Positions 1 to 64,000 of a stretch of 64,000 nucleotides of DNA are shown here, piece by piece. The notes under the pieces were generated by a model. The model ran no database searches. It was not told the origin of the DNA and worked only from the letters and a program-made list of their open reading frames with translations. Position 1 is the first letter of the stretch. Each line of letters begins with the position of its first letter. The DNA is from Acidobacteriota bacterium. GTDB lineage: Bacteria > Acidobacteriota > Terriglobia > Terriglobales > Acidobacteriaceae. A program made the position numbers and the translations under genes. The stretch spans positions 806,001 to 870,000 of the forward strand of contig JACPYL010000010.1 of the NCBI GenBank assembly GCA_016196065.1. The letters run 5' to 3'.

Positions 1-2
1 GC

Positions 3-809
3 GTCGATCCTGCCTTCCGCAAGGTGTGGCTCCTTCACGGCGTCAACCAGCCAAGCGTGGACGCGGATGACGGAAAGGCAACAGAGAAGACGAAAGAATT
101 CAGCAATGCTGCAACCTTCCGTTTCCGCGAGGGCTCCGGAGAACTGCTGGTGCACTCACTGTTGCCATGCGACCGCGTGGTTACGCGCCGCGGCGGCCAG
201 GGCGCCGATTTCTTTTGCCCCGGGGATGAACGTGGCGGCGCTTGGGGTAGCGGCGAAAATTGGCCGTTGGATCCGCAAGAAGGGTCCGAGATACCCGAGG
301 ATCCCAAGCTCCGGCGGATGTGGAAAACGTTTTGGGGCGCTGATTTTTCCAAGGTTCAGCCTTCGAACCGAAAGAATGTGGTGCCGGGCGCGTGGCGTGT
401 GGAAGTGTCGCCGGCGCAACCAGCGCAGGAAGACTTTTTCCTTCACGTTTTTGAAATTGGAGAGACCGGTATTGTTGGTAAGCGCACGGAGTTGATCGAT
501 GGAGCCAACTTTATCGGCGCTGCCACCGAGTCTGGGCCTTTCGCATTGTTCGCCAAGTCGGATTCCTCTGTGCTTGGCGGAGAAGCATATTTGCCAAATC
601 TCGCTTGCGATTCACTTGTTGTATCGGGGCTCCAGCCAGACACCGTGTACGAGCTGAGCTTTACCGGGCCGAACGTTGCTAAGTCCTCGGCGTCGCCGCC
701 GCCCGGTGTCTTGATCGATATGCTCCGGCCCCGCTCTAACAGCAAAGGAATCGTGCGAGTGGAAAAGCCCCACCTGGGCGATCTGAGTCTTCGAATAAAT
801 CGAGTTTGA
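3..809 (+). CDS. Heparinase II/III-like protein, C-terminal part (5' truncated by window edge)
   Basis: The reading frame is open from the first bases, so the protein begins outside the window; the GTG at 24 is an internal valine, not a start. About 268 residues remain, ending in TGA at 807-809. The fragment is rich in beta-strand-like segments and contains FRKVWLLHGVNQP, FREGSGELLVHSLLP, PGAWRVEVSP and LQPDTVYELSF. This resembles the C-terminal beta-sandwich of heparinase II/III-type polysaccharide lyases and related secreted proteins. The family call is from recognition of the pattern only; no catalytic residues can be judged because the N-terminal alpha-barrel is missing. No link to the next operon is evident, since a 231-base gap without genes follows. 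Confidence 0.5.
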   Translation, partial: VDPAFRKVWLLHGVNQPSVDADDGKATEKTKEFSNAATFRFREGSGELLVHSLLPCDRVVTRRGGQGADFFCPGDERGGAWGSGENWPLDPQEGSEIPEDPKLRRMWKTFWGADFSKVQPSNRKNVVPGAWRVEVSPAQPAQEDFFLHVFEIGETGIVGKRTELIDGANFIGAATESGPFALFAKSDSSVLGGEAYLPNLACDSLVVSGLQPDTVYELSFTGPNVAKSSASPPPGVLIDMLRPRSNSKGIVRVEKPHLGDLSLRINRV

Positions 810-1040
810 TTTTCTTCCCTTACCATCTGGACCAATGTCCAAAACCCTCGGGTTTTCGCTCCTGAGCTCCCAACCTAGACTGCCTTGAAGCCATGGAGCG
901 AACTACGACTGAAGATCGTCATTGGTCACCGAGCTACACGACATAGAGCACATCCAAACGTGACGACCCGCACAGCCTGACCGCTCATTCCACGTACAAG
1001 ATAGAAAATAGCGGGTTATTGAGATGGGTTCGGAGGGGAT

Positions 1041-2387
1041 ATGTCATTCAAGCGCGTTCTGATTCTGGGGGCCGCCGGCCGCGACTTTCATAACTTTAAT
1101 GTTGTATTTCGCAACAATCCTTCCTATCAAGTCGTCGCCTTTACAGCCGCCCAGATCCCTGATATTGCCGGCCGTCGCTATCCGGCAGCTTTGGCGGGTG
1201 AAGCCTATCCGGATGGAATTCCAATCGCGGAGGAGAAAGATCTCGAGAAGCTAATCCGCGAGAAGAACGTGGATGTCGTTGTGTTTTCTTACAGCGATGT
1301 GGCATATCCGACGCTGATGCACCTCGCATCTCGGGCAGCTGCCGCGGGAGCAGACTTCTGGTTACTGAGCGCTGAGCATACGCAATTGAAATCGTCTGTG
1401 CCGGTGGTTTCCATCTGTGCTGTGCGTACGGGATGCGGCAAGAGTCCATTGTCGCGGATGGTTGCTGCCGAGCTGCGGCGCGCCGGACTGAAGGTGGTTG
1501 CGATTCGCCATCCGATGCCTTACGGCGATTTGGCTGCGCAAGCAGTGCAACGCTTCGCTACGATCGCGGACCAGGAAAAGCACCAATGCACCATTGAAGA
1601 ACGGGAAGAATATGAGCCCCACCTCGTCCACGGCACGGTTGTGTATGCGGGTGTGGACTACGAAAAGATCCTGCGCCAGGCCGAAAAAGAAGCGGACGTC
1701 ATCCTATGGGACGGCGGTAATAACGACACGCCTTTCTATGTGTCGGATCTGGAAATCGTGGTTGCGGATCCGCATCGACCGGGCCATGAACTCGCTTACT
1801 ATCCCGGAGAAGTCAACCTGCGACGTGCGCAAGTCGTTGTTATCAACAAGGTCGATACGGCCACTCGCGAGAATGTCGAACTCGTGCGTCGCAATATTGA
1901 GCAGGCCAATCCGAAAGCACAAATCATCGAAACCGCTTGCCGGGTATCGGTGGCCGATCCCGCACAGATTCGCGGGAAGAGAGTGCTGGTGGTCGAAGAC
2001 GGCCCCACTCTTACGCACGGCGAAATGCCTTATGGAGCCGGCGTGGTGGCGGCACGGCAGTGTGGAGCGGCGGAACTGGTCGACCCCCGGCCGTATGCGA
2101 TTGGATCGATTCGCGGCACTTTCGAACGGTACACGCATGTGACGACTCTGCTTCCTGCCATGGGTTACGGAGATATCCAGCGGCACGAATTGGAAGAGAC
2201 CATCAATCGCACACCTTGCGACGTTGTAGTCATCGCAACCCCGGTGGATCTCGGACACATTCTGAACATCAAGCATCCGTGCGTACGCGTGGGATACGAG
2301 ATCGAAGAAGTAAGCCGTCCGGGCATGACGGAGTTGATGGCGGACTTCATTCAGAAAGTCGAAAAGCATCGGTTGGTGCATGCGTGA
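1041..2387 (+). CDS. COG2403 GTPase, cyclic 2,3-diphosphoglycerate synthetase-like
   Basis: A 448-residue cytoplasmic P-loop protein. The N-terminus (VLILGAAGRDFHNFN) is a Rossmann-type nucleotide-binding segment. A Walker A-like motif AVRTGCGKS lies at residues 127-135, an acidic WDGGNND motif at 223-229 and an NKVD guanine-specificity motif at 269-272. This matches the predicted GTPase family related to archaeal cyclic 2,3-diphosphoglycerate synthetase, at about the usual length. The start is the ATG at 1041 behind a GGAGGGG ribosome-binding site. It is first in a run with argF, arcC, a second carbamoyltransferase and rocD, so a role tied to carbamoyl-phosphate or ornithine metabolism is inferred. 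Its substrate is unknown; cyclic diphosphoglycerate synthesis in this organism is not established. Confidence 0.8.
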   Translation: MSFKRVLILGAAGRDFHNFNVVFRNNPSYQVVAFTAAQIPDIAGRRYPAALAGEAYPDGIPIAEEKDLEKLIREKNVDVVVFSYSDVAYPTLMHLASRAAAAGADFWLLSAEHTQLKSSVPVVSICAVRTGCGKSPLSRMVAAELRRAGLKVVAIRHPMPYGDLAAQAVQRFATIADQEKHQCTIEEREEYEPHLVHGTVVYAGVDYEKILRQAEKEADVILWDGGNNDTPFYVSDLEIVVADPHRPGHELAYYPGEVNLRRAQVVVINKVDTATRENVELVRRNIEQANPKAQIIETACRVSVADPAQIRGKRVLVVEDGPTLTHGEMPYGAGVVAARQCGAAELVDPRPYAIGSIRGTFERYTHVTTLLPAMGYGDIQRHELEETINRTPCDVVVIATPVDLGHILNIKHPCVRVGYEIEEVSRPGMTELMADFIQKVEKHRLVHA

Positions 2388-2395
2388 AGGCGAGA

Positions 2396-2455
2396 AGGTC
2401 ACAGGTTGAGGGATCTCGACGTTGTGGATCGTTTCAGCTCCCCCGACTGTGACCT
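2396..2455. repeat. Intergenic inverted repeat between the GTPase gene and argF
   Basis: Nine-base perfect arms (AGGTCACAG at 2396-2404 and CTGTGACCT at 2447-2455) lie in the 100-base gap between two co-oriented operon genes. Similarity extends imperfectly inward. The word GTGACCTGTCAC beside the right arm repeats the same theme. It is not followed by a T-run, so a rho-independent terminator is unlikely. It is the weakest member of the intergenic repeats described elsewhere in this window. Confidence 0.5.
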
Positions 2456-2487
2456 GTCACCGCTGAACTGAACATGGGAGTTTCGAA

Positions 2488-3447
2488 ATGCTCAGCAATG
2501 ATTTTCTTTCTATTCGTGACTTCAGCCCGAATGAGATTCGAGAGTTCATCGAGCTCGGGCGCCTGATCAAGTCCAACCCGGAACTGTTCGCCGGATCGTT
2601 ACGAGGCCAGACACTGGCCTTGATATTCGAGAAGCCCTCCCTTCGAACTCGCGTCAGCTTTGATGTTGGCGTTCATCAACTGGGTGGATTTTCACTCTAC
2701 CTGTCTCCGGCCGAGATCAATCTTGGCAAGCGGGAATCGGTGTATGACGTGGCCAAGAATCTGGAGCGGATGGTGCAGGGCATCATGATCCGCACGTTTG
2801 CTCACGAGATTGTCGAGCAGATGGCGGAGTATGCGCGCATCCCGATCATCAATGGCCTCACGGACTACAGCCATCCCTGCCAGGCGATGGCTGACTACCT
2901 CACGATGCTGGAGTTGAAGGGCGAGATTGCCGAACTGAAGGTGGCTTTCATCGGTGACGGAAACAACGTCGCGCACTCGCTGATGTTCGCGGGGGCGCAG
3001 CTGGGCGCGCACGTTTGGGTCGCTACTCCTCCGCAGTACGAACCGGAAGCGGCGGCGATTCGTTGGGCAACAGAGCGCGCGAGGAATACCGGCGGAAGTT
3101 GCACGATCACAAACGATCCAGTGGAAGCTGCCTACGATGCAGACGTGATTTACACCGATGCCTGGACCAGCATGGGACAGGAATCTGAAAAAGCGGAGCG
3201 CAGCAAAATCTTCCGGCCGTACCAGGTGAATAGCGAACTGTTCCGCCTGGCCAAGCCGGACGCAATCTTCATGCATTGCCTTCCCGCACATCGGGGAGAA
3301 GAAGTCACGACCGAAGTCATCGACTCCGTGCATTCTGTCGTCTTTCAGCAAGCGGAGAACCGTTTACACGCGCAGAAAGCAATCCTCGTGGAGTTGATGA
3401 AACACGAGGTAGCGGAACGGCTGAGGGCGACCGTGTTGCACGAGTGA
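2488..3447 (+). CDS. argF: Ornithine carbamoyltransferase
   Basis: Cytoplasmic enzyme that interconverts carbamoyl phosphate plus ornithine with citrulline plus phosphate. The 319 residues are the normal family length. Visible signatures are the carbamoyl-phosphate loop SLRTR at residues 51-55 (STRTR in many homologues), HPCQAMADYLT, the ornithine-binding DAWTSMGQE loop and the active-site MHCLPAHRGEEVT. The ATG at 2488 has GGGAG upstream. Because carbamate kinase and an ornithine aminotransferase lie downstream, a catabolic direction (citrulline to ornithine and carbamoyl phosphate) is plausible. No arginine deiminase is present in the window, so a biosynthetic role cannot be excluded. Confidence 0.95.
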   Translation: MLSNDFLSIRDFSPNEIREFIELGRLIKSNPELFAGSLRGQTLALIFEKPSLRTRVSFDVGVHQLGGFSLYLSPAEINLGKRESVYDVAKNLERMVQGIMIRTFAHEIVEQMAEYARIPIINGLTDYSHPCQAMADYLTMLELKGEIAELKVAFIGDGNNVAHSLMFAGAQLGAHVWVATPPQYEPEAAAIRWATERARNTGGSCTITNDPVEAAYDADVIYTDAWTSMGQESEKAERSKIFRPYQVNSELFRLAKPDAIFMHCLPAHRGEEVTTEVIDSVHSVVFQQAENRLHAQKAILVELMKHEVAERLRATVLHE

Positions 3448-3455
3448 AGTGCTGA

Positions 3456-3890
3456 GTTTCTTGTTTCTGGTTTCCTGTTTCTTGTGAGGGCATATGCGTG
3501 GACATCGCGACTTGGTGGCTTGGCAGAAGGCGATGGACCTCACGAAGAAGATTTACGTGTTAACCAATGCCTTTCCAAAGCACGAGGTTTACGGCCTGAC
3601 TAGTCAACTTCGGCGCGCTGCGGTTTCCATCCCGAGCAGTCTCGCTGAGGGAGCAGCCAGGAACGGACAGCGTGAGTTCAGCTACTTCATCAGTACTGCC
3701 CGGGGATCACTCGCGGAAGTTGAAACCCAGGTCGAGCTTGCGGTTTTCCTGAATTACATCCCGCAAGATGCCGCGAAAACCGTAATGGTATCCATTTCCG
3801 ACCTTGGGCGAATTTTGATCGGCCTGCGCAACTGGTCTTCGGGACCTCAAGTCAGCTCCGACAAGCAACCGGAAACCAGAAACAAGAAAC
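3456..3890. repeat. Inverted repeat pair enclosing the four-helix-bundle gene
   Basis: The left arm at 3456-3484 and the right arm at 3862-3890 are 29-base inverted repeats. The outer 20 bases (3456-3475 against 3871-3890) are a perfect reverse complement and the inner 9 match at 7 positions. The arms are built of stuttered words such as GTTTCTTGTTTCTGGTTTCC. The left arm starts 8 bases after the argF stop. The right arm lies inside the 3' end of the four-helix-bundle gene and encodes its last residues. The same words recur in the hairpin at 5874-5982. Confidence 0.85.
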
Positions 3891-3898
3891 TTGTATGA
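3494..3898 (+). CDS. Four-helix-bundle protein (S23-like, TIGR02436 family)
   Basis: A 134-residue soluble, mostly helical protein. The family pattern is clear: HRDLVAWQKAMDLTKKIY near the N-terminus, then LTSQLRRAAVSIPSSLAEG and FSYFISTARGSLAEVETQ. The family is related to proteins encoded in 23S rRNA intervening sequences and to the Avd accessory protein of diversity-generating retroelements; its general function is unknown. The ATG at 3494 follows GAGGG. The last residues, PETRNKKLV, are encoded by the right arm of an inverted repeat, and the stop overlaps the arcC start by four bases (ATGA). The gene separates argF from arcC, which suggests insertion into a metabolic operon. Any involvement in nucleic-acid handling is inference. 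Confidence 0.88.
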   Translation: MRGHRDLVAWQKAMDLTKKIYVLTNAFPKHEVYGLTSQLRRAAVSIPSSLAEGAARNGQREFSYFISTARGSLAEVETQVELAVFLNYIPQDAAKTVMVSISDLGRILIGLRNWSSGPQVSSDKQPETRNKKLV

Positions 3899-4884
3899 AG
3901 CCCATCCTGATCGCCGTCGGCGGCAACTCCCTCATCCGGGCGGGGGAGAAGGGAACTGTTGCTGAGCAGATGGCCAATGCGCGGCGCACTGCAGCGGCGA
4001 TTTGCGGGCTGATTCGCGACGGACATCGCATCGTGATCACTCACGGCAATGGTCCGCAGGTGGGCGCGCAGCTACTACGCTCCGAGCGTACTTCCGATCA
4101 GGTGCCTGCGCAGACTCTGGATGTGTGCGGTGCGGCCAGCCAGGGAGAAATTGGATATCTGCTCGCGCAAGCCATGAAGCGCGAATTGTCCGGCGCCGGA
4201 TTGGTCGTACCTGTCGTTAGTGTGGTTACGCAGACCGTGGTGTCCGCTTCAGACCCGGCGATGGAGCATCCTTCGAAGCCGATTGGTCCTTTCTATTCAC
4301 GCTCCGATGCGGAAGAAAAGAAGCGTCTCTTCGGATGGACGATCGTGGAAGACGCTTCTCGTGGATATCGCCGGGTGGTGCCCTCTCCTGAGCCGGTGGA
4401 AATCGTCGAGATGGAAGTCATCCGCAAGCTGGTCGACGCCGGAGTACTGGTGATCGCGTGCGGCGGTGGCGGGATTCCGGTCTTGCGCGCGAACGGTGGC
4501 CTGCAGGGAGTTGAAGCTGTGATTGATAAGGACCGGGCGTCGGCGCTGCTGGCCTCAGAACTTGGTTTAGATATATTCGCCATCTCGACCGACACGGACT
4601 ATGTCTATCTCGATTACAAAAAGGCAACCCAGCGCCCGCTCTCGTCTGTGACGGCTGCCGAACTCGGAAGCTACGCTCGGGCTGGCCATTTTCCGCCGGG
4701 GAATATGGGGCCGAAAGTCGAATCAGCGTTGCGCTTTCTTCGCGCCGGCGGCAGAGAAGTCATCATTACTTCGTACGAGCATCTTTACGATGCGGTTGGC
4801 GGCCGCGCGGGCACGCATATTGTCTCAAGCGACGCCAAACCAGTCGCGGCTGAAGCGGTGCACGATCACGTCCTACTCAGGTGA
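3895..4884 (+). CDS. arcC: Carbamate kinase
   Basis: Amino-acid-kinase-fold cytoplasmic enzyme that transfers the phosphate of carbamoyl phosphate to ADP, giving ATP and carbamate. The 329 residues are slightly longer than the usual 310-315. Seen are AVGGNSLIRAGEKGTVAEQ at the N-terminus, THGNGPQVG, the QGEIGYLLAQA helix, HPSKPIGPFYS and the C-terminal GNMGPKVESA. The start ATG overlaps the preceding stop as ATGA, so translation is probably coupled to the four-helix-bundle gene, and its own stop overlaps the next GTG start in the same way. With argF upstream it gives substrate-level ATP from citrulline. This placement is typical of arginine or ureide fermentation operons. Confidence 0.95.
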   Translation: MKPILIAVGGNSLIRAGEKGTVAEQMANARRTAAAICGLIRDGHRIVITHGNGPQVGAQLLRSERTSDQVPAQTLDVCGAASQGEIGYLLAQAMKRELSGAGLVVPVVSVVTQTVVSASDPAMEHPSKPIGPFYSRSDAEEKKRLFGWTIVEDASRGYRRVVPSPEPVEIVEMEVIRKLVDAGVLVIACGGGGIPVLRANGGLQGVEAVIDKDRASALLASELGLDIFAISTDTDYVYLDYKKATQRPLSSVTAAELGSYARAGHFPPGNMGPKVESALRFLRAGGREVIITSYEHLYDAVGGRAGTHIVSSDAKPVAAEAVHDHVLLR

Positions 4885-5870
4885 ATATGAATCACAATGT
4901 CACGATCGATGGAATCCTGGAACGGAGAGACTCGGACGTTGGAGTTGGACTGGAACTTTCTTCGATGAAACTTCGCCACGTTATCGAATCCCAGCAATTC
5001 ACGCTGCCTCTGTTGATGGATTTGTTTACCCGATCTCGAGGGATGGAGCGCATCGTGGCGCGGGGCGGCTCGTTGGATTATCAGAATCGCATCCTGGCGG
5101 CGCTGTTCTATGCTCCGTCCACGCGCACCCGATTCTCATTTGAAGCGGCGATGCACCGGCTCGGAGGTCGCGTCATTTCCACGGAGCAGGCGCGCGCGTT
5201 TTCATCCGCGGTCGAAGGCGAACAAGTCGAAGACACGATCCGCATTATTAGCGGTTGTTCCGATCTGATCGTGATCCGCCACCATGAAGAAGATGGCGCG
5301 CGGCGCGCGGCGGCGGTCTCACCGGTACCGATCATCAATGCCGGCGACGGCTGCGGCGGACAGCACCCTACGCAAGCGCTACTCGATCTCTACACGATCT
5401 ATCGCATGCGTCCCCTGGATGGTTTAAGCGTGGCGTTCATTGGCGAATTGGATCGAGGCCGGACCGTTCGATCGCTGGCCTATTTGCTGGCAAAGTTCGA
5501 GCGCATCCGCATCTTCTTTGTGAGCCCGCCGCAGATGCAGATCCAGCCGGATATTCTCGAATATCTGGATCGGCACAATGTGCAATACGAACTGGAATCC
5601 GACCTGAACAAAGTGGTCGGAGAAGTGAATGTTGTCTACCAGACACGGATTCGGCCGGAGCGCGCCGGTGATCCTGTATCTCGAATGTATTCGATCGATT
5701 CTTCGGTTCTGCAAAAAATGAAGGCGGATGCGATGATTCTTCATCCACTTCCGCGGACAGTGGAGTTGGATAAGACGGTCGACAGCGATCCGCGCGCCAT
5801 GTATTTCCGGCAGGCGACGAATGGTCTGTATGTCCGAATGGCGCTATTGACGATGCTTTTGGAACCATAG
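4881..5870 (+). CDS. Aspartate carbamoyltransferase-like protein with altered active site
   Basis: A 329-residue member of the aspartate/ornithine carbamoyltransferase family. The carbamoyl-phosphate residues are present: STRTR at 80-84, HPTQ at 162-165, GRTVRS near 193-198 and HPLPR at 288-292. By my manual alignment with E. coli PyrB, the position of catalytic Lys84 in the 80s loop is Glu (AVEGEQVEDT, residues 110-119) and the position of Gln231 is Arg (YQTRIRPER). Both residues normally contact carbamoyl phosphate or aspartate, so the substrate may differ. The GTG at 4881 overlaps the arcC stop; an ATG at 4887 is the alternative. Its position between carbamate kinase and rocD argues for a non-pyrimidine, probably catabolic role. 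I withhold the pyrB symbol for that reason. Confidence 0.82.
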   Translation: MNMNHNVTIDGILERRDSDVGVGLELSSMKLRHVIESQQFTLPLLMDLFTRSRGMERIVARGGSLDYQNRILAALFYAPSTRTRFSFEAAMHRLGGRVISTEQARAFSSAVEGEQVEDTIRIISGCSDLIVIRHHEEDGARRAAAVSPVPIINAGDGCGGQHPTQALLDLYTIYRMRPLDGLSVAFIGELDRGRTVRSLAYLLAKFERIRIFFVSPPQMQIQPDILEYLDRHNVQYELESDLNKVVGEVNVVYQTRIRPERAGDPVSRMYSIDSSVLQKMKADAMILHPLPRTVELDKTVDSDPRAMYFRQATNGLYVRMALLTMLLEP

Positions 5871-5873
5871 AAC

Positions 5874-5982
5874 CAGTTGCAAGTTTCTAGTTGCTGGTTT
5901 CTGGGGAGTGCGTGAGCACACGCCAAATGTAGCAACGTACTTATAGATAGACTGGAAACCAGCAACTAGAAACTCGCAACTG
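5874..5982. repeat. Long intergenic hairpin between the carbamoyltransferase gene and rocD
   Basis: Arms of 28 bases at 5874-5901 and 5955-5982 are reverse complements with a single mismatch, around a 53-base spacer. Within the arm the word GTTTCTAGTTGCTGGTTTC differs at only about three of twenty positions from the arm enclosing the four-helix-bundle gene at 3456. No T-run follows, so it is not a standard terminator. It ends 14 bases before the rocD start. Confidence 0.88.
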
Positions 5983-5996
5983 ACTTTGGAGCCCTT

Positions 5997-7211
5997 ATGC
6001 CCTTACTCGAAGAAAAAACTCCGACCCAGGAATTTATCCAGCTCGAAGAAAACTTCGGTGCTCATAACTATCATCCACTGGACGTCGTGATCGAGCGCGC
6101 CCAGGGATGCTGGGTGTATGACGTGGAAGGCAAGAAGTACCTCGATTGCCTGGCTGCGTATTCCGCGGTGAACCAGGGGCACTGCCATCCGCGAATTCTC
6201 CATGCCATGCTGGAGCAGGCTCACAAAGTTACGCTGACTTCGCGCGCCTTTCGCAACGACCAGCTTCCATTGCTCTACGAAGAGCTGCACAACCTGACCG
6301 GCTTCGACATGGCGTTGCCGATGAACTCCGGCGCGGAGGCAGTTGAAACTGCCGTGAAAGCTGCGCGCAAGTGGGGACATAAGGTCAAGGGCATTCCTGA
6401 GAACAAGGCAGAAATCATTGTCTGCGCGAACAATTTTCACGGACGTACCGTGACCATCGTCAGCTTTTCCACCGACGAGCAATATCGCGATGGCTTCGGG
6501 CCCTTCACTCCCGGCTTCAAAATCATTCCCTATGGCGACGCCGCGGCATTGCGCCAGGCCATCACGCCGGATACTTGCGCATTTCTCGTCGAGCCAATTC
6601 AGGGCGAGGCCGGGATCGTCATTCCGCCTGCCGGGTTCCTGAAGGAAGCGGCAGTAATCTGCCGGGAGAATCGTGTTCTCTTTATTGCCGATGAAATCCA
6701 GTCAGGGTTGGGCCGTACCGGCAAGCTGTTTGCATTTATGCACGAGGACATTCGTCCGGACGCGGTCATCGTCGGGAAGGCGCTCTCCGGCGGGTTCTAT
6801 CCGGTGTCGGCGGTATTGGCATCGAAGGAAGTGCTGGGCGTGTTCAATCCCGGCGATCATGGCAGCACGTTCGGAGGTAATCCACTGGCCTGCGCTGTGG
6901 CGCGTGCGGCGTTGCGGGTGCTGGTCGAAGAAAGGCTGCCAGAAAGGTCCGCCGAACTTGGAGCTTACTTTCTTGCGCAGCTGAAGACGCTGCGCAGCGC
7001 GGGCTTGAAAGAAGTTCGGGGACGTGGACTTTGGATTGCCATCGAGATGCACGGTATGGCGCGTCCGTATTGTGAGGCACTGAAGGATGAAGGCATCCTT
7101 TGCAAAGAGACGCATGATCACGTGATCCGGATTGCACCGCCGCTGACCATCACGCGCGAGGAAATTGACTGGGCGGTGGCGCGGATTCAGAAGGTGATCG
7201 AGAGGAAGTAG
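5997..7211 (+). CDS. rocD: Ornithine aminotransferase
   Basis: Class III PLP-dependent transaminase that converts ornithine and 2-oxoglutarate to glutamate 5-semialdehyde and glutamate. The 404 residues fit the bacterial RocD length. Motifs include the N-terminal [11 protein letters not shown], the cofactor aspartate motif [12 protein letters not shown] at 231-242 and the PLP lysine K261 in [12 protein letters not shown], followed by [10 protein letters not shown]. The ATG at 5997 has GGAG seven bases upstream. As the last gene of the carbamoyl-phosphate run it would consume ornithine released by argF. The next enzyme, pyrroline-5-carboxylate dehydrogenase, lies at 51430-53025. A related acetylornithine aminotransferase is less likely given the N-terminal signature and the context. 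Confidence 0.93.
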
Positions 7212-7259
7212 CGAGGGCGTTGCGCGCTGTCGGCGTAGAATGGCCCACTGACCTCCTCG

Positions 7260-7625
7260 ATGAGAACCGGCAAGCACGGATTGCTAGCAGTTGGATTCTT
7301 CCTCGCAACAGCGCTGCTTTCAGCGCAGCAGAATTCCTCTCTCCGCACCACCGACACAGAAATACACTTCGTGGCAACGCCTGACGGACCGCGTCTGTTG
7401 AGCCTTTCTGCATCCGGTCAGCGGCCATGGCACAACCAGAACACGGAACCGCTCGCCGGTACTGCGGAAATCGATGGACAGACGCTCCCTCTTCGATGGA
7501 CTTGGAAGGCCAGCGCGACCAATATCCAACCCGAATCGATTTCCTATGTTTATGAATCCACCTTTCCACATCTCAGGCTGACCTGGAAATGGGAAGCGGT
7601 CCAGCCATGGGCCGGTCGAACATGA
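7260..7625 (+). CDS. N-terminal fragment of a frameshifted GH36-type glycosidase
   Basis: This 121-residue frame begins with a signal peptide (MRTGKHGLLAVGFFLATALLSAQQ) followed by beta-strand-rich sequence ending in LRLTWKWEAV, then meets TGA at 7623-7625. The continuation is in the +1 frame: GPVEHEIEIQNLESREVWI is readable from 7609 and runs into the 7657-9426 frame. One extra base (or two missing bases) around 7590-7612 would explain this. Together the pieces make a secreted glycosidase of about 720 residues with an N-terminal beta-sandwich. A sequencing error, a true pseudogene or recoding cannot be told apart here, although no obvious slippery run is present at the junction. Confidence 0.7.
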   Translation: MRTGKHGLLAVGFFLATALLSAQQNSSLRTTDTEIHFVATPDGPRLLSLSASGQRPWHNQNTEPLAGTAEIDGQTLPLRWTWKASATNIQPESISYVYESTFPHLRLTWKWEAVQPWAGRT

Positions 7626-7656
7626 AATCGAGATTCAGAATCTGGAGTCGCGAGAA

Positions 7657-9426
7657 GTGTGGATTTCCCTGCAGAGCAGTTTCGTATTCGATTGGAGAAT
7701 CTCCACGCAGGATAGACTGCAACATTTCTACGTAGAGAAAGGCGCCGATACGCCTACTGCGGTGGGAACACACCAAGTGGATTTTGACCAGAACTACAGG
7801 TGGGAGGGGAAGTCTAGTACGTACGCCAATCCGGGGCCGGGCGGGCCTCGCGAAATCATTCCGTACTTCCTGGTGCAGCAGGCGGATAAGAATCAGTCTG
7901 GGTTTTATGTCGGGATCGAATTCAGTGGAAGGACTCATCTCACGTTGCAACGGGAACAGAGATCACTCCGAGGAGAGTTGGGCCTGAATCCTCTACCCGG
8001 TCCGTTTCGAACGCGGCTTACTCCGAGTGGAAGCTTTGTCACTCCCAAGATATTTCTCGGTGCCGCGGTCGGCGGCCCTGACGCGGTCGCCAATGTGCTG
8101 CGCCCGTGGGTGCGCGAAGTCCTTGGTTCGAAGGAAACATGGAACGATCCGCATTATCCGTTGACCGTGATCAATACGTGGGGCGGCGGAATGGCTGTCA
8201 ACGAAGAGGTCGCGCGGCGCATGCTCCGTGATGCTGCCGGACTGGGACTGGAAATGTTTCACATTGACGCTGGATGGTTCCGTGGAGTCGGCGACTGGCA
8301 TCCCGATCCGCAGAAGTTTCCGCGTGGCCTGGCGCCGATCGCGGATGAGGCTCACAGTCTCGGATTGAAATTCGGTCTGTGGGTGGACTGGACGCAAGCC
8401 GCCTTGGGCACGAATCCGGGCGCGCTGAATGTCAGGGACCCGAGCGTACTTCCATGGCTCACGAGCGAGGTTCCCGCGGATTGGAGACCGGAGGAGTTCA
8501 AAGGACACACCATCGACATCGGGTTTCCACCCGCGAAGGCGTGGGCCCTGCAGGAGACCGACCGCATCGTCAGCGACTACAAACTCGACATGCTGGAACA
8601 CGACGGCTATCTGGTGGCGCAGGGATGTGCTTCTTCCAGCCACCCGCACACTCCACCGGACTTGCAGAACAAGTGTCAGTACGGAAACGCTGTTGCTTGC
8701 GGATCGAATGCCACTGACGTCAGTTATCACGCGGTGCGCGCCTACTACGACGTTCAATCCAACCTGCGAGCGAAACATGCAGGGATTATTCTGGAGGTCT
8801 GCAACGATGGCGGCCGTATGGTGGACTTCGGAACTGCCGCCCACGCAGACTATTTCTCAATCACCGATACGTACGATCCGATCTCAAACCGGCGCGCGTT
8901 TTACGACACGAGCTACGTGTTGCCCGCTGCGATGCTGGAAACGTATGTGGAACACTGGCCGGTGTCCCGGATCGAGAACTTCCGGTACATGTTGCGCAGT
9001 GGAATGATGGGCTGGTTCACAATCATGATGGACACATCTGCATGGAGCGCGGAACAGCACGCCGTTGCCAAGTCTGAAATTGATTTCTACAAGTCGACAC
9101 TGCGCCCGCTGATTCGCGATGCGATTCTCTACCATATTTCCGAACGGCCTGACGGCGTGCGATGGGATGGAATGGAATATTTTGATTCCGCCAGCGACAA
9201 GGGCGTGGTGTTTGCGTTCCGGGGAACCGATCCGAAAATTGCCGAGCATGTGTTTCACCTCAAGGGGTTGAGGCCGAAGGGGAGATATCAACTGTTATTT
9301 CGTGACCATACAAGCCGGGATAGCGTCGTCACCGGTGCGCAGTTGATGAATGACGGAATTGCCGTCCGTCTGCAGGAATCCAATAGTTCAGAGATTGTGA
9401 GTCTACTTCCAATGCACAGTCGTTGA
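7657..9426 (+). CDS. Alpha-galactosidase-like glycoside hydrolase (GH36 type), main part after frameshift
   Basis: The 589-residue frame continues the signal-peptide fragment at 7260-7625 after a +1 shift and has no credible start of its own. It contains a TIM-barrel with TVINTWGGG, MFHIDAGWF, GLKFGLWVDW, the likely nucleophile region YKLDMLEHDGY and the likely acid/base region SITDTYDP, then a C-terminal beta-domain. This pattern fits melibiase-type GH36 (clan GH-D) alpha-galactosidases or close relatives; the exact sugar is unknown. The conserved reading frame over almost 600 residues argues that the lesion is recent or a sequencing artefact. The product would be exported, consistent with growth on plant polysaccharides. 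Confidence 0.78.
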   Translation: MWISLQSSFVFDWRISTQDRLQHFYVEKGADTPTAVGTHQVDFDQNYRWEGKSSTYANPGPGGPREIIPYFLVQQADKNQSGFYVGIEFSGRTHLTLQREQRSLRGELGLNPLPGPFRTRLTPSGSFVTPKIFLGAAVGGPDAVANVLRPWVREVLGSKETWNDPHYPLTVINTWGGGMAVNEEVARRMLRDAAGLGLEMFHIDAGWFRGVGDWHPDPQKFPRGLAPIADEAHSLGLKFGLWVDWTQAALGTNPGALNVRDPSVLPWLTSEVPADWRPEEFKGHTIDIGFPPAKAWALQETDRIVSDYKLDMLEHDGYLVAQGCASSSHPHTPPDLQNKCQYGNAVACGSNATDVSYHAVRAYYDVQSNLRAKHAGIILEVCNDGGRMVDFGTAAHADYFSITDTYDPISNRRAFYDTSYVLPAAMLETYVEHWPVSRIENFRYMLRSGMMGWFTIMMDTSAWSAEQHAVAKSEIDFYKSTLRPLIRDAILYHISERPDGVRWDGMEYFDSASDKGVVFAFRGTDPKIAEHVFHLKGLRPKGRYQLLFRDHTSRDSVVTGAQLMNDGIAVRLQESNSSEIVSLLPMHSR

Positions 9427-9467
9427 TGCGGACGTTGCCTTCCGAATGGAACAAACCAAGCCGCAAT

Positions 9468-11048
9468 TTACCGGAAGGGAAGTGCGTCGCGGGAGAGATC
9501 GGCGCTGCCAATATGGTCGCTGTGGGCGTCCCGAACCACGATGCGGACGTGTTTTGTTTTTGGAGGCAGGTCAGCAACCACGTCGAAGGCGACGGGTCTA
9601 TTCAATTGCTGCTCGAAACGTTTGCTATCCACCACGGATTCCAACTCGGTGACTTTGTGGCTATAGACTTTGTCATCCCCACCAACACCCGCAACTACAA
9701 CCGTTACCTCGCATCGACGATTGCCGTTCGATAGTGTCTCCCAATGCAAGTTGTGCCGATCCACCCTGATTAAGAAGCGGCCCTTTCCCGCTCCCGCTGA
9801 TTTCGCTTTGGCTTCAATCTCGAGTGCCCGATAAGGGAGTGGATTCATCACCGCGCGTGAGAGCACCGTATCAACCTGCTCATCGGTGAGTGGGAGGTCG
9901 GGAATGGCAAAGTAGCCTTTGCGAGTGCGCGCCTGCAGGCCCTGGCCGCGAAGGACGATCTTAATGCGGCGGTACTTGCCATTCCAGTTATGGTTGGTTG
10001 GATAGTAGGCCAGCGAATAATAGGAGGAGCCGTCGTTCGCGCTCTCCGCGATCGCGACATCCACATCGTTCCGCAAGCGAAAGATTTCGCCGCCCGTATC
10101 CGGAGCGATGCTTTCGAATATCAAGTCCCCAGTAGCCTGATCCCCTGATTCCGATACTAGGGAATCGCCAACTCCGGACTGGTACGTTGTAGGAGCAGTC
10201 TCCAACCCTTTCGGATTGACGGTGTATACCGACACGCGCGCCTTCAGGAGTTGGTTTGCGCTTTCAGTCACTGCATTCACAAAGCGTGGACGGTCCGCTG
10301 GGTCGAGCATGCGACTGTTGAGAGCAGGAAAGCCGGGACCGACCCAGATCACGTTCTTGCGTCCTTCATGGTGACTATTGGCCGCCGCAATCTGCGATAG
10401 CGCCCACAATGACTTGGCCAATCGTTCTGAGGAACCGCCGAATTCGGAGGCCATCAAGCCGAAGGGCAATTCAGGATGGCGATGATACAACGCTGCTGTG
10501 AGGGCGTGCGCATCTTGCGTGTAGTCCTGCAACAATTCGAGCCGCTTCTGGCCGAGCAGCATGAGCGAGGTGGGTTGCGCCAAATGGGGGCCACGCTTTG
10601 CCAGGAATTTTTCGATGCCTTGGCGTGCATACATCTCGTCGAGAACCTCGGTGTTCAGTTCGTCGATGACGAGAATGGTCAGGGCCTGGGGAGAGGCCGC
10701 TTTCGCGGGGCCGGTAGTCTTCGTGTCTTGCCTGTTTCCGGTCGCAATCGCAGATGCGGGCAGATTGCCTCCGGGCGGAATTTCGAAAGACGTAATGCTT
10801 TGAGCGACTCCATCTTCCAGAACTGTGAAGTCATCCTGGGTGAGGCCAGTTATCGACTTCCCTGCGTGATCGGTAACCACGACGTCCAACACGACTAAGT
10901 TAGAGGATGTCTGGAACACCGTACCGGGAGGAGTTGGCTCCTGGGTTTTAGCTCGATTCGCGAACAGAAACACCAGCAGCGCGACCACAAGGTGCCCGGC
11001 GAAGATGCGAGAGTTTGCCCTGGTGTTTACAGAGTCTTGATGGGACAT
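9468..11048 (-). CDS. Secreted VWFA-domain protein, acidobacterial type (TIGR03436)
   Basis: I choose the ATG at 11048 (MSHQDSVNTR) rather than the longer frame to 11111, because the hydrophobic signal segment VVALLVFLFA follows it directly. The 526-residue protein has the characteristic LVVLDVVVTDHAGKSITGL / DFTVLEDGVAQ segment seen in the acidobacterial VWFA-related family. A von Willebrand A domain follows, beginning TILVIDELNT. Its metal-site motif is DELNT instead of the usual DxSxS, so metal binding may be weak or altered. A C-terminal beta-rich region follows. The family is expanded in Acidobacteriota and its role is unknown; an extracytoplasmic adhesion or scaffold function is inferred from the fold. 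Confidence 0.85.
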   Translation of the reverse strand: MSHQDSVNTRANSRIFAGHLVVALLVFLFANRAKTQEPTPPGTVFQTSSNLVVLDVVVTDHAGKSITGLTQDDFTVLEDGVAQSITSFEIPPGGNLPASAIATGNRQDTKTTGPAKAASPQALTILVIDELNTEVLDEMYARQGIEKFLAKRGPHLAQPTSLMLLGQKRLELLQDYTQDAHALTAALYHRHPELPFGLMASEFGGSSERLAKSLWALSQIAAANSHHEGRKNVIWVGPGFPALNSRMLDPADRPRFVNAVTESANQLLKARVSVYTVNPKGLETAPTTYQSGVGDSLVSESGDQATGDLIFESIAPDTGGEIFRLRNDVDVAIAESANDGSSYYSLAYYPTNHNWNGKYRRIKIVLRGQGLQARTRKGYFAIPDLPLTDEQVDTVLSRAVMNPLPYRALEIEAKAKSAGAGKGRFLIRVDRHNLHWETLSNGNRRCEVTVVVAGVGGDDKVYSHKVTELESVVDSKRFEQQLNRPVAFDVVADLPPKTKHVRIVVRDAHSDHIGSADLSRDALPFR

Positions 11049-11166
11049 GGTCGTTCTTTCTTGAATTCCTCGAATCCAGCCAAGGGAGACACCATGAGCT
11101 ATATCTCGCAAAGCGTATCAGAGTTCACAAGAGAAATGGAATATGCCCAGTGCAGTAATGTTGATG

Positions 11167-12348
11167 TTATGCCCGAGATATGGTGTTCGGTATCGCAGGT
11201 TGTTCAGGCCATGGCGGCAGGAGTTTGATCAATACCCACAGAATCACTAGCGGCAGGACGGTTAGGACGATGGCGGTGAGCAGTCCTTCGCGGGCGACCA
11301 AGCCCATCTTGTAAGTCGTGTAGCCCAGAAAACTCTTCGAGAATAGCTGTCCGCCAATCACGATATTCCAGCGCATCGCAAAGATGCCAATTAACGTCAG
11401 GCATCCGGCGAGCCCATAAATACGTTTTCGCACGATCTCGGTAAGGGGCAGCACCTGCGTCAATGCCAGCAGTGCAATCGGGGTCACCGTACCCAACACA
11501 ATCTGGATCAGGATGTGCGACACGTAGAGCTTGGTGTGAACCATGAAGTCAAGGCTGCGGAAAGATTCGTCCGATTCGTAGATGCGATGGATCAGGTCGA
11601 GCATTTCAAGACCGAAATCGATGATGAAGGTGTAGAAGAGATAGCGCGCGATCGTGTCTACGCAGGTCATATCGATGACTTGCTTTCGGATCCGCATCAT
11701 CAGCATGTAGAAGAGCATGACCGCCGCGATCCCCGAGACCATCGCCGAAAAAATAAATACGACTGGCATCAAGGGCGTCGACCACCACGGGTTGGCTTTG
11801 ACCGAGCCGAAAATAAAGCCGACATATCCATGGAGCAGGAATGCGGATGGAATACCGATGATCGTGATGACCCAACCGACTCGTTCATCAATGTGCAGGG
11901 CGCGCTCACTGAGATTGCTGGACCCGAGCGTCATGGCGCGGTAGATCAGACGTTTCCAGCCGGTGGTCGATTGCGAGAGCAGGACGATGTCGCGGCGGTA
12001 GTCGAGCCAGATTTCCAATACCAGGACGGCCATCAGGTACCAGAGGTAAACGAATCCGAACATGGCCATTGCCGAGGTACGGTGCGGCGTCAAATACATT
12101 TCGTAGGAGCGCTCGGGATGTCCGAGATGCAACTGCAAGGGAAGAGGAGCGATCAGCAAAAAGGCGAGAGCCGTAAGCAGAGCGAGCCGGTAGGTGGGCT
12201 TCACTGCACTCACGTTAAAAACACGTTCCAATGATGCCAGGATGAATGCGCCGGCGACCAGTCCGGTCAGGAACGGGTAGAGAACAATGAGTACGCTCCA
12301 TTGCAGCTCTACTTCGTTCGGATACATGAAGCCTTCAACGCCGGGCAT
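11167..12348 (-). CDS. NrfD/PsrC-family membrane quinone-interacting subunit
   Basis: A 393-residue polytopic membrane protein with about eight or more hydrophobic helices, for example WSVLIVLYPFLTGLVAGAF at the N-terminus and the conserved PLPLQLHLGHPER loop. This is the NrfD/PsrC family, which exchanges electrons with quinones and carries no cofactors itself. The ATG at 12348 has AAGGAGA upstream. It is the third gene of a minus-strand set after a tetraheme cytochrome and a four-cluster ferredoxin subunit, the usual partners. No molybdopterin or other catalytic subunit is adjacent, so the terminal reaction cannot be named. Confidence 0.87.
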   Translation of the reverse strand: MPGVEGFMYPNEVELQWSVLIVLYPFLTGLVAGAFILASLERVFNVSAVKPTYRLALLTALAFLLIAPLPLQLHLGHPERSYEMYLTPHRTSAMAMFGFVYLWYLMAVLVLEIWLDYRRDIVLLSQSTTGWKRLIYRAMTLGSSNLSERALHIDERVGWVITIIGIPSAFLLHGYVGFIFGSVKANPWWSTPLMPVVFIFSAMVSGIAAVMLFYMLMMRIRKQVIDMTCVDTIARYLFYTFIIDFGLEMLDLIHRIYESDESFRSLDFMVHTKLYVSHILIQIVLGTVTPIALLALTQVLPLTEIVRKRIYGLAGCLTLIGIFAMRWNIVIGGQLFSKSFLGYTTYKMGLVAREGLLTAIVLTVLPLVILWVLIKLLPPWPEQPAIPNTISRA

Positions 12349-12371
12349 ACCATTCTCCTTGTCGCGCCAGC

Positions 12372-13103
12372 CTATCGAACCGAACCATCCAGACCGTAGT
12401 AGAAAGTTTTCGAGTGCGTCGCCATGGACGGTTTCAGAACTTGCACACTGTGCGTCTTCAGGAATTCGTGAATCGGATCGTTTGGATTCTTCAGGTCAGC
12501 CAGTTGCCGGGCTCCCGTTGGGCACGATTCGCAACAGGCGGTTGTCAGCCCCTTCGTGATCCGGTGATAGCACAGGGAGCACTTTTCGGCCGTCTCGGTA
12601 TGCGGATTGATAAACCTGCACCCGTAGGGGCAGGCCTGCACGCAATAACGGCAGCCGAGACAATATTGTTTGTCGACCAAAACCACTCCGTCAGGACTGA
12701 TGAACGTTGCGCCCACCGGACACACCTGTGTGCACGGGGAATCCGCGCAGTGGTTGCACAGTTTGGGGACGAAGAAGTTCTTGCCGCTGGGGTCTTTAGC
12801 GGGCGGAAAACCGTGCTTTGCACCGTCGGGTGAATCGACGATGGGGTTTTCAATGTCGTAGTCGGAGACGTGATAACGCTCCACCCAGGTTCGGAAGTAG
12901 CCGTCGGGGACATCGTTCTCGGACTGGCAAGCGCGCACGCAATTCCCGCAGCCGATGCACTTGGGGATATCGATCAGCATGCCCCACCAGTGCTCGCTGG
13001 TCTTGTAATTGGGGGAGGACTCTGGAGTTCCAGCAAGGACGTGTTGCCAGGCGAGCCCGGCGGCAGGCAGCAGGAGAAGCAGATGACGCCGCGTCATGTT
13101 CAT
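12372..13103 (-). CDS. Four-cluster 4Fe-4S ferredoxin subunit with RR signal
   Basis: The start chosen is the ATG at 13103, which overlaps the cytochrome stop by four bases (ATGA); the longer frame to 13157 runs into the cytochrome gene. The N-terminus MNMTRRHLLLLLPAAG resembles a Tat-type or hydrophobic export signal. Cysteine groups CIGCGNCVRAC, CNHCADSPCTQVCP, CLGCRYCVQACP and CSLC...CCESCP are the four cluster sites of the NrfC/PsrB/DmsB family. The protein should pass electrons between the tetraheme cytochrome and the NrfD-type membrane subunit on the outer face of the membrane. It is about 243 residues long, normal for the family. Confidence 0.9.
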   Translation of the reverse strand: MNMTRRHLLLLLPAAGLAWQHVLAGTPESSPNYKTSEHWWGMLIDIPKCIGCGNCVRACQSENDVPDGYFRTWVERYHVSDYDIENPIVDSPDGAKHGFPPAKDPSGKNFFVPKLCNHCADSPCTQVCPVGATFISPDGVVLVDKQYCLGCRYCVQACPYGCRFINPHTETAEKCSLCYHRITKGLTTACCESCPTGARQLADLKNPNDPIHEFLKTHSVQVLKPSMATHSKTFYYGLDGSVR

Positions 13104-13573
13104 TTGGTTGCTCCTGCAGTGATGGCTGGGCTGTGCGGCTGGTGGCACGTGTCGCAAGCCAAGCCGCTGGAGTGTTCCTCGGATGCAACTTGCGGGAAGG
13201 TCCTGGGCTTCGCGGCATTGGCCTCGTGACAGCGCACGCAGAGGACGGCGGCGTCTAATTTCGGTGGCTGGACGGAAGTGGGATCATCCGCATGTTTCGC
13301 GAGCGCTCCGTGGCACGCTTCGCAATTTACGTGCGCGTGCCTGCCGTCTTTCTTCTTGTCAAAAACGTCGGAGTGGCAGGTTTCGCAAGTCTGATGGCCG
13401 GCGAAGTTGATGGGACGGGCAGCGATGTCGGCCAACGCATTCCCGCGATAGTGGCCGTACTCTCCAAAGCTTTTGGGAACCATCAAGCTGCGGACTCCCA
13501 TGAAAACGAGCACGCCAAGCAGGAAGACGGCTGCTAACCGGAAGAGGTGGCCTGCGTCTTTGAACCTGTCCAT
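13100..13573 (-). CDS. Membrane-anchored tetraheme cytochrome c
   Basis: A 157-residue protein with one N-terminal transmembrane anchor (LAAVFLLGVLVFMGV) and four CxxCH heme-c motifs: CETCH, CEACH, CVRCH and CDTCH. No cleavable signal is obvious, so it probably stays tethered on the periplasmic side. It is the first gene of the cytochrome / FeS / NrfD set and overlaps the next gene by four bases, which suggests tight co-translation. The set resembles the electron-transfer modules of Nrf, Qrc or alternative complex III systems but without their catalytic subunit. Which electron donor or acceptor it serves is unknown. Confidence 0.9.
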   Translation of the reverse strand: MDRFKDAGHLFRLAAVFLLGVLVFMGVRSLMVPKSFGEYGHYRGNALADIAARPINFAGHQTCETCHSDVFDKKKDGRHAHVNCEACHGALAKHADDPTSVQPPKLDAAVLCVRCHEANAAKPRTFPQVASEEHSSGLACDTCHQPHSPAITAGATK

Positions 13574-13696
13574 AGCAAAACCCTGCCTTGGCCTGAGGTT
13601 ACGAGAGGTATCACTTGAACGCTGTGCGCTGAATCACACCGCGGACGTGTCGGAGATCACAGGACCGAGTGATGGAAAGCAAGAAGTTGCAAGCGG

Positions 13697-15373
13697 CTAT
13701 TCCAACGTGCAGATCAGGACGCCATACGGAGCGACGGTGAAACCCTGTGATAAAGGAGTGGTTGCTGGCGGAGTGGCCTTAAGCATTTTGCCGAACTTGG
13801 GTGTCCGGCCAGGTAGTCCAGTGATCTGGATTTTCTGTTTTTTCGAACTCGTGTTCAGGACCACGAGAACTGTTTCACCTGATGCTGCCTGCCGGCCAAA
13901 AGCGAATACATTTCGATTGCCCGACTCGAGCGGTAAGTACGCGCCATCGCGAAGAGCAACGTTCTCGTGCCGGAGTTTCAGAAGTTCTGCGTACCAGGAG
14001 TAAACAGAGGTGGGATCCTGTTTCTCTTTTGCAACGTTGTACCGTGGCGAGCTGGCCTCTACGGGCAGCCATGGCGCGCCCTTGCTGAAACCAGCGCCCA
14101 CCGAGGAATCCCACTGCATCGGAGTGCGCTCACCGTCGCGATCATCGGCGCGCGGACGCTTCGGTCCGATCGGCACCGCCTTCAGTTGATTCGCCGGCAT
14201 CGTGCCCATGCCGAGTTCTTCCCCGTAATAAAGAAGAACGGATCCGCGCTGCGCTAGCGTGAGAGTGGCCGTCAGCTTTGCGATTTGATCGTTGTGCTTT
14301 CCATCTCCGAACGTGCTCCATTGGCGAGGGTGATCGTGGCTGCTGAAAAAGAAGACTGGCGTTTGTCCGCCGAGGTGAATCTGAGCGTCGTCCACTTGCT
14401 TCTTGAATACCGAGGCATCGAGGTTGGTTAGATTGCCGAACAGGAAATTCATAGGGAGCTGAATTTCATCGTGATTCTCCCCGTAAACCTTCGCCAGATC
14501 CTGGATCGTTGCCGTCGAGGATTCTCCCAACAGCACCGGATCGCCAGGATAGCTGTCCAGAATTTTACGCATCTCGCGGAGCACGTCGTGATTCTCAGGA
14601 CGAGCCGAGTTATACGGCATGAGCGCGGCGGCGCCACCTGGTTTCGGAGGGTTGGGGTCGTCAGGAAATGCAGGATCCTCAAAAAGGTAAGGCGTCGCAT
14701 CGAGGCGGAAGCCGCTGGCCTGGTGGTCGAGCCAGAAACGCACGACATCAAACATCGCCTTGCGAAGCCCGGGGCTCGCCCAATTCACGTCAGGTTGTTG
14801 CGGCAGAAAAATGTGATAGTACCACTGCTCGGTGGCGGCATCCCACGTCCACGCATAGCCACCAAAGATTGAAGTCCAATGCGTGGGTGGTTGGTGCGGA
14901 CCGCTACCACTTCGCCACACATACCAGTCGCGCTTCGGGTTATCACGCGACGATCTCGACTCTTTGAACCACGCGTGCTGATCGGAAGTGTGGTTGACAA
15001 CAAAGTCGACGAGGATGCGGATTCCGCGTTTCTTCGCCTCGGTTGCCAGCTTGTCCCAGTCCTGCAGTGTTCCATATTCTGGCGCGACGTTGGTGTAGTC
15101 GGAAACGTCGTATCCGAAGTCGGCGTTGGGTGATGGGAAGAAAGGAGTAATCCAGATGGCGTCCACGCCCAGCTCTTTCAGATAGTCCAGGCGGGCCGTG
15201 ATCCCATTGAGGTCTCCAATGCCGTCGCCATTCGAGTCCTGAAAGCTGCGCGGATAAATCTCGTAAATGACGGCATTGTCGTACCAGTGCGCAGAAGGGC
15301 TCTGGGCTCCGGTTTGGGCGAACGCAATATCGGTCGAACAGAGCATCGCCAGCAGGAGGAGCGCCGCTTTCAT
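13697..15373 (-). CDS. Secreted GH13 alpha-glucosidase/alpha-amylase family protein
   Basis: A 558-residue protein with a signal peptide (MKAALLLLAMLCSTDIAFAQ). The GH13 barrel is clear: VIYEIYPRSFQDSNGDGIGD, AIWITPFFPSPNADFGYDV, LVDFVVNHTSDQHAWF, the nucleophile region GFRLDA, the acid/base region VLLGES and the transition-state aspartate in SSHDHPR. The C-terminus forms the usual beta-domain. The sequence is closest in pattern to oligo-1,6-glucosidase or trehalose-synthase-type GH13 enzymes, but export points to use of external oligosaccharides. The catalytic HD is preceded by Ser rather than the usual Asn (NHD). It sits alone between the cytochrome set and a divergent small gene. Confidence 0.9.
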   Translation of the reverse strand: MKAALLLLAMLCSTDIAFAQTGAQSPSAHWYDNAVIYEIYPRSFQDSNGDGIGDLNGITARLDYLKELGVDAIWITPFFPSPNADFGYDVSDYTNVAPEYGTLQDWDKLATEAKKRGIRILVDFVVNHTSDQHAWFKESRSSRDNPKRDWYVWRSGSGPHQPPTHWTSIFGGYAWTWDAATEQWYYHIFLPQQPDVNWASPGLRKAMFDVVRFWLDHQASGFRLDATPYLFEDPAFPDDPNPPKPGGAAALMPYNSARPENHDVLREMRKILDSYPGDPVLLGESSTATIQDLAKVYGENHDEIQLPMNFLFGNLTNLDASVFKKQVDDAQIHLGGQTPVFFFSSHDHPRQWSTFGDGKHNDQIAKLTATLTLAQRGSVLLYYGEELGMGTMPANQLKAVPIGPKRPRADDRDGERTPMQWDSSVGAGFSKGAPWLPVEASSPRYNVAKEKQDPTSVYSWYAELLKLRHENVALRDGAYLPLESGNRNVFAFGRQAASGETVLVVLNTSSKKQKIQITGLPGRTPKFGKMLKATPPATTPLSQGFTVAPYGVLICTLE

Positions 15374-15584
15374 CGGACCATGCTACTACGGACAATCTGC
15401 ATCGGTGCGGGGTCGGCGCCGGCGGACCGGTCATGAGAACGAAAATACATGTACCCGGGGAACCGTCCATTACCAAGGAGGTAGTCCAATCGAGCGTTTC
15501 GCCGCTTCGGTAGCTGATCTTCCGTGATCTCGGAACGTCGTTCCCGGCTTGCTACGCTTTTCTCTGAGTTCAGGAGAGATCACC

Positions 15585-15959
15585 TTGCCCGCTACGTCAA
15601 CGAAACCCACGATTAAGGTTCTGTATGGAGAGTCCGACGAGGAAGTACTCGCTGCCCAAGCTTCCGCAATGAAGAAGGTTGGCCATCATGTCACCACGGC
15701 CGTCGGCCGTCACGGCGTGCAGGAAGCTCTGCGCCGGGATGCGTTTGACCTGGTCATTCTTGGGGCGACACTGAACAAGGATGATCGCCATCACCTGCCG
15801 TACATGGTGAAAAAGGCGCACGCCGGGACGAAGGTGCTCGTGATGCAGGGCAGTTCTCGTCACCACGAAGTCGATGCCACCGTCGATCCGGGCATGAGCA
15901 TGCAATTGGTGTTAGAGAAGATTGCACGCGTGATTTCGGAGCAGATCGTTTCCGTGTAG
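15585..15959 (+). CDS. Degenerate response-regulator receiver protein
   Basis: I place the start at TTG 15585, because AGGAGAG lies seven bases upstream; the frame could extend to 15549 without a ribosome-binding site. The 124 residues follow the CheY pattern: TIKVLYGESDEEVLAAQ, AFDLVILGATL and TKVLVMQGSS. The phosphorylated aspartate position after DLVIL is Gly (residue 60), so the protein probably cannot be phosphorylated in the usual way. It is a stand-alone domain and a rho-independent terminator follows the gene, so it is monocistronic. A role as a phosphorylation-independent interaction module is inferred. Confidence 0.72.
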   Translation: MPATSTKPTIKVLYGESDEEVLAAQASAMKKVGHHVTTAVGRHGVQEALRRDAFDLVILGATLNKDDRHHLPYMVKKAHAGTKVLVMQGSSRHHEVDATVDPGMSMQLVLEKIARVISEQIVSV

Positions 15960-15984
15960 ATTGCAAAGTCCGTTGTACAAAGAG

Positions 15985-16026
15985 ACGGCGGGAATCGCAG
16001 CTGCGATTGCCCGCCGTTTCTATTTT
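15985..16026 (+). terminator. Rho-independent terminator of the receiver gene
   Basis: Stem 15985-16000 (ACGGCGGGAATCGCAG) pairs with 16001-16017 with one bulge, followed by a T-rich stretch (TTCTATTTTC). It lies 26 bases after the stop codon. Confidence 0.8.
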
Positions 16027-16046
16027 CAAAAAAATATTGCAGACCT

Positions 16047-16096
16047 TAAAAAACGAGCCTGGCTGGACCGGAGAGAGTGAGGGCCCAGCCAGGCTC
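16047..16096 (-). terminator. Rho-independent terminator of the TIGR03118 gene
   Basis: Twelve-base perfect arms GAGCCTGGCTGG (16055-16066) and its complement (16085-16096) enclose an 18-base loop. On the minus strand the stem is followed by GTTTTTTAAG. It starts 9 bases beyond the end of the minus-strand gene. Confidence 0.85.
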
Positions 16097-16104
16097 TTCA
16101 AGGA

Positions 16105-17211
16105 CTACTCTGAGTTACCCCGTTGCTCCGAGCCTGTCGGGGTTAATTTCCCGAACAAGCCGTTCGTCTCCTCATTCGGACCCGAGGAAAAGTACAGGTC
16201 GTTAAACAATCCGGAGTTGGTGTTGCCTCCGCCGAAGCTGATCGCCCACAGGCCGTCGATCGCGATCGGGGCGCCGTTGGGATCCAGCAAAGTGCCTTCA
16301 CGTTTTCCACTCACGGGATTGTAGGCATTGATCTTGCCGTCGCCGAAATTGCCAATCAGCAAACGGTGGCTGAACGGGCCGAAATCTCCGGGTGCCTGGG
16401 CGATGCCCCAGGGAGCGTTCATGGTGCTGTTGTGCTGAAGTCGCAGCAGCAGGTTGCCATCGGTGTCAAAAACATCCACAAAGCCCTTACCGGGACCATG
16501 TGTTTCATGCGGTTCGCCGGCGCGAGGCTGCGCAAATGCGACGACGATGTTCCCGCCGACGTTTTGAATTCCGAAAGGCGCATAGCCCATGGGCAAGGCG
16601 GCGTCTTTGAATCCGCCCGCGGTGGTGACTTTGTTAAACCTCTTGTTAAAGACCGTGACTTCACCCAAAGAGAAGTTTGCGGCGAAGAGGCGGGGTCCTT
16701 TGTTGGTGTCGGCGATTGCCAGACCGGTATAGACGGCGTGTTCGGCGGAGGCGTCCGCCTTAATGACTGCCACCGTTGGGTTCACATTTGGATTCCAGCC
16801 CGCAATCGTGCCCGCCAGCGTGGAGAACAGGAAGATCGACCGCTGGCCGGGAATCAGTTCAAAAGCTCCCGGGAAGGCGTTGAATACAGTTCCCGTGGGA
16901 GAACCGGAACCAGACTGTCCGTTTGGCAAGGGGATGGTGACAACCAGGCTCTGGGGAAGTCCAGTAGCGTCATAAAGGGTTGACAGGCCAGTTGCCTGGT
17001 CAGCAACCCACCAGGGCGAACCCGAGGCGCGCGAGAGTCCCCACGCGTTAACGAGATTAGGATCGATGTGGGCGGCATTCCCAACGCCTGCGGCGTTGGC
17101 GGTCAAGTCGGTTCGGGTAAAGTGCTGCGCCAGCGCACTGCTGGCGGTTAAGATAACCGTGAAAACAATCGCGGCCACTGCCACGATATGCTTCGAATGA
17201 TTGGGAGACAT
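16105..17211 (-). CDS. Secreted TIGR03118 family protein
   Basis: A 368-residue protein with a signal peptide (VAAIVFTVILTASSALAQ). The mature part shows LTANAAGVGNAAHIDPNLVNAWGLS, WWVADQATGLSTLYD, IAGWNPN and FANFSLGEVTVFN-like repeats. This is the conserved TIGR03118 family, probably an extracellular beta-propeller by its repeated strand pattern. Its function is unknown. It is monocistronic, with a strong terminator directly downstream and a divergent region of about 500 bases before the ATP synthase genes. Confidence 0.85.
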   Translation of the reverse strand: MSPNHSKHIVAVAAIVFTVILTASSALAQHFTRTDLTANAAGVGNAAHIDPNLVNAWGLSRASGSPWWVADQATGLSTLYDATGLPQSLVVTIPLPNGQSGSGSPTGTVFNAFPGAFELIPGQRSIFLFSTLAGTIAGWNPNVNPTVAVIKADASAEHAVYTGLAIADTNKGPRLFAANFSLGEVTVFNKRFNKVTTAGGFKDAALPMGYAPFGIQNVGGNIVVAFAQPRAGEPHETHGPGKGFVDVFDTDGNLLLRLQHNSTMNAPWGIAQAPGDFGPFSHRLLIGNFGDGKINAYNPVSGKREGTLLDPNGAPIAIDGLWAISFGGGNTNSGLFNDLYFSSGPNEETNGLFGKLTPTGSEQRGNSE

Positions 17212-17655
17212 ACAATTCCCTCCTCAGAGATCGCTCAATTGGTCGCTCCCTTGCGGCAGTACAAGGAATGCTGACGAAATTCACCTTACGCGTTGACGTT
17301 GCTGTGATTTGTCACAGGTTTGTCATGAGAAGGTTATTTTTTGAACGGGCTCGATCGTTGTGCTCGATGCCCTGCTGAAAGTCTGTTTTTCACGAGCGAA
17401 TGCGGATCCCCCGCTGCGTTCGGGATCACAGGGTTCACTATGGGGAATGTCTTGAGGTTGATCGGGTCGTCGCGGGAGTTCGATCGCCAAAATTAAAATG
17501 GGCCGCCAGCCAAGAAGCGGTGACGTTTCCTTGGCTATCGGCCCACTCGATCCTGAAACGGATCGGAGGTGATACATAAATGGTAGACCCTGCAAATCGA
17601 TTGTCAAGAACCATCTTTTCCATCTAAGAGAGGCGTGGCCAGCGACCCTCAACTA
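17212..17655. other. Intergenic region without a convincing gene
   Basis: This stretch separates the minus-strand TIGR03118 gene from the ATP synthase operon. A minus-strand frame of 61 codons (17438-17623) starts with ATG but has no ribosome-binding site or family pattern that I recognise. The region should hold the TIGR03118 promoter. I see no RNA gene in it. Confidence 0.5.
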
Positions 17656-17684
17656 TTGACACTGGCCTCTCCACAGTGTTAATT
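17656..17684 (+). promoter_or_regulatory. Putative sigma-70-type promoter of the ATP synthase operon
   Basis: A perfect TTGACA lies at 17656-17661. The sequence GTTAAT at 17678-17683, 16 bases further on, matches four of six -10 positions. It is about 50 bases upstream of the first ATP synthase gene on the same strand, in otherwise gene-free DNA. Confidence 0.45.
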
Positions 17685-17733
17685 TTATTGGTTTTAGAAG
17701 CCCTTATTCTTCCAGCTATATCAGCAGCCAAAC

Positions 17734-18204
17734 ATGGATCAGACAATCCGACAACTAGGGGAATTACTGCTCGGAGCCGTACCTACCGCGATCCTGTTGG
17801 CGATCCTTTATTTTCTCTATACCGTGCTGGTGCACAAGCCTCTCACCGCTGTGCTGGCGGAAAGGCGCGCTCGAACCGAGGGCGCACTCGAAAAAGCCCG
17901 CGCCGATATCGCGGCCGCCGATGCTCGAACTGCTGATTACGAACAGCGTCTGCGGGAAGCTCGGCTGAAGATTTTCAGGAACCTGGAAAACCGGCGCCAG
18001 CAGGCAACGCAGTTGCGTGCCGAAGCCGCCGCCCAGGCGCGAGCACGGGCTCAGGAACAGATTAAGAATGCGCGCGCCGCCATCGAGCAGGACAAGCAAC
18101 AGGCGATGGCGAAACTACAATCCGACGCGGAACGCTTAGCTGCGGAGATCGTCCAAAGAGTGTTGCGGCCCGTCGAGGCGGCAAGTCCGGTGGGTGGACA
18201 ATGA
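17734..18204 (+). CDS. atpF: ATP synthase F0 subunit b' (first b-type subunit)
   Basis: A 156-residue peripheral-stalk protein: one N-terminal membrane helix (AILLAILYFLYTVLV) followed by a long charged coiled coil (RRARTEGALEKARADIAAAD and onward). It is the first gene of the ATP synthase run and overlaps the second b-type gene by four bases (ATGA). Two different b-type subunits in tandem suggest a b/b' heterodimer, as in photosynthetic bacteria. The a (atpB) and c (atpE) genes that usually come first are absent, so the operon is split. Which of the two is best called b' is a guess. Confidence 0.87.
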   Translation: MDQTIRQLGELLLGAVPTAILLAILYFLYTVLVHKPLTAVLAERRARTEGALEKARADIAAADARTADYEQRLREARLKIFRNLENRRQQATQLRAEAAAQARARAQEQIKNARAAIEQDKQQAMAKLQSDAERLAAEIVQRVLRPVEAASPVGGQ

Positions 18205-18953
18205 ACATCCGCGGATTTCTAAGAATATACGTACTGATCGCGCTCTTGGCGCTGCTGGCGATTGCTTCGCCGCGTGCGTTTGGAAAAACTCAGGAAAGTT
18301 CTGAGTCCTCCGCGCAGCCTTCTTCTGCTCAATCGACTGAGAAGAGTGCGAGCGCGGAGTTGGCCAAGGAAACTCGCGAAGCGGCTGGGGAAGAAGAAGA
18401 GAACGAGAACCTGAAGCACTCGCCTGCGATCCAGTTCCTGGCCAGGAAAACGGGAATGTCAGTTCACCGTGCCCATCTGTTCGCTGTCACGGCCAATTTC
18501 CTGATCGTTGCATTTCTAATTTACTGGTTCGCCCGCAAGAGTATTCCTGCAGCTTTCCGCAGTCGTACGGATTCGATCCAACGCGGATTGGAAGAAGGAC
18601 GCGCGGCCAGCGAGGATGCCAACCGGCGACTGGCGGATATCGAGTCGCGTCTGAGCAAACTGGATAGTGAAGTCGCACAGATGCAGGCGCAATCCGAGAG
18701 TGAAGCAGCAGCCGAAGACGGACGGATCAAGCAAGCGGCCGAAGCCGACATCCGCAAGATCGTGGAAGCAGCGGAGCAGGAAATTGCTTCCGCCGCCAAG
18801 CAGGCGCGCCGCGATCTGTCGTCACACACGGCTGACCTGGCGGTTGCGCTCGCACGCAAACAAATTCAGGTTGATTCCGCGACGGACCAGATTCTGGTTA
18901 GAAATTTTGCCGGAAGACTTGCGTCCGGCAGCGGCGGAAAGGACCGTCAGTAG
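18201..18953 (+). CDS. atpF: ATP synthase F0 subunit b, long form with N-terminal extension
   Basis: A 250-residue b-type stalk subunit, well above the usual 156-170. It starts with a signal-peptide-like helix (IYVLIALLALLAIASPRAFG). A Ser/Glu-rich stretch of about 60 residues follows, then the membrane helix FAVTANFLIVAFLIYWFARK and a long coiled coil. If the first helix is cleaved, the acidic segment would be periplasmic; if not, the subunit has two membrane spans. It is translationally coupled to the preceding b' gene, and the delta gene starts two bases after its stop. The long N-terminus is unusual outside this lineage as far as I know. Confidence 0.85.
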   Translation: MNIRGFLRIYVLIALLALLAIASPRAFGKTQESSESSAQPSSAQSTEKSASAELAKETREAAGEEEENENLKHSPAIQFLARKTGMSVHRAHLFAVTANFLIVAFLIYWFARKSIPAAFRSRTDSIQRGLEEGRAASEDANRRLADIESRLSKLDSEVAQMQAQSESEAAAEDGRIKQAAEADIRKIVEAAEQEIASAAKQARRDLSSHTADLAVALARKQIQVDSATDQILVRNFAGRLASGSGGKDRQ

Positions 18954-18955
18954 CC

Positions 18956-19495
18956 ATGGCTTCCGTCGTTGGCGTCTACGCTCGAGCCTTTGCCGATGTA
19001 GTGATCGGCAGCAAGCTCGATTCCACGCGCATGCTGCAGGAATTGCATGGCGTCGAAGCGCTGCTGGGAGAGAGCGTCCAGTTTCGTCGCGTGATGGTGA
19101 ACCCCTCTATCCCGGGCGATCGCAAGCGTGCAGTGCTGGATGCAGTCGGACAACGCCTGGGTATGACGCGACAGGTGCGAAATTTCATCGCCGTGGTCAC
19201 GGATCACCGGCGGTTGCCGTTGTTACCGGAGATCCTGAAAGAACTGGAACAGGTGTTGAACGATCGCATGGGGATCGCAGATGCGGAAATTATCAGCGCG
19301 CGCGAACTCAACGAGACAGAAGCGAATACGCTGGTCGCCGAAATAACCAAACTTACGGGCAAGCAAGTACGCGCCCGCTATCGCCTGGACCGGTCGTTGC
19401 TGGGCGGGGCCTTGGTGAAAGTCGGCAGTACGGTTTACGACGGTTCCGTAAAGGAACAGTTGGAGAGAATTCGAGAACAGTTGATGGAGAGCTAG
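18956..19495 (+). CDS. atpH: ATP synthase F1 subunit delta
   Basis: A 179-residue soluble subunit that links the F1 head to the b stalk. It shows the family pattern VYARAFADVV near the N-terminus, VRNFIAVVTDHRRLPLLPEI in the middle and the C-terminal RYRLDRSLLGGALVKVG...YDGSVKEQLERI. The ATG at 18956 follows the b gene by two bases. An inverted repeat follows in the gap before atpA. Confidence 0.93.
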   Translation: MASVVGVYARAFADVVIGSKLDSTRMLQELHGVEALLGESVQFRRVMVNPSIPGDRKRAVLDAVGQRLGMTRQVRNFIAVVTDHRRLPLLPEILKELEQVLNDRMGIADAEIISARELNETEANTLVAEITKLTGKQVRARYRLDRSLLGGALVKVGSTVYDGSVKEQLERIREQLMES

Positions 19496-21112
<1,617 letters not shown>

Positions 21113-21113
21113 C

Positions 21114-21197
21114 AGTTGTCAGTTCTCGGTTCCCAGTTCTCAGTAGAAACTGAGCACTGAGGTTTTACTGAGAACTGGGAACCGGGAACTGAGAACT
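21114..21197. repeat. 32-base-pair hairpin between atpA and atpG
   Basis: Arms at 21114-21145 and 21166-21197 are reverse complements at 30 of 32 positions around a 20-base loop. The arms are made of stuttered words (AGTTCTC, GGTTCCC, AGTTCTCAG). The structure fills almost the entire gap: it starts two bases after the atpA stop and ends three bases before the TTG start of atpG. It would cover the atpG ribosome-binding region in the mRNA. No T-run follows, so termination is not expected. Confidence 0.9.
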
Positions 21198-21200
21198 CAT

Positions 21201-22253
21201 TTGGCAAACATTCTCGACATTCGGCGCCGGATTCGCAGCGTGGTCAACACGCGGCAGATCACCAAGGCCATGAAGACGGTGTCGGCTGCTAAGTTGCGGC
21301 GGGCGCAGGAGCGTGCGTTGGCGGCGCGTCCCTATTCGCAGATGTTGACGAATGTTCTGAAGTCGCTGGTTTCTCGCGCCGACATTTACGATCCCATCAC
21401 GGGCGAGGCGTTGCACCCTCTCCTGGTGGAGCGGCCAGAAAAGAACATCCTGCTCATCGTTGTAACTGGCGACAAAGGCCTGGCGGGTGCGTTCAACACC
21501 AATATCCTGAAGGTCGTTACCAAGTTCATCGACTCGAACGCGGACAAGAATATCGATGTCGAGTGCGTTGGGCGAAAAGGGCGAGATTTCCTGCGGCGCC
21601 GGTTTCCGATGGCTGCAACAACTCAGTCCGGACAAGAAAACGCCCCGCGAGCAGGCCGAGTACAGATCGTAGGCGAGCACGTCGGCGTCCTGGGCAAAGT
21701 GGAATTTTCGTTCGCTTCCGAAGTCGGTCAAAGCGTAGTGGAAAAGTTTTCTCGCGGCGAGATTGACGGCGTTTACGTTCTTTACAACGAATTCAAGTCA
21801 GTCATCGCGCAACGCCTGATTGTGCAGAAGCTTCTCCCCATCAAGGAAATCGGCGTGGAAGACGTCCGCATGGCGGAAGAAGCGGCGCAGGAAGAGCGGA
21901 AACGCCGGCTCGAAGCGGCCAAGGCAGCGGGTGTGGGTGTCCGGCCCGTGGATACGGCTGCAGTAGATGAAGCCGCTGCGAAATTCGGTACCGCGCCCGT
22001 CGATTACATCTATGAACAGCCGCCCGGGCAGTTGTTCAGCGAGATTTTGCCGAAGTACGTTGGCATTCAGGTTTTTCATGCGCTGCTGGAATCAGTAGCG
22101 GCAGAACACGCTGCTCGCATGACGGCGATGGATTCCGCCACCAACAATGCGTCGGACATGATCGATTCATTGACGCTGGTGATGAACCGCGCTCGCCAGG
22201 CAAAGATCACGAAAGAAATTATTGAAATCGTGAGCGGCGCAGCAGCATCGTAA
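21201..22253 (+). CDS. atpG: ATP synthase F1 subunit gamma, with internal insertion
   Basis: The central rotor shaft subunit. The N-terminal helix ILDIRRRIRSVVNTRQITKA and the C-terminal NNASDMIDSLTLVMNRARQA are typical. At 350 residues it is about 60 longer than the usual 285-290. The extra length includes a charged segment (EEAAQEERKRRLEAAKAAG and the residues after it) inserted just before VDYIYEQPP, in the central alpha/beta domain. The start is TTG at 21201, directly behind a long hairpin and without a clear Shine-Dalgarno sequence. The insertion is not at the position of the redox-regulated loop of chloroplast gamma. Confidence 0.94.
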   Translation: MANILDIRRRIRSVVNTRQITKAMKTVSAAKLRRAQERALAARPYSQMLTNVLKSLVSRADIYDPITGEALHPLLVERPEKNILLIVVTGDKGLAGAFNTNILKVVTKFIDSNADKNIDVECVGRKGRDFLRRRFPMAATTQSGQENAPRAGRVQIVGEHVGVLGKVEFSFASEVGQSVVEKFSRGEIDGVYVLYNEFKSVIAQRLIVQKLLPIKEIGVEDVRMAEEAAQEERKRRLEAAKAAGVGVRPVDTAAVDEAAAKFGTAPVDYIYEQPPGQLFSEILPKYVGIQVFHALLESVAAEHAARMTAMDSATNNASDMIDSLTLVMNRARQAKITKEIIEIVSGAAAS

Positions 22254-22254
22254 A

Positions 22255-22359
22255 ATCGCTTCGAGCTGCGGGCTACAAGCCCCTGAATCCGGCAGCTCGC
22301 GTCGAGGTGGATTGGTCAAAGTACAAGCTCGGAGCTCGCGGCTCGAAGCCCGAAGCGAT
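22255..22359. repeat. Imperfect inverted repeat between atpG and atpD
   Basis: ATCGCTTCG at 22255-22263 pairs perfectly with 22351-22359, and 22263-22274 pairs with 22333-22344 at 10 of 12 positions, with a small insertion in the right side. The words GAGCTGCGGGCT and GGCTCGAAGC match the repeat at 19509-19555. It fills the gap and ends 11 bases before the atpD start. Confidence 0.65.
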
Positions 22360-22364
22360 ATTGA

Positions 22365-23813
<1,449 letters not shown>

Positions 23814-23819
23814 AAACGT

Positions 23820-23915
23820 CGTTGGTCGCTCGTCGTTCGTCGTTGGCAACCGCGCCCACGACGAACACGCACCGCGAACGACTAAGGACTAACGACGAAC
23901 GACCAGCAACGAACG
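23820..23915. repeat. Inverted repeat between atpD and atpC
   Basis: Arms at 23820-23844 and 23891-23915 are reverse complements at 22 of 25 positions around a 46-base spacer. The arms consist of CGTCGTT/CGTTGGT stutters, and the spacer contains further copies of ACGACGAAC. It ends five bases before the atpC start codon. Confidence 0.75.
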
Positions 23916-23920
23916 AAGAT

Positions 23921-24325
23921 ATGGCCGATACTTTCCAACTCGAAATCGTCACTCCAGAGAAACTGGTGGTGAATGAAGCCGTGGAAGAGGCTCAGATCCC
24001 CGGTCTAGGCGGATACCTCGGCATCCTGCCAGGACATGCTCCGTTGATCACTGAACTTGCAGTGGGCGTGATCACGTATCGCGCGCAAGGCGTGACCAAG
24101 AGCCTTTCCGTAGCCTGGGGATTCGCGGAAGTACTGCCCGAAAAAGTCACCATGCTGGCGGAGACGGCGGAGCGTCCTGAGGATATCGACGTGGTTCGCG
24201 CTCAGAAAGCGAAAGATCGGGCGGAGCAGTTCTTGAAGGGTACTGATCCGCAAGTGGATTATGATCGCGCCCAGGATGCTCTGCAACGCGCCGAAACGCG
24301 TCTGAAGGTCGCCAGCGAAAAGTAG
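23921..24325 (+). CDS. atpC: ATP synthase F1 subunit epsilon
   Basis: A 134-residue subunit: beta-sandwich (FQLEIVTPEKLVV, GYLGILPGHAPLITEL, AWGFAEVLPEKVTMLAETAE) followed by a C-terminal helical hairpin (RAQKAKDRAEQFL, RAETRLKVA). The ATG at 23921 is chosen because the longer frame to 23822 consists only of translated inverted repeat. It is the last gene of the operon; a strong terminator follows 22 bases later. Confidence 0.94.
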   Translation: MADTFQLEIVTPEKLVVNEAVEEAQIPGLGGYLGILPGHAPLITELAVGVITYRAQGVTKSLSVAWGFAEVLPEKVTMLAETAERPEDIDVVRAQKAKDRAEQFLKGTDPQVDYDRAQDALQRAETRLKVASEK

Positions 24326-24346
24326 CAGTTTTGCAGGCATAAGCAC

Positions 24347-24382
24347 GACGGCCGCCGAAATCTCGGCGGCCGTCATGTTTTG
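24347..24382. terminator. Terminator after the ATP synthase operon
   Basis: Twelve-base perfect arms GACGGCCGCCGA (24347-24358) and 24363-24374 with a four-base AATC loop, followed by ATGTTTTGA. It lies between two convergent genes and may serve both. Confidence 0.8.
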
Positions 24383-24393
24383 ATGCGACGAAA

Positions 24394-25032
24394 CTAGTAA
24401 CGTCCTCGGCTCATGACTGAGTCATATCCAGCGCGGTAGCCGGCCGTGTACTCGGCCTTGTAGCGATCACGGCTTCCGAACTCACGCTGATACCCGCGAT
24501 CGCGGTCTCCGAACCGGCCGCGAGGTTTCGAGTTGTACTCCTTACGGTGTTGGATGTCTTCGCGAGCTGCTTCCGCGCCATCCTGATAGCCCCACCGGTT
24601 CGCGACGTTTCCGCCGTTGGCGTCATAACCACCACGCCAGCCTGTGTTCTGCCAGCCGTCGTCACGATAGCGTCCGCGTCCGCGATTAGCCGGCTCCTGG
24701 TATCCGGCCCGGAAGCCGTTGCTGTAGCCGTCCTGATACGCACGCTGATAGAACTCCACGGGACCCATCCAGCGTTGGTAGCCACGTGTGGCCCGGCGAT
24801 AGTCGGGAGTCTGATAGTCGTTGGGATCGTTCTCTCGACTCTCATGGCGGCCTTTGCCGATGCCATCGTTATAGCCGTTCTGGTATCCATACTGCCGCGC
24901 CTGGCCGTTGTCCCGGCGGTAATTGCGATCGTTGTCCCGATCGCCATCGCGATCATATTGGGCGAGCGCGAATCCGCTTAATACCAGCGTTGCCGTCAAA
25001 GCGAATGCTGCCACCCGCATCGTTCGCCACAT
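24394..25032 (-). CDS. Secreted Gly/Tyr/Arg-rich repeat protein of unknown function
   Basis: A 212-residue protein with a signal peptide (MRVAAFALTATLVLSGFALAQ) and a GGAGG ribosome-binding site before the ATG at 25032. The mature part is strongly hydrophilic and rich in Arg, Asp, Gly, Tyr and Asn. A short motif of the form GYxxGYxxG recurs: YGYQNGYNDGIGKG, YQDGYSNGFRAGYQ, WGYQDGAEAAR and YTAGYRAGYDS. No enzyme motif is visible. The periodic aromatic/glycine pattern suggests a flexible or self-associating envelope or matrix protein, which is inference. It converges on the ATP synthase operon. Confidence 0.75.
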   Translation of the reverse strand: MWRTMRVAAFALTATLVLSGFALAQYDRDGDRDNDRNYRRDNGQARQYGYQNGYNDGIGKGRHESRENDPNDYQTPDYRRATRGYQRWMGPVEFYQRAYQDGYSNGFRAGYQEPANRGRGRYRDDGWQNTGWRGGYDANGGNVANRWGYQDGAEAAREDIQHRKEYNSKPRGRFGDRDRGYQREFGSRDRYKAEYTAGYRAGYDSVMSRGRY

Positions 25033-25336
25033 AGTGTCCTCCAGCCGGAACGCTGTCCCTACCTCGTTCGCCAGCGTTCGGCGGCATGATCAATGTGATG
25101 CGGGAAGGTCAGAGAATTGCTGCTACGCCGGCGAAAGAAATAGTTTGCCCGGTGGCGCGAGTGGCGCGAAACTTTCTGAGGGGCATCGGGTTGCGAGGAT
25201 CTTGTTCGAGAACGGCGTGTGCCGTTTTCTGGCAGTTCCTGGTCACCTCCCAACGGTTGTCGAGGTAATGCCTTCAGGTCGTTCTTCGATGTTTCTGCTC
25301 TGCTAAACTTCTCTGTTTCTTACATCTAATGAGGCA
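25033..25336. other. Intergenic region without a convincing gene
   Basis: About 300 bases between divergent genes. Short frames on both strands overlap here, but none has a ribosome-binding site or recognisable pattern. The region should contain the promoters of the secreted repeat protein and of the hydroxybutyryl-CoA dehydrogenase gene. No RNA structure stands out. Confidence 0.45.
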
Positions 25337-26206
25337 ATGATGGCAATCCAGCGAGTGGGAGTGATTGGCGCGGGCACGATGGGGAACGGTATCGCCCATG
25401 TGTTCGCGCGCAGCGGTTATGAAGTCGTGCTTTGCGACGTCGAGCAGAGGTTCGTCGATCGTGGACTGGAGACAATCGGCAAGAATCTCGACCGGGAACT
25501 AGCCAAGAACAAGATCACTTCGGACGCCAAAACCGCGACCCTCGGCCGGATCAAGACTGTGCTGGAGCGCGCCAAATTGGTGGATTGCGGTCTGATTGTC
25601 GAAGCGGCAACCGAGAAATTTGAAATCAAATCGGAGATTTTTCGCGACCTCGATCGCGTTATGAAGCCCGATGTGATCCTGGCTTCGAACACTTCGTCCA
25701 TCTCGATCACGAAGATTGGCGCGTTGACCAAACGTCCCGACAGAGTCGTCGGCATGCACTTTTTTAATCCAGTGCCCGTCATGATACTGGTGGAAGTGAT
25801 TCGTGGACTAGCCACCTCGCAAGCGACGTTTGAAACCGTACGCGACCTGGCCTTGAAACTTGAGAAGACTCCGGTTGAAGTTAACGACGCGCCCGGATTC
25901 GTCTCCAATCGCGTGCTGATGCCGTTGCTGAACGAAGCGATGTTCGCCGTGATGGAAGGTGTCGCGACTCCGCAGGCCGTCGACGAAGTTTTAAAACTTG
26001 GTATGGCCCATCCGATGGGTCCGCTCACGCTTGCGGATTTCATTGGGCTCGATGTCTGTCTGGATATCATGCGTGTGATGCAGGATGGGTTGGGTGATCC
26101 CAAGTATCGTCCTTGTCCGTTGCTGATCAAGATGGTGGACGCCGGTTGGCTGGGACGCAAGAGCGGGCGGGGGTTTTACGACTACTCCCAGGATCGAAAA
26201 TCATGA
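25337..26206 (+). CDS. hbd: 3-hydroxybutyryl-CoA dehydrogenase
   Basis: NAD-dependent 3-hydroxyacyl-CoA dehydrogenase of 289 residues, the usual length for the stand-alone enzyme. The NAD-binding motif [16 protein letters not shown] is at the N-terminus. Further signatures are [21 protein letters not shown] with the catalytic His, [19 protein letters not shown] and the C-terminal [14 protein letters not shown]. It oxidises or forms 3-hydroxybutyryl-CoA in butyrate or polyhydroxybutyrate metabolism. Two ATG codons stand in tandem at the start; either may be used. Its stop overlaps the next gene by four bases. Confidence 0.95.
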
Positions 26207-26592
26207 CGACCGCGTGGGGCAGCGTTCTTCCCGAAGGACAATCCAGCGGCGACGCTTTGTTCTACTTCCTCGCCGTGGCTTTCGGATTGGGAACAGGGTG
26301 GATCGACGTTAAGGTCGGTGATTTACTGTTTACCGCTTTGCTCTCGCTCGCGTGTTGCATGTTGCTCGGCTTCGTGCGACCGCAAAGAGCCTGGCGCTGG
26401 GTCGTGCTGGTCGGCATCTTCGTTCCGCTGATGGATTATTTTGCCTACGCCGCACTTTCGCAAAAGCCGGACCGCGCCCAGATCTACGAGTCGTTCCTTG
26501 CCTTCCTGCCAGGAATCGTAGGCGCTTACGGGGGTGCGTTCGGACGAGGCGTAGTCAAAAATCTGTTCCCACCCAAACAGGGCGTGTCCTAA
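26203..26592 (+). CDS. Small integral membrane protein of unknown function
   Basis: The start ATG at 26203 overlaps the hbd stop (ATGA), giving 129 residues; the longer frame to 26113 is inside hbd. Hydrophobic helices are visible at [55 protein letters not shown] and near [16 protein letters not shown], so about four membrane spans. I do not recognise the family. Coupling to hbd suggests co-expression but does not show a shared function. Confidence 0.72.
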
Positions 26593-26654
26593 ACAGCCAC
26601 GGAGAATTCAGAAAGTACTCCCGTTTCCACAGCCGTTCAGCGTAAGCTGCCAAT

Positions 26655-27464
26655 ATGGCAGTGTCCGTCTCGTTGCTGGCCAGCGGCAGCCGCGCCAATT
26701 GCGCGCTGGTCGCGAGCAGCACAACTCGAATCCTTGTGGATGCAGGGCTCTCCTGCCGCGAGACGTTCAAAAGGTTGCGCGCGGTTGGGGAACGTCCAGA
26801 AGATTTATCGGCAATCCTCATCACCCACGAACATTCTGACCACGTGGCGGGGCTTCAGCGCCTTGCATTCAAGTTGAAAGTGCCTGTCTTCCTGACGGAA
26901 GCGACGCATCGCGAATGGGGACGGTCTGCGCGCGACAAGAATGGTGATGGCAAGATTCCAGACATTCCGAAGCTGGAAAAATTCGCTTCCGGCTCGGGCT
27001 TCCAGATCGGTGATATTGAGGTCCGGCCCTTTACCATTCCTCACGACGCCGCCGATCCAGTGGGCTTCACGTTCCGCACGGAAGGAACGAAGATCGGGTA
27101 TGCCACCGACTTGGGTTATATGCCGGTGAGCGTCCGCGACCATCTGCGCGGGTGTGACATCCTGGTGATCGAGTCGAATCATGATCTCGAAAAGCTGCGA
27201 ACCGGCCCGTATCCCTGGTCAGTTAAGCAGCGTGTTATGAGCAGAGTAGGGCACTTATCGAATGACGCGCTCGCGGAATTCTTCACCAGCGACTATGATG
27301 GAGGGGCAGCTTACGTGGTGTTAGCCCACCTATCCGAGCAGAATAATCATCCCGAACTGGCTCGTGTGGCGGCCGAACAGGCTCTACGGGAGCGGCAGGG
27401 ATTGTGGCAAAACCGCGTGCTGCTGGCCAGCCAGTCGGAAGTGCTTGAGCCGATCCGGCTGTAG
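26655..27464 (+). CDS. MBL-fold metallo-hydrolase (YycJ/WalJ-like)
   Basis: A 269-residue metallo-beta-lactamase-fold protein. The zinc motif THEHSDH is at residues 57-63, with SLLASGSRANCALVAS at the N-terminus, the central YATDLGYMP and VIESNHD, and VLAHLSEQNNHPELA near the C-terminus. This pattern matches the YycJ/WalJ group, often linked to DNA or cell-wall metabolism as an exonuclease-like enzyme. It is cytoplasmic by lack of a signal. The next gene begins six bases after its stop. Confidence 0.88.
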   Translation: MAVSVSLLASGSRANCALVASSTTRILVDAGLSCRETFKRLRAVGERPEDLSAILITHEHSDHVAGLQRLAFKLKVPVFLTEATHREWGRSARDKNGDGKIPDIPKLEKFASGSGFQIGDIEVRPFTIPHDAADPVGFTFRTEGTKIGYATDLGYMPVSVRDHLRGCDILVIESNHDLEKLRTGPYPWSVKQRVMSRVGHLSNDALAEFFTSDYDGGAAYVVLAHLSEQNNHPELARVAAEQALRERQGLWQNRVLLASQSEVLEPIRL

Positions 27465-27469
27465 CGACT

Positions 27470-27910
27470 ATGAGTGAGTGCGTAGAACCCATCGTAGGGA
27501 AGATTCTAGCCGGATGGCGGTATGACATCTCCGGCCTGGCTGCAGAGATGCGCGGCGACTACGAAGCGCACTTCGCCGATTGCCCGCATTGCCTCCAGCG
27601 CCAGCAACTCCACCGCATTATCGACATTTCCCTCATTGTGCTCGCTTCAGTTTCAGCGGCGATGTTCCTGCTCGCCTTTGCAGTGATCCGATATTTTGGT
27701 CCGCGGCACGCTTTCTGGCTCGAAGTGGCCGCCCTGGCAGGATTCGCGTTGTCGGCGTTGATCTGGCTGGTTGTCGCGGTCGCGACGCCCGCGCCCATGG
27801 CGGTCGTCGACGTGGCCCGGATCGGGGCTCGTCGCGTGCATGATCGCCTGCCGGCGGAAATCCGTGAAAAGCTCCCCGAAGAGTTGCGCATGAAGATTAC
27901 GGGTTCGTGA
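27470..27910 (+). CDS. Zinc-finger/anti-sigma-like membrane protein
   Basis: A 146-residue protein. The N-terminal 45 residues contain YEAHFADCPHC, a His-x3-Cys-x2-Cys arrangement seen in anti-sigma zinc-finger domains. Two membrane helices follow (LIVLASVSAAMFLLAFAVI and ALAGFALSALIWLVVAVA) and then a charged cytoplasmic-type tail. No sigma factor gene is adjacent, so an anti-sigma role is only suggested. It is co-oriented with, and six bases from, the MBL hydrolase gene. Confidence 0.62.
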   Translation: MSECVEPIVGKILAGWRYDISGLAAEMRGDYEAHFADCPHCLQRQQLHRIIDISLIVLASVSAAMFLLAFAVIRYFGPRHAFWLEVAALAGFALSALIWLVVAVATPAPMAVVDVARIGARRVHDRLPAEIREKLPEELRMKITGS

Positions 27911-27947
27911 TTCTTCTCCTGGGTTTGTGCATCCTAACCATTCAGTG

Positions 27948-28292
27948 ATGGGACGCTTAGCAAAAATCGCTGCCTTGGCTGTTCTGGCGGCCACAGCTGT
28001 AAGTCCGCTGGTGTCGCAGTCGCTGCTTTTGCACGCATCGCGTTCGGAAAGCTCCTCTGGCTGCCACGGACATGGGAGTAAAGCGCCCTTACCCCAACCT
28101 GCTAAATATCAGTGCTGCTTGACGGGCCATAGCCCTGCTGTCCTGCAGGCGGCGCATGCAATCCCCACACCTGATGAACTTCCTGTGGCAGATGTCATTG
28201 AGCCCGCTGTCAGGCTGCATGAACATCTCGGGTTGGAGAAACTCGGCGTCTCTTTGGGCAGCCCGCCGCGAGCAACTCCGCTCCGGATCTGA
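27948..28292 (+). CDS. Small exported Cys/His-containing protein
   Basis: The ATG at 27948 is chosen over the GTG at 27927 because a signal peptide (IAALAVLAATAVSPLVSQ) follows it closely. The mature part has CHGHGS and QCCLTGHSPA, a Cys/His pattern that could bind metal. About 114 residues. I do not recognise a family. Its neighbour downstream carries a His/Met-rich N-terminus, so a shared role in metal (perhaps copper) handling is possible but unproven. Confidence 0.55.
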   Translation: MGRLAKIAALAVLAATAVSPLVSQSLLLHASRSESSSGCHGHGSKAPLPQPAKYQCCLTGHSPAVLQAAHAIPTPDELPVADVIEPAVRLHEHLGLEKLGVSLGSPPRATPLRI

Positions 28293-28372
28293 TCTCTCCA
28301 CTACGTGAATCCAGTGGCAGTGCCTGCCTCGTCTCCAATTTATTTGATCGTTTGCTGATTAAGGAGTGTTAC

Positions 28373-29686
28373 GTGCGCGCGTTGATTCGGTGTCTGTTTG
28401 TAGTTGGCGTTCTGACCGTGGTGGCGCAGTCGCAAGAGAATCCCCACGATATGCCGGGTCACGATCACTCCGCCCAGGGGCAAATGCCGGGAATGCAGAT
28501 GTCGTCTTCAAACGACACACCCGACTGGCTCCCCTCCCCACATGGTTCTTCGGGCACAGGTTGGCAGCCCGTCGCCACGCCGGCGCATTTGTGGATGAAG
28601 TCCGTTGGCAGTTGGGACCTGATGGCTCACGGCGCGCTCTTCATCGACTACAACCAGCAAGGCGGGCCGCGTGGAGCAGGGAAGGCGGAATCGGTGAACT
28701 GGTTGATGCTGATGGAACAGCATCCATTGGCAGGCGGCACGATTCTGTTTCGCGAGATGTTTTCGGCCGAGTCGCTGACTGCACCCCATCCCGGCTTCGG
28801 ACAAATCTTTCAGACGGGCGAAACTTATCACGGACAGCCGCTGGTCGATCACCAGCATCCACACAATCTATTTGCCGAGCTGGCGCTGTACTATACGCAT
28901 CCCATCAGCGACAAGGTTTCCTGGTTATTTTATGGCGGGCCAGTGGGAGAGCCGGCGTTAGGGCCGGTGGCCTTCATGCATCGCGCCTCCACTTCCGAGT
29001 TGCCGATGGCTCCCCTCTCGCATCACTTACAGGACTCCACTCACACGAGTTTTGGAGTTGTTACTACGGGGCTGATAGTAGATCGCTTGAAGCTGGAAGT
29101 TTCCGCGTTCAATGCCCGCGAACCGAACGAACAGCGTTATGGGATTCAGCTGGCGGCGCTCGACTCGTGGTCAGGGCGGCTGAGCTTCGCTCCCTCACAA
29201 AACTGGTCGGCCCAGTACAGCTACGGAAGGCTGGAACATCCCGAAGCGCTTGAGTCCGGCAGCGAGCATCGCCAGTCCGCGTCGGTCGAGTATGTGCATC
29301 CGTTCGAGAATGGTTCTTGGGCGACCTCGGTCATCTGGGGGCGGAAGCACAAAGTGCTTGAAGACCGCAATCTCAACAGCTATCTGCTGGAGTCGACAGC
29401 TAATTTCAAGACGCGTAACTACGCTTTCGGACGCATCGAGTTAGTCGACAAAGACGAGCTTTTTCCCAACGATCCCACTCATCCGAGCCTGCGCATTGGG
29501 GCGTACACGGTTGGAGGAGCGCGCGATCTCATCCACGACCGGCTCTGGCAGTTGGCACTCGGCGCTGACGTCACGTTCTATTCCAAACCGGACGTGTTGC
29601 GTGCTATCTACGGCGAGCGACCGGTTTCTTTCCAGGTATTTCTGCGGATGCGTCCTGGCTCCCGAAGCCATCAACATTCGCATTGA
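28373..29686 (+). CDS. Exported beta-barrel-like protein with His/Met-rich N-terminus
   Basis: I choose GTG 28373, which has AAGGAG six bases upstream, over the frame start at 28352. The 437-residue product has a signal peptide (LFVVGVLTVVAQS) and then HDMPGHDHSAQGQMPGMQMS, a His/Met cluster typical of periplasmic copper-binding segments. The remainder shows alternating strands ending in VSFQVFLRMRPGSRSHQHSH, like an outer-membrane barrel. Such proteins occur near copper-resistance genes, but no copper ATPase or efflux pump is in this window. The function is therefore inferred only in outline. Confidence 0.68.
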   Translation: MRALIRCLFVVGVLTVVAQSQENPHDMPGHDHSAQGQMPGMQMSSSNDTPDWLPSPHGSSGTGWQPVATPAHLWMKSVGSWDLMAHGALFIDYNQQGGPRGAGKAESVNWLMLMEQHPLAGGTILFREMFSAESLTAPHPGFGQIFQTGETYHGQPLVDHQHPHNLFAELALYYTHPISDKVSWLFYGGPVGEPALGPVAFMHRASTSELPMAPLSHHLQDSTHTSFGVVTTGLIVDRLKLEVSAFNAREPNEQRYGIQLAALDSWSGRLSFAPSQNWSAQYSYGRLEHPEALESGSEHRQSASVEYVHPFENGSWATSVIWGRKHKVLEDRNLNSYLLESTANFKTRNYAFGRIELVDKDELFPNDPTHPSLRIGAYTVGGARDLIHDRLWQLALGADVTFYSKPDVLRAIYGERPVSFQVFLRMRPGSRSHQHSH

Positions 29687-29764
29687 CCGCGACATTACTT
29701 TGGAAGATTCTCCTGCAACATTGTGCTTTGTTCGCTGCGTTAAAAAGAGCATTATCTAGGGGCC

Positions 29765-30178
29765 ATGGGAGCAGCGCTCCGAACCATACGCCTGATTCAA
29801 GTCGCAATGCTGGTCAGCATTGGAATCTACGCTGTCGTGGGCGAAGTTGCCGGCACGCGTTTGGTGGTCAACGCGAATACCCTGTACGCCATTTCTTTTG
29901 CTTCGATCAGCCTGGTGGGCGCAATCCTGGTGGTACGAAAGACGATGGTTCTGCAGTCGGAAGCCGAACTCGCCGAGAAACCCGGCGACGCTGTGATCCT
30001 GGCGCGCTGGCGGGCTGGATACACCGTGACCTACGTCTTGTGCGAGGCGTTGGCCCTGTTCGGATTGCTGCTGCGCATCATGGGATTTCCGCTCCTCCAA
30101 GTCTGGCCCTACTATGTGGGCAGCATCGCTCTTCTGCTTCTGTTTTGGCCCCGCCTGCCCCGGATCAATCGGCCGTAG
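29765..30178 (+). CDS. Four-helix integral membrane protein, unknown function
   Basis: A 137-residue protein with hydrophobic segments at VAMLVSIGIYAVVGEVAG, LYAISFASISLVGAILVV, VTYVLCEALALFGLLLRIM and VGSIALLLLFW, so four membrane spans. No signature motif is recognised. It starts with ATG at 29765, 78 bases after the barrel-like protein, in the same orientation, and could be part of that group. Confidence 0.7.
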   Translation: MGAALRTIRLIQVAMLVSIGIYAVVGEVAGTRLVVNANTLYAISFASISLVGAILVVRKTMVLQSEAELAEKPGDAVILARWRAGYTVTYVLCEALALFGLLLRIMGFPLLQVWPYYVGSIALLLLFWPRLPRINRP

Positions 30179-30387
30179 CGCCAGCCCATCTGCATTTCAA
30201 TCGCTTCCTTTCGAGGCACGCCCTTCCGGCCAATGATGGTTTGATGGTCCGTACGATTTCGGAGATACCGTCGTGGTTACTTCCGTCGTACCCTTTCTAC
30301 TCACCGCCCACTCGCACGGAACGTTGACCGTGCTCGGGCTTCAGGGTAAAGTGGCAATAGTAAAGGCTTTCCCCCCTGTCGTGCCCT

Positions 30388-31674
30388 GTGCGCTCCGCCT
30401 TCTTCAAACTCGTCGTGATCGTGTTGGCCGCCGCCAGTCTGGCATCAGCCGCGCCCGGACAGTTCTCTGTCCAGAAGCGCATCGGCCTCACGACCGGTGA
30501 CCAATGGGAGCCCGCCTTGTCGGCCGATGGCGTCGGCCACATTTACGTTCTCTATCCTCACTACAACGCGGTCCCGACTTGCCAGGATTGCGTCGCTCCG
30601 ACCATGTTGCTGGTTGCGAGCAGCGACAATGGCAAGACCTGGCAAGAGCCGCGCGTGATGCTGGAATCCTCCACCGGGCAATATGACGCCCAGATTGTCG
30701 TGGATCCCGCCGACCGCCGTACCGTGTACGCGGCCTGGCTCCAGAACAAGAAGCGCGTTGTGATGCTGGCCAAGTCGGTCGACTTTGGTGCGAGCTGGAA
30801 TATCGGGATCGCCGTGCGTAGCGAAGTGGAACTTGATAAGCCCGCCCTTGCCGTTCGCGGACAACGCCTCGTAATCGGATTCAACCACGAAGAAGAAGTC
30901 TGGGTAGCCGCCTCGCAGGATGGAGGGCGCAACTTCTCCAACGCGCAGGTCAATAGCAACGCTAGTCCCGGATGGTCGCTGCTGGGTGGCGCGACGATTG
31001 ATCCTGCGGGCAATGCCTACTTGTCGTGGGGGTCATACTCAAAGGCAAGTGGCGCGCGCGGCCCCGTCAATCTCTACGTTGCGAAGTCAACGGATGCAGG
31101 CAAGACGGCATGGGCCGCAACCCGGCTCGATACGTCTGCAGCCGCTCCGGGATGCCAGGACGAAGACTGCGGTGAAGCCTACCTGGGAGCTCAGATCTCG
31201 CTTACTTCGGACGCTGGGGGGACGCTGTACGCGCTCTGGAGTTCGGGCAGCAAGCGCCTCGGCCCACAGCGGATTTACTTCTCGACGTCTACCAACGGTG
31301 GTGATTCCTGGCTGCCGCGTACCAGCGTGTCGCTCGCGGCAAATGGCGTCGAGCACGCTTTTCCGGCCGTCGTGGCCGGCGCTGCAGGCGATATCCGCAT
31401 CGCGTGGATGGACACTCGCAACGATCCGAAAACCCTGCAGCAGTGGAATACCTTCTACCGCAGCTCCAACAACGGCGGAGCAACCTGGTCTACTGAGTCT
31501 CGTCTGTCTAGTTATGTCCCCGGCTATCGCTACATCGGCAGGAAGGGCTTCCGTTTTCCCTTCGGAGACTATTTCGGAATCGCCATCGACAATCACGACG
31601 ACACCCACATCGTCTGGGGCGAAGGGATGAATTATCAGAGTCCGGGATCGATCTGGTACGCGGGCGGACGCTAG
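30388..31674 (+). CDS. Secreted sialidase-like BNR-repeat protein
   Basis: A 428-residue protein beginning at GTG 30388 with a signal peptide (FFKLVVIVLAAASLASA). It contains several Asp-box motifs of BNR type: SSDNGKTW, SVDFGASW, SQDGGRNF, STDAGKTAW, STNGGDSW and SSNNGGATW. These mark a six-bladed beta-propeller of the sialidase superfamily. The catalytic arginine triad and Tyr/Glu of true sialidases cannot be assigned by eye, so enzymatic activity is uncertain. It stands alone between a membrane protein and the convergent EF-P gene. Confidence 0.83.
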   Translation: MRSAFFKLVVIVLAAASLASAAPGQFSVQKRIGLTTGDQWEPALSADGVGHIYVLYPHYNAVPTCQDCVAPTMLLVASSDNGKTWQEPRVMLESSTGQYDAQIVVDPADRRTVYAAWLQNKKRVVMLAKSVDFGASWNIGIAVRSEVELDKPALAVRGQRLVIGFNHEEEVWVAASQDGGRNFSNAQVNSNASPGWSLLGGATIDPAGNAYLSWGSYSKASGARGPVNLYVAKSTDAGKTAWAATRLDTSAAAPGCQDEDCGEAYLGAQISLTSDAGGTLYALWSSGSKRLGPQRIYFSTSTNGGDSWLPRTSVSLAANGVEHAFPAVVAGAAGDIRIAWMDTRNDPKTLQQWNTFYRSSNNGGATWSTESRLSSYVPGYRYIGRKGFRFPFGDYFGIAIDNHDDTHIVWGEGMNYQSPGSIWYAGGR

Positions 31675-31707
31675 CTGAATATTGCGGCGCTGCCAACCTT
31701 CGAAATC

Positions 31708-32283
31708 CTATGCCCGCCCTGCAAACTCCCGATTCTCCGTGGACACTTTTACCTTTTCGCCCTGCTTAATGAAAAGAGGTACACGGATTTCCAGGCCGGT
31801 TTCCAGTTTGGCGGGTTTCGTGACGGTGCCGCTCGACGTGTCGCCCTTCACTCCGGGCTCGGTGTATTCAACATTCAATTCCACGAAGGTGGGCAGGTCC
31901 AACCCAATCGGATTTCCGTTGAATTTGCGTAACTCGATGATGGCGCCTTCCACCAGGAAATCCAGCGCGCCGGAGACCATGGCCTCGGAGAGCGTCAGCG
32001 TTTCGTAGCTCTCCTGATCCAGAAAATGCGAGCCGTCGCCGTCGCTGTATAAATACGACGCAGGAACTGATACCAGATCGGGCTCCTTGAACTTGTCACT
32101 CGCCTTGAATGATTTTTCAAACACTGCGTTGGTGAGCAGGTTGCGCATCTTAAGACGGACCAGCGTTTGCCCGCCGCGTGCAGTCGGCGTGTTTACCACT
32201 GCTTCCAGGCACAAATAGGGAATGTCTTCGTACTCAAAAACTGCCTTGCGTTTGATTTCAATTGCATCAATCAATGAAGCCAT
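31708..32283 (-). CDS. efp: Elongation factor P family protein with EfpL/YeiP-like arginine tip
   Basis: The start at 32283 gives 191 residues; the longer frame to 32436 runs into pyrD. It has the three EF-P domains, with VEYTEPGVKGDTSSGTVTKP and LEIRVPLFIKQGEKVKVST in the C-terminal half. EF-P stimulates peptide-bond formation at proline stretches on the ribosome. The functional loop reads TPTARGGQT, with Arg at the tip in place of the usual modified Lys. This is close to the PTARGAAT loop I recall for E. coli YeiP (EfpL). No modification gene (epmA or earP) is nearby. It follows pyrD by 73 bases on the same strand. Confidence 0.85.
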   Translation of the reverse strand: MASLIDAIEIKRKAVFEYEDIPYLCLEAVVNTPTARGGQTLVRLKMRNLLTNAVFEKSFKASDKFKEPDLVSVPASYLYSDGDGSHFLDQESYETLTLSEAMVSGALDFLVEGAIIELRKFNGNPIGLDLPTFVELNVEYTEPGVKGDTSSGTVTKPAKLETGLEIRVPLFIKQGEKVKVSTENREFAGRA

Positions 32284-32356
32284 AAAATTCCTCAAAATCT
32301 TTGCTGCACTCGTTTTAGTGATCGCGGGAACAAGGCGCCCACGAGGCGGTGAGATT

Positions 32357-33295
32357 TTATTCCGTGAGCATCCCGCCGGTAACTTCGCGGATCTTCTGTA
32401 TGCGATGTTCGCGGCAATAGTTGGTGAGTTCGTCAACCAATTTTTCCGTTGCTACCGGATCGAAGTAGCTCGCCGTTCCCATCTGCACCGCGCTCGCGCC
32501 TGCAAGCATGAATTCGATGACGTCGACGGCGGTCGTAATACCGCCCATGCCGATGACCGGAATTTTTACCGAGTGCGCGGCGTCATAGACCATGCGGAGG
32601 GCAATCGGTTTGATCGCCGGCCCGGAGAGGCCAGCCGTGACGTTGGCAATCCGTGGCCGCCGCGTATCCGCGTCAATGGCCATCGCGAGAAACGTATTGA
32701 CGAGCGAGATCGCGTCCGCGCCAGCCTCTTCTGCAACCCGCGCCATTTGCGCAATGCTGGTGACGTTAGGGGAGAGTTTGACGATCAGAGGGTGCTTGGC
32801 GATGCGCTTGGTGTAGCGCACAACTTCATCGAGCAAATGAGGGTCGCTGCCGAACTGGATGCCTCCGTGCGCCGTGTTTGGGCAAGAAACATTCAACTCA
32901 TACGCCGCGATGCCTTCGCCTTCATTGAGAATTTCGATGGTGTGCTCATAGTCCGGCCGGGTATATCCAAAAACATTTGCAAACACGACAATGTTTTTCT
33001 TCTGGCGGAGAGCTGGAAGTTTTTCGTCAACGAATGCGCGCGCGCCGATGTTCTGCAAGCCAATCGCATTCAACATTCCCGCCGGTGTTTCAAACAATCG
33101 CGGCGGAGGATTCCCCGTCATCGGCTCTTTCGACAATCCCTTCACAACGAATCCACCGAGCCGGTCAAGATGGACGATATCTTCAAACTCAATGCCGTAT
33201 CCGAACGTGCCGGAAGCCGCGATGATCGGATTCTTTAGTTCGATCCCAGCGACGCTGACAGTCAGATCGGGAAGGTTGGCGGAAGCCGGCGTCAT
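32357..33295 (-). CDS. pyrD: Dihydroorotate dehydrogenase, class 1B type
   Basis: Flavin enzyme of pyrimidine synthesis, 312 residues. The catalytic cysteine is C138 in NVSCPN (135-140), which marks the cytosolic class 1 enzymes; class 2 would have Ser. Other motifs are IAASGTFGYG near the N-terminus, KLSPNVT, and the phosphate-binding IGMGGI and GASAVQMGTA. The NAD-linked class 1B normally needs a PyrK partner, which is not adjacent. The ATG overlaps the stop of the upstream phosphatase by four bases (ATGA). Confidence 0.93.
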   Translation of the reverse strand: MTPASANLPDLTVSVAGIELKNPIIAASGTFGYGIEFEDIVHLDRLGGFVVKGLSKEPMTGNPPPRLFETPAGMLNAIGLQNIGARAFVDEKLPALRQKKNIVVFANVFGYTRPDYEHTIEILNEGEGIAAYELNVSCPNTAHGGIQFGSDPHLLDEVVRYTKRIAKHPLIVKLSPNVTSIAQMARVAEEAGADAISLVNTFLAMAIDADTRRPRIANVTAGLSGPAIKPIALRMVYDAAHSVKIPVIGMGGITTAVDVIEFMLAGASAVQMGTASYFDPVATEKLVDELTNYCREHRIQKIREVTGGMLTE

Positions 33296-34899
33296 TGCAC
33301 TTCTCCTGCGGGCGCAGGCTTATGCGGAACCTGCAGTGCCTCGGTCAACACTCGTCCTGTCGCATGAGTCGGCGCATTAATCCCAAGCAGCGATGCGAAC
33401 GTCACTGCCAGATCGACCGGTTCAGCGTGCGTGTGATAGGTGCCGGGCTGAAATGCGAGGCCGTAAAACGCGAGCGGCACATGAGTGTCGTACGAGTAAG
33501 GCGTTGCATGATCCGTACCTGACAAGCTTCCCACGCTAAAAGCGTTGGGAACTCCCATCACATACCAGCCTCCAACGGCCGAATAACTGTGGGCATAGCG
33601 ACGCCCCATTTCGGTGTGAGGCGTGTCTCCATGTGCGAGTTGTGATTTGGTGTAATAAGCCGGAAATCCTGCCTGTTTCATCGCTTCGCCGGCATCGGCT
33701 TCGGCGTCAGCCTCTTTGTGACCGGCGAATGCTTCATCATTCAACCACGCCAGCGGATAGTCGAGCGCGAGCAAGTAGTCCGCAGTCTTGGAATATTTTT
33801 TCCCGAGCAGGGAATCGATTTGTTTGCGGAGTGCATCGTCGTCCAGGTTCACGGCGGGCAGGCGCAAGGACTTGGCAAATTCCGGCAAGGGTGCGACACC
33901 GTGATCGGCGGAAAGTGCCATCCAGATATTGGCCAGTCCGACCTGACGTCCGAGGAAGGTAACAAACTCAGCGATCTGGCGATCAAGCTCAAGAGCCATC
34001 CCACGCATCTTCGGAGTGTCAGGGCCTACCTGGTGTCCCAGAATATCGTTGGCAGAGAGACTGACGATAAGCAGGTCCGTGGCCGCTCCGGCGCCGAGTT
34101 TTTCGTAGAGGACCAATTCCTTCGCGAACTCGAATTCATAATCGTTCGCGAAAGGAGTTGAGCCGATGACTTCGTAGAATCCTGCGGGAGTACCGTTGTT
34201 CCCTTTGCGGGGCGTAGTGGAACCTAGTAGATTTCCGTCGCTGTCTTTCCACTCGCGGTTCCAATATTTGTCGGTGCGATGGTTGCTATTAAAGTTGTGC
34301 ACCCACTCGGGAAGTTCGTGCCGGTAGTAAGTGGAGGTGATAAAGGCGCCCGATTTACCGTCAATCCAGTACGCACCATCCCCCGCAAAGCCCGCGGGAA
34401 GAATCGCCGCACGATCCTTCAGCGAGACTCCAAACACACGCGCTTTCCCGCCCGTGGCGAGCTTCAATTCGTCGCCCAACGTATCGGCGAGGAGATTGTG
34501 AGGCGAAGAGCCCACCGAAGTACCGGTCACGCCGACGATTTGAGTGGCGTCATCCTGAACGGACGTGACTCGTTTCTTTTTGATTGGATCCCACCATTCG
34601 TTGGCGACGATCCCGTGCCCGCTGGTATAGGTTCCCGTGAAAAGGGTGGCATGGCCGGGGCCTGTGCGGGTGTTCGCGTAGTCGTAGTTGCAATCCGTGA
34701 AATATGCACCGTGATCGAGGAACATGCGGAAACCGCCCTCGCCGAATTGATCGCGATAACGTTCGAGGTAGTCTCCACGAAATTGGTCGATGACAATGAC
34801 GACGATCAGCTTGGGGCGCGCATTGTAGGCGGACGCCCACGCGCACGGGATCGACAACAGCAAGAGCAATGCAATGTGGCAGGGACGGGTGAGTCTCAT
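33292..34899 (-). CDS. Exported alkaline phosphatase/phosphodiesterase superfamily protein
   Basis: The ATG at 34899 is chosen because a signal peptide (ALLLLLSIPCAWASA) follows at once; the frame to 34974 lacks this. The 535-residue product has the metal site VIVIDQFRGDY, the nucleophile region NTRTGPGHATLFTG with Thr at the attacking position, SANDILGHQVGPD and ALSADHGV. This is the PafA/type I phosphodiesterase branch of the alkaline phosphatase superfamily. It probably releases phosphate from organic phosphates in the periplasm. It overlaps pyrD by four bases; a functional link is not obvious. Confidence 0.87.
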   Translation of the reverse strand: MRLTRPCHIALLLLLSIPCAWASAYNARPKLIVVIVIDQFRGDYLERYRDQFGEGGFRMFLDHGAYFTDCNYDYANTRTGPGHATLFTGTYTSGHGIVANEWWDPIKKKRVTSVQDDATQIVGVTGTSVGSSPHNLLADTLGDELKLATGGKARVFGVSLKDRAAILPAGFAGDGAYWIDGKSGAFITSTYYRHELPEWVHNFNSNHRTDKYWNREWKDSDGNLLGSTTPRKGNNGTPAGFYEVIGSTPFANDYEFEFAKELVLYEKLGAGAATDLLIVSLSANDILGHQVGPDTPKMRGMALELDRQIAEFVTFLGRQVGLANIWMALSADHGVAPLPEFAKSLRLPAVNLDDDALRKQIDSLLGKKYSKTADYLLALDYPLAWLNDEAFAGHKEADAEADAGEAMKQAGFPAYYTKSQLAHGDTPHTEMGRRYAHSYSAVGGWYVMGVPNAFSVGSLSGTDHATPYSYDTHVPLAFYGLAFQPGTYHTHAEPVDLAVTFASLLGINAPTHATGRVLTEALQVPHKPAPAGEVQ

Positions 34900-35106
34900 T
34901 GCGGGATAGTTTACAGGAGAAAGAAGCCTTTTCACCGCCGGGATGCCGAAGGCCCGGAGTGGAGCCGGGAACAATCAGGTTCGTTGAGGGCTATCCGCAA
35001 GCAAGAAGGTCTGATTTCTGCCCGATCTGATTTTTGCCAGTATTTTCGGCGTGAACTCTGTTGTCCGTGCACACGGAATCGCACTTTTCAGCTAAAGTAA
35101 ATTGAC

Positions 35107-36399
35107 ATGCTTGATTTGAATTTTGTCCGCGACAATCTGGCGCTGGTGGAGGAAAAGCTGCGCCAGCGTGGCATGAACGCAGCCGAGGCGTTAAAAGACT
35201 TTGGGGCGATCGACACGGAACGCCGCCAGGCAATCACGGAGAACGAGACGCTAGGGGCGCGACGTAACCGTGCGTCCGAAGAGATTGCGAAGCTCAAGAA
35301 GAGCGGCCAGGATGCCTCCGCGCTGATTCAGGAAACCAAGGATTTGCGGGAGCAGATTCAGGCCGCCGAGAAACGGGCGAGTGAAGGTGATGCGCGGCTT
35401 AAGGAAATCCTCACCGCCATTCCCAATCTTCCGCATGCCAGCGTTCCTGTCGGCAAGAGCGCGGATGACAACGTAGAGGCACGGCGCTGGGGAACGCCTC
35501 CGGAGTTCGACTTCAAGCCGAAGCCGCACTGGGAACTCGGCGAGCAGTTGGGAGTCCTCGACCTGGAAACTGCCGCGAAGATTTCGGGGGCACGCTTTGC
35601 GGTGTACTGGGCTCTAGGGGCGAGGCTGGAACGTGCGCTCGCAAATTTCATGCTCGATCTGCACACGGGCGAGCACGGATACACAGAAGTTCTGCCGCCG
35701 TATCTGGTGAATTCCGAGTCGATGTATGGCACCGGGCAGCTGCCAAAATTCGCGCAGGATTTATTCAAGGTCCCACATGGCGAAAAGGATCTTTGGCTGA
35801 TTCCGACCGCAGAAGTGCCGGTCACGAACCTGTATCGCGATGAAGTGCTCGATAGCAGTCGACTGCCGATTTCGCTCACGGCGTACACGCCATGTTTCCG
35901 CAGCGAAGCCGGTTCCTACGGAAAAGACGTGCGCGGAATCATCCGGCAGCATCAGTTTCAGAAAGTGGAACTGGTGAAGTTTTCACATCCCGACAAGTCT
36001 TACGAGGAACTGGAGAAGCTGACGCACAACGCCGAGGTGGTATTGCAGAAACTCGGATTGCCCTATCGGGTGATGTCCCTGTGCACCGCCGACATGGGAT
36101 TTTCCTCGGCCAAGACCTATGACATTGAAGTTTGGCTGCCGGGGCAAGGACTGTTCCGCGAAATTTCTTCGTGCTCGAACTTCGAGGCATTTCAAGCCAG
36201 GCGTGCGAACATCCGTTTCCGTCCTGAAGGCAAGAACAAGACTGAACTTGTGCACACTCTGAACGGAAGCGCGCTGGCCGTGGGTCGAACGTGGGTGGCG
36301 ATTGTCGAGAACTATCAGCAGGCCGACGGCAGCGTTCGTATTCCGGAGGCGCTGCAACCTTATATGGGGACAGACCGCATCACGGCGAGAGGTTTCTGA
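35107..36399 (+). CDS. serS: Seryl-tRNA synthetase
   Basis: Class II aminoacyl-tRNA synthetase, 430 residues, normal length. The N-terminal tRNA-binding coiled coil ([20 protein letters not shown] and onward) is followed by the catalytic domain with motif 2 ([14 protein letters not shown]) and motif 3 ([19 protein letters not shown]). The serine-site sequences EVPVTN and [17 protein letters not shown] are present. It begins with ATG at 35107, and three envelope-type genes follow on the same strand. Confidence 0.96.
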
Positions 36400-36427
36400 G
36401 TCCGCTGATGCGAGCATTTGCTATCGT

Positions 36428-36868
36428 ATGAATTCCCAAATAGACTGGCAGCGTTCCGAGTCTCTGACGGTGCAGCCTGCCGACAACTCCTCCATGGGCG
36501 CGATCTGGCGCACAATTCGCGGATATATCCTCTGGTCCTACGAGCGTGGCAGCTTGCATTACGACATCATGGTCACGCTGATCCTGATCTTCGTTTTCGT
36601 TTCGCCCCTCTATATCAACTTTAACGACAAACCGGTAGAGCGGAATCCGCATCCTACTGGAGTGATGGTGATTCCCGATGCACATGGCGGGCTGATCTAT
36701 CAGATTCCGGCGTCCGCGGTGAACATGGGCAACGGCATCGATATTCGCCAGCAATTGCAGCGCATCGTGGAGCCGATCTCCGGCGCAGTGACGGTTACGG
36801 GATATGAAACGACGAAGGACGCCGCTGGGCACGTGCAAAGTTATAAGGTTTCGGTTGTAAAGGAGTAA
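36428..36868 (+). CDS. Single-span membrane protein of unknown function
   Basis: The ATG at 36428 is used; the longer frame to 36302 lies inside serS. The 146-residue product has one membrane helix (IMVTLILIFVFVSPLYINF) near residue 50 and a likely periplasmic C-terminal domain of about 75 residues. No family is recognised. It lies between serS and the LolA-like gene, 13 bases upstream of the latter, so the two are probably co-transcribed. Confidence 0.7.
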   Translation: MNSQIDWQRSESLTVQPADNSSMGAIWRTIRGYILWSYERGSLHYDIMVTLILIFVFVSPLYINFNDKPVERNPHPTGVMVIPDAHGGLIYQIPASAVNMGNGIDIRQQLQRIVEPISGAVTVTGYETTKDAAGHVQSYKVSVVKE

Positions 36869-36881
36869 GGCAGAACCTGTC

Positions 36882-37580
36882 ATGAGGACCGTTCGCGCCA
36901 CCATCCGAGGACTAGCCGTGATGTTGCTGCTGACGGCGGCTGCCTGGCCGCAAGGCGATGCAACCGGCCTGGACCGCGTTCTGGCTCAGATGGACACTGC
37001 TGCCAGGAACTTCCGGACGACCGAAGCCAGTTTCGTGTGGGACCAGTATCAAAAGGTGATCGACGAGACGGATACGCAAAAGGGCAGAATCTTCTTCCGG
37101 CGGCAGGACAGCGAAACGCAGATGGCGGCTGACATTTCCGAGCCGGACAAGAAATATATTGTCTACAGCGGTGGCAAGGTGCAGGTGTACCAGCCCAAGA
37201 TCGATCAGGTGACGGAATACAACCCTGGCAAGAATCGCAGCGACCTGGAAAGCTTCCTGGTGCTTGGATTCGGCGGGAGCGGGAAAGACCTTCTCAAGTC
37301 GTATGACGTCAAGTATGACGGAGCCGAGTCGGTAAATGGCACGCAGACGGCGAAGCTGGAGTTGACTCCGAAATCCGCGAAGCTGCGCAGCAACATCGCA
37401 ACCATCATTCTCTGGATCGATCCCGCGCGGGGAGTTTCCGTACAGCAGAAGTTCTTCGAGCCGAGCGGGGACTACCGCCTGGCAAAGTACGCGGAAATCC
37501 AGCTTAACCAGAAATTGCCGGATGGCGCTTTCAAAATAAAAACCACCGGCAAAACCAAATTTATCTCTCCCCAAGGGTAG
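36882..37580 (+). CDS. lolA: LolA-like outer-membrane lipoprotein carrier
   Basis: A 232-residue exported protein with signal peptide (GLAVMLLLTAAAWPQ). The pattern DRVLAQMDTAARNFRTTEASF, then KGRIFFRRQ, YSGGKVQVYQPKIDQVTEY and AKLELTPKS, with a late AEIQLNQKLPDGAFKI, matches the LolA fold. LolA carries lipoproteins across the periplasm. In Acidobacteriota related proteins are numerous, so this copy may be a general LolA-domain protein and not the main carrier. It follows the small membrane protein closely. Confidence 0.82.
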   Translation: MRTVRATIRGLAVMLLLTAAAWPQGDATGLDRVLAQMDTAARNFRTTEASFVWDQYQKVIDETDTQKGRIFFRRQDSETQMAADISEPDKKYIVYSGGKVQVYQPKIDQVTEYNPGKNRSDLESFLVLGFGGSGKDLLKSYDVKYDGAESVNGTQTAKLELTPKSAKLRSNIATIILWIDPARGVSVQQKFFEPSGDYRLAKYAEIQLNQKLPDGAFKIKTTGKTKFISPQG

Positions 37581-37717
37581 ACAACCGACCAGGGGTTTAC
37601 CAATTCAAGCGAACCACAGAATGAAGCTGAAAAAGAGGAGATCGGAAGATATACTGCAAAACAGCACTTCGCTCTCGGCACTTGGCAACTGCTAAGACTG
37701 AGTGCTGACGGCTCACT

Positions 37718-37933
37718 ATGGCGAAAGTATTTACAATTCCGGTCCCGCCTGATCTAGGCAGAAAAAAGCGCGAACGCACCGACGACAGCCGTTATGTCGA
37801 CGGGCAGAAGATGCTGGTCGAGGCGATGCGCTATCTTGCTCAGTCCAATAAAGAAGCCAATCGTTCCGCAATTGAATTGCTCTCCGAACACGTCCGCACG
37901 AAATTCCGCATGAGTGACTCGCCGCTCGGCTAG
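37718..37933 (+). CDS. Small soluble hypothetical protein
   Basis: A 71-residue frame starting MAKVFTIPVPPDLGRKKRER. It is hydrophilic and mostly helical in the second half (KMLVEAMRYLAQSNKEANRSAIELL). No cysteine or membrane segment is present and no family is recognised. There is no strong ribosome-binding site, but the composition looks coding and no other gene overlaps it. Confidence 0.5.
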   Translation: MAKVFTIPVPPDLGRKKRERTDDSRYVDGQKMLVEAMRYLAQSNKEANRSAIELLSEHVRTKFRMSDSPLG

Positions 37934-37982
37934 GTTCAACACTCAACATTCACTTACGACATGTTCCGAGTCGTTTGTTGAC

Positions 37983-37997
37983 CTGACCATCGGTCAG
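37983..37997. promoter_or_regulatory. Palindrome upstream of the Oar-like receptor gene
   Basis: CTGACC at 37983-37988 and GGTCAG at 37992-37997 form a six-base perfect palindrome with a three-base spacer. It is about 40 bases upstream of the putative -35 box of the receptor gene and resembles TetR-type operators. No regulator gene is adjacent. Confidence 0.35.
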
Positions 37998-38034
37998 TGT
38001 TGAATGAATCGAAATTATTACGAGCCCCTTTGTA

Positions 38035-38062
38035 TTGACATTCGTCTAAAGCCAAATACACT
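38035..38062 (+). promoter_or_regulatory. Putative promoter of the Oar-like receptor gene
   Basis: TTGACA at 38035-38040 is a perfect -35 match. TACACT at 38057-38062 is a four-of-six -10 match with a 16-base spacer. The translation start at 38123 is 60 bases downstream. Confidence 0.5.
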
Positions 38063-38122
38063 AATCGGCACACACGCGGTCGAGTGATCCTTCCCAATCG
38101 ATTGCGTCAGAGGGGGCTTCCC

Positions 38123-41100
38123 ATGCGGTTGTTCCGTTTTTCGCCCACCATTCTGTTGGTGATTCTCACGTTCGTTTTGTCGTTGTTCCTGCAAGCACAG
38201 ACCATCACGGGCACCATTTCCGGAGATGTGACTGACAGTACAGGCGCGGTAGTTGCAGGCGCGACTGTCACGGTGCAGAACATCGGCACAGGCGAGACGC
38301 GAACCGCGACGACGACTAGTACGGGCAGCTATCGGATCCCCGACCTTTCGATCGGCAAGTACAAGGTGACGACGGGTGCCCAAGGCTTCAAGTCGGTCAC
38401 CCGGACGGCGGAAGTTGCCACGGGCGCTGTGACGCACTCCGATTTCGCGCTCCAAGTCGGACAACGCAGCGAGGTCGTGGAAGTGGAAGGGAGTGCCCCG
38501 CTGGTCGACCTCTCGCCGAACAACAATAATTATGTGGACAGCGAGAAGATCGCGAACGTCCCGATTAACGGGCGCGACTTCAATTCACTGCTTGCGATTA
38601 CGCCCGGCGTGCAGCGTGCCCCGGGCGGGGGGTTCCTCGCCGTCAGCATCAATGGATCTCGGACTACTGCCAACAACTATTTCATCGACGGCATGTATAA
38701 CAACGACCGTTACTACGGCGACTCAGCCATCGGACAGACGGGCGTAGTTGGTATTCCGGCAACGATTTTCCCACCAGAAGCCATCGAAGAGCTGACGGTG
38801 CAGGGCACACCGTCGTCGGAGTTTGGTGTAAAAGGCGGAGCGCCAATCTTGCTGGGAATGAAGAGTGGCACAAATTCATGGCACGGGTCGGCGACATGGA
38901 TCCGCCACAGTGGATTTGGCGATGCAGCCAACTATTTTTCCAATCACGTGACCGATGGTTGCGCAGCGCCCGGTGAGTGTAAACCCACGCAAATCCACAA
39001 CAATCAGTTCAATGGCACTATCGGTGGTCCGCTCATCAAGGACAAAGCGTTTTTCTTCCTGTACTACGAAGGGCAGCGTTACAAGTCGCTGGCTGTGAGT
39101 TCCCGACTGGTACCGACGCAAGCGCAGATTGACGGCGCAAAGCAAGACATTCTGGATAATGGACTTGAAATCAATCCTACCGGGCAGGCCCTTCTGGACT
39201 TTTTCCCGGTTCGTGACAACGGATTGCTGATCGCCCAGACACCTACGAGCGCGAAGGCTGATGGTTTTGGAGTGAAATTCGATTACAAGTTCTCTCCAAC
39301 CAATTCCGTGGCAGTGCGCTACATTTTCGGGGACAGTTTCCAGAGTGCACCCGCATTTGCTGGCCTGCCGGCAGGAGGCAATAACCCGGCCGACCTCTTC
39401 AACTCCGTGGCTCCTTCTCGAGCACAGATGGCCGGACTCAGCTGGACTTGGAATCTCAGCAACAACAAGATTCTGGAAAGCCGGCTAGGCTTCACGCGTT
39501 TTGCGCAGATTTTGGACGTAAATAACAAGATCAATCCAGCGGACCTGGGACTCGATACCGGTCCGCTTACCCCGGGCGATTACGGCGTACCGTACGTCTA
39601 TCTTCTGGGACTGGGCTATGGAGGCTACATCGGTGGAGTGCAGGGGTATCCGCTGACCACAAGACCTGATCAGACGTGGGATTGGTCAGAACATTTTTCG
39701 TGGGTAAAAGGGAATCACACGATCAAATTCGGCGGTAATTTCCAGCGCGCGTTCACCAACAGTCTTCGCAACAACGCGCGAACGGGAATGACGCTGGGCT
39801 ATTTCACGTATTACACATCGATCTCTGGAGATCCGGTCCAAGATGAGATCGAGCAACTGTTGCTGGGGAAGGCTGATAACGCGAACCGTGCGTTCGGCGA
39901 TACCCACCGTTATCTTGCGCAGAATTCGGTTGGGTTCTACGCTCAGGACGATTGGAAAATTAAGCCTCGCCTCACATTGAATTACGGCCTGCGGTACGAA
40001 ATCAACGGTAGTCTCTACGATCGCAAGAACCAGGCATCAAACTTCTTCCCGGATCGAGGGCTGGTGCAGGTGGGGCAGGGAATCGACCGGCTCTACAATG
40101 TAGACCACGGCGACTTTGGTCCGCACGTCGGGTTTTCATGGGACATTTTTGGCAGCGGGAAGAGCGCGCTGCGCGGCGGGTATTCGCTGAGTTATGACGT
40201 CCCGAACTTTGGGGCGATCGCCTCACCTTATTCGTTTGCGCGGGCACGTGCTGGGGCATTCACGCAATCCAATCTCGGTATTTTTTCGGTTTCCATTACC
40301 GGTGATGTGGCGAACTGCGTTTATGCGTGCCAGGACCCTCCTGTGTCGAGTCCGCCACCTACGGCTGGCAACTGTTTTGACCCGGTCTCGGGAGCCGGAG
40401 ACTACCTCTGCTTCAATCAAGGACCTTTGTTTGGGCCGAGTCCTTCCGGTTCGCCGCCATTCAATGCATTTTCAATTGTGCAGAACTTCAAGACGCCCCG
40501 TTCCCACAATTACAACCTGAGTTTGCAGCAGCAAATCTCACGCAATAATGTGTTGACGGTGGGCTACTCCGGGCAGCGCGGGCAGAACCTGGTTTTGTAC
40601 CGCGACATGAACGCCAGCCCGATTGGTGGCGACGGTACGCGTCCTTTCGACAACGTCTTCTTCGGCGAGGACGGTACACCAGATTTCCGGCACATTATCC
40701 AGGCGACCAACCTGCGCTATTCCCGCTACGACAGCATGCAGGTTTCGTTCAACCAGCGCGGCTGGCACGGGTTGGATACGCAGTACAACCTCACGTGGAG
40801 CAAGTGCTTCGACACCAACTCGGTGAACCGCGGCGGCGCAGGCGACTATCCGCAGATCAACAACGACGGCACTTCGCGCATGGTTAACGTCGATGACAAT
40901 CGAGGGTTGTGCGATCACGACGTCCGCCTGAACTTCAACGTGGGTGGCGTCTACGCGATGCCTCAAATCCCGATGGTGGGAGAGCGTTTGGGCAAAGGGT
41001 GGCAGATGAGCACAATTTTTACAGCGATTGGAGGACGTCCGTTCACGGTACTGTTGGGCGGCGGCGGGGATCCTTCCGGGCAGGGACTGACGGGCAGCGC

Positions 41101-41572
41101 GATCCGCGCGTCATGGGATGGGACGCCGGTGCAATACAACACCCGGAATCCCGATCAATACGTGGTCGAGAACTTTACTGCGTACGATCAACTTGATCCC
41201 TGCGGCAGAGAGGGTTCACCAGACCCTGACAATCCAGGCCACTTTTTTGGTGGACAGTCTCTGAGTCCCTTCTTTGTGCCGTGCGCAGGGACGGTTGGCA
41301 CTTCACGTCGAAACCAGCTGAAAGGCCCCGGACTTGCTCAGTGGGACATGACGCTGGCGAAAGTCACGAAAATTAGTGAGAAAGTCAGCCTGGAGTTTCG
41401 TTGGGAAGTTTTCAATGTTCTCAATCGAGCGAATTTCCACTACTTCCCAGACAATACGTTGGGCTCCAGTTTCGGCACGATTACCAAGACGTCCGATGTT
41501 GCTTCCGGGAATCCGGTTGTAGCTCAAGGCGGGCCGAGAAACATGAACTTCGGGTTGAAGCTAATTTTTTGA
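38123..41572 (+). CDS. Oar-like TonB-dependent outer-membrane receptor
   Basis: The ATG at 38123 is chosen because GAGGGGG precedes it and a signal peptide (TILLVILTFVLSLFLQAQ) follows. The 1149-residue product begins with a carboxypeptidase-regulatory-like domain (ISGDVTDSTGAVVAGATVTV, then GSYRIPDLSIGKYKV). A plug region (VPINGRDFNSLLAITPGVQR and NNYFIDGMYNN) and a very long beta-barrel follow, ending in NFGLKLIF with a terminal Phe. Such receptors are greatly expanded in Acidobacteriota and probably import oligosaccharides or other large nutrients. The substrate cannot be read from sequence. A promoter-like sequence lies upstream and a terminator follows. Confidence 0.92.
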   Translation: MRLFRFSPTILLVILTFVLSLFLQAQTITGTISGDVTDSTGAVVAGATVTVQNIGTGETRTATTTSTGSYRIPDLSIGKYKVTTGAQGFKSVTRTAEVATGAVTHSDFALQVGQRSEVVEVEGSAPLVDLSPNNNNYVDSEKIANVPINGRDFNSLLAITPGVQRAPGGGFLAVSINGSRTTANNYFIDGMYNNDRYYGDSAIGQTGVVGIPATIFPPEAIEELTVQGTPSSEFGVKGGAPILLGMKSGTNSWHGSATWIRHSGFGDAANYFSNHVTDGCAAPGECKPTQIHNNQFNGTIGGPLIKDKAFFFLYYEGQRYKSLAVSSRLVPTQAQIDGAKQDILDNGLEINPTGQALLDFFPVRDNGLLIAQTPTSAKADGFGVKFDYKFSPTNSVAVRYIFGDSFQSAPAFAGLPAGGNNPADLFNSVAPSRAQMAGLSWTWNLSNNKILESRLGFTRFAQILDVNNKINPADLGLDTGPLTPGDYGVPYVYLLGLGYGGYIGGVQGYPLTTRPDQTWDWSEHFSWVKGNHTIKFGGNFQRAFTNSLRNNARTGMTLGYFTYYTSISGDPVQDEIEQLLLGKADNANRAFGDTHRYLAQNSVGFYAQDDWKIKPRLTLNYGLRYEINGSLYDRKNQASNFFPDRGLVQVGQGIDRLYNVDHGDFGPHVGFSWDIFGSGKSALRGGYSLSYDVPNFGAIASPYSFARARAGAFTQSNLGIFSVSITGDVANCVYACQDPPVSSPPPTAGNCFDPVSGAGDYLCFNQGPLFGPSPSGSPPFNAFSIVQNFKTPRSHNYNLSLQQQISRNNVLTVGYSGQRGQNLVLYRDMNASPIGGDGTRPFDNVFFGEDGTPDFRHIIQATNLRYSRYDSMQVSFNQRGWHGLDTQYNLTWSKCFDTNSVNRGGAGDYPQINNDGTSRMVNVDDNRGLCDHDVRLNFNVGGVYAMPQIPMVGERLGKGWQMSTIFTAIGGRPFTVLLGGGGDPSGQGLTGSAIRASWDGTPVQYNTRNPDQYVVENFTAYDQLDPCGREGSPDPDNPGHFFGGQSLSPFFVPCAGTVGTSRRNQLKGPGLAQWDMTLAKVTKISEKVSLEFRWEVFNVLNRANFHYFPDNTLGSSFGTITKTSDVASGNPVVAQGGPRNMNFGLKLIF

Positions 41573-41593
41573 AGAAGAGATCTGCGGATTAGC

Positions 41594-41625
41594 GGGAGTC
41601 TGCCTATGGTAGACTCCCTTTTTCT
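41594..41625 (+). terminator. Rho-independent terminator after the receptor gene
   Basis: GGGAGTCT at 41594-41601 pairs with AGACTCCC at 41611-41618, followed by TTTTTCTT. It covers the ATG at 41606, which argues that the next gene starts at the ATG at 41627 instead. Confidence 0.78.
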
Positions 41626-41626
41626 T

Positions 41627-43612
41627 ATGCGGTTTCCTGGGCGGCTGTTTTCGTTATTTCTTGCCGTAGGTTTTGCGGCTGCCGCTAACCCTCCAGCCGA
41701 ACAGCCGAGCCCTAAGAGCGAGACCCTCCCCAACATTATCCTGATCACCCTGGATACTACCCGCGCCGACCGCATGGGGTTCCTGGGATCGAAGCGCGGG
41801 CTGACTCCGCATCTCGACGCGATGGCGCGGCAGGGAGTGGTATTCACTCGCGCCTATGCGCACGTTCCGATTACGACTGCGTCGCACACGACGATTCTTA
41901 CGGGAACGTACCCGCAGTTCAATCATGTAAATGATTTTGGAATTCCTCTTTCGGGGAAGCTGCCGTATCTGCCGGACTTGCTGCGTGCGCAGGGATATCA
42001 CACGGGCGCGTTCGTGGGGTCGCTGATTCTCGATCCGCTCGACGGTACCGCCCCGGGGTTTGATCGCGGGTTCGAGGTGTACGACGCGGGGTTTCATTTG
42101 CGTCGTCATGGAGCGGATCGCTACAAGTCGGTCGAGCGGCGTGCGGATGACGTAGTGAGTCATGCGCTTGCGTGGCTGAGTCAACTGCCCAACGGGCCGT
42201 TTTTTCTTTGGGTGCATCTCTACGATGCGCATGATCCGTATGATCCGCCGGCGCCGTTCAAAGCACGATTTGCTGCCGCTCCTTACGATGGCGAAATTGC
42301 CTATGCCGATGCCGCTGTGGGGAAACTGCTCGATGCGATCCGCAAACATGGTCTTTATGACGAGACTCTGATTGCGGTGATGGCGGATCATGGCGAATCG
42401 CTGGGCGCGCACGGAGAGAATACACACGGAATCTTTCTTTACGACGAAACGCTGCATGTCCCACTGCTCTTCAAGCTGCCCGCAAATCATGCGGCGGGAC
42501 GGCGCTTGGATATCAGGGCACGGTTGGTGGATGTGGCGCCGACGATCCTGCAAGAAGCGGGAATTGCGATCCCGAAAGAGATGCAGGGGGAGTCGCTGTC
42601 GCAGTTGATGACGGCGAAATCGGCAGCGGGGGCGGCCGCCGAAGCGGAGGATCGGGCTGCTTACGCGGAGACGGACTATCCGCATCGCGGCTTTGGATGG
42701 AGTTCGCTGCGCGCGTTAAGAACCGGTAAGTACCTCTATATTCGAGCGCCGGAGCGGGAACTGTACAACGAGTCCGCGGATCCGCAGGCAGTGCACAATC
42801 TGGCGGGGGCATCGAAGGCAGTGGCAGACACGGTTGGTTCCCAGTTGGACGATTTTCGGGCGAAGACCAGCCAGACACTGGTCGATCTGGCCAAGCCGGA
42901 TTCCGAGCAGGTACAGAAACTGCAAGCGCTGGGCTATGTGGCGTCCGACTCAGGCGAGGCAAAGGATAGCGGGAAGATCACCGGCGCGGACCCGAAGGGC
43001 AAGATTCAAATTTCCAACTTGCTGCACGACGCGATGTTCGCGGTGGAAGACGCACGCTACGAAGAGGCGATCCCATTGCTGAAGAAAGCGCTGGCGGACC
43101 AGCCGGAACTGCCCGTCGCAAATATGCAGTACGGGATTGCGCAGGCGCGTCTCAAGAACTATGCAGAGGCCGTCGGCCCGTTACAAAAGGCGGCCGCGCT
43201 GTTGCCAGACAACGGGCTCGGCCGGTACGAACTGGGGTTGGCGTTATTTGAAACGGGTGACTGGAAGGGAGCTGCGCCGCAGTTTGAGGCGGCAGTGGCC
43301 AAAGCTCCGAAATGGGCGGATGCGCAATTTTCATTGGCGTCGGTTTATGCGCGTACGGATCGGGTGCCGGAAGCAATGCAACATCTTGATATTTGCCTGA
43401 GCCTAGACCCCGCGCATTATCGAGCCAACCTTCTGCGTGGCCGGATTCTATCCTTGCAGCACAAGGCTGCGGACGCAGTTCCGAATCTGGAGAAGGCGGC
43501 CGAGGTGCAGCCGGATTCACGCGAGGCGCACTTGTTTCTGGCAGATGCTTATGAACAGCTGGGGGAATCTGCGAAGGCGGCTGCGGAGCGGGCGCGCGCA
43601 GGGCAGCGTTGA
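41627..43612 (+). CDS. Sulfatase-fold protein fused to TPR repeats, lacking the formylglycine cysteine
   Basis: I use the ATG at 41627, which starts a signal peptide (LFSLFLAVGFAAAA); the ATG at 41606 lies inside a terminator hairpin. Residues 35-370 are an alkaline-phosphatase/sulfatase-type domain (NIILITLDTTRADRMGFLG, AVMADHGESLGAHGE). Residues 450-660 are tetratricopeptide repeats. At the sulfatase signature the expected C/S-x-P-x-R reads TTASH (83-87), so the position that would become formylglycine is Thr. True sulfatase activity is therefore doubtful; a phosphotransferase or phosphatase role with Thr as nucleophile is more likely. No clear ribosome-binding site precedes the start. Confidence 0.85.
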   Translation: MRFPGRLFSLFLAVGFAAAANPPAEQPSPKSETLPNIILITLDTTRADRMGFLGSKRGLTPHLDAMARQGVVFTRAYAHVPITTASHTTILTGTYPQFNHVNDFGIPLSGKLPYLPDLLRAQGYHTGAFVGSLILDPLDGTAPGFDRGFEVYDAGFHLRRHGADRYKSVERRADDVVSHALAWLSQLPNGPFFLWVHLYDAHDPYDPPAPFKARFAAAPYDGEIAYADAAVGKLLDAIRKHGLYDETLIAVMADHGESLGAHGENTHGIFLYDETLHVPLLFKLPANHAAGRRLDIRARLVDVAPTILQEAGIAIPKEMQGESLSQLMTAKSAAGAAAEAEDRAAYAETDYPHRGFGWSSLRALRTGKYLYIRAPERELYNESADPQAVHNLAGASKAVADTVGSQLDDFRAKTSQTLVDLAKPDSEQVQKLQALGYVASDSGEAKDSGKITGADPKGKIQISNLLHDAMFAVEDARYEEAIPLLKKALADQPELPVANMQYGIAQARLKNYAEAVGPLQKAAALLPDNGLGRYELGLALFETGDWKGAAPQFEAAVAKAPKWADAQFSLASVYARTDRVPEAMQHLDICLSLDPAHYRANLLRGRILSLQHKAADAVPNLEKAAEVQPDSREAHLFLADAYEQLGESAKAAAERARAGQR

Positions 43613-43617
43613 GAGAT

Positions 43618-43639
43618 GAGACGGGGCAAGCCCCGTCTC
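43618..43639. repeat. Palindromic hairpin GAGACGGGGC between convergent genes
   Basis: Ten-base perfect arms at 43618-43627 and 43630-43639 with a two-base AA loop, six bases after the sulfatase-fold gene. No T-run follows. The GAGACGGGGC-AA-GCCCCGTCTC type is one I associate with interspersed repeats in related genomes; a weak bidirectional terminator is the alternative. Confidence 0.6.
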
Positions 43640-43662
43640 TACATATAGATTCTCGAGTGCGA

Positions 43663-45060
43663 TCAGCTTCCTTCGAGATTGGCTTCCCTTGTTCGAGTAA
43701 GGAATGCGGCTGCGAGAACGATCACTACCGGATAGCACTCCAAGGTATAGCGGGTTTCCGGGTTCTCCAGTGATCCGAGGAACGCGGAGCGGAGCAGGAC
43801 AAATCCTCCCAGCATTGCCAGCATACGAATTTGTGAACTTCGCTGGACCACAGCCATCAGAGCCATGGCGACATAGGCAAGATTCAACAGTCCGAAGGTC
43901 ACGGCCATGATCGATCCTTTTATATCGTCATTAAATTCCCACCAGCGGACGTCCGGCGGGAGTAATTCGGTACGGGGCCTCAGCCACATGTCGACAATCC
44001 GCAAAGAGGGAAGCAGGACGTAATAGCGCGTCCGATGCTCGCGGATGCGCTCAGATGCTAACAGCCCGAACCGAACGTCCAGAGCCGCCGTCATGGCGCC
44101 GGACTCGTTGTAATCATCGATGAGTGCCAGCGTCGCGTCGCGCTGCTGCGGCGAATCGAAGGCTCGCGAAGGCAGTTTGTCGGGATCGATCTTGTCGCCG
44201 GGGACACTCCAGTAAATTTCCTCCACCGAGGCATAGTCGACGATCCAGGTTCTAACCCAGCGATTGAAACCACGGGCGGCGAGTTCGTCGCTTGCGGTCG
44301 CGTAACGGGGAGCAAGCGGTTGGAAGCGATGGAGGGTCGTCAGGTTGCGGAGTGTCCAAGGTACGAGAGGGACGAGGGCGCACAGCACGACGATGACTGC
44401 CGCATTAATGGCCGGAACAGGGCTTGCCTGGCTGCGCCAGCGTCTGCAAATCACAATGGCAAAGTAGAGACCGATCGCAGCCAGGAGTAGCCCGCCATCG
44501 GGACGCAGCAGGATGCAGGCGCCAATGGCCAGGCCCGATGCTACCCACATTTTCCAGTTGTATCGGTCATTCCTCAGAGCTTCGAATGCAGCAACACCAC
44601 AGTCGAGCGCGAGAACAGTGAAAAAGACTTCCAACGTTTCGGTGAGGACCGCGGCAGCGTAGTTGGCCAGAAACGGGCAAAGCGCAGCCAGCGCGAACGC
44701 GATCCGCGCGCTGCGATCGGAAATAGCTCTACGCGCGAGATCGGCGATGAGGAGGCAAGTGCCCAGGTCGAGCAGGATCTGGATAAGCATCACGGCCCGG
44801 AAGTTTGCCGGCCCGAAGATTGCGAAGATGGCCGCCAGAAAAGCTGGATAACCCGGTAATCGCTCATCAGTGGGAACAATATTGCCAGCCTGTGTGGTCC
44901 CGTAGATGCCATGCTGGAGCCAGTTGGTGGCGAAGTCCGCGTAGATGCGGGAGTCGTCGGTTATGGAAGGGAAGTAGACAAGAAAGCAAAGGCGCAGCGC
45001 CAATCCAGCGAGAGCGGTTCCAAGGAAAAACCGGCGATGTCGGAGGAGCAGGCGGAGCAC
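43663..45060 (-). CDS. GT-C membrane glycosyltransferase (ArnT/PMT-like)
   Basis: I start at GTG 45060; the frame extends to 45090, but those extra residues (LNAECYISP) are translated from an inverted repeat. The 465-residue product has many membrane helices and the GT-C signature TDDSRIYADFATNWLQHGIYG near residue 45, with RLPGYPAFLAAIF after it. Such enzymes transfer sugars from polyprenyl phosphate on the periplasmic side. Acceptor and sugar are unknown. It diverges from the GH18-NodB-GT2 fusion gene, so a role in envelope polysaccharide or lipid modification is plausible. Confidence 0.82.
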   Translation of the reverse strand: MLRLLLRHRRFFLGTALAGLALRLCFLVYFPSITDDSRIYADFATNWLQHGIYGTTQAGNIVPTDERLPGYPAFLAAIFAIFGPANFRAVMLIQILLDLGTCLLIADLARRAISDRSARIAFALAALCPFLANYAAAVLTETLEVFFTVLALDCGVAAFEALRNDRYNWKMWVASGLAIGACILLRPDGGLLLAAIGLYFAIVICRRWRSQASPVPAINAAVIVVLCALVPLVPWTLRNLTTLHRFQPLAPRYATASDELAARGFNRWVRTWIVDYASVEEIYWSVPGDKIDPDKLPSRAFDSPQQRDATLALIDDYNESGAMTAALDVRFGLLASERIREHRTRYYVLLPSLRIVDMWLRPRTELLPPDVRWWEFNDDIKGSIMAVTFGLLNLAYVAMALMAVVQRSSQIRMLAMLGGFVLLRSAFLGSLENPETRYTLECYPVVIVLAAAFLTRTREANLEGS

Positions 45061-45071
45061 AGGAGAAATAT

Positions 45072-45179
45072 AGCACTCAGCATTCAGCACTCAGCACTCG
45101 GATTCTGCCCTCGTCCGTTCTTGCGGCGTTAAGTCGTTTGGCAGAACACTGATTGCTGAATGCTTCAATTCCAAGTGCT
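45072..45179. repeat. Imperfect inverted repeat between divergent envelope genes
   Basis: Left side 45072-45109 is a stutter of AGCACTCAGCATTCAGCACT words ending in TTCTGCC. The right side 45140-45179 contains GGCAGAA, GCTGAATGCT and AGTGCT as reverse complements with gaps. It has the same style as the operon repeats but lower identity between the arms. It covers the promoter region of both flanking genes. Confidence 0.55.
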
Positions 45180-45200
45180 ACGATGGAGTGGCTCACAGTA

Positions 45201-48200
45201 ATGGCAAAACAGGTCTTCTACGATCCGAAGCAGGCGCGCTGGAAGCGGATACGCCGGGTGTTCGACGCGGCGGCGCTGGCGCTGACCTTGCTAGTAATCT
45301 TCTTTATCTACACGGCGCTACGCAGCGAGCCGCTGCCTGATCTCTCGCTGCGAACGGAGAAGCGTCCTTATCACAAACTCAAGGAAGATGAAAAAGAAAG
45401 GGCCCGTGAAAAGCGGCGGATGGCGGCGATTGCCCGTTCGAGCCGGCTGCGGCATCCTCGCAAGGCGCCTTCCCAGATCAAACTGAACGCGGAACAGGGT
45501 GTCCGGGCTGCATTCTACGTATCGTGGGACGCTGCCAGTTTTTCGTCGTTGCGGGAATATTCCAGCCAGATCGATCTCCTGTTTCCGGTGTGGCTGCAAG
45601 TCCTGACTCCGGATGGCCGCCTGCAGGGAGTCGATACAGAAACCAACAAGATGTTTGACGTCGTGCATGACTCGAATATCCATACGGTCGACGACAAGGT
45701 CATGGCGTTCGTGAAGTCCGAGAACACCGGTCTGGAAGTTTTTCCGGTAGTGCAGAATTTTGACGGCACCGACTTCTTTCCGGGGATCTCTGACTTTCTC
45801 AATAGCCCGGAAGCCCGTGCCCGCTTCCGGCGTGAAATTGGGCTGTTCCTTTCGTCGGATCATTACAAGGGATTGATGGTGGATTTCGAGTCCTTTCCGA
45901 AGAAAGGGCAAGTGGGTTATGTGGCGCTGCTGCAGGAGCTTTCTTCCGACCTGCACGCTCGCGGGATGAAGCTGTACACCAGCGTCCAGGTTCGTAATCA
46001 GGACTACGATTATGCGGCGATCTCGGCGGCGGTAGATGGCGTCGTCATCATGAACTACGACGAGCACTATCCGGGAGGAACACCGGGGCCGGTGGCGTCA
46101 CAGGAATGGTTTGCGTCGAACGTACAGGAGGCGATGAAAATCATTCCGAAAGAGAAGCTGATCTGCGCGATCGGCAATTATGGCTATGACTGGGTGGAGA
46201 AGCCGAAGAAAGGCAAGTTGCCACCGGGACTGATCGACAAGAACGTCTCGGTGCAGGACGCGTGGCTGGGATCCCGCGACTCAGAAGAAGATATTGATTT
46301 CGACGGCGACAGTTTGAATCCGCACTTCAGCTATCTCGACGAGCAAAACTTTCGCCACGACATCTGGTACCTGGATGCCGTGACAGCTCTGAATCAGATG
46401 CGGTCTGCGCAGACCTTGGGGATTGAGACGTTCGCTCTGTGGAGACTTGGCGCGGAGGACCGTTCGCTCTGGCGGGTATGGGATATACCGGGAGATGCGG
46501 ATGCCGTCAATAAATTGCGCCAGGTTCCGCCCGGACAAGATGTCGATATGGAGGGGCAAGGTGAGATTCTGCGGATTGAGGCGCGGCCCGCAGAAGGCGA
46601 ACGCGATCTGAAAGTAGATGCCTCGACCGGTCTGATTGATTTCGAGACATTTAACGCACTGCCCGAACCGTATCGCGTAGCGCGTTACGGAGCCAGCCAG
46701 AAGCAGCTGGCGATTACGTTTGATGACGGCCCCGATCCGCAATGGACTCCCAAGGTTCTCGATGTCCTGAAGAATGAGCATGCACCCGCAACGTTTTTCC
46801 TGATCGGCCTGCAAGCCGATAATTTCGGGAGTTTGACTAGCCGCATCTATCGCGAGGGGCATGAGATCGGGAATCATACGTTCACCCATCCCGACATCAG
46901 CAACATTGGATCGCGCTACATGCAGGTGGAACTGAACCTTACTGAGAGGCTGCTTGCGAGCCGGCTAGGCATCCGCACGCTTCTCTTTCGTCCGCCGTAT
47001 TCGATCGATCAGGAACCGGATACAGAAGATCAGGTGCGTCCACTCGAACTTACCCAGGACATGGGGTACATCACGATCGGCAACAAGATTGATCCCAACG
47101 ACTGGCGCGACAATCCGCGACACACGGCCGAGCAGATTGCGACCGACGTGCTGGAACATTTGCCTCCGTGTGCGGTCAACGATCAACGCTGCGGCAACAT
47201 CATCCTGCTGCACGATGGCGGCGGGAATCGCGCGGAGACGGTGCGGGCGCTGCCTTTGATCATCGAAGGGGCGCGTGCTCGCGGATTCGAGTTTGTTCCC
47301 GTGTATCAGTTGATGGGCAAAACCAAGGTGGACGTGATGCCGCCGTTACGCGCCAATGAATTCTGGGGCGCGCGGCTGAACTGGTTGAGCTTCGGGCTAT
47401 TTGACGGATTACTCGTCGCCATCGTCGTAGTCTTTTTTGTGGGCGACGTGCTCATGACGGGGCGCCTGGCTTCGATCGGCATATTGGCGGTTTACGATCG
47501 TCTGCGCTCGCAGGTGTTTGGAACGCCGGAGCAGGTAGCGGTCCATCGGCCGAAGGTAGCGATTCTGATTCCTGCGTATAACGAGGAGAAAGTGATTGAG
47601 CGCACGATCCAGGGTGCGCTCGATTCCGATTATCCAAACTTGCATGTGATTGTGATTGACGACGGGTCAACGGATCGGACGCTCGAAGTCGCACGGAGTG
47701 CTTTCCGCAGAGAAATCGCCGACGGCAGGGTCGTGATTCTGGGCAAGAAGAATAGCGGCAAAGCAGAGGCACTGAACTTCGGGCTGGAACATATCGGCGA
47801 TGCGGAATTCTTTGTCGGTATCGATGCCGACACAATTATTGCGCCGGACGCAATCGCGCGTATGGTGCCGCATTTCATAAATCCGAGAGTTGGAGCAGTG
47901 GCGGGTAACGCAAAAGTCGGCAATCGTGTAAATCTGTGGACGCGCTGGCAGGCGCTGGAATATATCACCAGCCAGAACTTCGAGCGGCGCGCGCTGAACA
48001 CGATGGGTGCAGTGAGCGTGGTGCCGGGTGCCATCGGCGCCTGGCGTGTGAGTGCGGTTCGCGACGCGGGCGGGTATCACGTGGACACAGTCGCAGAAGA
48101 TGCGGACTTGACCATGGCGCTGCTGCGCGACGGATACCGCGTAGAGTATGAAGATCTTGCGCTGGCGTTTACAGAGGCTCCCACCAATGCAAATGGCCTT

Positions 48201-48716
48201 ATGCGACAGCGCTTTCGCTGGTCGTTCGGGATTCTGCAGGCGGTCTGGAAGCATCGCGGAGTGTTTGCGCGCAAGGGAGTGCTGGGTTGGGTGGCCTTGC
48301 CAAATATTCTAATCTTCCAGATATTGCTCCCCCTGGTGTCGCCTTTTATCGACATCATGTTTCTGGGCGGGGCGCTCTGGTATGCCGTCAGAAAATACTT
48401 TCATCCTGATTCAACGGATCCCAGTGACTTCATCAAGCTGGTCGTATATTTCGCGGCATTTCTGATCATTGACTTCCTTGCGTCGGCGATTGCATTTGCG
48501 CTGGAGCGCCGTCAGCCCGAGGCTCGGGAAGATGGATGGTTGTTGAGCCAGGTGTGGCTGCAGCGATTCGCCTACCGGCAGTTGTTTTCCGTGGTGCTCA
48601 TCAAGACACTGAAGCGTGCCATTCAAGGCAGGCCGTTTGCGTGGGACAAACTGGAGCGTTCGGCTGATGTCAACTATGTGCCTGCAGAGAAGCGCGACTC
48701 GGTCAATGTGCCGTAG
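45201..48716 (+). CDS. GH18 / polysaccharide deacetylase / GT2 glycosyltransferase fusion
   Basis: A very large membrane protein of 1171 residues if started at ATG 45201; ATG 45183 is an alternative. After an N-terminal membrane helix (ALALTLLVIFFIYTAL) comes a GH18-type barrel with the catalytic-loop remnant GLMVDFESF near residue 225. A NodB deacetylase domain with ITFDDGPDP near 506 and HEIGNHTFTHPD follows, then a membrane helix. The processive GT2 domain has ILIPAYNEE near 785, GIDADT near 875 and the RQRFRW motif near 1000, followed by more membrane helices. It resembles PgaC/HasA synthases joined to processing enzymes. It may make, deacetylate and trim an N-acetylglucosamine polymer; the polymer is inferred. 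Confidence 0.92.
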   Translation: MAKQVFYDPKQARWKRIRRVFDAAALALTLLVIFFIYTALRSEPLPDLSLRTEKRPYHKLKEDEKERAREKRRMAAIARSSRLRHPRKAPSQIKLNAEQGVRAAFYVSWDAASFSSLREYSSQIDLLFPVWLQVLTPDGRLQGVDTETNKMFDVVHDSNIHTVDDKVMAFVKSENTGLEVFPVVQNFDGTDFFPGISDFLNSPEARARFRREIGLFLSSDHYKGLMVDFESFPKKGQVGYVALLQELSSDLHARGMKLYTSVQVRNQDYDYAAISAAVDGVVIMNYDEHYPGGTPGPVASQEWFASNVQEAMKIIPKEKLICAIGNYGYDWVEKPKKGKLPPGLIDKNVSVQDAWLGSRDSEEDIDFDGDSLNPHFSYLDEQNFRHDIWYLDAVTALNQMRSAQTLGIETFALWRLGAEDRSLWRVWDIPGDADAVNKLRQVPPGQDVDMEGQGEILRIEARPAEGERDLKVDASTGLIDFETFNALPEPYRVARYGASQKQLAITFDDGPDPQWTPKVLDVLKNEHAPATFFLIGLQADNFGSLTSRIYREGHEIGNHTFTHPDISNIGSRYMQVELNLTERLLASRLGIRTLLFRPPYSIDQEPDTEDQVRPLELTQDMGYITIGNKIDPNDWRDNPRHTAEQIATDVLEHLPPCAVNDQRCGNIILLHDGGGNRAETVRALPLIIEGARARGFEFVPVYQLMGKTKVDVMPPLRANEFWGARLNWLSFGLFDGLLVAIVVVFFVGDVLMTGRLASIGILAVYDRLRSQVFGTPEQVAVHRPKVAILIPAYNEEKVIERTIQGALDSDYPNLHVIVIDDGSTDRTLEVARSAFRREIADGRVVILGKKNSGKAEALNFGLEHIGDAEFFVGIDADTIIAPDAIARMVPHFINPRVGAVAGNAKVGNRVNLWTRWQALEYITSQNFERRALNTMGAVSVVPGAIGAWRVSAVRDAGGYHVDTVAEDADLTMALLRDGYRVEYEDLALAFTEAPTNANGLMRQRFRWSFGILQAVWKHRGVFARKGVLGWVALPNILIFQILLPLVSPFIDIMFLGGALWYAVRKYFHPDSTDPSDFIKLVVYFAAFLIIDFLASAIAFALERRQPEAREDGWLLSQVWLQRFAYRQLFSVVLIKTLKRAIQGRPFAWDKLERSADVNYVPAEKRDSVNVP

Positions 48717-48781
48717 CGGTCTGGATCGCAGTGAAGTTGAAATTTATCCCTGGCTGTTTGCTAACGTAGGAGATCGAAATT

Positions 48782-50155
48782 ATGCCACGCACTATTATCG
48801 AGCCGTTCCGCATCAAGAGTGTCGAGCCGATTCACTGGACGACGCGCGCCCAACGGGAACAGTTTCTTCATGCCGCCAACTACAATCTTTTTCTGTTAGC
48901 AGCGGACGATGTGTTGATCGATCTCCTCACGGACTCTGGCACGGGAGCGATGTCGACCCATCAATGGGCGGCGATTATGGAAGGCGATGAGAGCTACGCG
49001 GGCAGCAAGAGCTTCGAGCGCTTCCGATCGTCGGTGCAGGATATCTTCGGTTACAAGCATGTGATCCCGACCCACCAGGGGCGGGCAGCGGAACGCATCC
49101 TCTTCAGTGTGATGTGCAAGAAGTGTGACGTTGTCCCCAACAATACGCACTTCGATACCACGCGCGCCAATGTGGAATTCACAGGTGCAGAGGCAGCGGA
49201 CCTGGTGATCCCGGAGGGGCGCGAGCCCAGCCTCAAGCATCCATTCAAGGGGAATATGGATGTGAAGGCTCTCGAGGCTCTCATTGAGAAGGTAGGCCGC
49301 GAGCGGGTTCCGTTGGTGATGTTGACGGTGACGAATAACTCCGGCGGTGGCCAGCCCGTTTCGATGGAGAACGTGAGGGCTGTTCGCGCAGTCTGCGACC
49401 GGCATCGCATTCCTCTGTATTTCGACGCGTGCCGATTTGCGGAGAACGCGTATTTCATCAAGATGCGGGAACCGGAATACGCCAACAAGACTCCGAAGGA
49501 AATCGCACAGGAAATGTTCCGCTATGGAGATGGTTGCACGATGTCCGCCAAGAAAGATGGCATGGCGAATATCGGCGGCTTCCTGTGCACAAATAATGAC
49601 ATCCTGGCGCAGCAGGAAATGAATCTGTTGATTCTGACGGAAGGGTATCCAACGTACGGCGGTTTGGCTGGCCGCGATCTGGAAGCGATCGCAGTCGGGG
49701 TGCAGGAAGCTCTGCACGAGGATTATCTGCATTACCGTATTGCCTCCACCGCCTATCTTGGCAATCACATCGCGGAAGAAGGAGTGCCGATCGTGCAGCC
49801 GCCGGGCGGACACGCAATCTATATCGATGCGCGCGCTTTCCTGCCGCATGTGCCCTCGGATCAATTTCCCGGAGTGGCGCTGGCGAACGAACTCTATCTC
49901 GAAGGTGGGATTCGTTCGGTTGAGATTGGGACCCTGATGTTCGGCGCGGCTGCCAAGATGGATCTGGTCCGGTTGGCGATTCCCCGGCGCGTGTACACGC
50001 AAAGCCACGTTGACTACGTGGTCGAAGTAATCCTGCAGGTTTGGAAGAATCGCGCGCGGATTCCGGGCATGGTTCTCGATTACGAAGCTCCGTTCCTGCG
50101 ACATTTCACGGCGCGTTTGAAACCGACGGAAGCAGCGGTCGCGGCCCGGCCCTGA
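48782..50155 (+). CDS. tnaA: Tryptophanase
   Basis: PLP enzyme of the beta-eliminating lyase family, 457 residues, splitting tryptophan into indole, pyruvate and ammonia. The PLP lysine is in SAKKDGMANIGGF (255-267; K258 by comparison). Tryptophanase and tyrosine phenol-lyase differ at two positions I can read. Here FDTT (124-127) has the Asp of tryptophanase where the phenol-lyase has Thr, and SVEIG has Ile where the phenol-lyase has Arg. The call therefore favours tryptophanase. The ATG at 48782 has AGGAG upstream. No tnaC-like leader peptide or permease gene is adjacent. Confidence 0.88.
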   Translation: MPRTIIEPFRIKSVEPIHWTTRAQREQFLHAANYNLFLLAADDVLIDLLTDSGTGAMSTHQWAAIMEGDESYAGSKSFERFRSSVQDIFGYKHVIPTHQGRAAERILFSVMCKKCDVVPNNTHFDTTRANVEFTGAEAADLVIPEGREPSLKHPFKGNMDVKALEALIEKVGRERVPLVMLTVTNNSGGGQPVSMENVRAVRAVCDRHRIPLYFDACRFAENAYFIKMREPEYANKTPKEIAQEMFRYGDGCTMSAKKDGMANIGGFLCTNNDILAQQEMNLLILTEGYPTYGGLAGRDLEAIAVGVQEALHEDYLHYRIASTAYLGNHIAEEGVPIVQPPGGHAIYIDARAFLPHVPSDQFPGVALANELYLEGGIRSVEIGTLMFGAAAKMDLVRLAIPRRVYTQSHVDYVVEVILQVWKNRARIPGMVLDYEAPFLRHFTARLKPTEAAVAARP

Positions 50156-50213
50156 TGGCGTTGGGACTTTCGACTGCCTTGCAGACACTCGTCCTGCGCT
50201 ACAATTCGACTCG

Positions 50214-51245
50214 ATGAAAATCCTCGGGTTGCGTTCTGTCGTTCTTCTGCTGCTCACGATTCCCGTCTTTGCTCAAGATGGCCAACAGCAATTTGCCAGT
50301 CTGGGCGATTTCAAACTGGTCAGCGGAGAAGTAATCCGTGATTGCCGTATTGGCTATCGCATATACGGACACCTCAATCCTGAAAAATCAAACGTCATTT
50401 TGTTTCCGACTTGGGCTACAGGGACAACGGAACAGCTTGCCGGGCAAACTGCTCCGGGCGGACTCGCCGACAGCGGCAAATATTTCGTCGTGACGGTGGA
50501 CGCTCTGGCAAACGGCGTTTCTTCCTCGCCCTCAAATAGCCACGCGCAGTCGCGCATGAAGTTTCCTCGGATCACGGTGCGCGACATGGTGAATACCCAG
50601 CATCAACTGTTGACGGAAAAGCTTGGCATTTCCCATGTCAGAGCGGTGATGGGGATTTCGATGGGAGGCATGCAGACGTTTCAGTGGCTGGTCTCGTATC
50701 CGGAATTTATGGACAAGGCGGTGCCGATCGTCGGCTCGCCTCGACTGGCAGCCTACGATCTAGTCCTCTGGAAATCGGAGATTGACGCGATCAAGAAAGA
50801 TCCTGCATGGAAGAATGGAAACTACGCTCACAACCCTGCTGGCATTCAACTGGCCGAACTTGGAGCGCTCGTAGGCAAGACGCCGCAGCGTTTCAACCAG
50901 GAGACGAGCCGTGCCCAGGTTCTGGCGACGCTGGATGACGAATCCCGGAAGACCCGCCTCGACGCAAACGATCACATCCGTCAAATGGAAGCGATGATGG
51001 GGCTGGACGTATCGGATGTTTTTGGCGGGTCGATCGAGAAGGCAGCGGCTGCGGTGAAAGCGAAGGTGCTGGTGGTGGTAGGCACCTACGATCATGTGGT
51101 TACTCCGGAGCCGGCAAAAGCTTTTGCCAAAATGATGGGAGCGCAGGTGCTGGAGTACAACAGCGATTGCGGACATCAGACGCCTGCGTGCGAAGATAAG
51201 ACGATCAACCCCCTCGTGGAGGCGTTCCTGGCCGCCGGGAAGTAA
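50214..51245 (+). CDS. Exported MetX-like alpha/beta-hydrolase
   Basis: A 343-residue alpha/beta-hydrolase of the homoserine O-acetyltransferase type. It carries a signal peptide (VVLLLLTIPVFAQ), which is unusual because MetX is cytoplasmic. The nucleophile elbow GISMGGMQ is near residue 148, the acid is probably the Asp in GTYDHVVTP and the base the His in SDCGHQ. The WATGTTEQL region corresponds to the oxyanion segment. True homoserine acetylation outside the cytoplasm makes little sense without acetyl-CoA, so a secreted esterase or acyl hydrolase is more likely. It follows tnaA by 58 bases. Confidence 0.8.
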   Translation: MKILGLRSVVLLLLTIPVFAQDGQQQFASLGDFKLVSGEVIRDCRIGYRIYGHLNPEKSNVILFPTWATGTTEQLAGQTAPGGLADSGKYFVVTVDALANGVSSSPSNSHAQSRMKFPRITVRDMVNTQHQLLTEKLGISHVRAVMGISMGGMQTFQWLVSYPEFMDKAVPIVGSPRLAAYDLVLWKSEIDAIKKDPAWKNGNYAHNPAGIQLAELGALVGKTPQRFNQETSRAQVLATLDDESRKTRLDANDHIRQMEAMMGLDVSDVFGGSIEKAAAAVKAKVLVVVGTYDHVVTPEPAKAFAKMMGAQVLEYNSDCGHQTPACEDKTINPLVEAFLAAGK

Positions 51246-51429
51246 TGCTTCCAGCGGGAGGATTCAGTCCGGGCGCAGCAGGTTAGTCCGTCGGTGACGG
51301 TGGTGACGAACTTTGCGGCGGAATTGAACAAATAGCCTCCAGTTTGACAAACCGAGGAATGCGCCTCTTCCGGGTGTAAAATGAGATTTCGCATTCTGTT
51401 ACGCTCCCAGCACCGAAAGGATTCATCCT

Positions 51430-53025
51430 ATGGCAACTCTTGAAGCTCCACCGCGTCCGCGCGTCGATCTGCATGCAGGTCCGTTTGTCACAGAGCCATT
51501 TTTTGATTTCAGCCGCGACGACAATGCGCGCAAGATGCGAGCCGCGATCGCGAAAGTGCGTGGGCAACTGGGCCGCGAGTATGACTTGATCATCGGCGGC
51601 AAGCGCGTCAAGACTTCCGACAAGATTCGATCCATCGATCCAGCGAAGCCATCGCAGGTGGTTGGCATTCACCAGAAGGCCGGTAAGGACCATGTAGAGC
51701 CGGCGATGCAGGCTGCGCTGAAGGCGTTCACAACCTGGAGCCGGACAACGGTCGAAGAGAGGGCGTCGTTGCTGTTCCGTACCGCCGACCTGATGCGCGA
51801 CCGCAAGATGGAATTCATGGCATGGCTGGTATTTGAGGTTTCGAAGAACTGGGCCGAGGCTGATGCCGACATCTCCGAGACAATCGATTTCTGCGAGTTC
51901 TATGCGCGCGAGGCGCTGCGCTTTGCGACCGCCGAAACTCCGATTACCCTGCCGCGCGAACGCGACAGCCTGATGTATATCCCGCTGGGAGTGGGCGCAG
52001 TGATTCCTCCGTGGAATTTTGCGTGCGCGATCATGGCGGGGATGACGCTGGCTTCGATTGTCAGCGGCAACACGGTGGTGTTGAAGCCCTCGAGCGACTC
52101 GCCCACGATTGCAGCGAAGTTCATTGAACTGCTCGAAGAGGCGGGCATGCCCGAGGGAGTGGTCAACTTCTGCCCGGGCGGCGGCGCGACCTTTGGCGAT
52201 GCGATTGTTTCGCATCCGAAGACGCGTTACATCGCGTTTACCGGCTCACGCGAAGTTGGACTCCACATCAACCAGTCCGCGGCCAAGCAGCAGCCAGGCC
52301 AGCTCTGGATCAAGCGGACTATCCTCGAAATGGGCGGCAAGGACGCGATTGTCGTGGATGCCGACGCGGATCTTGACTCGGCTGTGGAAGGGGTTGCTCA
52401 GGCCGCGTTTGGGTTCCAGGGGCAGAAATGCTCGGCGTGCTCACGCGCGATCATCGACGAGCGCATTTATGACAAGTTCCTCGAAAAACTGAAAGCGAGA
52501 GTGGAGCGCATCACTATCGGCGATCCTGCTGAGAATCCGGGAATGGCGGCGGTGATCAACGAAGGATCGATGAACGATATTCTCCGCTACATCGAGATCG
52601 GCAAGAAAGATGGACGGCTGATCACGGGAGGCGCACGAGCGACCAATGCCGGCGAAGGATATTTCATCCAGCCGACGGTGATTGCGGACATCCCGGCGAA
52701 GTCGACGCTCGAACAGGAAGAAATTTTTGGACCGGTGCTGGTGGTAATCAAATCGCGTAACTTCGATCACGCGCTGGAAATTGCGAACGATACTGAGTTC
52801 GGATTGACGGGCGCCGTGTATTCGAGTTCGCGTGACAAACTCGATCGTGCGGTCCGCGAATTCCACGTCGGCAATCTCTACCTCAATCGCAAGTGTACGG
52901 GCGCGATGGTCGGTGCCCATCCCTTCGGTGGATTTAACATGTCAGGGACTGACTCGAAATCGGGCGGCCCGGATTATCTCTACCTGTTTACGCAGGCGAA
53001 GAGCGTAGGCGAGAAGATCGTGTAG
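51430..53025 (+). CDS. rocA: 1-pyrroline-5-carboxylate dehydrogenase
   Basis: NAD-dependent aldehyde dehydrogenase that oxidises glutamate 5-semialdehyde to glutamate, 531 residues. Visible are PPWNFACAIMAGM, AFTGSREVGLHI, the catalytic Glu in LEMGGKDA and the catalytic Cys334 in GQKCSACS, then QEEIFGPV and NRKCTGAMVGAHPFGGFNMSGT. The insertion and C-terminal pattern fit the P5C dehydrogenase branch. It is a separate gene, not fused to proline dehydrogenase. It completes the ornithine-to-glutamate route begun by RocD at 5997-7211. The ATG follows AAAGGA, and a bidirectional terminator lies behind the gene. Confidence 0.93.
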   Translation: MATLEAPPRPRVDLHAGPFVTEPFFDFSRDDNARKMRAAIAKVRGQLGREYDLIIGGKRVKTSDKIRSIDPAKPSQVVGIHQKAGKDHVEPAMQAALKAFTTWSRTTVEERASLLFRTADLMRDRKMEFMAWLVFEVSKNWAEADADISETIDFCEFYAREALRFATAETPITLPRERDSLMYIPLGVGAVIPPWNFACAIMAGMTLASIVSGNTVVLKPSSDSPTIAAKFIELLEEAGMPEGVVNFCPGGGATFGDAIVSHPKTRYIAFTGSREVGLHINQSAAKQQPGQLWIKRTILEMGGKDAIVVDADADLDSAVEGVAQAAFGFQGQKCSACSRAIIDERIYDKFLEKLKARVERITIGDPAENPGMAAVINEGSMNDILRYIEIGKKDGRLITGGARATNAGEGYFIQPTVIADIPAKSTLEQEEIFGPVLVVIKSRNFDHALEIANDTEFGLTGAVYSSSRDKLDRAVREFHVGNLYLNRKCTGAMVGAHPFGGFNMSGTDSKSGGPDYLYLFTQAKSVGEKIV

Positions 53026-53046
53026 CCATTACGTTCGTACGGTATG

Positions 53047-53077
53047 AAAGGCGGGCTTCCGAGCCCGCCTTTCTTAT
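53047..53077. terminator. Bidirectional terminator between rocA and the serine hydrolase gene
   Basis: AAAGGCGGGCT at 53047-53057 pairs perfectly with 53062-53072 around a four-base loop, followed by CTTATTT. The genes on both sides converge here. Confidence 0.85.
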
Positions 53078-54156
53078 TTGACGGTGCCGGAAAGATACAT
53101 TTCAGCAACACGGTCGGCAATCTTGTCCGGCTTGGCGCTGCCGAGATTGGTCAGCACGACGACGGTGAGGCGATCGTCTACGTAGCGTGAGATCTCTGTC
53201 TCGAAGCCTTGCCATTGGCCTTCATGCTCGACGACATGATGGCCGTTCTTGGTCCCGATAAACCATGCGAATCCGTAATGACCGGAGTTTGGCTGTCCGT
53301 TGCTGAGCTTCGCGACGGTCCACATCTGTTCGAAGGTGGATTTCTTCAACAACTTTTCCGTATAGAGGGCCGCATCCCATTTGGCGAGATCCACGATGGT
53401 GAAGTAGAGGCTGCCGTCGGCGGTTGTATTCAGAGCAGGCGAAACCCATTCCTGATTCTTCAGTTCGCCCTTTTCCAACCGGTATCCCGCGGCGCGATTT
53501 GGAATGATGTCGGCTTCGTTGATAATGCGGGTCGTGCTCATGTCGAGGGGCTTGAAGACGCGCTGCTGAAGGAAGTCGCCGTAGAATTCGCCCGTAACTT
53601 TGTGGATGAGAATGCCGAGGGTCAGATATCCCAGGTTGCTGTAGCTCCAACTCGTGCCGGGTGCGTAGGCGAGCGGGATACCTTCGACAATCTTCAGGAG
53701 TTCGTGCTCGGAGTAGTCCTTGCGATAATCAAAGGACTTGGGATAGTCGGTGAAGCCTGCCGTATGGCTGAGCAGATGACGCACGGTGACTTTCTGCCAG
53801 GCAGTCGGAGCGTCGGGAAAATATTTCGTGAGCGGATCTTCGAGACCAACCTTGCCTTCATCAACAAGCATCATCACAGCCGTGGCCGTAAATTGCTTGC
53901 CGACGGAACCAGACTGAAAGATCGTTTCGGGTTTCACGGGAACCTGGAGTTCGAGGTTCGACATGCCATAGCCCTGGGAACGAACAGGCTTGCCATCGCG
54001 AGATACGAGTAGAGCCACGCCCGGAATATGCTGGCGGGTCATCTCGGTGTTGACGAATTGGTCTACTGCATCCGGGGTCTGATCTGCTGCGGCGAACGCT
54101 GCGGAATGTGAGAGAACTAGCGTGAGAATGAAGACGGCCCAGTAGCGAAGATTCAT
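53074..54156 (-). CDS. Exported serine hydrolase (class C beta-lactamase/DD-peptidase family)
   Basis: The ATG at 54156 is chosen because it places the signal peptide ([18 protein letters not shown]) at the N-terminus. The 360-residue protein has the catalytic SVGK (SxxK), the tyrosine motif YSNLGY and HEGQWQG in place of the usual KTG or HxG motif. This is the penicillin-binding/beta-lactamase class C superfamily. Most such environmental proteins are peptidases or esterases, so no resistance role is claimed. It is monocistronic and converges on rocA. Confidence 0.85.
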
Positions 54157-54347
54157 TGTGTGTCCCATGGTCAAGAATGACGAACTTTGTAAACGTCAGA
54201 TACTACTCCGCGAAGGCTGCAATATGGGCGGAATTTTCCTTCGGCCCACCGCTGGTCGCAATCCTTCCGTTATGCCGGATACGATCATTCGTCACAGAAT
54301 AAGGCGCTCTCCTTGAATGAGAATGATCAACAGAGAGGCTTAATTCT

Positions 54348-54578
54348 GTGTTGCGGCTCGATTATCTTTCCTGCATTTTGACGGTACTTTCCACTATTTT
54401 AGTGGGGCGTAGACTTTGGGAAGGCTGGGTTCTGGCGGCTGTGAACAGCGTCATCATCTGTGTGATTGCTGTCCGCACCGCGCAAACTGGATTCATTCCC
54501 GCTAATCTGTTTTGCATTGTGCTCTACGGAATCAACCTGCGATCGTGGCGCAAGCAGGACACACTTCCTGAAAACTGA
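54348..54578 (+). CDS. Small membrane protein, PnuC-like pattern
   Basis: A 76-residue frame starting at TTG 54348. It has two to three hydrophobic helices (LTVLSTILVGRRLW, WVLAAVNSVIICVIAVRTA and LFCIVLYGINLRSWRK). The W-aromatic pattern and the ending NLRSWRK recall the tail of PnuC-type transporters. It is far too short to be a full transporter. No strong ribosome-binding site is seen. Confidence 0.55.
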   Translation: MLRLDYLSCILTVLSTILVGRRLWEGWVLAAVNSVIICVIAVRTAQTGFIPANLFCIVLYGINLRSWRKQDTLPEN

Positions 54579-54600
54579 CTACCCGGTTGACCACCAGGAA

Positions 54601-56553
54601 TTAAAAGAACGACTTTCTGAATGAGTCGTGCCGTGCCTGCGCGGTCTTCATCAACTGCGCAAACTCTGGTTCATCGTGAAGGCTGTTGAGGAGTGGATCG
54701 ACAACGAAGTAGGGATACGCGAAGAACCCTTTGTCGATGCTGATGGCCAAGACACGAGTTGCGGAAACGCGGTCTCCAAGTACGGCATAGGCCTGACCGA
54801 TTTTGAAGATGGCTTCGGAATCGCCCACTCCGCGCTCCTTAACCTTGTCCTCGGCATCGCGCAGAATTTCTAACCCTTTCGGTCGCTGGCTGGCGATTCC
54901 GTAGCTCAGCGCTTTTCCGACCTGCGCTTGAAGAAGAGATGGATCAAGCTCGTACGCGCGATCAAAATCCCTCGTTGCGGCTGGCCAGTCCTTCTTGTAA
55001 TACTCAGCGAACCCCCGGTAGAAAAAGATGAACGCGGATTCGTTTGTCTTGGGCAGGCTTTCGAGAAATTTGTCGTACTGGCCGAGATAGAGATACGCAT
55101 TGAGCGCCGAGCTGTTCAGCTTCACCAGGGGATCGAGGCTGCGGGCGCGCTCGCATTCCGCGGCGGATTCCTTCAACATCCCCGCAAAACGGTAGGCATA
55201 ACCCAGTTCCCAGTGAACTTCGGCGTGATCTGGATTGGTTTTGAGGGCTTCTCGCAGCAACGGGACCGATTGCTCGACCCGGCCTGTGTCGGTATAGAAG
55301 TTGGCCAGATAGACGCGAGCGTCGATCAGAGCGGGTTGCAATGTCAGGGCTTTTTCGAAGGCAGCCTGTGCTTTTTGATAATGTTCTCGTCCGCCAAACT
55401 CAAAAGAGGCGCTGGCGTTGTAGGAGCGGCCAAGATAGGCCCACGTCAGCGCATAGGACGGCGTGATCTCAGCTGACTTTTCAAACATTTTCACAGCAAG
55501 CGGGAACATGTCGCGCGAGTAAAGGTCCACACCGCGCAGATAGTATTCGTAAGCGATGGGATCAACCGGCTGCTCGGGCTTGAGTTGTTCCGCTTCCGAC
55601 GGCGACAGATTCAGTTCCAGTCCCTTGATGATTTCCTGCGCCACCCGGTCGTGGACAGTGAGAAGGTTCTCAACCTTCACCTCAAAGGCGCCCTTCCACA
55701 GGATGTTGTCGGTTCCGGCGTCGACGAGTTGACAGGTGATTCTCAGCGCGTCGCCGTCGCGGATGAAGTTTCCCATGAGCAGAGTGTCCACGTTCAACTC
55801 GGCGGCTGTCTTTGGAATATCAATGGTTTGATCGCGATACTTCGCGACGGCATACGACGGACGGACTCGCAGGGCCTGGACATAGCCAAGCTTTGTGATC
55901 ACGGCATCCGCCAGAGAGTAGCCGAGGAAGTCGCTGTCGGGATCGTGCCGAAGATTCTGGAAAGGAAGAATGGCAAGGCGGCGGTGCGTCTCTGCCGGAA
56001 GCTTGCTGATGGTGCGTTGCTGGTACCAGGCATAAGTCAACGCAGCGATCAGGATTCCGACCAGCACCAGGAGGGCAGCTATCAATCGGGGGAACTTCGG
56101 AGCAGCAAGTTCGGGCGACTTCAGATGCGATTCGCGTTCATCGGCCACAGGTTCAGGCGGCGTCATTGCCAAACGGACGGCCGGCGCTCGGGTCCCGGTG
56201 GAGGACTCGCTTTCTTCCAGCAACTCGGTGACAGTGGGAAGGAAGCGGTAGCCCCTCTTCGGAACGGTCTCGATCAGTTCGCGGCCTTCGCCATCATGAG
56301 GATCGCCGAGAGCCTTGCGGAGAGCGGAAATGTTGACGGTGAGATTGGCATCCTCAACAAAACTGTCGGGCCAAAGCTTCCGCATCAATTCGTCTTTGGA
56401 GAGGAGGCGTCCATTGCTCTGGAGGAGAACGAGGAGCAGTTCGAAGGTCTTTGGAGTCAGTGAAACGGGCTTTCCGTCGCGCAGCAGGAGTTGCTGCGCG
56501 GGGTCGAAACGGAATCCCGCAAACTCGTATAAGAGTTTTGTCTCCAATGCCAT
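54601..56553 (-). CDS. CadC-like transmembrane regulator with TPR repeats
   Basis: A 650-residue one-component regulator. Residues 1-110 are a winged helix of the OmpR/PhoB type (LTPKTFELLLVLLQSNGRLLS, VEDANLTVNISALRKALGD, ETVPKRGYRF). One membrane helix follows near 175 (LIAALLVLVGILIAALTYAW). The outer part begins with a TolB-like segment (RRLAILPFQNLRHDPDSDFLG) and ends in several tetratricopeptide repeats. This ToxR/CadC architecture is common in Acidobacteriota. It probably senses an external or periplasmic state and controls transcription directly from the membrane. The neighbouring secreted protein at 56807 is divergent and could be a target, by position only. Confidence 0.87.
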   Translation of the reverse strand: MALETKLLYEFAGFRFDPAQQLLLRDGKPVSLTPKTFELLLVLLQSNGRLLSKDELMRKLWPDSFVEDANLTVNISALRKALGDPHDGEGRELIETVPKRGYRFLPTVTELLEESESSTGTRAPAVRLAMTPPEPVADERESHLKSPELAAPKFPRLIAALLVLVGILIAALTYAWYQQRTISKLPAETHRRLAILPFQNLRHDPDSDFLGYSLADAVITKLGYVQALRVRPSYAVAKYRDQTIDIPKTAAELNVDTLLMGNFIRDGDALRITCQLVDAGTDNILWKGAFEVKVENLLTVHDRVAQEIIKGLELNLSPSEAEQLKPEQPVDPIAYEYYLRGVDLYSRDMFPLAVKMFEKSAEITPSYALTWAYLGRSYNASASFEFGGREHYQKAQAAFEKALTLQPALIDARVYLANFYTDTGRVEQSVPLLREALKTNPDHAEVHWELGYAYRFAGMLKESAAECERARSLDPLVKLNSSALNAYLYLGQYDKFLESLPKTNESAFIFFYRGFAEYYKKDWPAATRDFDRAYELDPSLLQAQVGKALSYGIASQRPKGLEILRDAEDKVKERGVGDSEAIFKIGQAYAVLGDRVSATRVLAISIDKGFFAYPYFVVDPLLNSLHDEPEFAQLMKTAQARHDSFRKSFF

Positions 56554-56806
56554 AGCCGTCTTTGCAAAAAATTTGGATTATTCTTGTAAATCTTTTTCGG
56601 ACTACTAAGGACTTCGCTGGGCGTGTCGGCTACTGTGTGCCTGCCACTGAGCCGCACCTTGGCAAACGATTGTAGATGCCATGTTTCCCTGCGGCAAGGC
56701 TTGAGGCCAAAGCGGAAGCTTTCCGCGGGGAAGACAAGTGCAGGGTTGCAAAACTTTGCACAACATCAAGAGTTCGAAAAGACACCATTACAAGGAGACT
56801 AAAGCA

Positions 56807-57472
56807 ATGACTAGCATCACTCCCAATACCATCAAGGCCGGACTGATCCTGCTGGCGGCTGTGGCAATGGCAACGATTGTCCTGGCAGTACAGCCCGCTT
56901 TCGCTCAGGACGCGGCGCAAGACGAGATCAGCTTTGATTTGCATGTGAACCCCAAGTTTGCCGCGTGCCAGGGCGTCCCAAACGGCTCGGCCCCAGCGGT
57001 TCACGTCACGGTAAAGCGCGGAAAATTCGCCGACACACTAACGATCGAAGGCAACAATTTCCTCCCACACCTTGCGTTCGACATGTTCACGGTACAACGC
57101 AGCAACCTGCTCGCAAACGGCAATGCGGATCCTAATTTCACCAACTTCGGCATGGCGTGGTATCAAAGCGATCTCCAGGCCAACGGACTGGGGCACTTCA
57201 AAACCACCATCAAGACGATTCTGCTGGATCAGATTTTCGGGTTTGATCCCGATGCCTCGCTGGCGCCGACCAACACGTTCCATGTTGGCTTCTGGTTCAA
57301 TGATCCGAATGATGCGAACAAGAATGGCTGTACTTTCGACATCACGAAGTTCACGCCGTTCAACGGTGATCACCACGCCGGACCGGTGGCATTCATCAGC
57401 CTTCCGAATGCTCAAACCAATCTTGGGCCGTTGTGCACAAGCCCGAACAATAGTGGCACTTGCAATCCGTAA
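56807..57472 (+). CDS. Secreted protein of unknown function
   Basis: The ATG at 56807 has AAGGAG ten bases upstream; the frame to 56738 lacks a signal at its end. The 221-residue product has a signal peptide (AGLILLAAVAMATIVLAVQPAFAQ). The mature part has four cysteines (AACQG, NGCTF, PLCTS and GTCNP), which could form two disulfides. No family is recognised. A terminator follows, so it is monocistronic. It is transcribed away from the CadC-like regulator. Confidence 0.72.
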   Translation: MTSITPNTIKAGLILLAAVAMATIVLAVQPAFAQDAAQDEISFDLHVNPKFAACQGVPNGSAPAVHVTVKRGKFADTLTIEGNNFLPHLAFDMFTVQRSNLLANGNADPNFTNFGMAWYQSDLQANGLGHFKTTIKTILLDQIFGFDPDASLAPTNTFHVGFWFNDPNDANKNGCTFDITKFTPFNGDHHAGPVAFISLPNAQTNLGPLCTSPNNSGTCNP

Positions 57473-57491
57473 ATGGGGAAACTGAACACTT

Positions 57492-57519
57492 TGCGGGGTG
57501 AACGAAAGTTCGCCCCGCA
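57492..57519 (+). terminator. Rho-independent terminator after the secreted protein gene
   Basis: TGCGGGGTGAAC at 57492-57503 pairs with GTTCGCCCCGCA at 57508-57519 around a GAAA tetraloop, with one G-U pair, followed by GTATTCTTC. Confidence 0.75.
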
Positions 57520-57539
57520 GTATTCTTCTGTAAGAAGCG

Positions 57540-57564
57540 CTATAACACGCTAACCGTGTTATAG
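57540..57564. promoter_or_regulatory. Perfect palindrome upstream of the thioredoxin-like gene
   Basis: CTATAACACG at 57540-57549 and CGTGTTATAG at 57555-57564 are perfect ten-base arms around a five-base CTAAC spacer. The palindrome ends eight bases before the ATG at 57573. It is AT-rich without a T-run, so an operator for a dimeric repressor of TetR type is more likely than a terminator. Confidence 0.55.
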
Positions 57565-57572
57565 TTCCGGCC

Positions 57573-58085
57573 ATGTGGCCGAAGAACTTGTTAGTTAGTT
57601 GTGCGTTCACACTTCTGTTGCTCGTTCCCTCCGCTGTACTTGCAGGATCTGACGACCGCGAGCCCGCTCCCCGCTTTCACGCCAAGACGATGGAGGGCGA
57701 GCAGTTCACCAATGAATCCGTGAAAGGGAGAGTCGTTCTGTTTCAGTTCTGGACGACGTGGTGTCCTTACTGCAAGAGTGAAGAAGCCCTGGTCAACGAC
57801 ATCACCAAGGAATTTTCGGACAAGGGATTGATTGTTCTGGCGGTGGATGTGGCCGAGTCGAAGAAGAAGGTTGTGGAGTATCTGAAGGACCATCCTCGCA
57901 AGTGCCGCATCGTGTTGACGAGCGATACGAATCTGGCGGCCATGTACGCGGCGAATTCGTATCCCATTTACGTTGTTGTCGATCGTGATGGAAAGATCGT
58001 GGATACACAGCGCGGGGCGGGTGGAGAACGGTCGCTGCGGCGGATGCTGGAGAGTGCGGGGCTGGAATCGAAGGGGACGGAATAG
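57573..58085 (+). CDS. Exported thioredoxin-like protein (TlpA/ResA type)
   Basis: A 170-residue protein with a signal peptide (SCAFTLLLLVPSAVLAG). The redox motif WCPYC is at residues 63-67 in FQFWTTWCPYCKSEE, and the cis-proline is in SYPIYVVVD. This is the TlpA/ResA branch, which reduces disulfides or apocytochrome c cysteines in the periplasm. Position 66 is Tyr; TlpA and ResA more often have Pro or Glu there. A perfect palindrome just before the start codon may control it. No cytochrome-assembly genes are adjacent. Confidence 0.88.
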   Translation: MWPKNLLVSCAFTLLLLVPSAVLAGSDDREPAPRFHAKTMEGEQFTNESVKGRVVLFQFWTTWCPYCKSEEALVNDITKEFSDKGLIVLAVDVAESKKKVVEYLKDHPRKCRIVLTSDTNLAAMYAANSYPIYVVVDRDGKIVDTQRGAGGERSLRRMLESAGLESKGTE

Positions 58086-58158
58086 GATCGAACATTCAAC
58101 AGGTCGGCTGAAGTTACTGGGGAAGTCCGCGGCGCGTACCTCAGGGGCTGAAGCCACC

Positions 58159-58327
58159 ACTCAAGAGAATGCCTTATCGCAGCGGTAAACCGCTGCGCCA
58201 CCCAAAAACGGAGTCTTCACTACCCAAGAACGGAGCTTGCCCTTCCCGAAAACGGAGTTTTCAGTAAGCTGTGAAGGCCAACTCAAGATAAGTCTTGTCG
58301 CAGCGGCAAACCGCTGCGCAACCCAAA
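58159..58327. repeat. Repeat cluster: paired hairpin direct repeats and ACGGAG tandem units
   Basis: Two direct copies of about 47 bases (58159-58206 and 58281-58327) each contain a GCAGCGG-YAAA-CCGCTGC hairpin (58179-58196 and 58300-58317) and end in ACCCAAA. Between them stand three short units of the form ACCCAAGAACGGAG (from about 58200, 58222 and 58244). The whole cluster fills the gap between two convergent genes and may also stop transcription. No coding frame is supported here. Confidence 0.8.
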
Positions 58328-58350
58328 CGCCAATATCGGCTAGCGCACTG

Positions 58351-60822
58351 TCAATGCGGTGCCTGATTGGTCTCCGCCAGAAATCGATCTTGACACTGCT
58401 TCGCGGCGGTCACGAGTTGCGCGAACTCTGGATCGCCGCGCAGCTTGGCCAGAAAAGGATCCGTCCGCAAGGGGGTGACCGCGCAATAGTTTCTCTCGAT
58501 GACGTTCTTGATCATCGGTAAGGCGAGGTCTTTCCTGCCGCAATAGGACATCCAGGTTGCGTAGAAGTAGGTGTTCTCGGGATCGGGATCGCCTATGCCC
58601 AATTTTGCGAAGGCCTGGCTGGCCTGATCGGGTACCGAGCGGCCCGAGGAAGTGATGCAGGGCACGAGAAACTGATCGCGCATGGGCGCGCCTTTTTTCG
58701 TCATCTCCACGGCTTCGGTGATTTTGCCCTGCACGGCATAGATTCGAGCCAACTGGCGAGCCGACCATTCCGAGCCAGCGTCCAATTGGGCAAATAAGAA
58801 CGCCCTTTCAGGATTACCCAATTGTTCCTGCACCAGAGAGCAGGAACGATATTGATAGTTTCCCGGATCCAGCGACAAAGCCTGTTCACATTCCTTCGCC
58901 GCTTCTTCGGTCATGCCGGCATAGCGAAGGACGTAATTCAGCGAGAAATGGGCATTGGCGTTATCGGGGCGGCGGCGGATGAGTTCCTTGGCATCGAGGT
59001 AAGCCCTGGCCAGTTCTCCTCGTTCTACGCGGTTGGTGATCAGTTGCCCGGCGGCGAAGGTCAGGTTGGGATCGAGGGTGAGGCTGCGCTCCAAGGCCGT
59101 GTTTGAGCGTCGGAACACCTCTTCGCCTCCTCCGCCATAACTGGCGTCGTAGTAATAGCGCAGGCCTAGAGCGGCCCAGGCAGGGGCGTAGGCGGGATCG
59201 AGTCCAACGGCGCGTTCGAGCATGGCGATCGCGTCCTTGTTGGGGGCAGGATCGTGGGGAGCGGAAACGCTGCGCAGATAAAGATCGTAGGCTTCTTCGT
59301 TGCGGGGGCGGGTGCCGGCATCGGCGGAATTGGCGGCGACGCCAATGGCGGGAACGAGACCCTGGCGGACTCGCGACGTGATCTGTCCGCTCATGCCGAC
59401 CATATCGAGAGCGGCCACAGTCATCGTGTCGCGCCATCGCGTGCGGTTGTTCTCGACGTCGATCGCTTCGAGCGTCACCTGGAGGCGGTCGCCCTCTTTG
59501 AGATAGTGGCCAGTGACGATGTCGGTTACGTGCATCTCATGGCCGGCCTGTTGCAGGTCGAGATTATCGGCGGTGTATTTGCGCGTAGTCGCAAACGGGC
59601 GGATAGACAGAGAATGAACCGAGCTCAAAGCGGTGGCGATTTCATCCGGCAGGGCGAGGCGGAGGTAATCGACATCTTTGTCGGAGCCCATGTTCTGGAA
59701 GGGAAGGACGGCAATGGTAGTCGGAACTGAACTGGGAGAGGCTGACTGTCGACCATGCCGGAACGCCCACAGGCCGATTGCGATCAAGGTGGCGGCCAGT
59801 GCAGCGCCGATCCATGCTAGGTGCTTGTAGGGCTTTGGCGGTTCGGCAGGAGCGACGGCTGGGCGCGAGCCCGAAGAGCGATGCGCCGGAACTGTTGAAG
59901 CGCTGGATGGGAGCGAGTCTTCCTCGCCGGCCTCGGGAAGGATCGCTCGTCCGGATTCGGTGTCGCGTTTAAGGCGCATCAGTTCAGCGCGCATCTCGGA
60001 CGCGTGCTGATAGCGCAAATTGCGGTCTTTTTCGAGTGCGCGATTCAGAATGTCGTCGAACCGCGGTGGCAACTCAGGATTCAGGCGCAGGGGCGGAGCT
60101 GGTGCGCGCTCCAGGATCGAATTGAAGATGACGCCGGAGGTGTCTCCGCGAAAAGGCAGGATTCCGGTGGCCATTTCGTAGAGGACGACGCCGAAGGAGA
60201 ACAGGTCGGTGCGGGGATCGAGATCCTTGCCGCGCACTTGTTCGGGCGACATGTAAGCGACGGTACCCACGGCGGTGCCGGGACTGGTCAGGTGCTCCGG
60301 GGCGGTAGCTTCGACAGTGGCGTCGGAGTTGGCGGCGGACTTGTTGAGATTGGTTGAGACCTTAGCCAGTCCGAAGTCGAGCACCTTGGCGTGGCCGCGC
60401 TTGGTGACAAAGATGTTGGCGGGCTTGATGTCGCGATGGATGATGCCTTCACTATGAGCGGCGTCGAGGGCGTCAGCGATTTCAATGGCGAGGGAGAGCA
60501 GCACTTCGGTATCGAGCGGGCGGCCTGCGATCTGGTGCTTCAGGGTGACGCCGTCGAGATACTCCATGGCGATGAAGGCGTGGCCCTCGTGCTCGCCGAA
60601 GTCGTAGATGGTGCAAATGTTGGGGTGGTTGAGGGCCGAGGCAGCGCGGGCTTCACGGCGAAAACGCTCCAGGGATTGTGAATCGCGAGCAACGTCTTCC
60701 GGCAGGAATTTAAGGGCTACGACGCGGCCAAGGTTTGTGTCTTCGGCTTTGTAGACCACGCCCATTCCGCCTCCGCCGAGCTTTTCGAGGACGCGGTAAT
60801 GGGAGATCGTCTGGCCGATCAT
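58351..60822 (-). CDS. Membrane Ser/Thr protein kinase with TPR sensor domain
   Basis: An 823-residue protein. Residues 1-270 are a Hanks-type kinase: glycine loop [15 protein letters not shown], Lys38, the catalytic HRDIKPAN with D131, DFG at 149-151 and [11 protein letters not shown] linker, one membrane helix near 335-350 ([19 protein letters not shown]) and a TolB-like segment ([20 protein letters not shown]) follow, then tetratricopeptide repeats to the end. The kinase would be cytoplasmic and the TPR part outside. This architecture is frequent in Acidobacteriota. Its outer half is organised like that of the CadC-type regulator at 54601-56553, so the two may sense similar signals. Confidence 0.92.
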
Positions 60823-60879
60823 GGAAGGGATAAGGGTACGTGGGGGGAAAGTCGGAAGTCAATGAATGGCGCCTACACG

Positions 60880-60905
60880 AACAAAGGCCGCCCGCGGGCG
60901 GCCTT
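60880..60905 (-). terminator. Terminator after the LuxR-type regulator gene
   Basis: AAGGCCGCCC at 60884-60893 pairs perfectly with 60896-60905 around a two-base loop. On the minus strand the stem is followed by TTTGTTCG. It separates the regulator gene from the kinase gene downstream of it. Confidence 0.7.
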
Positions 60906-60924
60906 CTTGACGCCAAGACAAATT

Positions 60925-61602
60925 CTAGTTCGGTACGCCAGCGCCCTGCGGCGGTGCCGGCATCGTGCTTGCAACGGCCGATGCGGCTTCGTTCAGGATG
61001 CGGTGGTGGATAGTGAACAACGCCAATTCCAGACGATCCGAGACACCGATCTTGTCGTAGACGTTGCGCAGATAGTTCTTGATGACCTGCTCCGTGGTGC
61101 CGAGCTGGGTGGCAATTTCCTTGTTCTTGTATCCCTGAACGATCAACGCCACGATGCGGAGTTCCTTGGCGGTGAGGCGGTCGCGGACACGCAAGCCGAC
61201 CATATCGTTCTCGGTGAGTTCACTGGGGACGGCCATGTCCTGTACCCAGGTTTCCCCGCGGGCTACTTTTCGAACGCAATCGACCAGAGCAGCGCTGGTC
61301 ACGTTGCGGTAAACGACTCCATGCGCTCCCACGGCCATGTAACGCTGGGCGCTCTCGCCAGTGTCGGCAAGGATGACGACCCTGGTCTTATTTTTGTTGG
61401 CAGCGGAAAGGACGGCATTGAAGTCGGAGTGGAACCCTCCGGCAATGATGAGCACGGCGGCGCGGAACTTATCGAGCGCCATGAGCATCTGCTCGGTAGT
61501 TTGCGCCTGGGCCACGATGCGCATTTCGTCTTCGACGGCCAGCACCTTGGCGATGCCGGCTCGGAAAATCGCCTGATTGTCGGCCAGTATGAGCTTCAGC
61601 AT
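60925..61602 (-). CDS. LuxR/NarL-type regulator with degenerate receiver domain
   Basis: A 225-residue two-domain protein. The N-terminal part follows the receiver pattern (LKLILADNQAIFRAGI, RVVILADTGES, GAHGVVYRNVTSAAL). However, the phospho-acceptor position in RAAVLIIAGGF is Ala or Gly, and one acid of the acidic pair is Asn. The C-terminal helix-turn-helix (LTAKELRIVALIVQGYKNKE, IKNYLRNVYDKIGVSDRLEL) is intact. It probably binds DNA independently of phosphorylation. No histidine kinase is adjacent; the PilZ gene lies directly upstream on the same strand. Confidence 0.87.
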   Translation of the reverse strand: MLKLILADNQAIFRAGIAKVLAVEDEMRIVAQAQTTEQMLMALDKFRAAVLIIAGGFHSDFNAVLSAANKNKTRVVILADTGESAQRYMAVGAHGVVYRNVTSAALVDCVRKVARGETWVQDMAVPSELTENDMVGLRVRDRLTAKELRIVALIVQGYKNKEIATQLGTTEQVIKNYLRNVYDKIGVSDRLELALFTIHHRILNEAASAVASTMPAPPQGAGVPN

Positions 61603-61621
61603 GTGCGCTCCACGTTAAGAG

Positions 61622-61951
61622 TTACGAGTTACGGACGAACTCATACGAATCGATTACGCAGGCTACGCCACGATTGTCCGTGGGAGCAGCGCCAGCCGCG
61701 GGTTCATCGGTCCGCACGACGCGGCCGCGGCATTGAATGACAACGTCTTCTTTGCCGCCGGTGACATCGGGCGGCAGCGTGATTTCAAACTCTACGGGTG
61801 AGCCGACTTCGAGCGATGCATCGGCACGAATATAAACGCCGGCAGCGCTCAGATTGCCAGTCACGCCGCTGGTATCGACCGTGGCATCGCCCTTATGGAT
61901 CTTTATCGGCAATTCCAGCGGAAACCTTTTTCCAGTGCGCGCGTCGGACAC
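61622..61951 (-). CDS. PilZ-domain protein (probable cyclic-di-GMP binding)
   Basis: The start is placed at GTG 61951 because GAGGAGG lies four bases upstream; the longer frame to 62089 adds sequence without domain character. The 109-residue product is a single PilZ domain: RTGKRFPLELPIKI, GNLSAAGVYIRADASLEVGS and FEITLPPDV. The RxxxR motif of typical c-di-GMP binders is only partly met (RTGKR), and the second motif reads NLSAAG instead of D/NxSxxG, which still fits. It could couple c-di-GMP to the exopolysaccharide genes upstream or to the regulator downstream. The gap to the regulator gene is 19 bases. Confidence 0.8.
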   Translation of the reverse strand: MSDARTGKRFPLELPIKIHKGDATVDTSGVTGNLSAAGVYIRADASLEVGSPVEFEITLPPDVTGGKEDVVIQCRGRVVRTDEPAAGAAPTDNRGVACVIDSYEFVRNS

Positions 61952-62169
61952 GAGTCCTCCTCTACCCTGGCTCTGTAATTCCTGGCAGCCAGATTCCTGA
62001 CGAATTCCCAGCACAGAGCCTAATGAGTAGCTTAGGGCGGTTATATCACGGAACACATCGCTGTAAAAGCCCGAAACCCTTGGGAACACAGTAAGAACTA
62101 GGTACCTCCCCCATTGGAGTCATGAAGATAGCGGGTGCCGAGGGTTCTGGGACGGGTGGGACACCGAGC

Positions 62170-63528
62170 CTAAGATTCGATGTGCCGGGGCTTCGGTTCG
62201 AGAATCAGATTGTGACGCCGCACTCGGCGGCGCTGGGATTCCGGAAATGGGGCAGCTGCGGCGACGGCGCACAGGACATAGAACAGAGCGGCGTTGGCGG
62301 GAATCTGGAGATTGAAGTCAAGAAAGCTGTGGATCAATATCCCCCCGCAGCCGAGCAGTGCCGCAACCGTAAGGGTGCCGTTGACGGTGTCCGTCCAGTT
62401 TTTCAGTTTGGCTCTCGCACGGCGGAACGTGAGGAACAGGAACCAGATCGCAATCGCGAAGCCGGGGATCCCAGTCTCCACCAGCAGTTGTAAGTAGTCG
62501 TTGTGGGCCTGATTCACAAAAAAGCTGGTGTAGAAGCTTCGGAATTGCGGGTACACAACGGGAAACGTTCCCAGCCCCCATCCGAGGAATGGTCGCTCGC
62601 GCAACATGCGGAGGCAGTCGCGATCGATGGTCACGCGGACCCCGCCGGTGAGCTCCTGCCGCGTCTCACTCTCGATGCTGGCCATGCGGTGAGAGAGTTT
62701 GTTTCCGCCCAGCCAAATCAGAAAGCCTATGACAACAGCCAGAAAAAGTCCGAGGGCGACGTGCTGTTTCCAATCCCCACGTTTGCGCAGCAGTATTGCC
62801 AGTACGATCATCTCCGCAGCGAAGGCGAGCATGCCGCCGCGCGACCCTGAGAGAAAAATTGTTCCCGCCATCAGTGCGCCGATCCCGGCCACGACCAGCT
62901 TGCGATTGCCCTCGGTGTGGCGCGACAAGGCCAACACCAGCGGGAAGGGAACGAGCATCTCCATGAGTCCAGCGTAGTGATTGTGGTTGACGTAGGGACC
63001 GTAGATCAGGCCACCCTGCTCCAGCGGCCAGATCCAATAGAGCTTGCCGTTGGGGGCGATTCCTTGCAGCAAGGAAAAAGAGGCGACCACCAGTCCGTAG
63101 CCGCAGATGATTTTGGCGAGAGATCTGGCTTGCGAGGATCGTTTTAGATTTTGCGTGGCGACAAAAACCAGCATTCCAAAGCTGGCATAAAGGAGGAGAA
63201 GCGAGTAGGTGATGTGGCGGTAAGCAGTGCTCCCCGTGATCCATTGCAGAGCCACAAGCGCGGCGAAGGCCAGCATGGGAGCATACAACGGGTGCCACTC
63301 GACCTTGATCTCCTGATGGTTCCACTGAAGGAGCCCCCACGCTATGAACAGCGCAGCAGCGCAGGATTCCAGCGAGAAGATGGCCCAGGGTTGGACCGCA
63401 CCGAAAGCCAGGGGAGCCGCAAGCAATACGACGACAGTGCCAGCCAAGAGCGCGGAACTGGATGCGCTCACGCTCAAGCGCGAAACGGACGGTTCAGGAA
63501 TGGGCGGACGTGCCAAGGCGGAACTCAT
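62170..63528 (-). CDS. O-antigen ligase/polymerase family membrane protein
   Basis: A 452-residue protein with ten or more membrane helices. Family marks are the large periplasmic loop with YVNHNHYAGLMEM, SGSRGGMLAFAAEM, GWGLGTFPVVYPQFRS and NQAHNDYLQLLVETGIPG, typical of WaaL/Wzy-type proteins. It would join or polymerise polysaccharide repeat units on the periplasmic side. Its ATG overlaps the stop of the partial gene upstream by four bases (ATGA), so both belong to one transcription unit that extends beyond the window. Confidence 0.88.
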   Translation of the reverse strand: MSSALARPPIPEPSVSRLSVSASSSALLAGTVVVLLAAPLAFGAVQPWAIFSLESCAAALFIAWGLLQWNHQEIKVEWHPLYAPMLAFAALVALQWITGSTAYRHITYSLLLLYASFGMLVFVATQNLKRSSQARSLAKIICGYGLVVASFSLLQGIAPNGKLYWIWPLEQGGLIYGPYVNHNHYAGLMEMLVPFPLVLALSRHTEGNRKLVVAGIGALMAGTIFLSGSRGGMLAFAAEMIVLAILLRKRGDWKQHVALGLFLAVVIGFLIWLGGNKLSHRMASIESETRQELTGGVRVTIDRDCLRMLRERPFLGWGLGTFPVVYPQFRSFYTSFFVNQAHNDYLQLLVETGIPGFAIAIWFLFLTFRRARAKLKNWTDTVNGTLTVAALLGCGGILIHSFLDFNLQIPANAALFYVLCAVAAAAPFPESQRRRVRRHNLILEPKPRHIES

Positions 63529-64000
63529 GGCTGAGCCGCCGCAGCTTCAGGAGTCAACTGGAAATCATCGAGCCATAGCTTGCCGCGAATCGGGCTGCCA
63601 GCCGGAATGCGTTCCACATTCAAGACCAGCAGGCTGGTGGTGGGAGCCGTAGTGAAACGGGAATGCACGGCTTTCCAGAAGTCAGCTCCGTTGAGAGGGT
63701 CGCTGGTGTAGACCGCTTGTCCCGTATAGACGTCGCGCAAGACAATCTGCGGTCCACCCGCACCTTGAAACTCGGATGACTTGTAGTACGCGGTGAATTC
63801 GTAATTGGTAGCGGCGCGAACCGGAATCCATTGGTGGATTCCCGAGTCGGAGATCCCGGGACCTTCGAAGGTGACGGATAAAGAGCGTTGTCCTTCGTGG
63901 ACGTCGCTGGCGTCGAGCAGCAAGTTCACTCCGGGCTGCGTTTGGTAGGACCAGTCGAAACCTCCGTTGAGAATGGGGAGGCTGAAATCGCCGTTCACGA
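63525..64000 (-). CDS. C-terminal part of an exported protein linked to polysaccharide genes (truncated by window edge)
   Basis: The frame is open to the last base, so the N-terminus lies outside; the GTG at 63998 is an internal codon. The visible 158 residues form a beta-rich domain with GDFSLPILNGGFDWSY, LSVTFEGPGISDSG, YEFTAYYKSSEFQG and KLWLDDFQLTPE. This looks like a carbohydrate-binding jelly-roll domain. From memory, such tails occur on TPR proteins in acidobacterial polysaccharide loci; the TPR part cannot be checked here. It is coupled to the O-antigen ligase gene by a four-base overlap. Confidence 0.6.
   Translation of the reverse strand, partial: VNGDFSLPILNGGFDWSYQTQPGVNLLLDASDVHEGQRSLSVTFEGPGISDSGIHQWIPVRAATNYEFTAYYKSSEFQGAGGPQIVLRDVYTGQAVYTSDPLNGADFWKAVHSRFTTAPTTSLLVLNVERIPAGSPIRGKLWLDDFQLTPEAAAAQP

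What the first reader, a model, noticed from the sequence alone, without database searches (positions are those of the whole stretch)
5874..5982. An apparent empty version of the same element two genes downstream
The hairpin before rocD has 28-base arms with one mismatch. Its core word matches the arm that encloses the four-helix-bundle gene at about 17 of 20 positions, but here the arms enclose only 53 bases. One element with a gene and one without it, in the same operon, resembles the relation between an autonomous element and its miniature derivative.
Basis: partly seen in the sequence, partly recalled or inferred. Interest (0 to 1): 0.75.

Follow-up and report, generated by a model that had tools for sequence, protein, structure and literature searches.

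The report
Gene-less copy of repeat-armed S23 element
A short DNA hairpin between two amino-acid metabolism genes is one of many gene-less copies of a selfish-looking bacterial element whose full form carries one small four-helix protein gene between mirror-image arms of repeated 7-letter words; the same layout recurs across many bacterial phyla, and I found no description of it.

Summary
The hairpin is real: 28-nt arms (27/28 paired), 53-nt loop, RNA fold z = -10. Every S23/IVP four-helix-bundle gene (PF05635) in this genome is boxed by inverted arms of tandem 7-nt (once 8-nt) units. So are 83 of 95 loci from the class and 66 of 80 loci from many phyla. Words differ widely (91 among 127 arm sets) but share a register, N-Y-Y-R-G-T-N, with G at 97%. 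Gene-less hairpins outnumber gene-bearing ones and use the words of the same genome's IVP elements (above all 2000 random draws). Across 200 genomes word arrays accompany IVP genes (p = 5e-14). At fixed sites relatives carry hairpins of different words, or none; an element can be inverted within its site. The 5874 hairpin resembles other gene-less copies more than the nearby IVP arms, so it is probably not that element's direct deletion product. No target-site duplication was found, and no transposase, nuclease or RT domain in the element. Most likely an intergenic relative of 23S rRNA intervening sequences, spread in trans through the IVP protein; that mechanism is inferred.

The parts
5874..5901 (.). 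left arm of the gene-less hairpin, CAGTTGCAAGTTTCTAGTTGCTGGTTTC (7-nt units)
5902..5954 (.). 53-nt loop; no IVP remnant seen
5955..5982 (.). right arm, reverse complement of the left arm with one mismatch
3455..3485 (.). left arm of the gene-bearing element, AGTTTCTTGTTTCTGGTTTCCTGTTTCTTGT
3494..3898 (+). S23/IVP four-helix-bundle gene (PF05635, TIGR02436), 134 aa, carried inside the arms; homologue of solved structure 2GSC
3861..3891 (.). right arm of the gene-bearing element; it overlaps the 3' end of the IVP reading frame
21114..21197 (.). second gene-less hairpin in the window, word AGTTCTC, 20-nt loop; its orthologous site in relatives carries other words
23819..23916 (.). third gene-less hairpin, word GTCGTTC, 46-nt loop
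45079..45164 (.). weaker gene-less hairpin, word AGCATTC/AGCACTC, 54-nt loop (score 13)

Best explanation
The hairpin at 5874-5982 is a gene-less (miniature, non-autonomous) member of a family of intergenic elements whose full form is [arm of 3-5 tandem 7-nt units]-leader-S23/IVP gene-[inverted arm]. Shown: the anatomy, the copy classes, the shared words within a genome, patchy presence at orthologous sites, and the genome-level association with IVP genes. Inferred: the IVP protein, a homologue of DGR Avd and of 2GSC, reads the G-anchored 7-nt register of the arms in the folded transcript or single-stranded DNA, and brings the element, with or without the gene, to new intergenic sites using catalytic enzymes of the host. 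The element is thus an intergenic counterpart of 23S rRNA intervening sequences, with a trans-dependent miniature form that behaves as REPINs do.
For: All 7 IVP genes of the genome lie between inverted repeat arms with a different word each (five of them statistically strong or seen by eye with period 7 or 8, L033 and L035 weak). 83 of 95 IVP loci of the class have arms above all 60 shuffles, 75 of them with period 7; 66 of 80 loci from many phyla, 58 with period 7. Unit register 3.93 bits against at most 2.41 in column-permuted controls. Gene-less arms match the words of the genome's own IVP arms, 36.6 against a null maximum of 33.1. Across 200 genomes, word arrays track IVP presence: median 10 against 0, Mann-Whitney p 5e-14; G022, the same-genus genome without an IVP match, essentially lacks them. 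Near-identical IVP-plus-arm sets occur at different host sites (6 pairs with IVP identity of 80% or more, all with matching arms). Sites without the element exist in relatives.
Against: No transposition was observed and no target-site duplication found (4.3% against 3.1% expected). The IVP protein matches only IVP/Avd-type families, with no known catalytic domain. The link between IVP identity and arm similarity can come from linkage alone. Six of 73 genomes with no IVP hit carry 10 or more arrays. Closely related genomes are not independent. No binding data exist.
Confidence: 0.6

Rival explanations
1. REPINs: palindromic doublets spread by a RAYT (Y1 transposase), with the IVP association incidental.
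For: Same architecture of short intergenic hairpins in many copies (PMC3116915); the genome has 6 Y1_Tnp matches.
Against: Where the Y1_Tnp loci have long palindromes (L335-L337) these are different (CAGCCGCGAAGCGGCG, CCCGGCGCTGAAGCGCCGGG), and none of the six has a match to the heptad words searched. Instead all seven IVP genes are boxed by heptad or octad arms.
Confidence: 0.07
2. Immobile regulatory or mRNA-stabilising hairpins. Arms grow by 7-nt slippage and stay matched through templated correction between arms; IVP genes sit in some of them and may bind them as regulators.
For: Fixed position between stop codon and start codon in the operon; at the 21114 site many relatives keep a hairpin while the word changes; 7-nt repeat hairpins with class replacement are known in the Nostoc trnL intron (PMC4476775).
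Against: Sites without the element in relatives (L108, L112); patchy IVP genes; related IVP-arm sets at different host sites; several word families each with gene-bearing and gene-less copies in one genome.
Confidence: 0.2
3. Classical MITE of a DDE insertion sequence, with the IVP as passenger.
For: Inverted repeats, small size, intergenic, multicopy.
Against: No target-site duplications; the gene inside is an IVP, not a transposase; arms are tandem repeats whose word differs at most loci.
Confidence: 0.04
4. Product of intergenic slippage and recombination with no function; the IVP association is an insertion preference of IVP genes for pre-existing hairpins.
For: Mosaic arrays with mixed words (L003, L010), one-sided arrays and a hybrid hairpin with unmatched arms (L317).
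Against: Word arrays are rare in most genomes without IVP, and gene-less hairpins use the genome's own IVP words.
Confidence: 0.09

Closest known systems
23S rRNA intervening sequences (IVS) with S23p/IVP ORF, e.g. the Coxiella IVS
   Same: Same protein family; ORF in the loop of a long terminal stem (28 bp in Coxiella); no transposase; origin unclear (PMC4990558). In CPR bacteria this ORF is one of the families found in rRNA insertions, and at shared rRNA sites some insertions carry an ORF and others are short and lack one (PMC11270868)
   Different: Here intergenic between protein-coding genes; arms made of tandem 7-nt words; many gene-less copies per genome
REPIN/RAYT
   Same: Short intergenic hairpins in many copies, thought to depend in trans on one protein gene (PMC3116915)
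   Different: Different protein without the Y1 nuclease; arms are word arrays with a G every 7 nt; the own genome's Y1_Tnp loci have other palindromes or none
Heptanucleotide-repeat hairpin of the Nostoc trnL intron P6b
   Same: Stem built of 7-nt units; whole word class replaced repeatedly at one site (PMC4476775, PMC3488679)
   Different: Within a group I intron; the passages read mention no IVP gene
Intergenic TAACTGA direct repeats of Beggiatoaceae, Cyanobacteria and Bacteroidetes
   Same: 7-nt intergenic units; the reverse complement TCAGTTA falls in the word class seen here (AGTTATC in L175, L179); a mobile repeat-binding protein was suggested (PMC4679880)
   Different: Mainly direct, one-sided arrays; the terms four helix, S23 and intervening do not occur in the paper
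Diversity-generating retroelements (Avd accessory protein)
   Same: Avd is homologous to PF05635 (PMC10053308; weak Pfam and NCBIfam matches)
   Different: No RT gene near this locus or the other IVP loci of the genome; TR and VR not looked for

Membership tests
S23/IVP protein family (PF05635, TIGR02436) | profile match above curated cut-off | tested here: met
   119.6 bits against 33.8, 110.1 against 24
23S rRNA IVS element | S23 ORF inside a long terminal inverted repeat | tested here: met
   (gene-bearing form; the 5874 hairpin itself has no ORF)
23S rRNA IVS element | located in a 23S rRNA gene | tested here: not met
   the element lies between OTC and kinase genes; no Rfam match in window 1-30000 or in 33 loci from other genomes
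23S rRNA IVS element | excised by RNase III | not testable with these tools
   needs RNA work
REPIN/RAYT | flanks or shares palindrome with a RAYT (Y1_Tnp) gene | tested here: not met
REPIN/RAYT | GTAG or CGTC tag at the palindrome foot | tested here: not met
   unit consensus NYYRGTN, 91 words; the outer ends of the 5874 arms read CAGTTGC
MITE of a DDE insertion sequence | target-site duplication | tested here: not met
   92 elements, at chance level
Diversity-generating retroelement | RT gene near the Avd-like gene | tested here: not met
   the single RVT_1 match in the genome lies on contig C29, none near the IVP loci
Diversity-generating retroelement | template and variable repeat pair | not tested
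   no RT at the locus, so not searched
Heptad-armed IVP element family (defined here) | inverted arms of 7-nt units with the G register | tested here: met
   5874 arms: period 7, units AGTTTCT, AGTTGCT, GGTTTC

The most novel reading that the evidence does not exclude
A pan-bacterial class of minimal mobile elements that encode only an Avd-like four-helix-bundle protein, move without a transposase, recombinase or RT of their own, recognise their ends by a G-anchored 7-nt register rather than a fixed sequence, so that the word can drift while both arms stay matched, and spawn trans-dependent gene-less hairpins; 23S rRNA intervening sequences would be the subset that landed in rRNA.
Probability: 0.4. 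Interest if true: 0.92.

Novelty: new variant of a known kind. Interest (0 to 1): 0.8.

Why it matters
S23/IVP proteins are encoded in a great many genomes without a known function, and the origin of 23S intervening sequences is described as unclear after more than 25 years (PMC4990558). A fixed architecture outside rRNA, with many gene-less copies that track the gene across genomes, gives that protein family a testable role (arm recognition and element spread) and offers one possible explanation for otherwise unexplained 7-nt repeats in bacteria. The concerted replacement of repeat words in both arms at a fixed site is also an unusual evolutionary pattern that calls for a mechanism.

Tried and rejected
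The first broad protein alignment had no stretch conserved enough for a contig scan; a narrower one worked. Target-site duplications: none above chance. RAYT as driver: rejected. Intrinsic terminator: the simple scan found none at either hairpin, and terminator-like sites overall were at chance. Rfam: no family in window 1-30000 or in 33 other loci. Chance: rejected by shuffles. Direct descent of the 5874 hairpin from the neighbouring IVP element: not supported. A PADLOC scan failed on wrong coordinates for the RT and was not repeated. No structure prediction was run, since a solved homologue exists.

Full report
Observation. RNA folding gives z = -10. The second inverted repeat, 3455-3485 and 3861-3891, encloses a PF05635/TIGR02436 gene at 3494-3898. 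The two cores agree at 18 of 20 positions. Both sets of arms are tandem 7-nt units (GTTTCTA, GTTGCTG, GTTTCTT and the like).

The gene-bearing form. The genome (5.53 Mb, 29 contigs) has eight PF05635 matches, two of which are halves of one broken gene. Each of the seven genes sits between inverted arms of tandem units, each with its own word: GGTGTCA, GTTCTCA, GTGATTA, GTTTCTN, GTTCGTC, GCTACTA, and an 8-nt word TTTGTAAT. Two of these (L033, L035) are weak and did not exceed all shuffles. In 95 IVP loci from this and related genomes, 83 have enclosing arms that beat all 60 dinucleotide shuffles and 75 of those have period 7; a few have period 8 (L096, L181, L191, L200, L201, L208). A scan of GTDB contigs returned 80 loci from Acidobacteriota, Planctomycetota, Firmicutes, Bacteroidota, Proteobacteria, Verrucomicrobiota, Chloroflexota, Gemmatimonadota and others; 66 have arms above all shuffles, 58 with period 7.

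The register. Reading inward from either end, 127 arm sets align to N-Y-Y-R-G-T-N with G at 97% and A or G before it at 93%; total information 3.93 bits against at most 2.41 when the columns of each arm are permuted. There are 91 different commonest words. So the sequence is largely free but the register is not.

The gene-less form. In 464 kb of the own genome (window plus 400 kb), 20 inverted repeats of score 16 or more were found, 11 of them heptad by a strict rule, only one of which encloses an IVP gene; loops of the others are 20-90 nt. None of score 16 appeared in shuffled sequence, and none that is heptad in 251 kb from five relatives without an IVP match. The 400 kb were chosen around known hits, so the density (13 gene-less in 464 kb, naively about 150 per genome) is probably too high an estimate. 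Arms of the gene-less hairpins match the genome's own IVP arms with mean best score 36.6, against 23.1 (max 33.1) for 2000 random sets of seven arms from relatives. Two families share the bases just inside the arms too (AGTTCTCAGTAAAACC in the 21114 hairpin and in L032; AGGAARACC in L118 and L031), and the octad hairpin in L128 repeats the L038 arm TTTGTAATCGGGTAATTTTGCAATCT. In the AGTTTCT family alone there are one gene-bearing and at least five gene-less two-sided elements, and many one-sided arrays.

Association across genomes. A word pattern (AGBTNTYAGBTNTYAG) was counted in 200 genomes of the order: median 10 with IVP (n = 127) and 0 without (n = 73), Mann-Whitney p = 5e-14, Spearman 0.59; the reversed control pattern is rare in both groups. 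Species are not independent, and six IVP-less genomes have ten or more arrays, four of them in one genus. Within the window's genus, G022, which has no IVP match, has essentially none.

Orthologous sites. At the carbamoyltransferase-aminotransferase site, G023 has a GTTCGTA hairpin, G001 a GTTGCTG hairpin, G027 a GTAGTCG one, and L108 and L112 have 39-40 nt spacers without any. At the OTC-kinase site the IVP gene is present in several relatives with other arm words, decayed but armed in G001, reduced to 34 codons in G027, absent elsewhere. At the 21114 site the flanks are sharp and relatives carry AGTTCTC, AGCTACT, AGTACCC, AGGTCTC or AGGTGTC hairpins, one hybrid with unlike arms (L317) and one single arm (L321). 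Gene-bearing elements can lie inverted at the same host site (L080 against L070, L074, L088; L073 against L075). Related IVP-arm sets also occur at different host sites.

What the 5874 hairpin is not. Its arms are closer to AGTTTCT-type loci elsewhere (L012 40, L018 39, L021 37) than to the IVP arms 2 kb away (30), so local derivation is not supported. No target-site duplications (92 elements, 4.3% against 3.1% expected). It is not tied to Y1 transposases: of six Y1_Tnp loci three have other palindromes and none has the heptad words searched. The one RVT_1 gene is on another contig. It is not terminator-like in a simple scan and matches no Rfam family.

Mechanism (inferred). The IVP is a homologue of 2GSC (five chains in the entry) and, per PMC10053308, of the DGR protein Avd, which is essential to retrohoming. 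I propose that IVP multimers read the 7-nt register of the folded arm, and that host enzymes do the chemistry; gene-less hairpins use IVP in trans. Shown are anatomy, association and distribution; binding, mobility and chemistry are not shown. Concerted word change in both arms could come from repeated replacement by other elements (hybrids such as L317 fit) or from slippage plus correction between arms; the data do not decide.

Known relatives. 23S rRNA IVSs have the same ORF-in-a-stem anatomy (PMC4990558), and insertions with and without ORF at shared rRNA sites are described in CPR bacteria (PMC11270868). REPINs (PMC3116915) are the functional parallel. The Nostoc trnL P6b stem (PMC4476775, PMC3488679) and TAACTGA repeats (PMC4679880) are the nearest 7-nt repeats; the latter paper suggested a mobile repeat-binding protein without naming one. 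No paper found in the library links S23/IVP genes to such arms; this is a limited search. Because the anatomy follows that of rRNA IVSs and the copy behaviour that of REPINs, I rate it a new variant of a known kind; the categorically new reading is kept as the novel case.

Noticed in passing
L302:525-1489 and L306:2125-2936: Octamer arms (ATCGGGYN)n enclosing about 0.8-1 kb at the site orthologous to the L118 hairpin, with no IVP gene noticed; possibly a sister element with another gene.
   Followed up: partly
L118:5732-5815, L131:15343-15418, L128:5802-5878, L131:7032-7136: Two other hairpin families without 7-nt period (CTGTCATCCCGAGCGAAGCGAGGGATCTGCA and GTAGAGACGCGGCTTGCCGCGTCT); the second begins with GTAG like known REPs.
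   Followed up: partly
L335, L336, L337: Y1_Tnp genes in the own genome flanked by their own GC-rich palindromes (CAGCCGCGAAGCGGCG, CCCGGCGCTGAAGCGCCGGG).
   Followed up: partly
L003:1500-1590, L010:1499-1560: Mosaic arrays in which one word grades into another (AGTTTCT into AGGTGTC), suggesting stepwise word change.
   Followed up: no
L317 (site of window 21114): Hairpin site with unlike arms: left AGCACTT units, right GTCGCTA units.
   Followed up: partly
L080 against L070/L074/L088; L073 against L075: IVP element inverted relative to unchanged host flanks.
   Followed up: yes
G202, G227, G133, G225: Genomes with many word arrays but no PF05635 match, all from one genus; lost gene, missed gene or another driver.
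   Followed up: no
window 3861-3898: The right arm is read as the C-terminus of the IVP protein, and the IVP stop overlaps the start of the downstream kinase gene.
   Followed up: no
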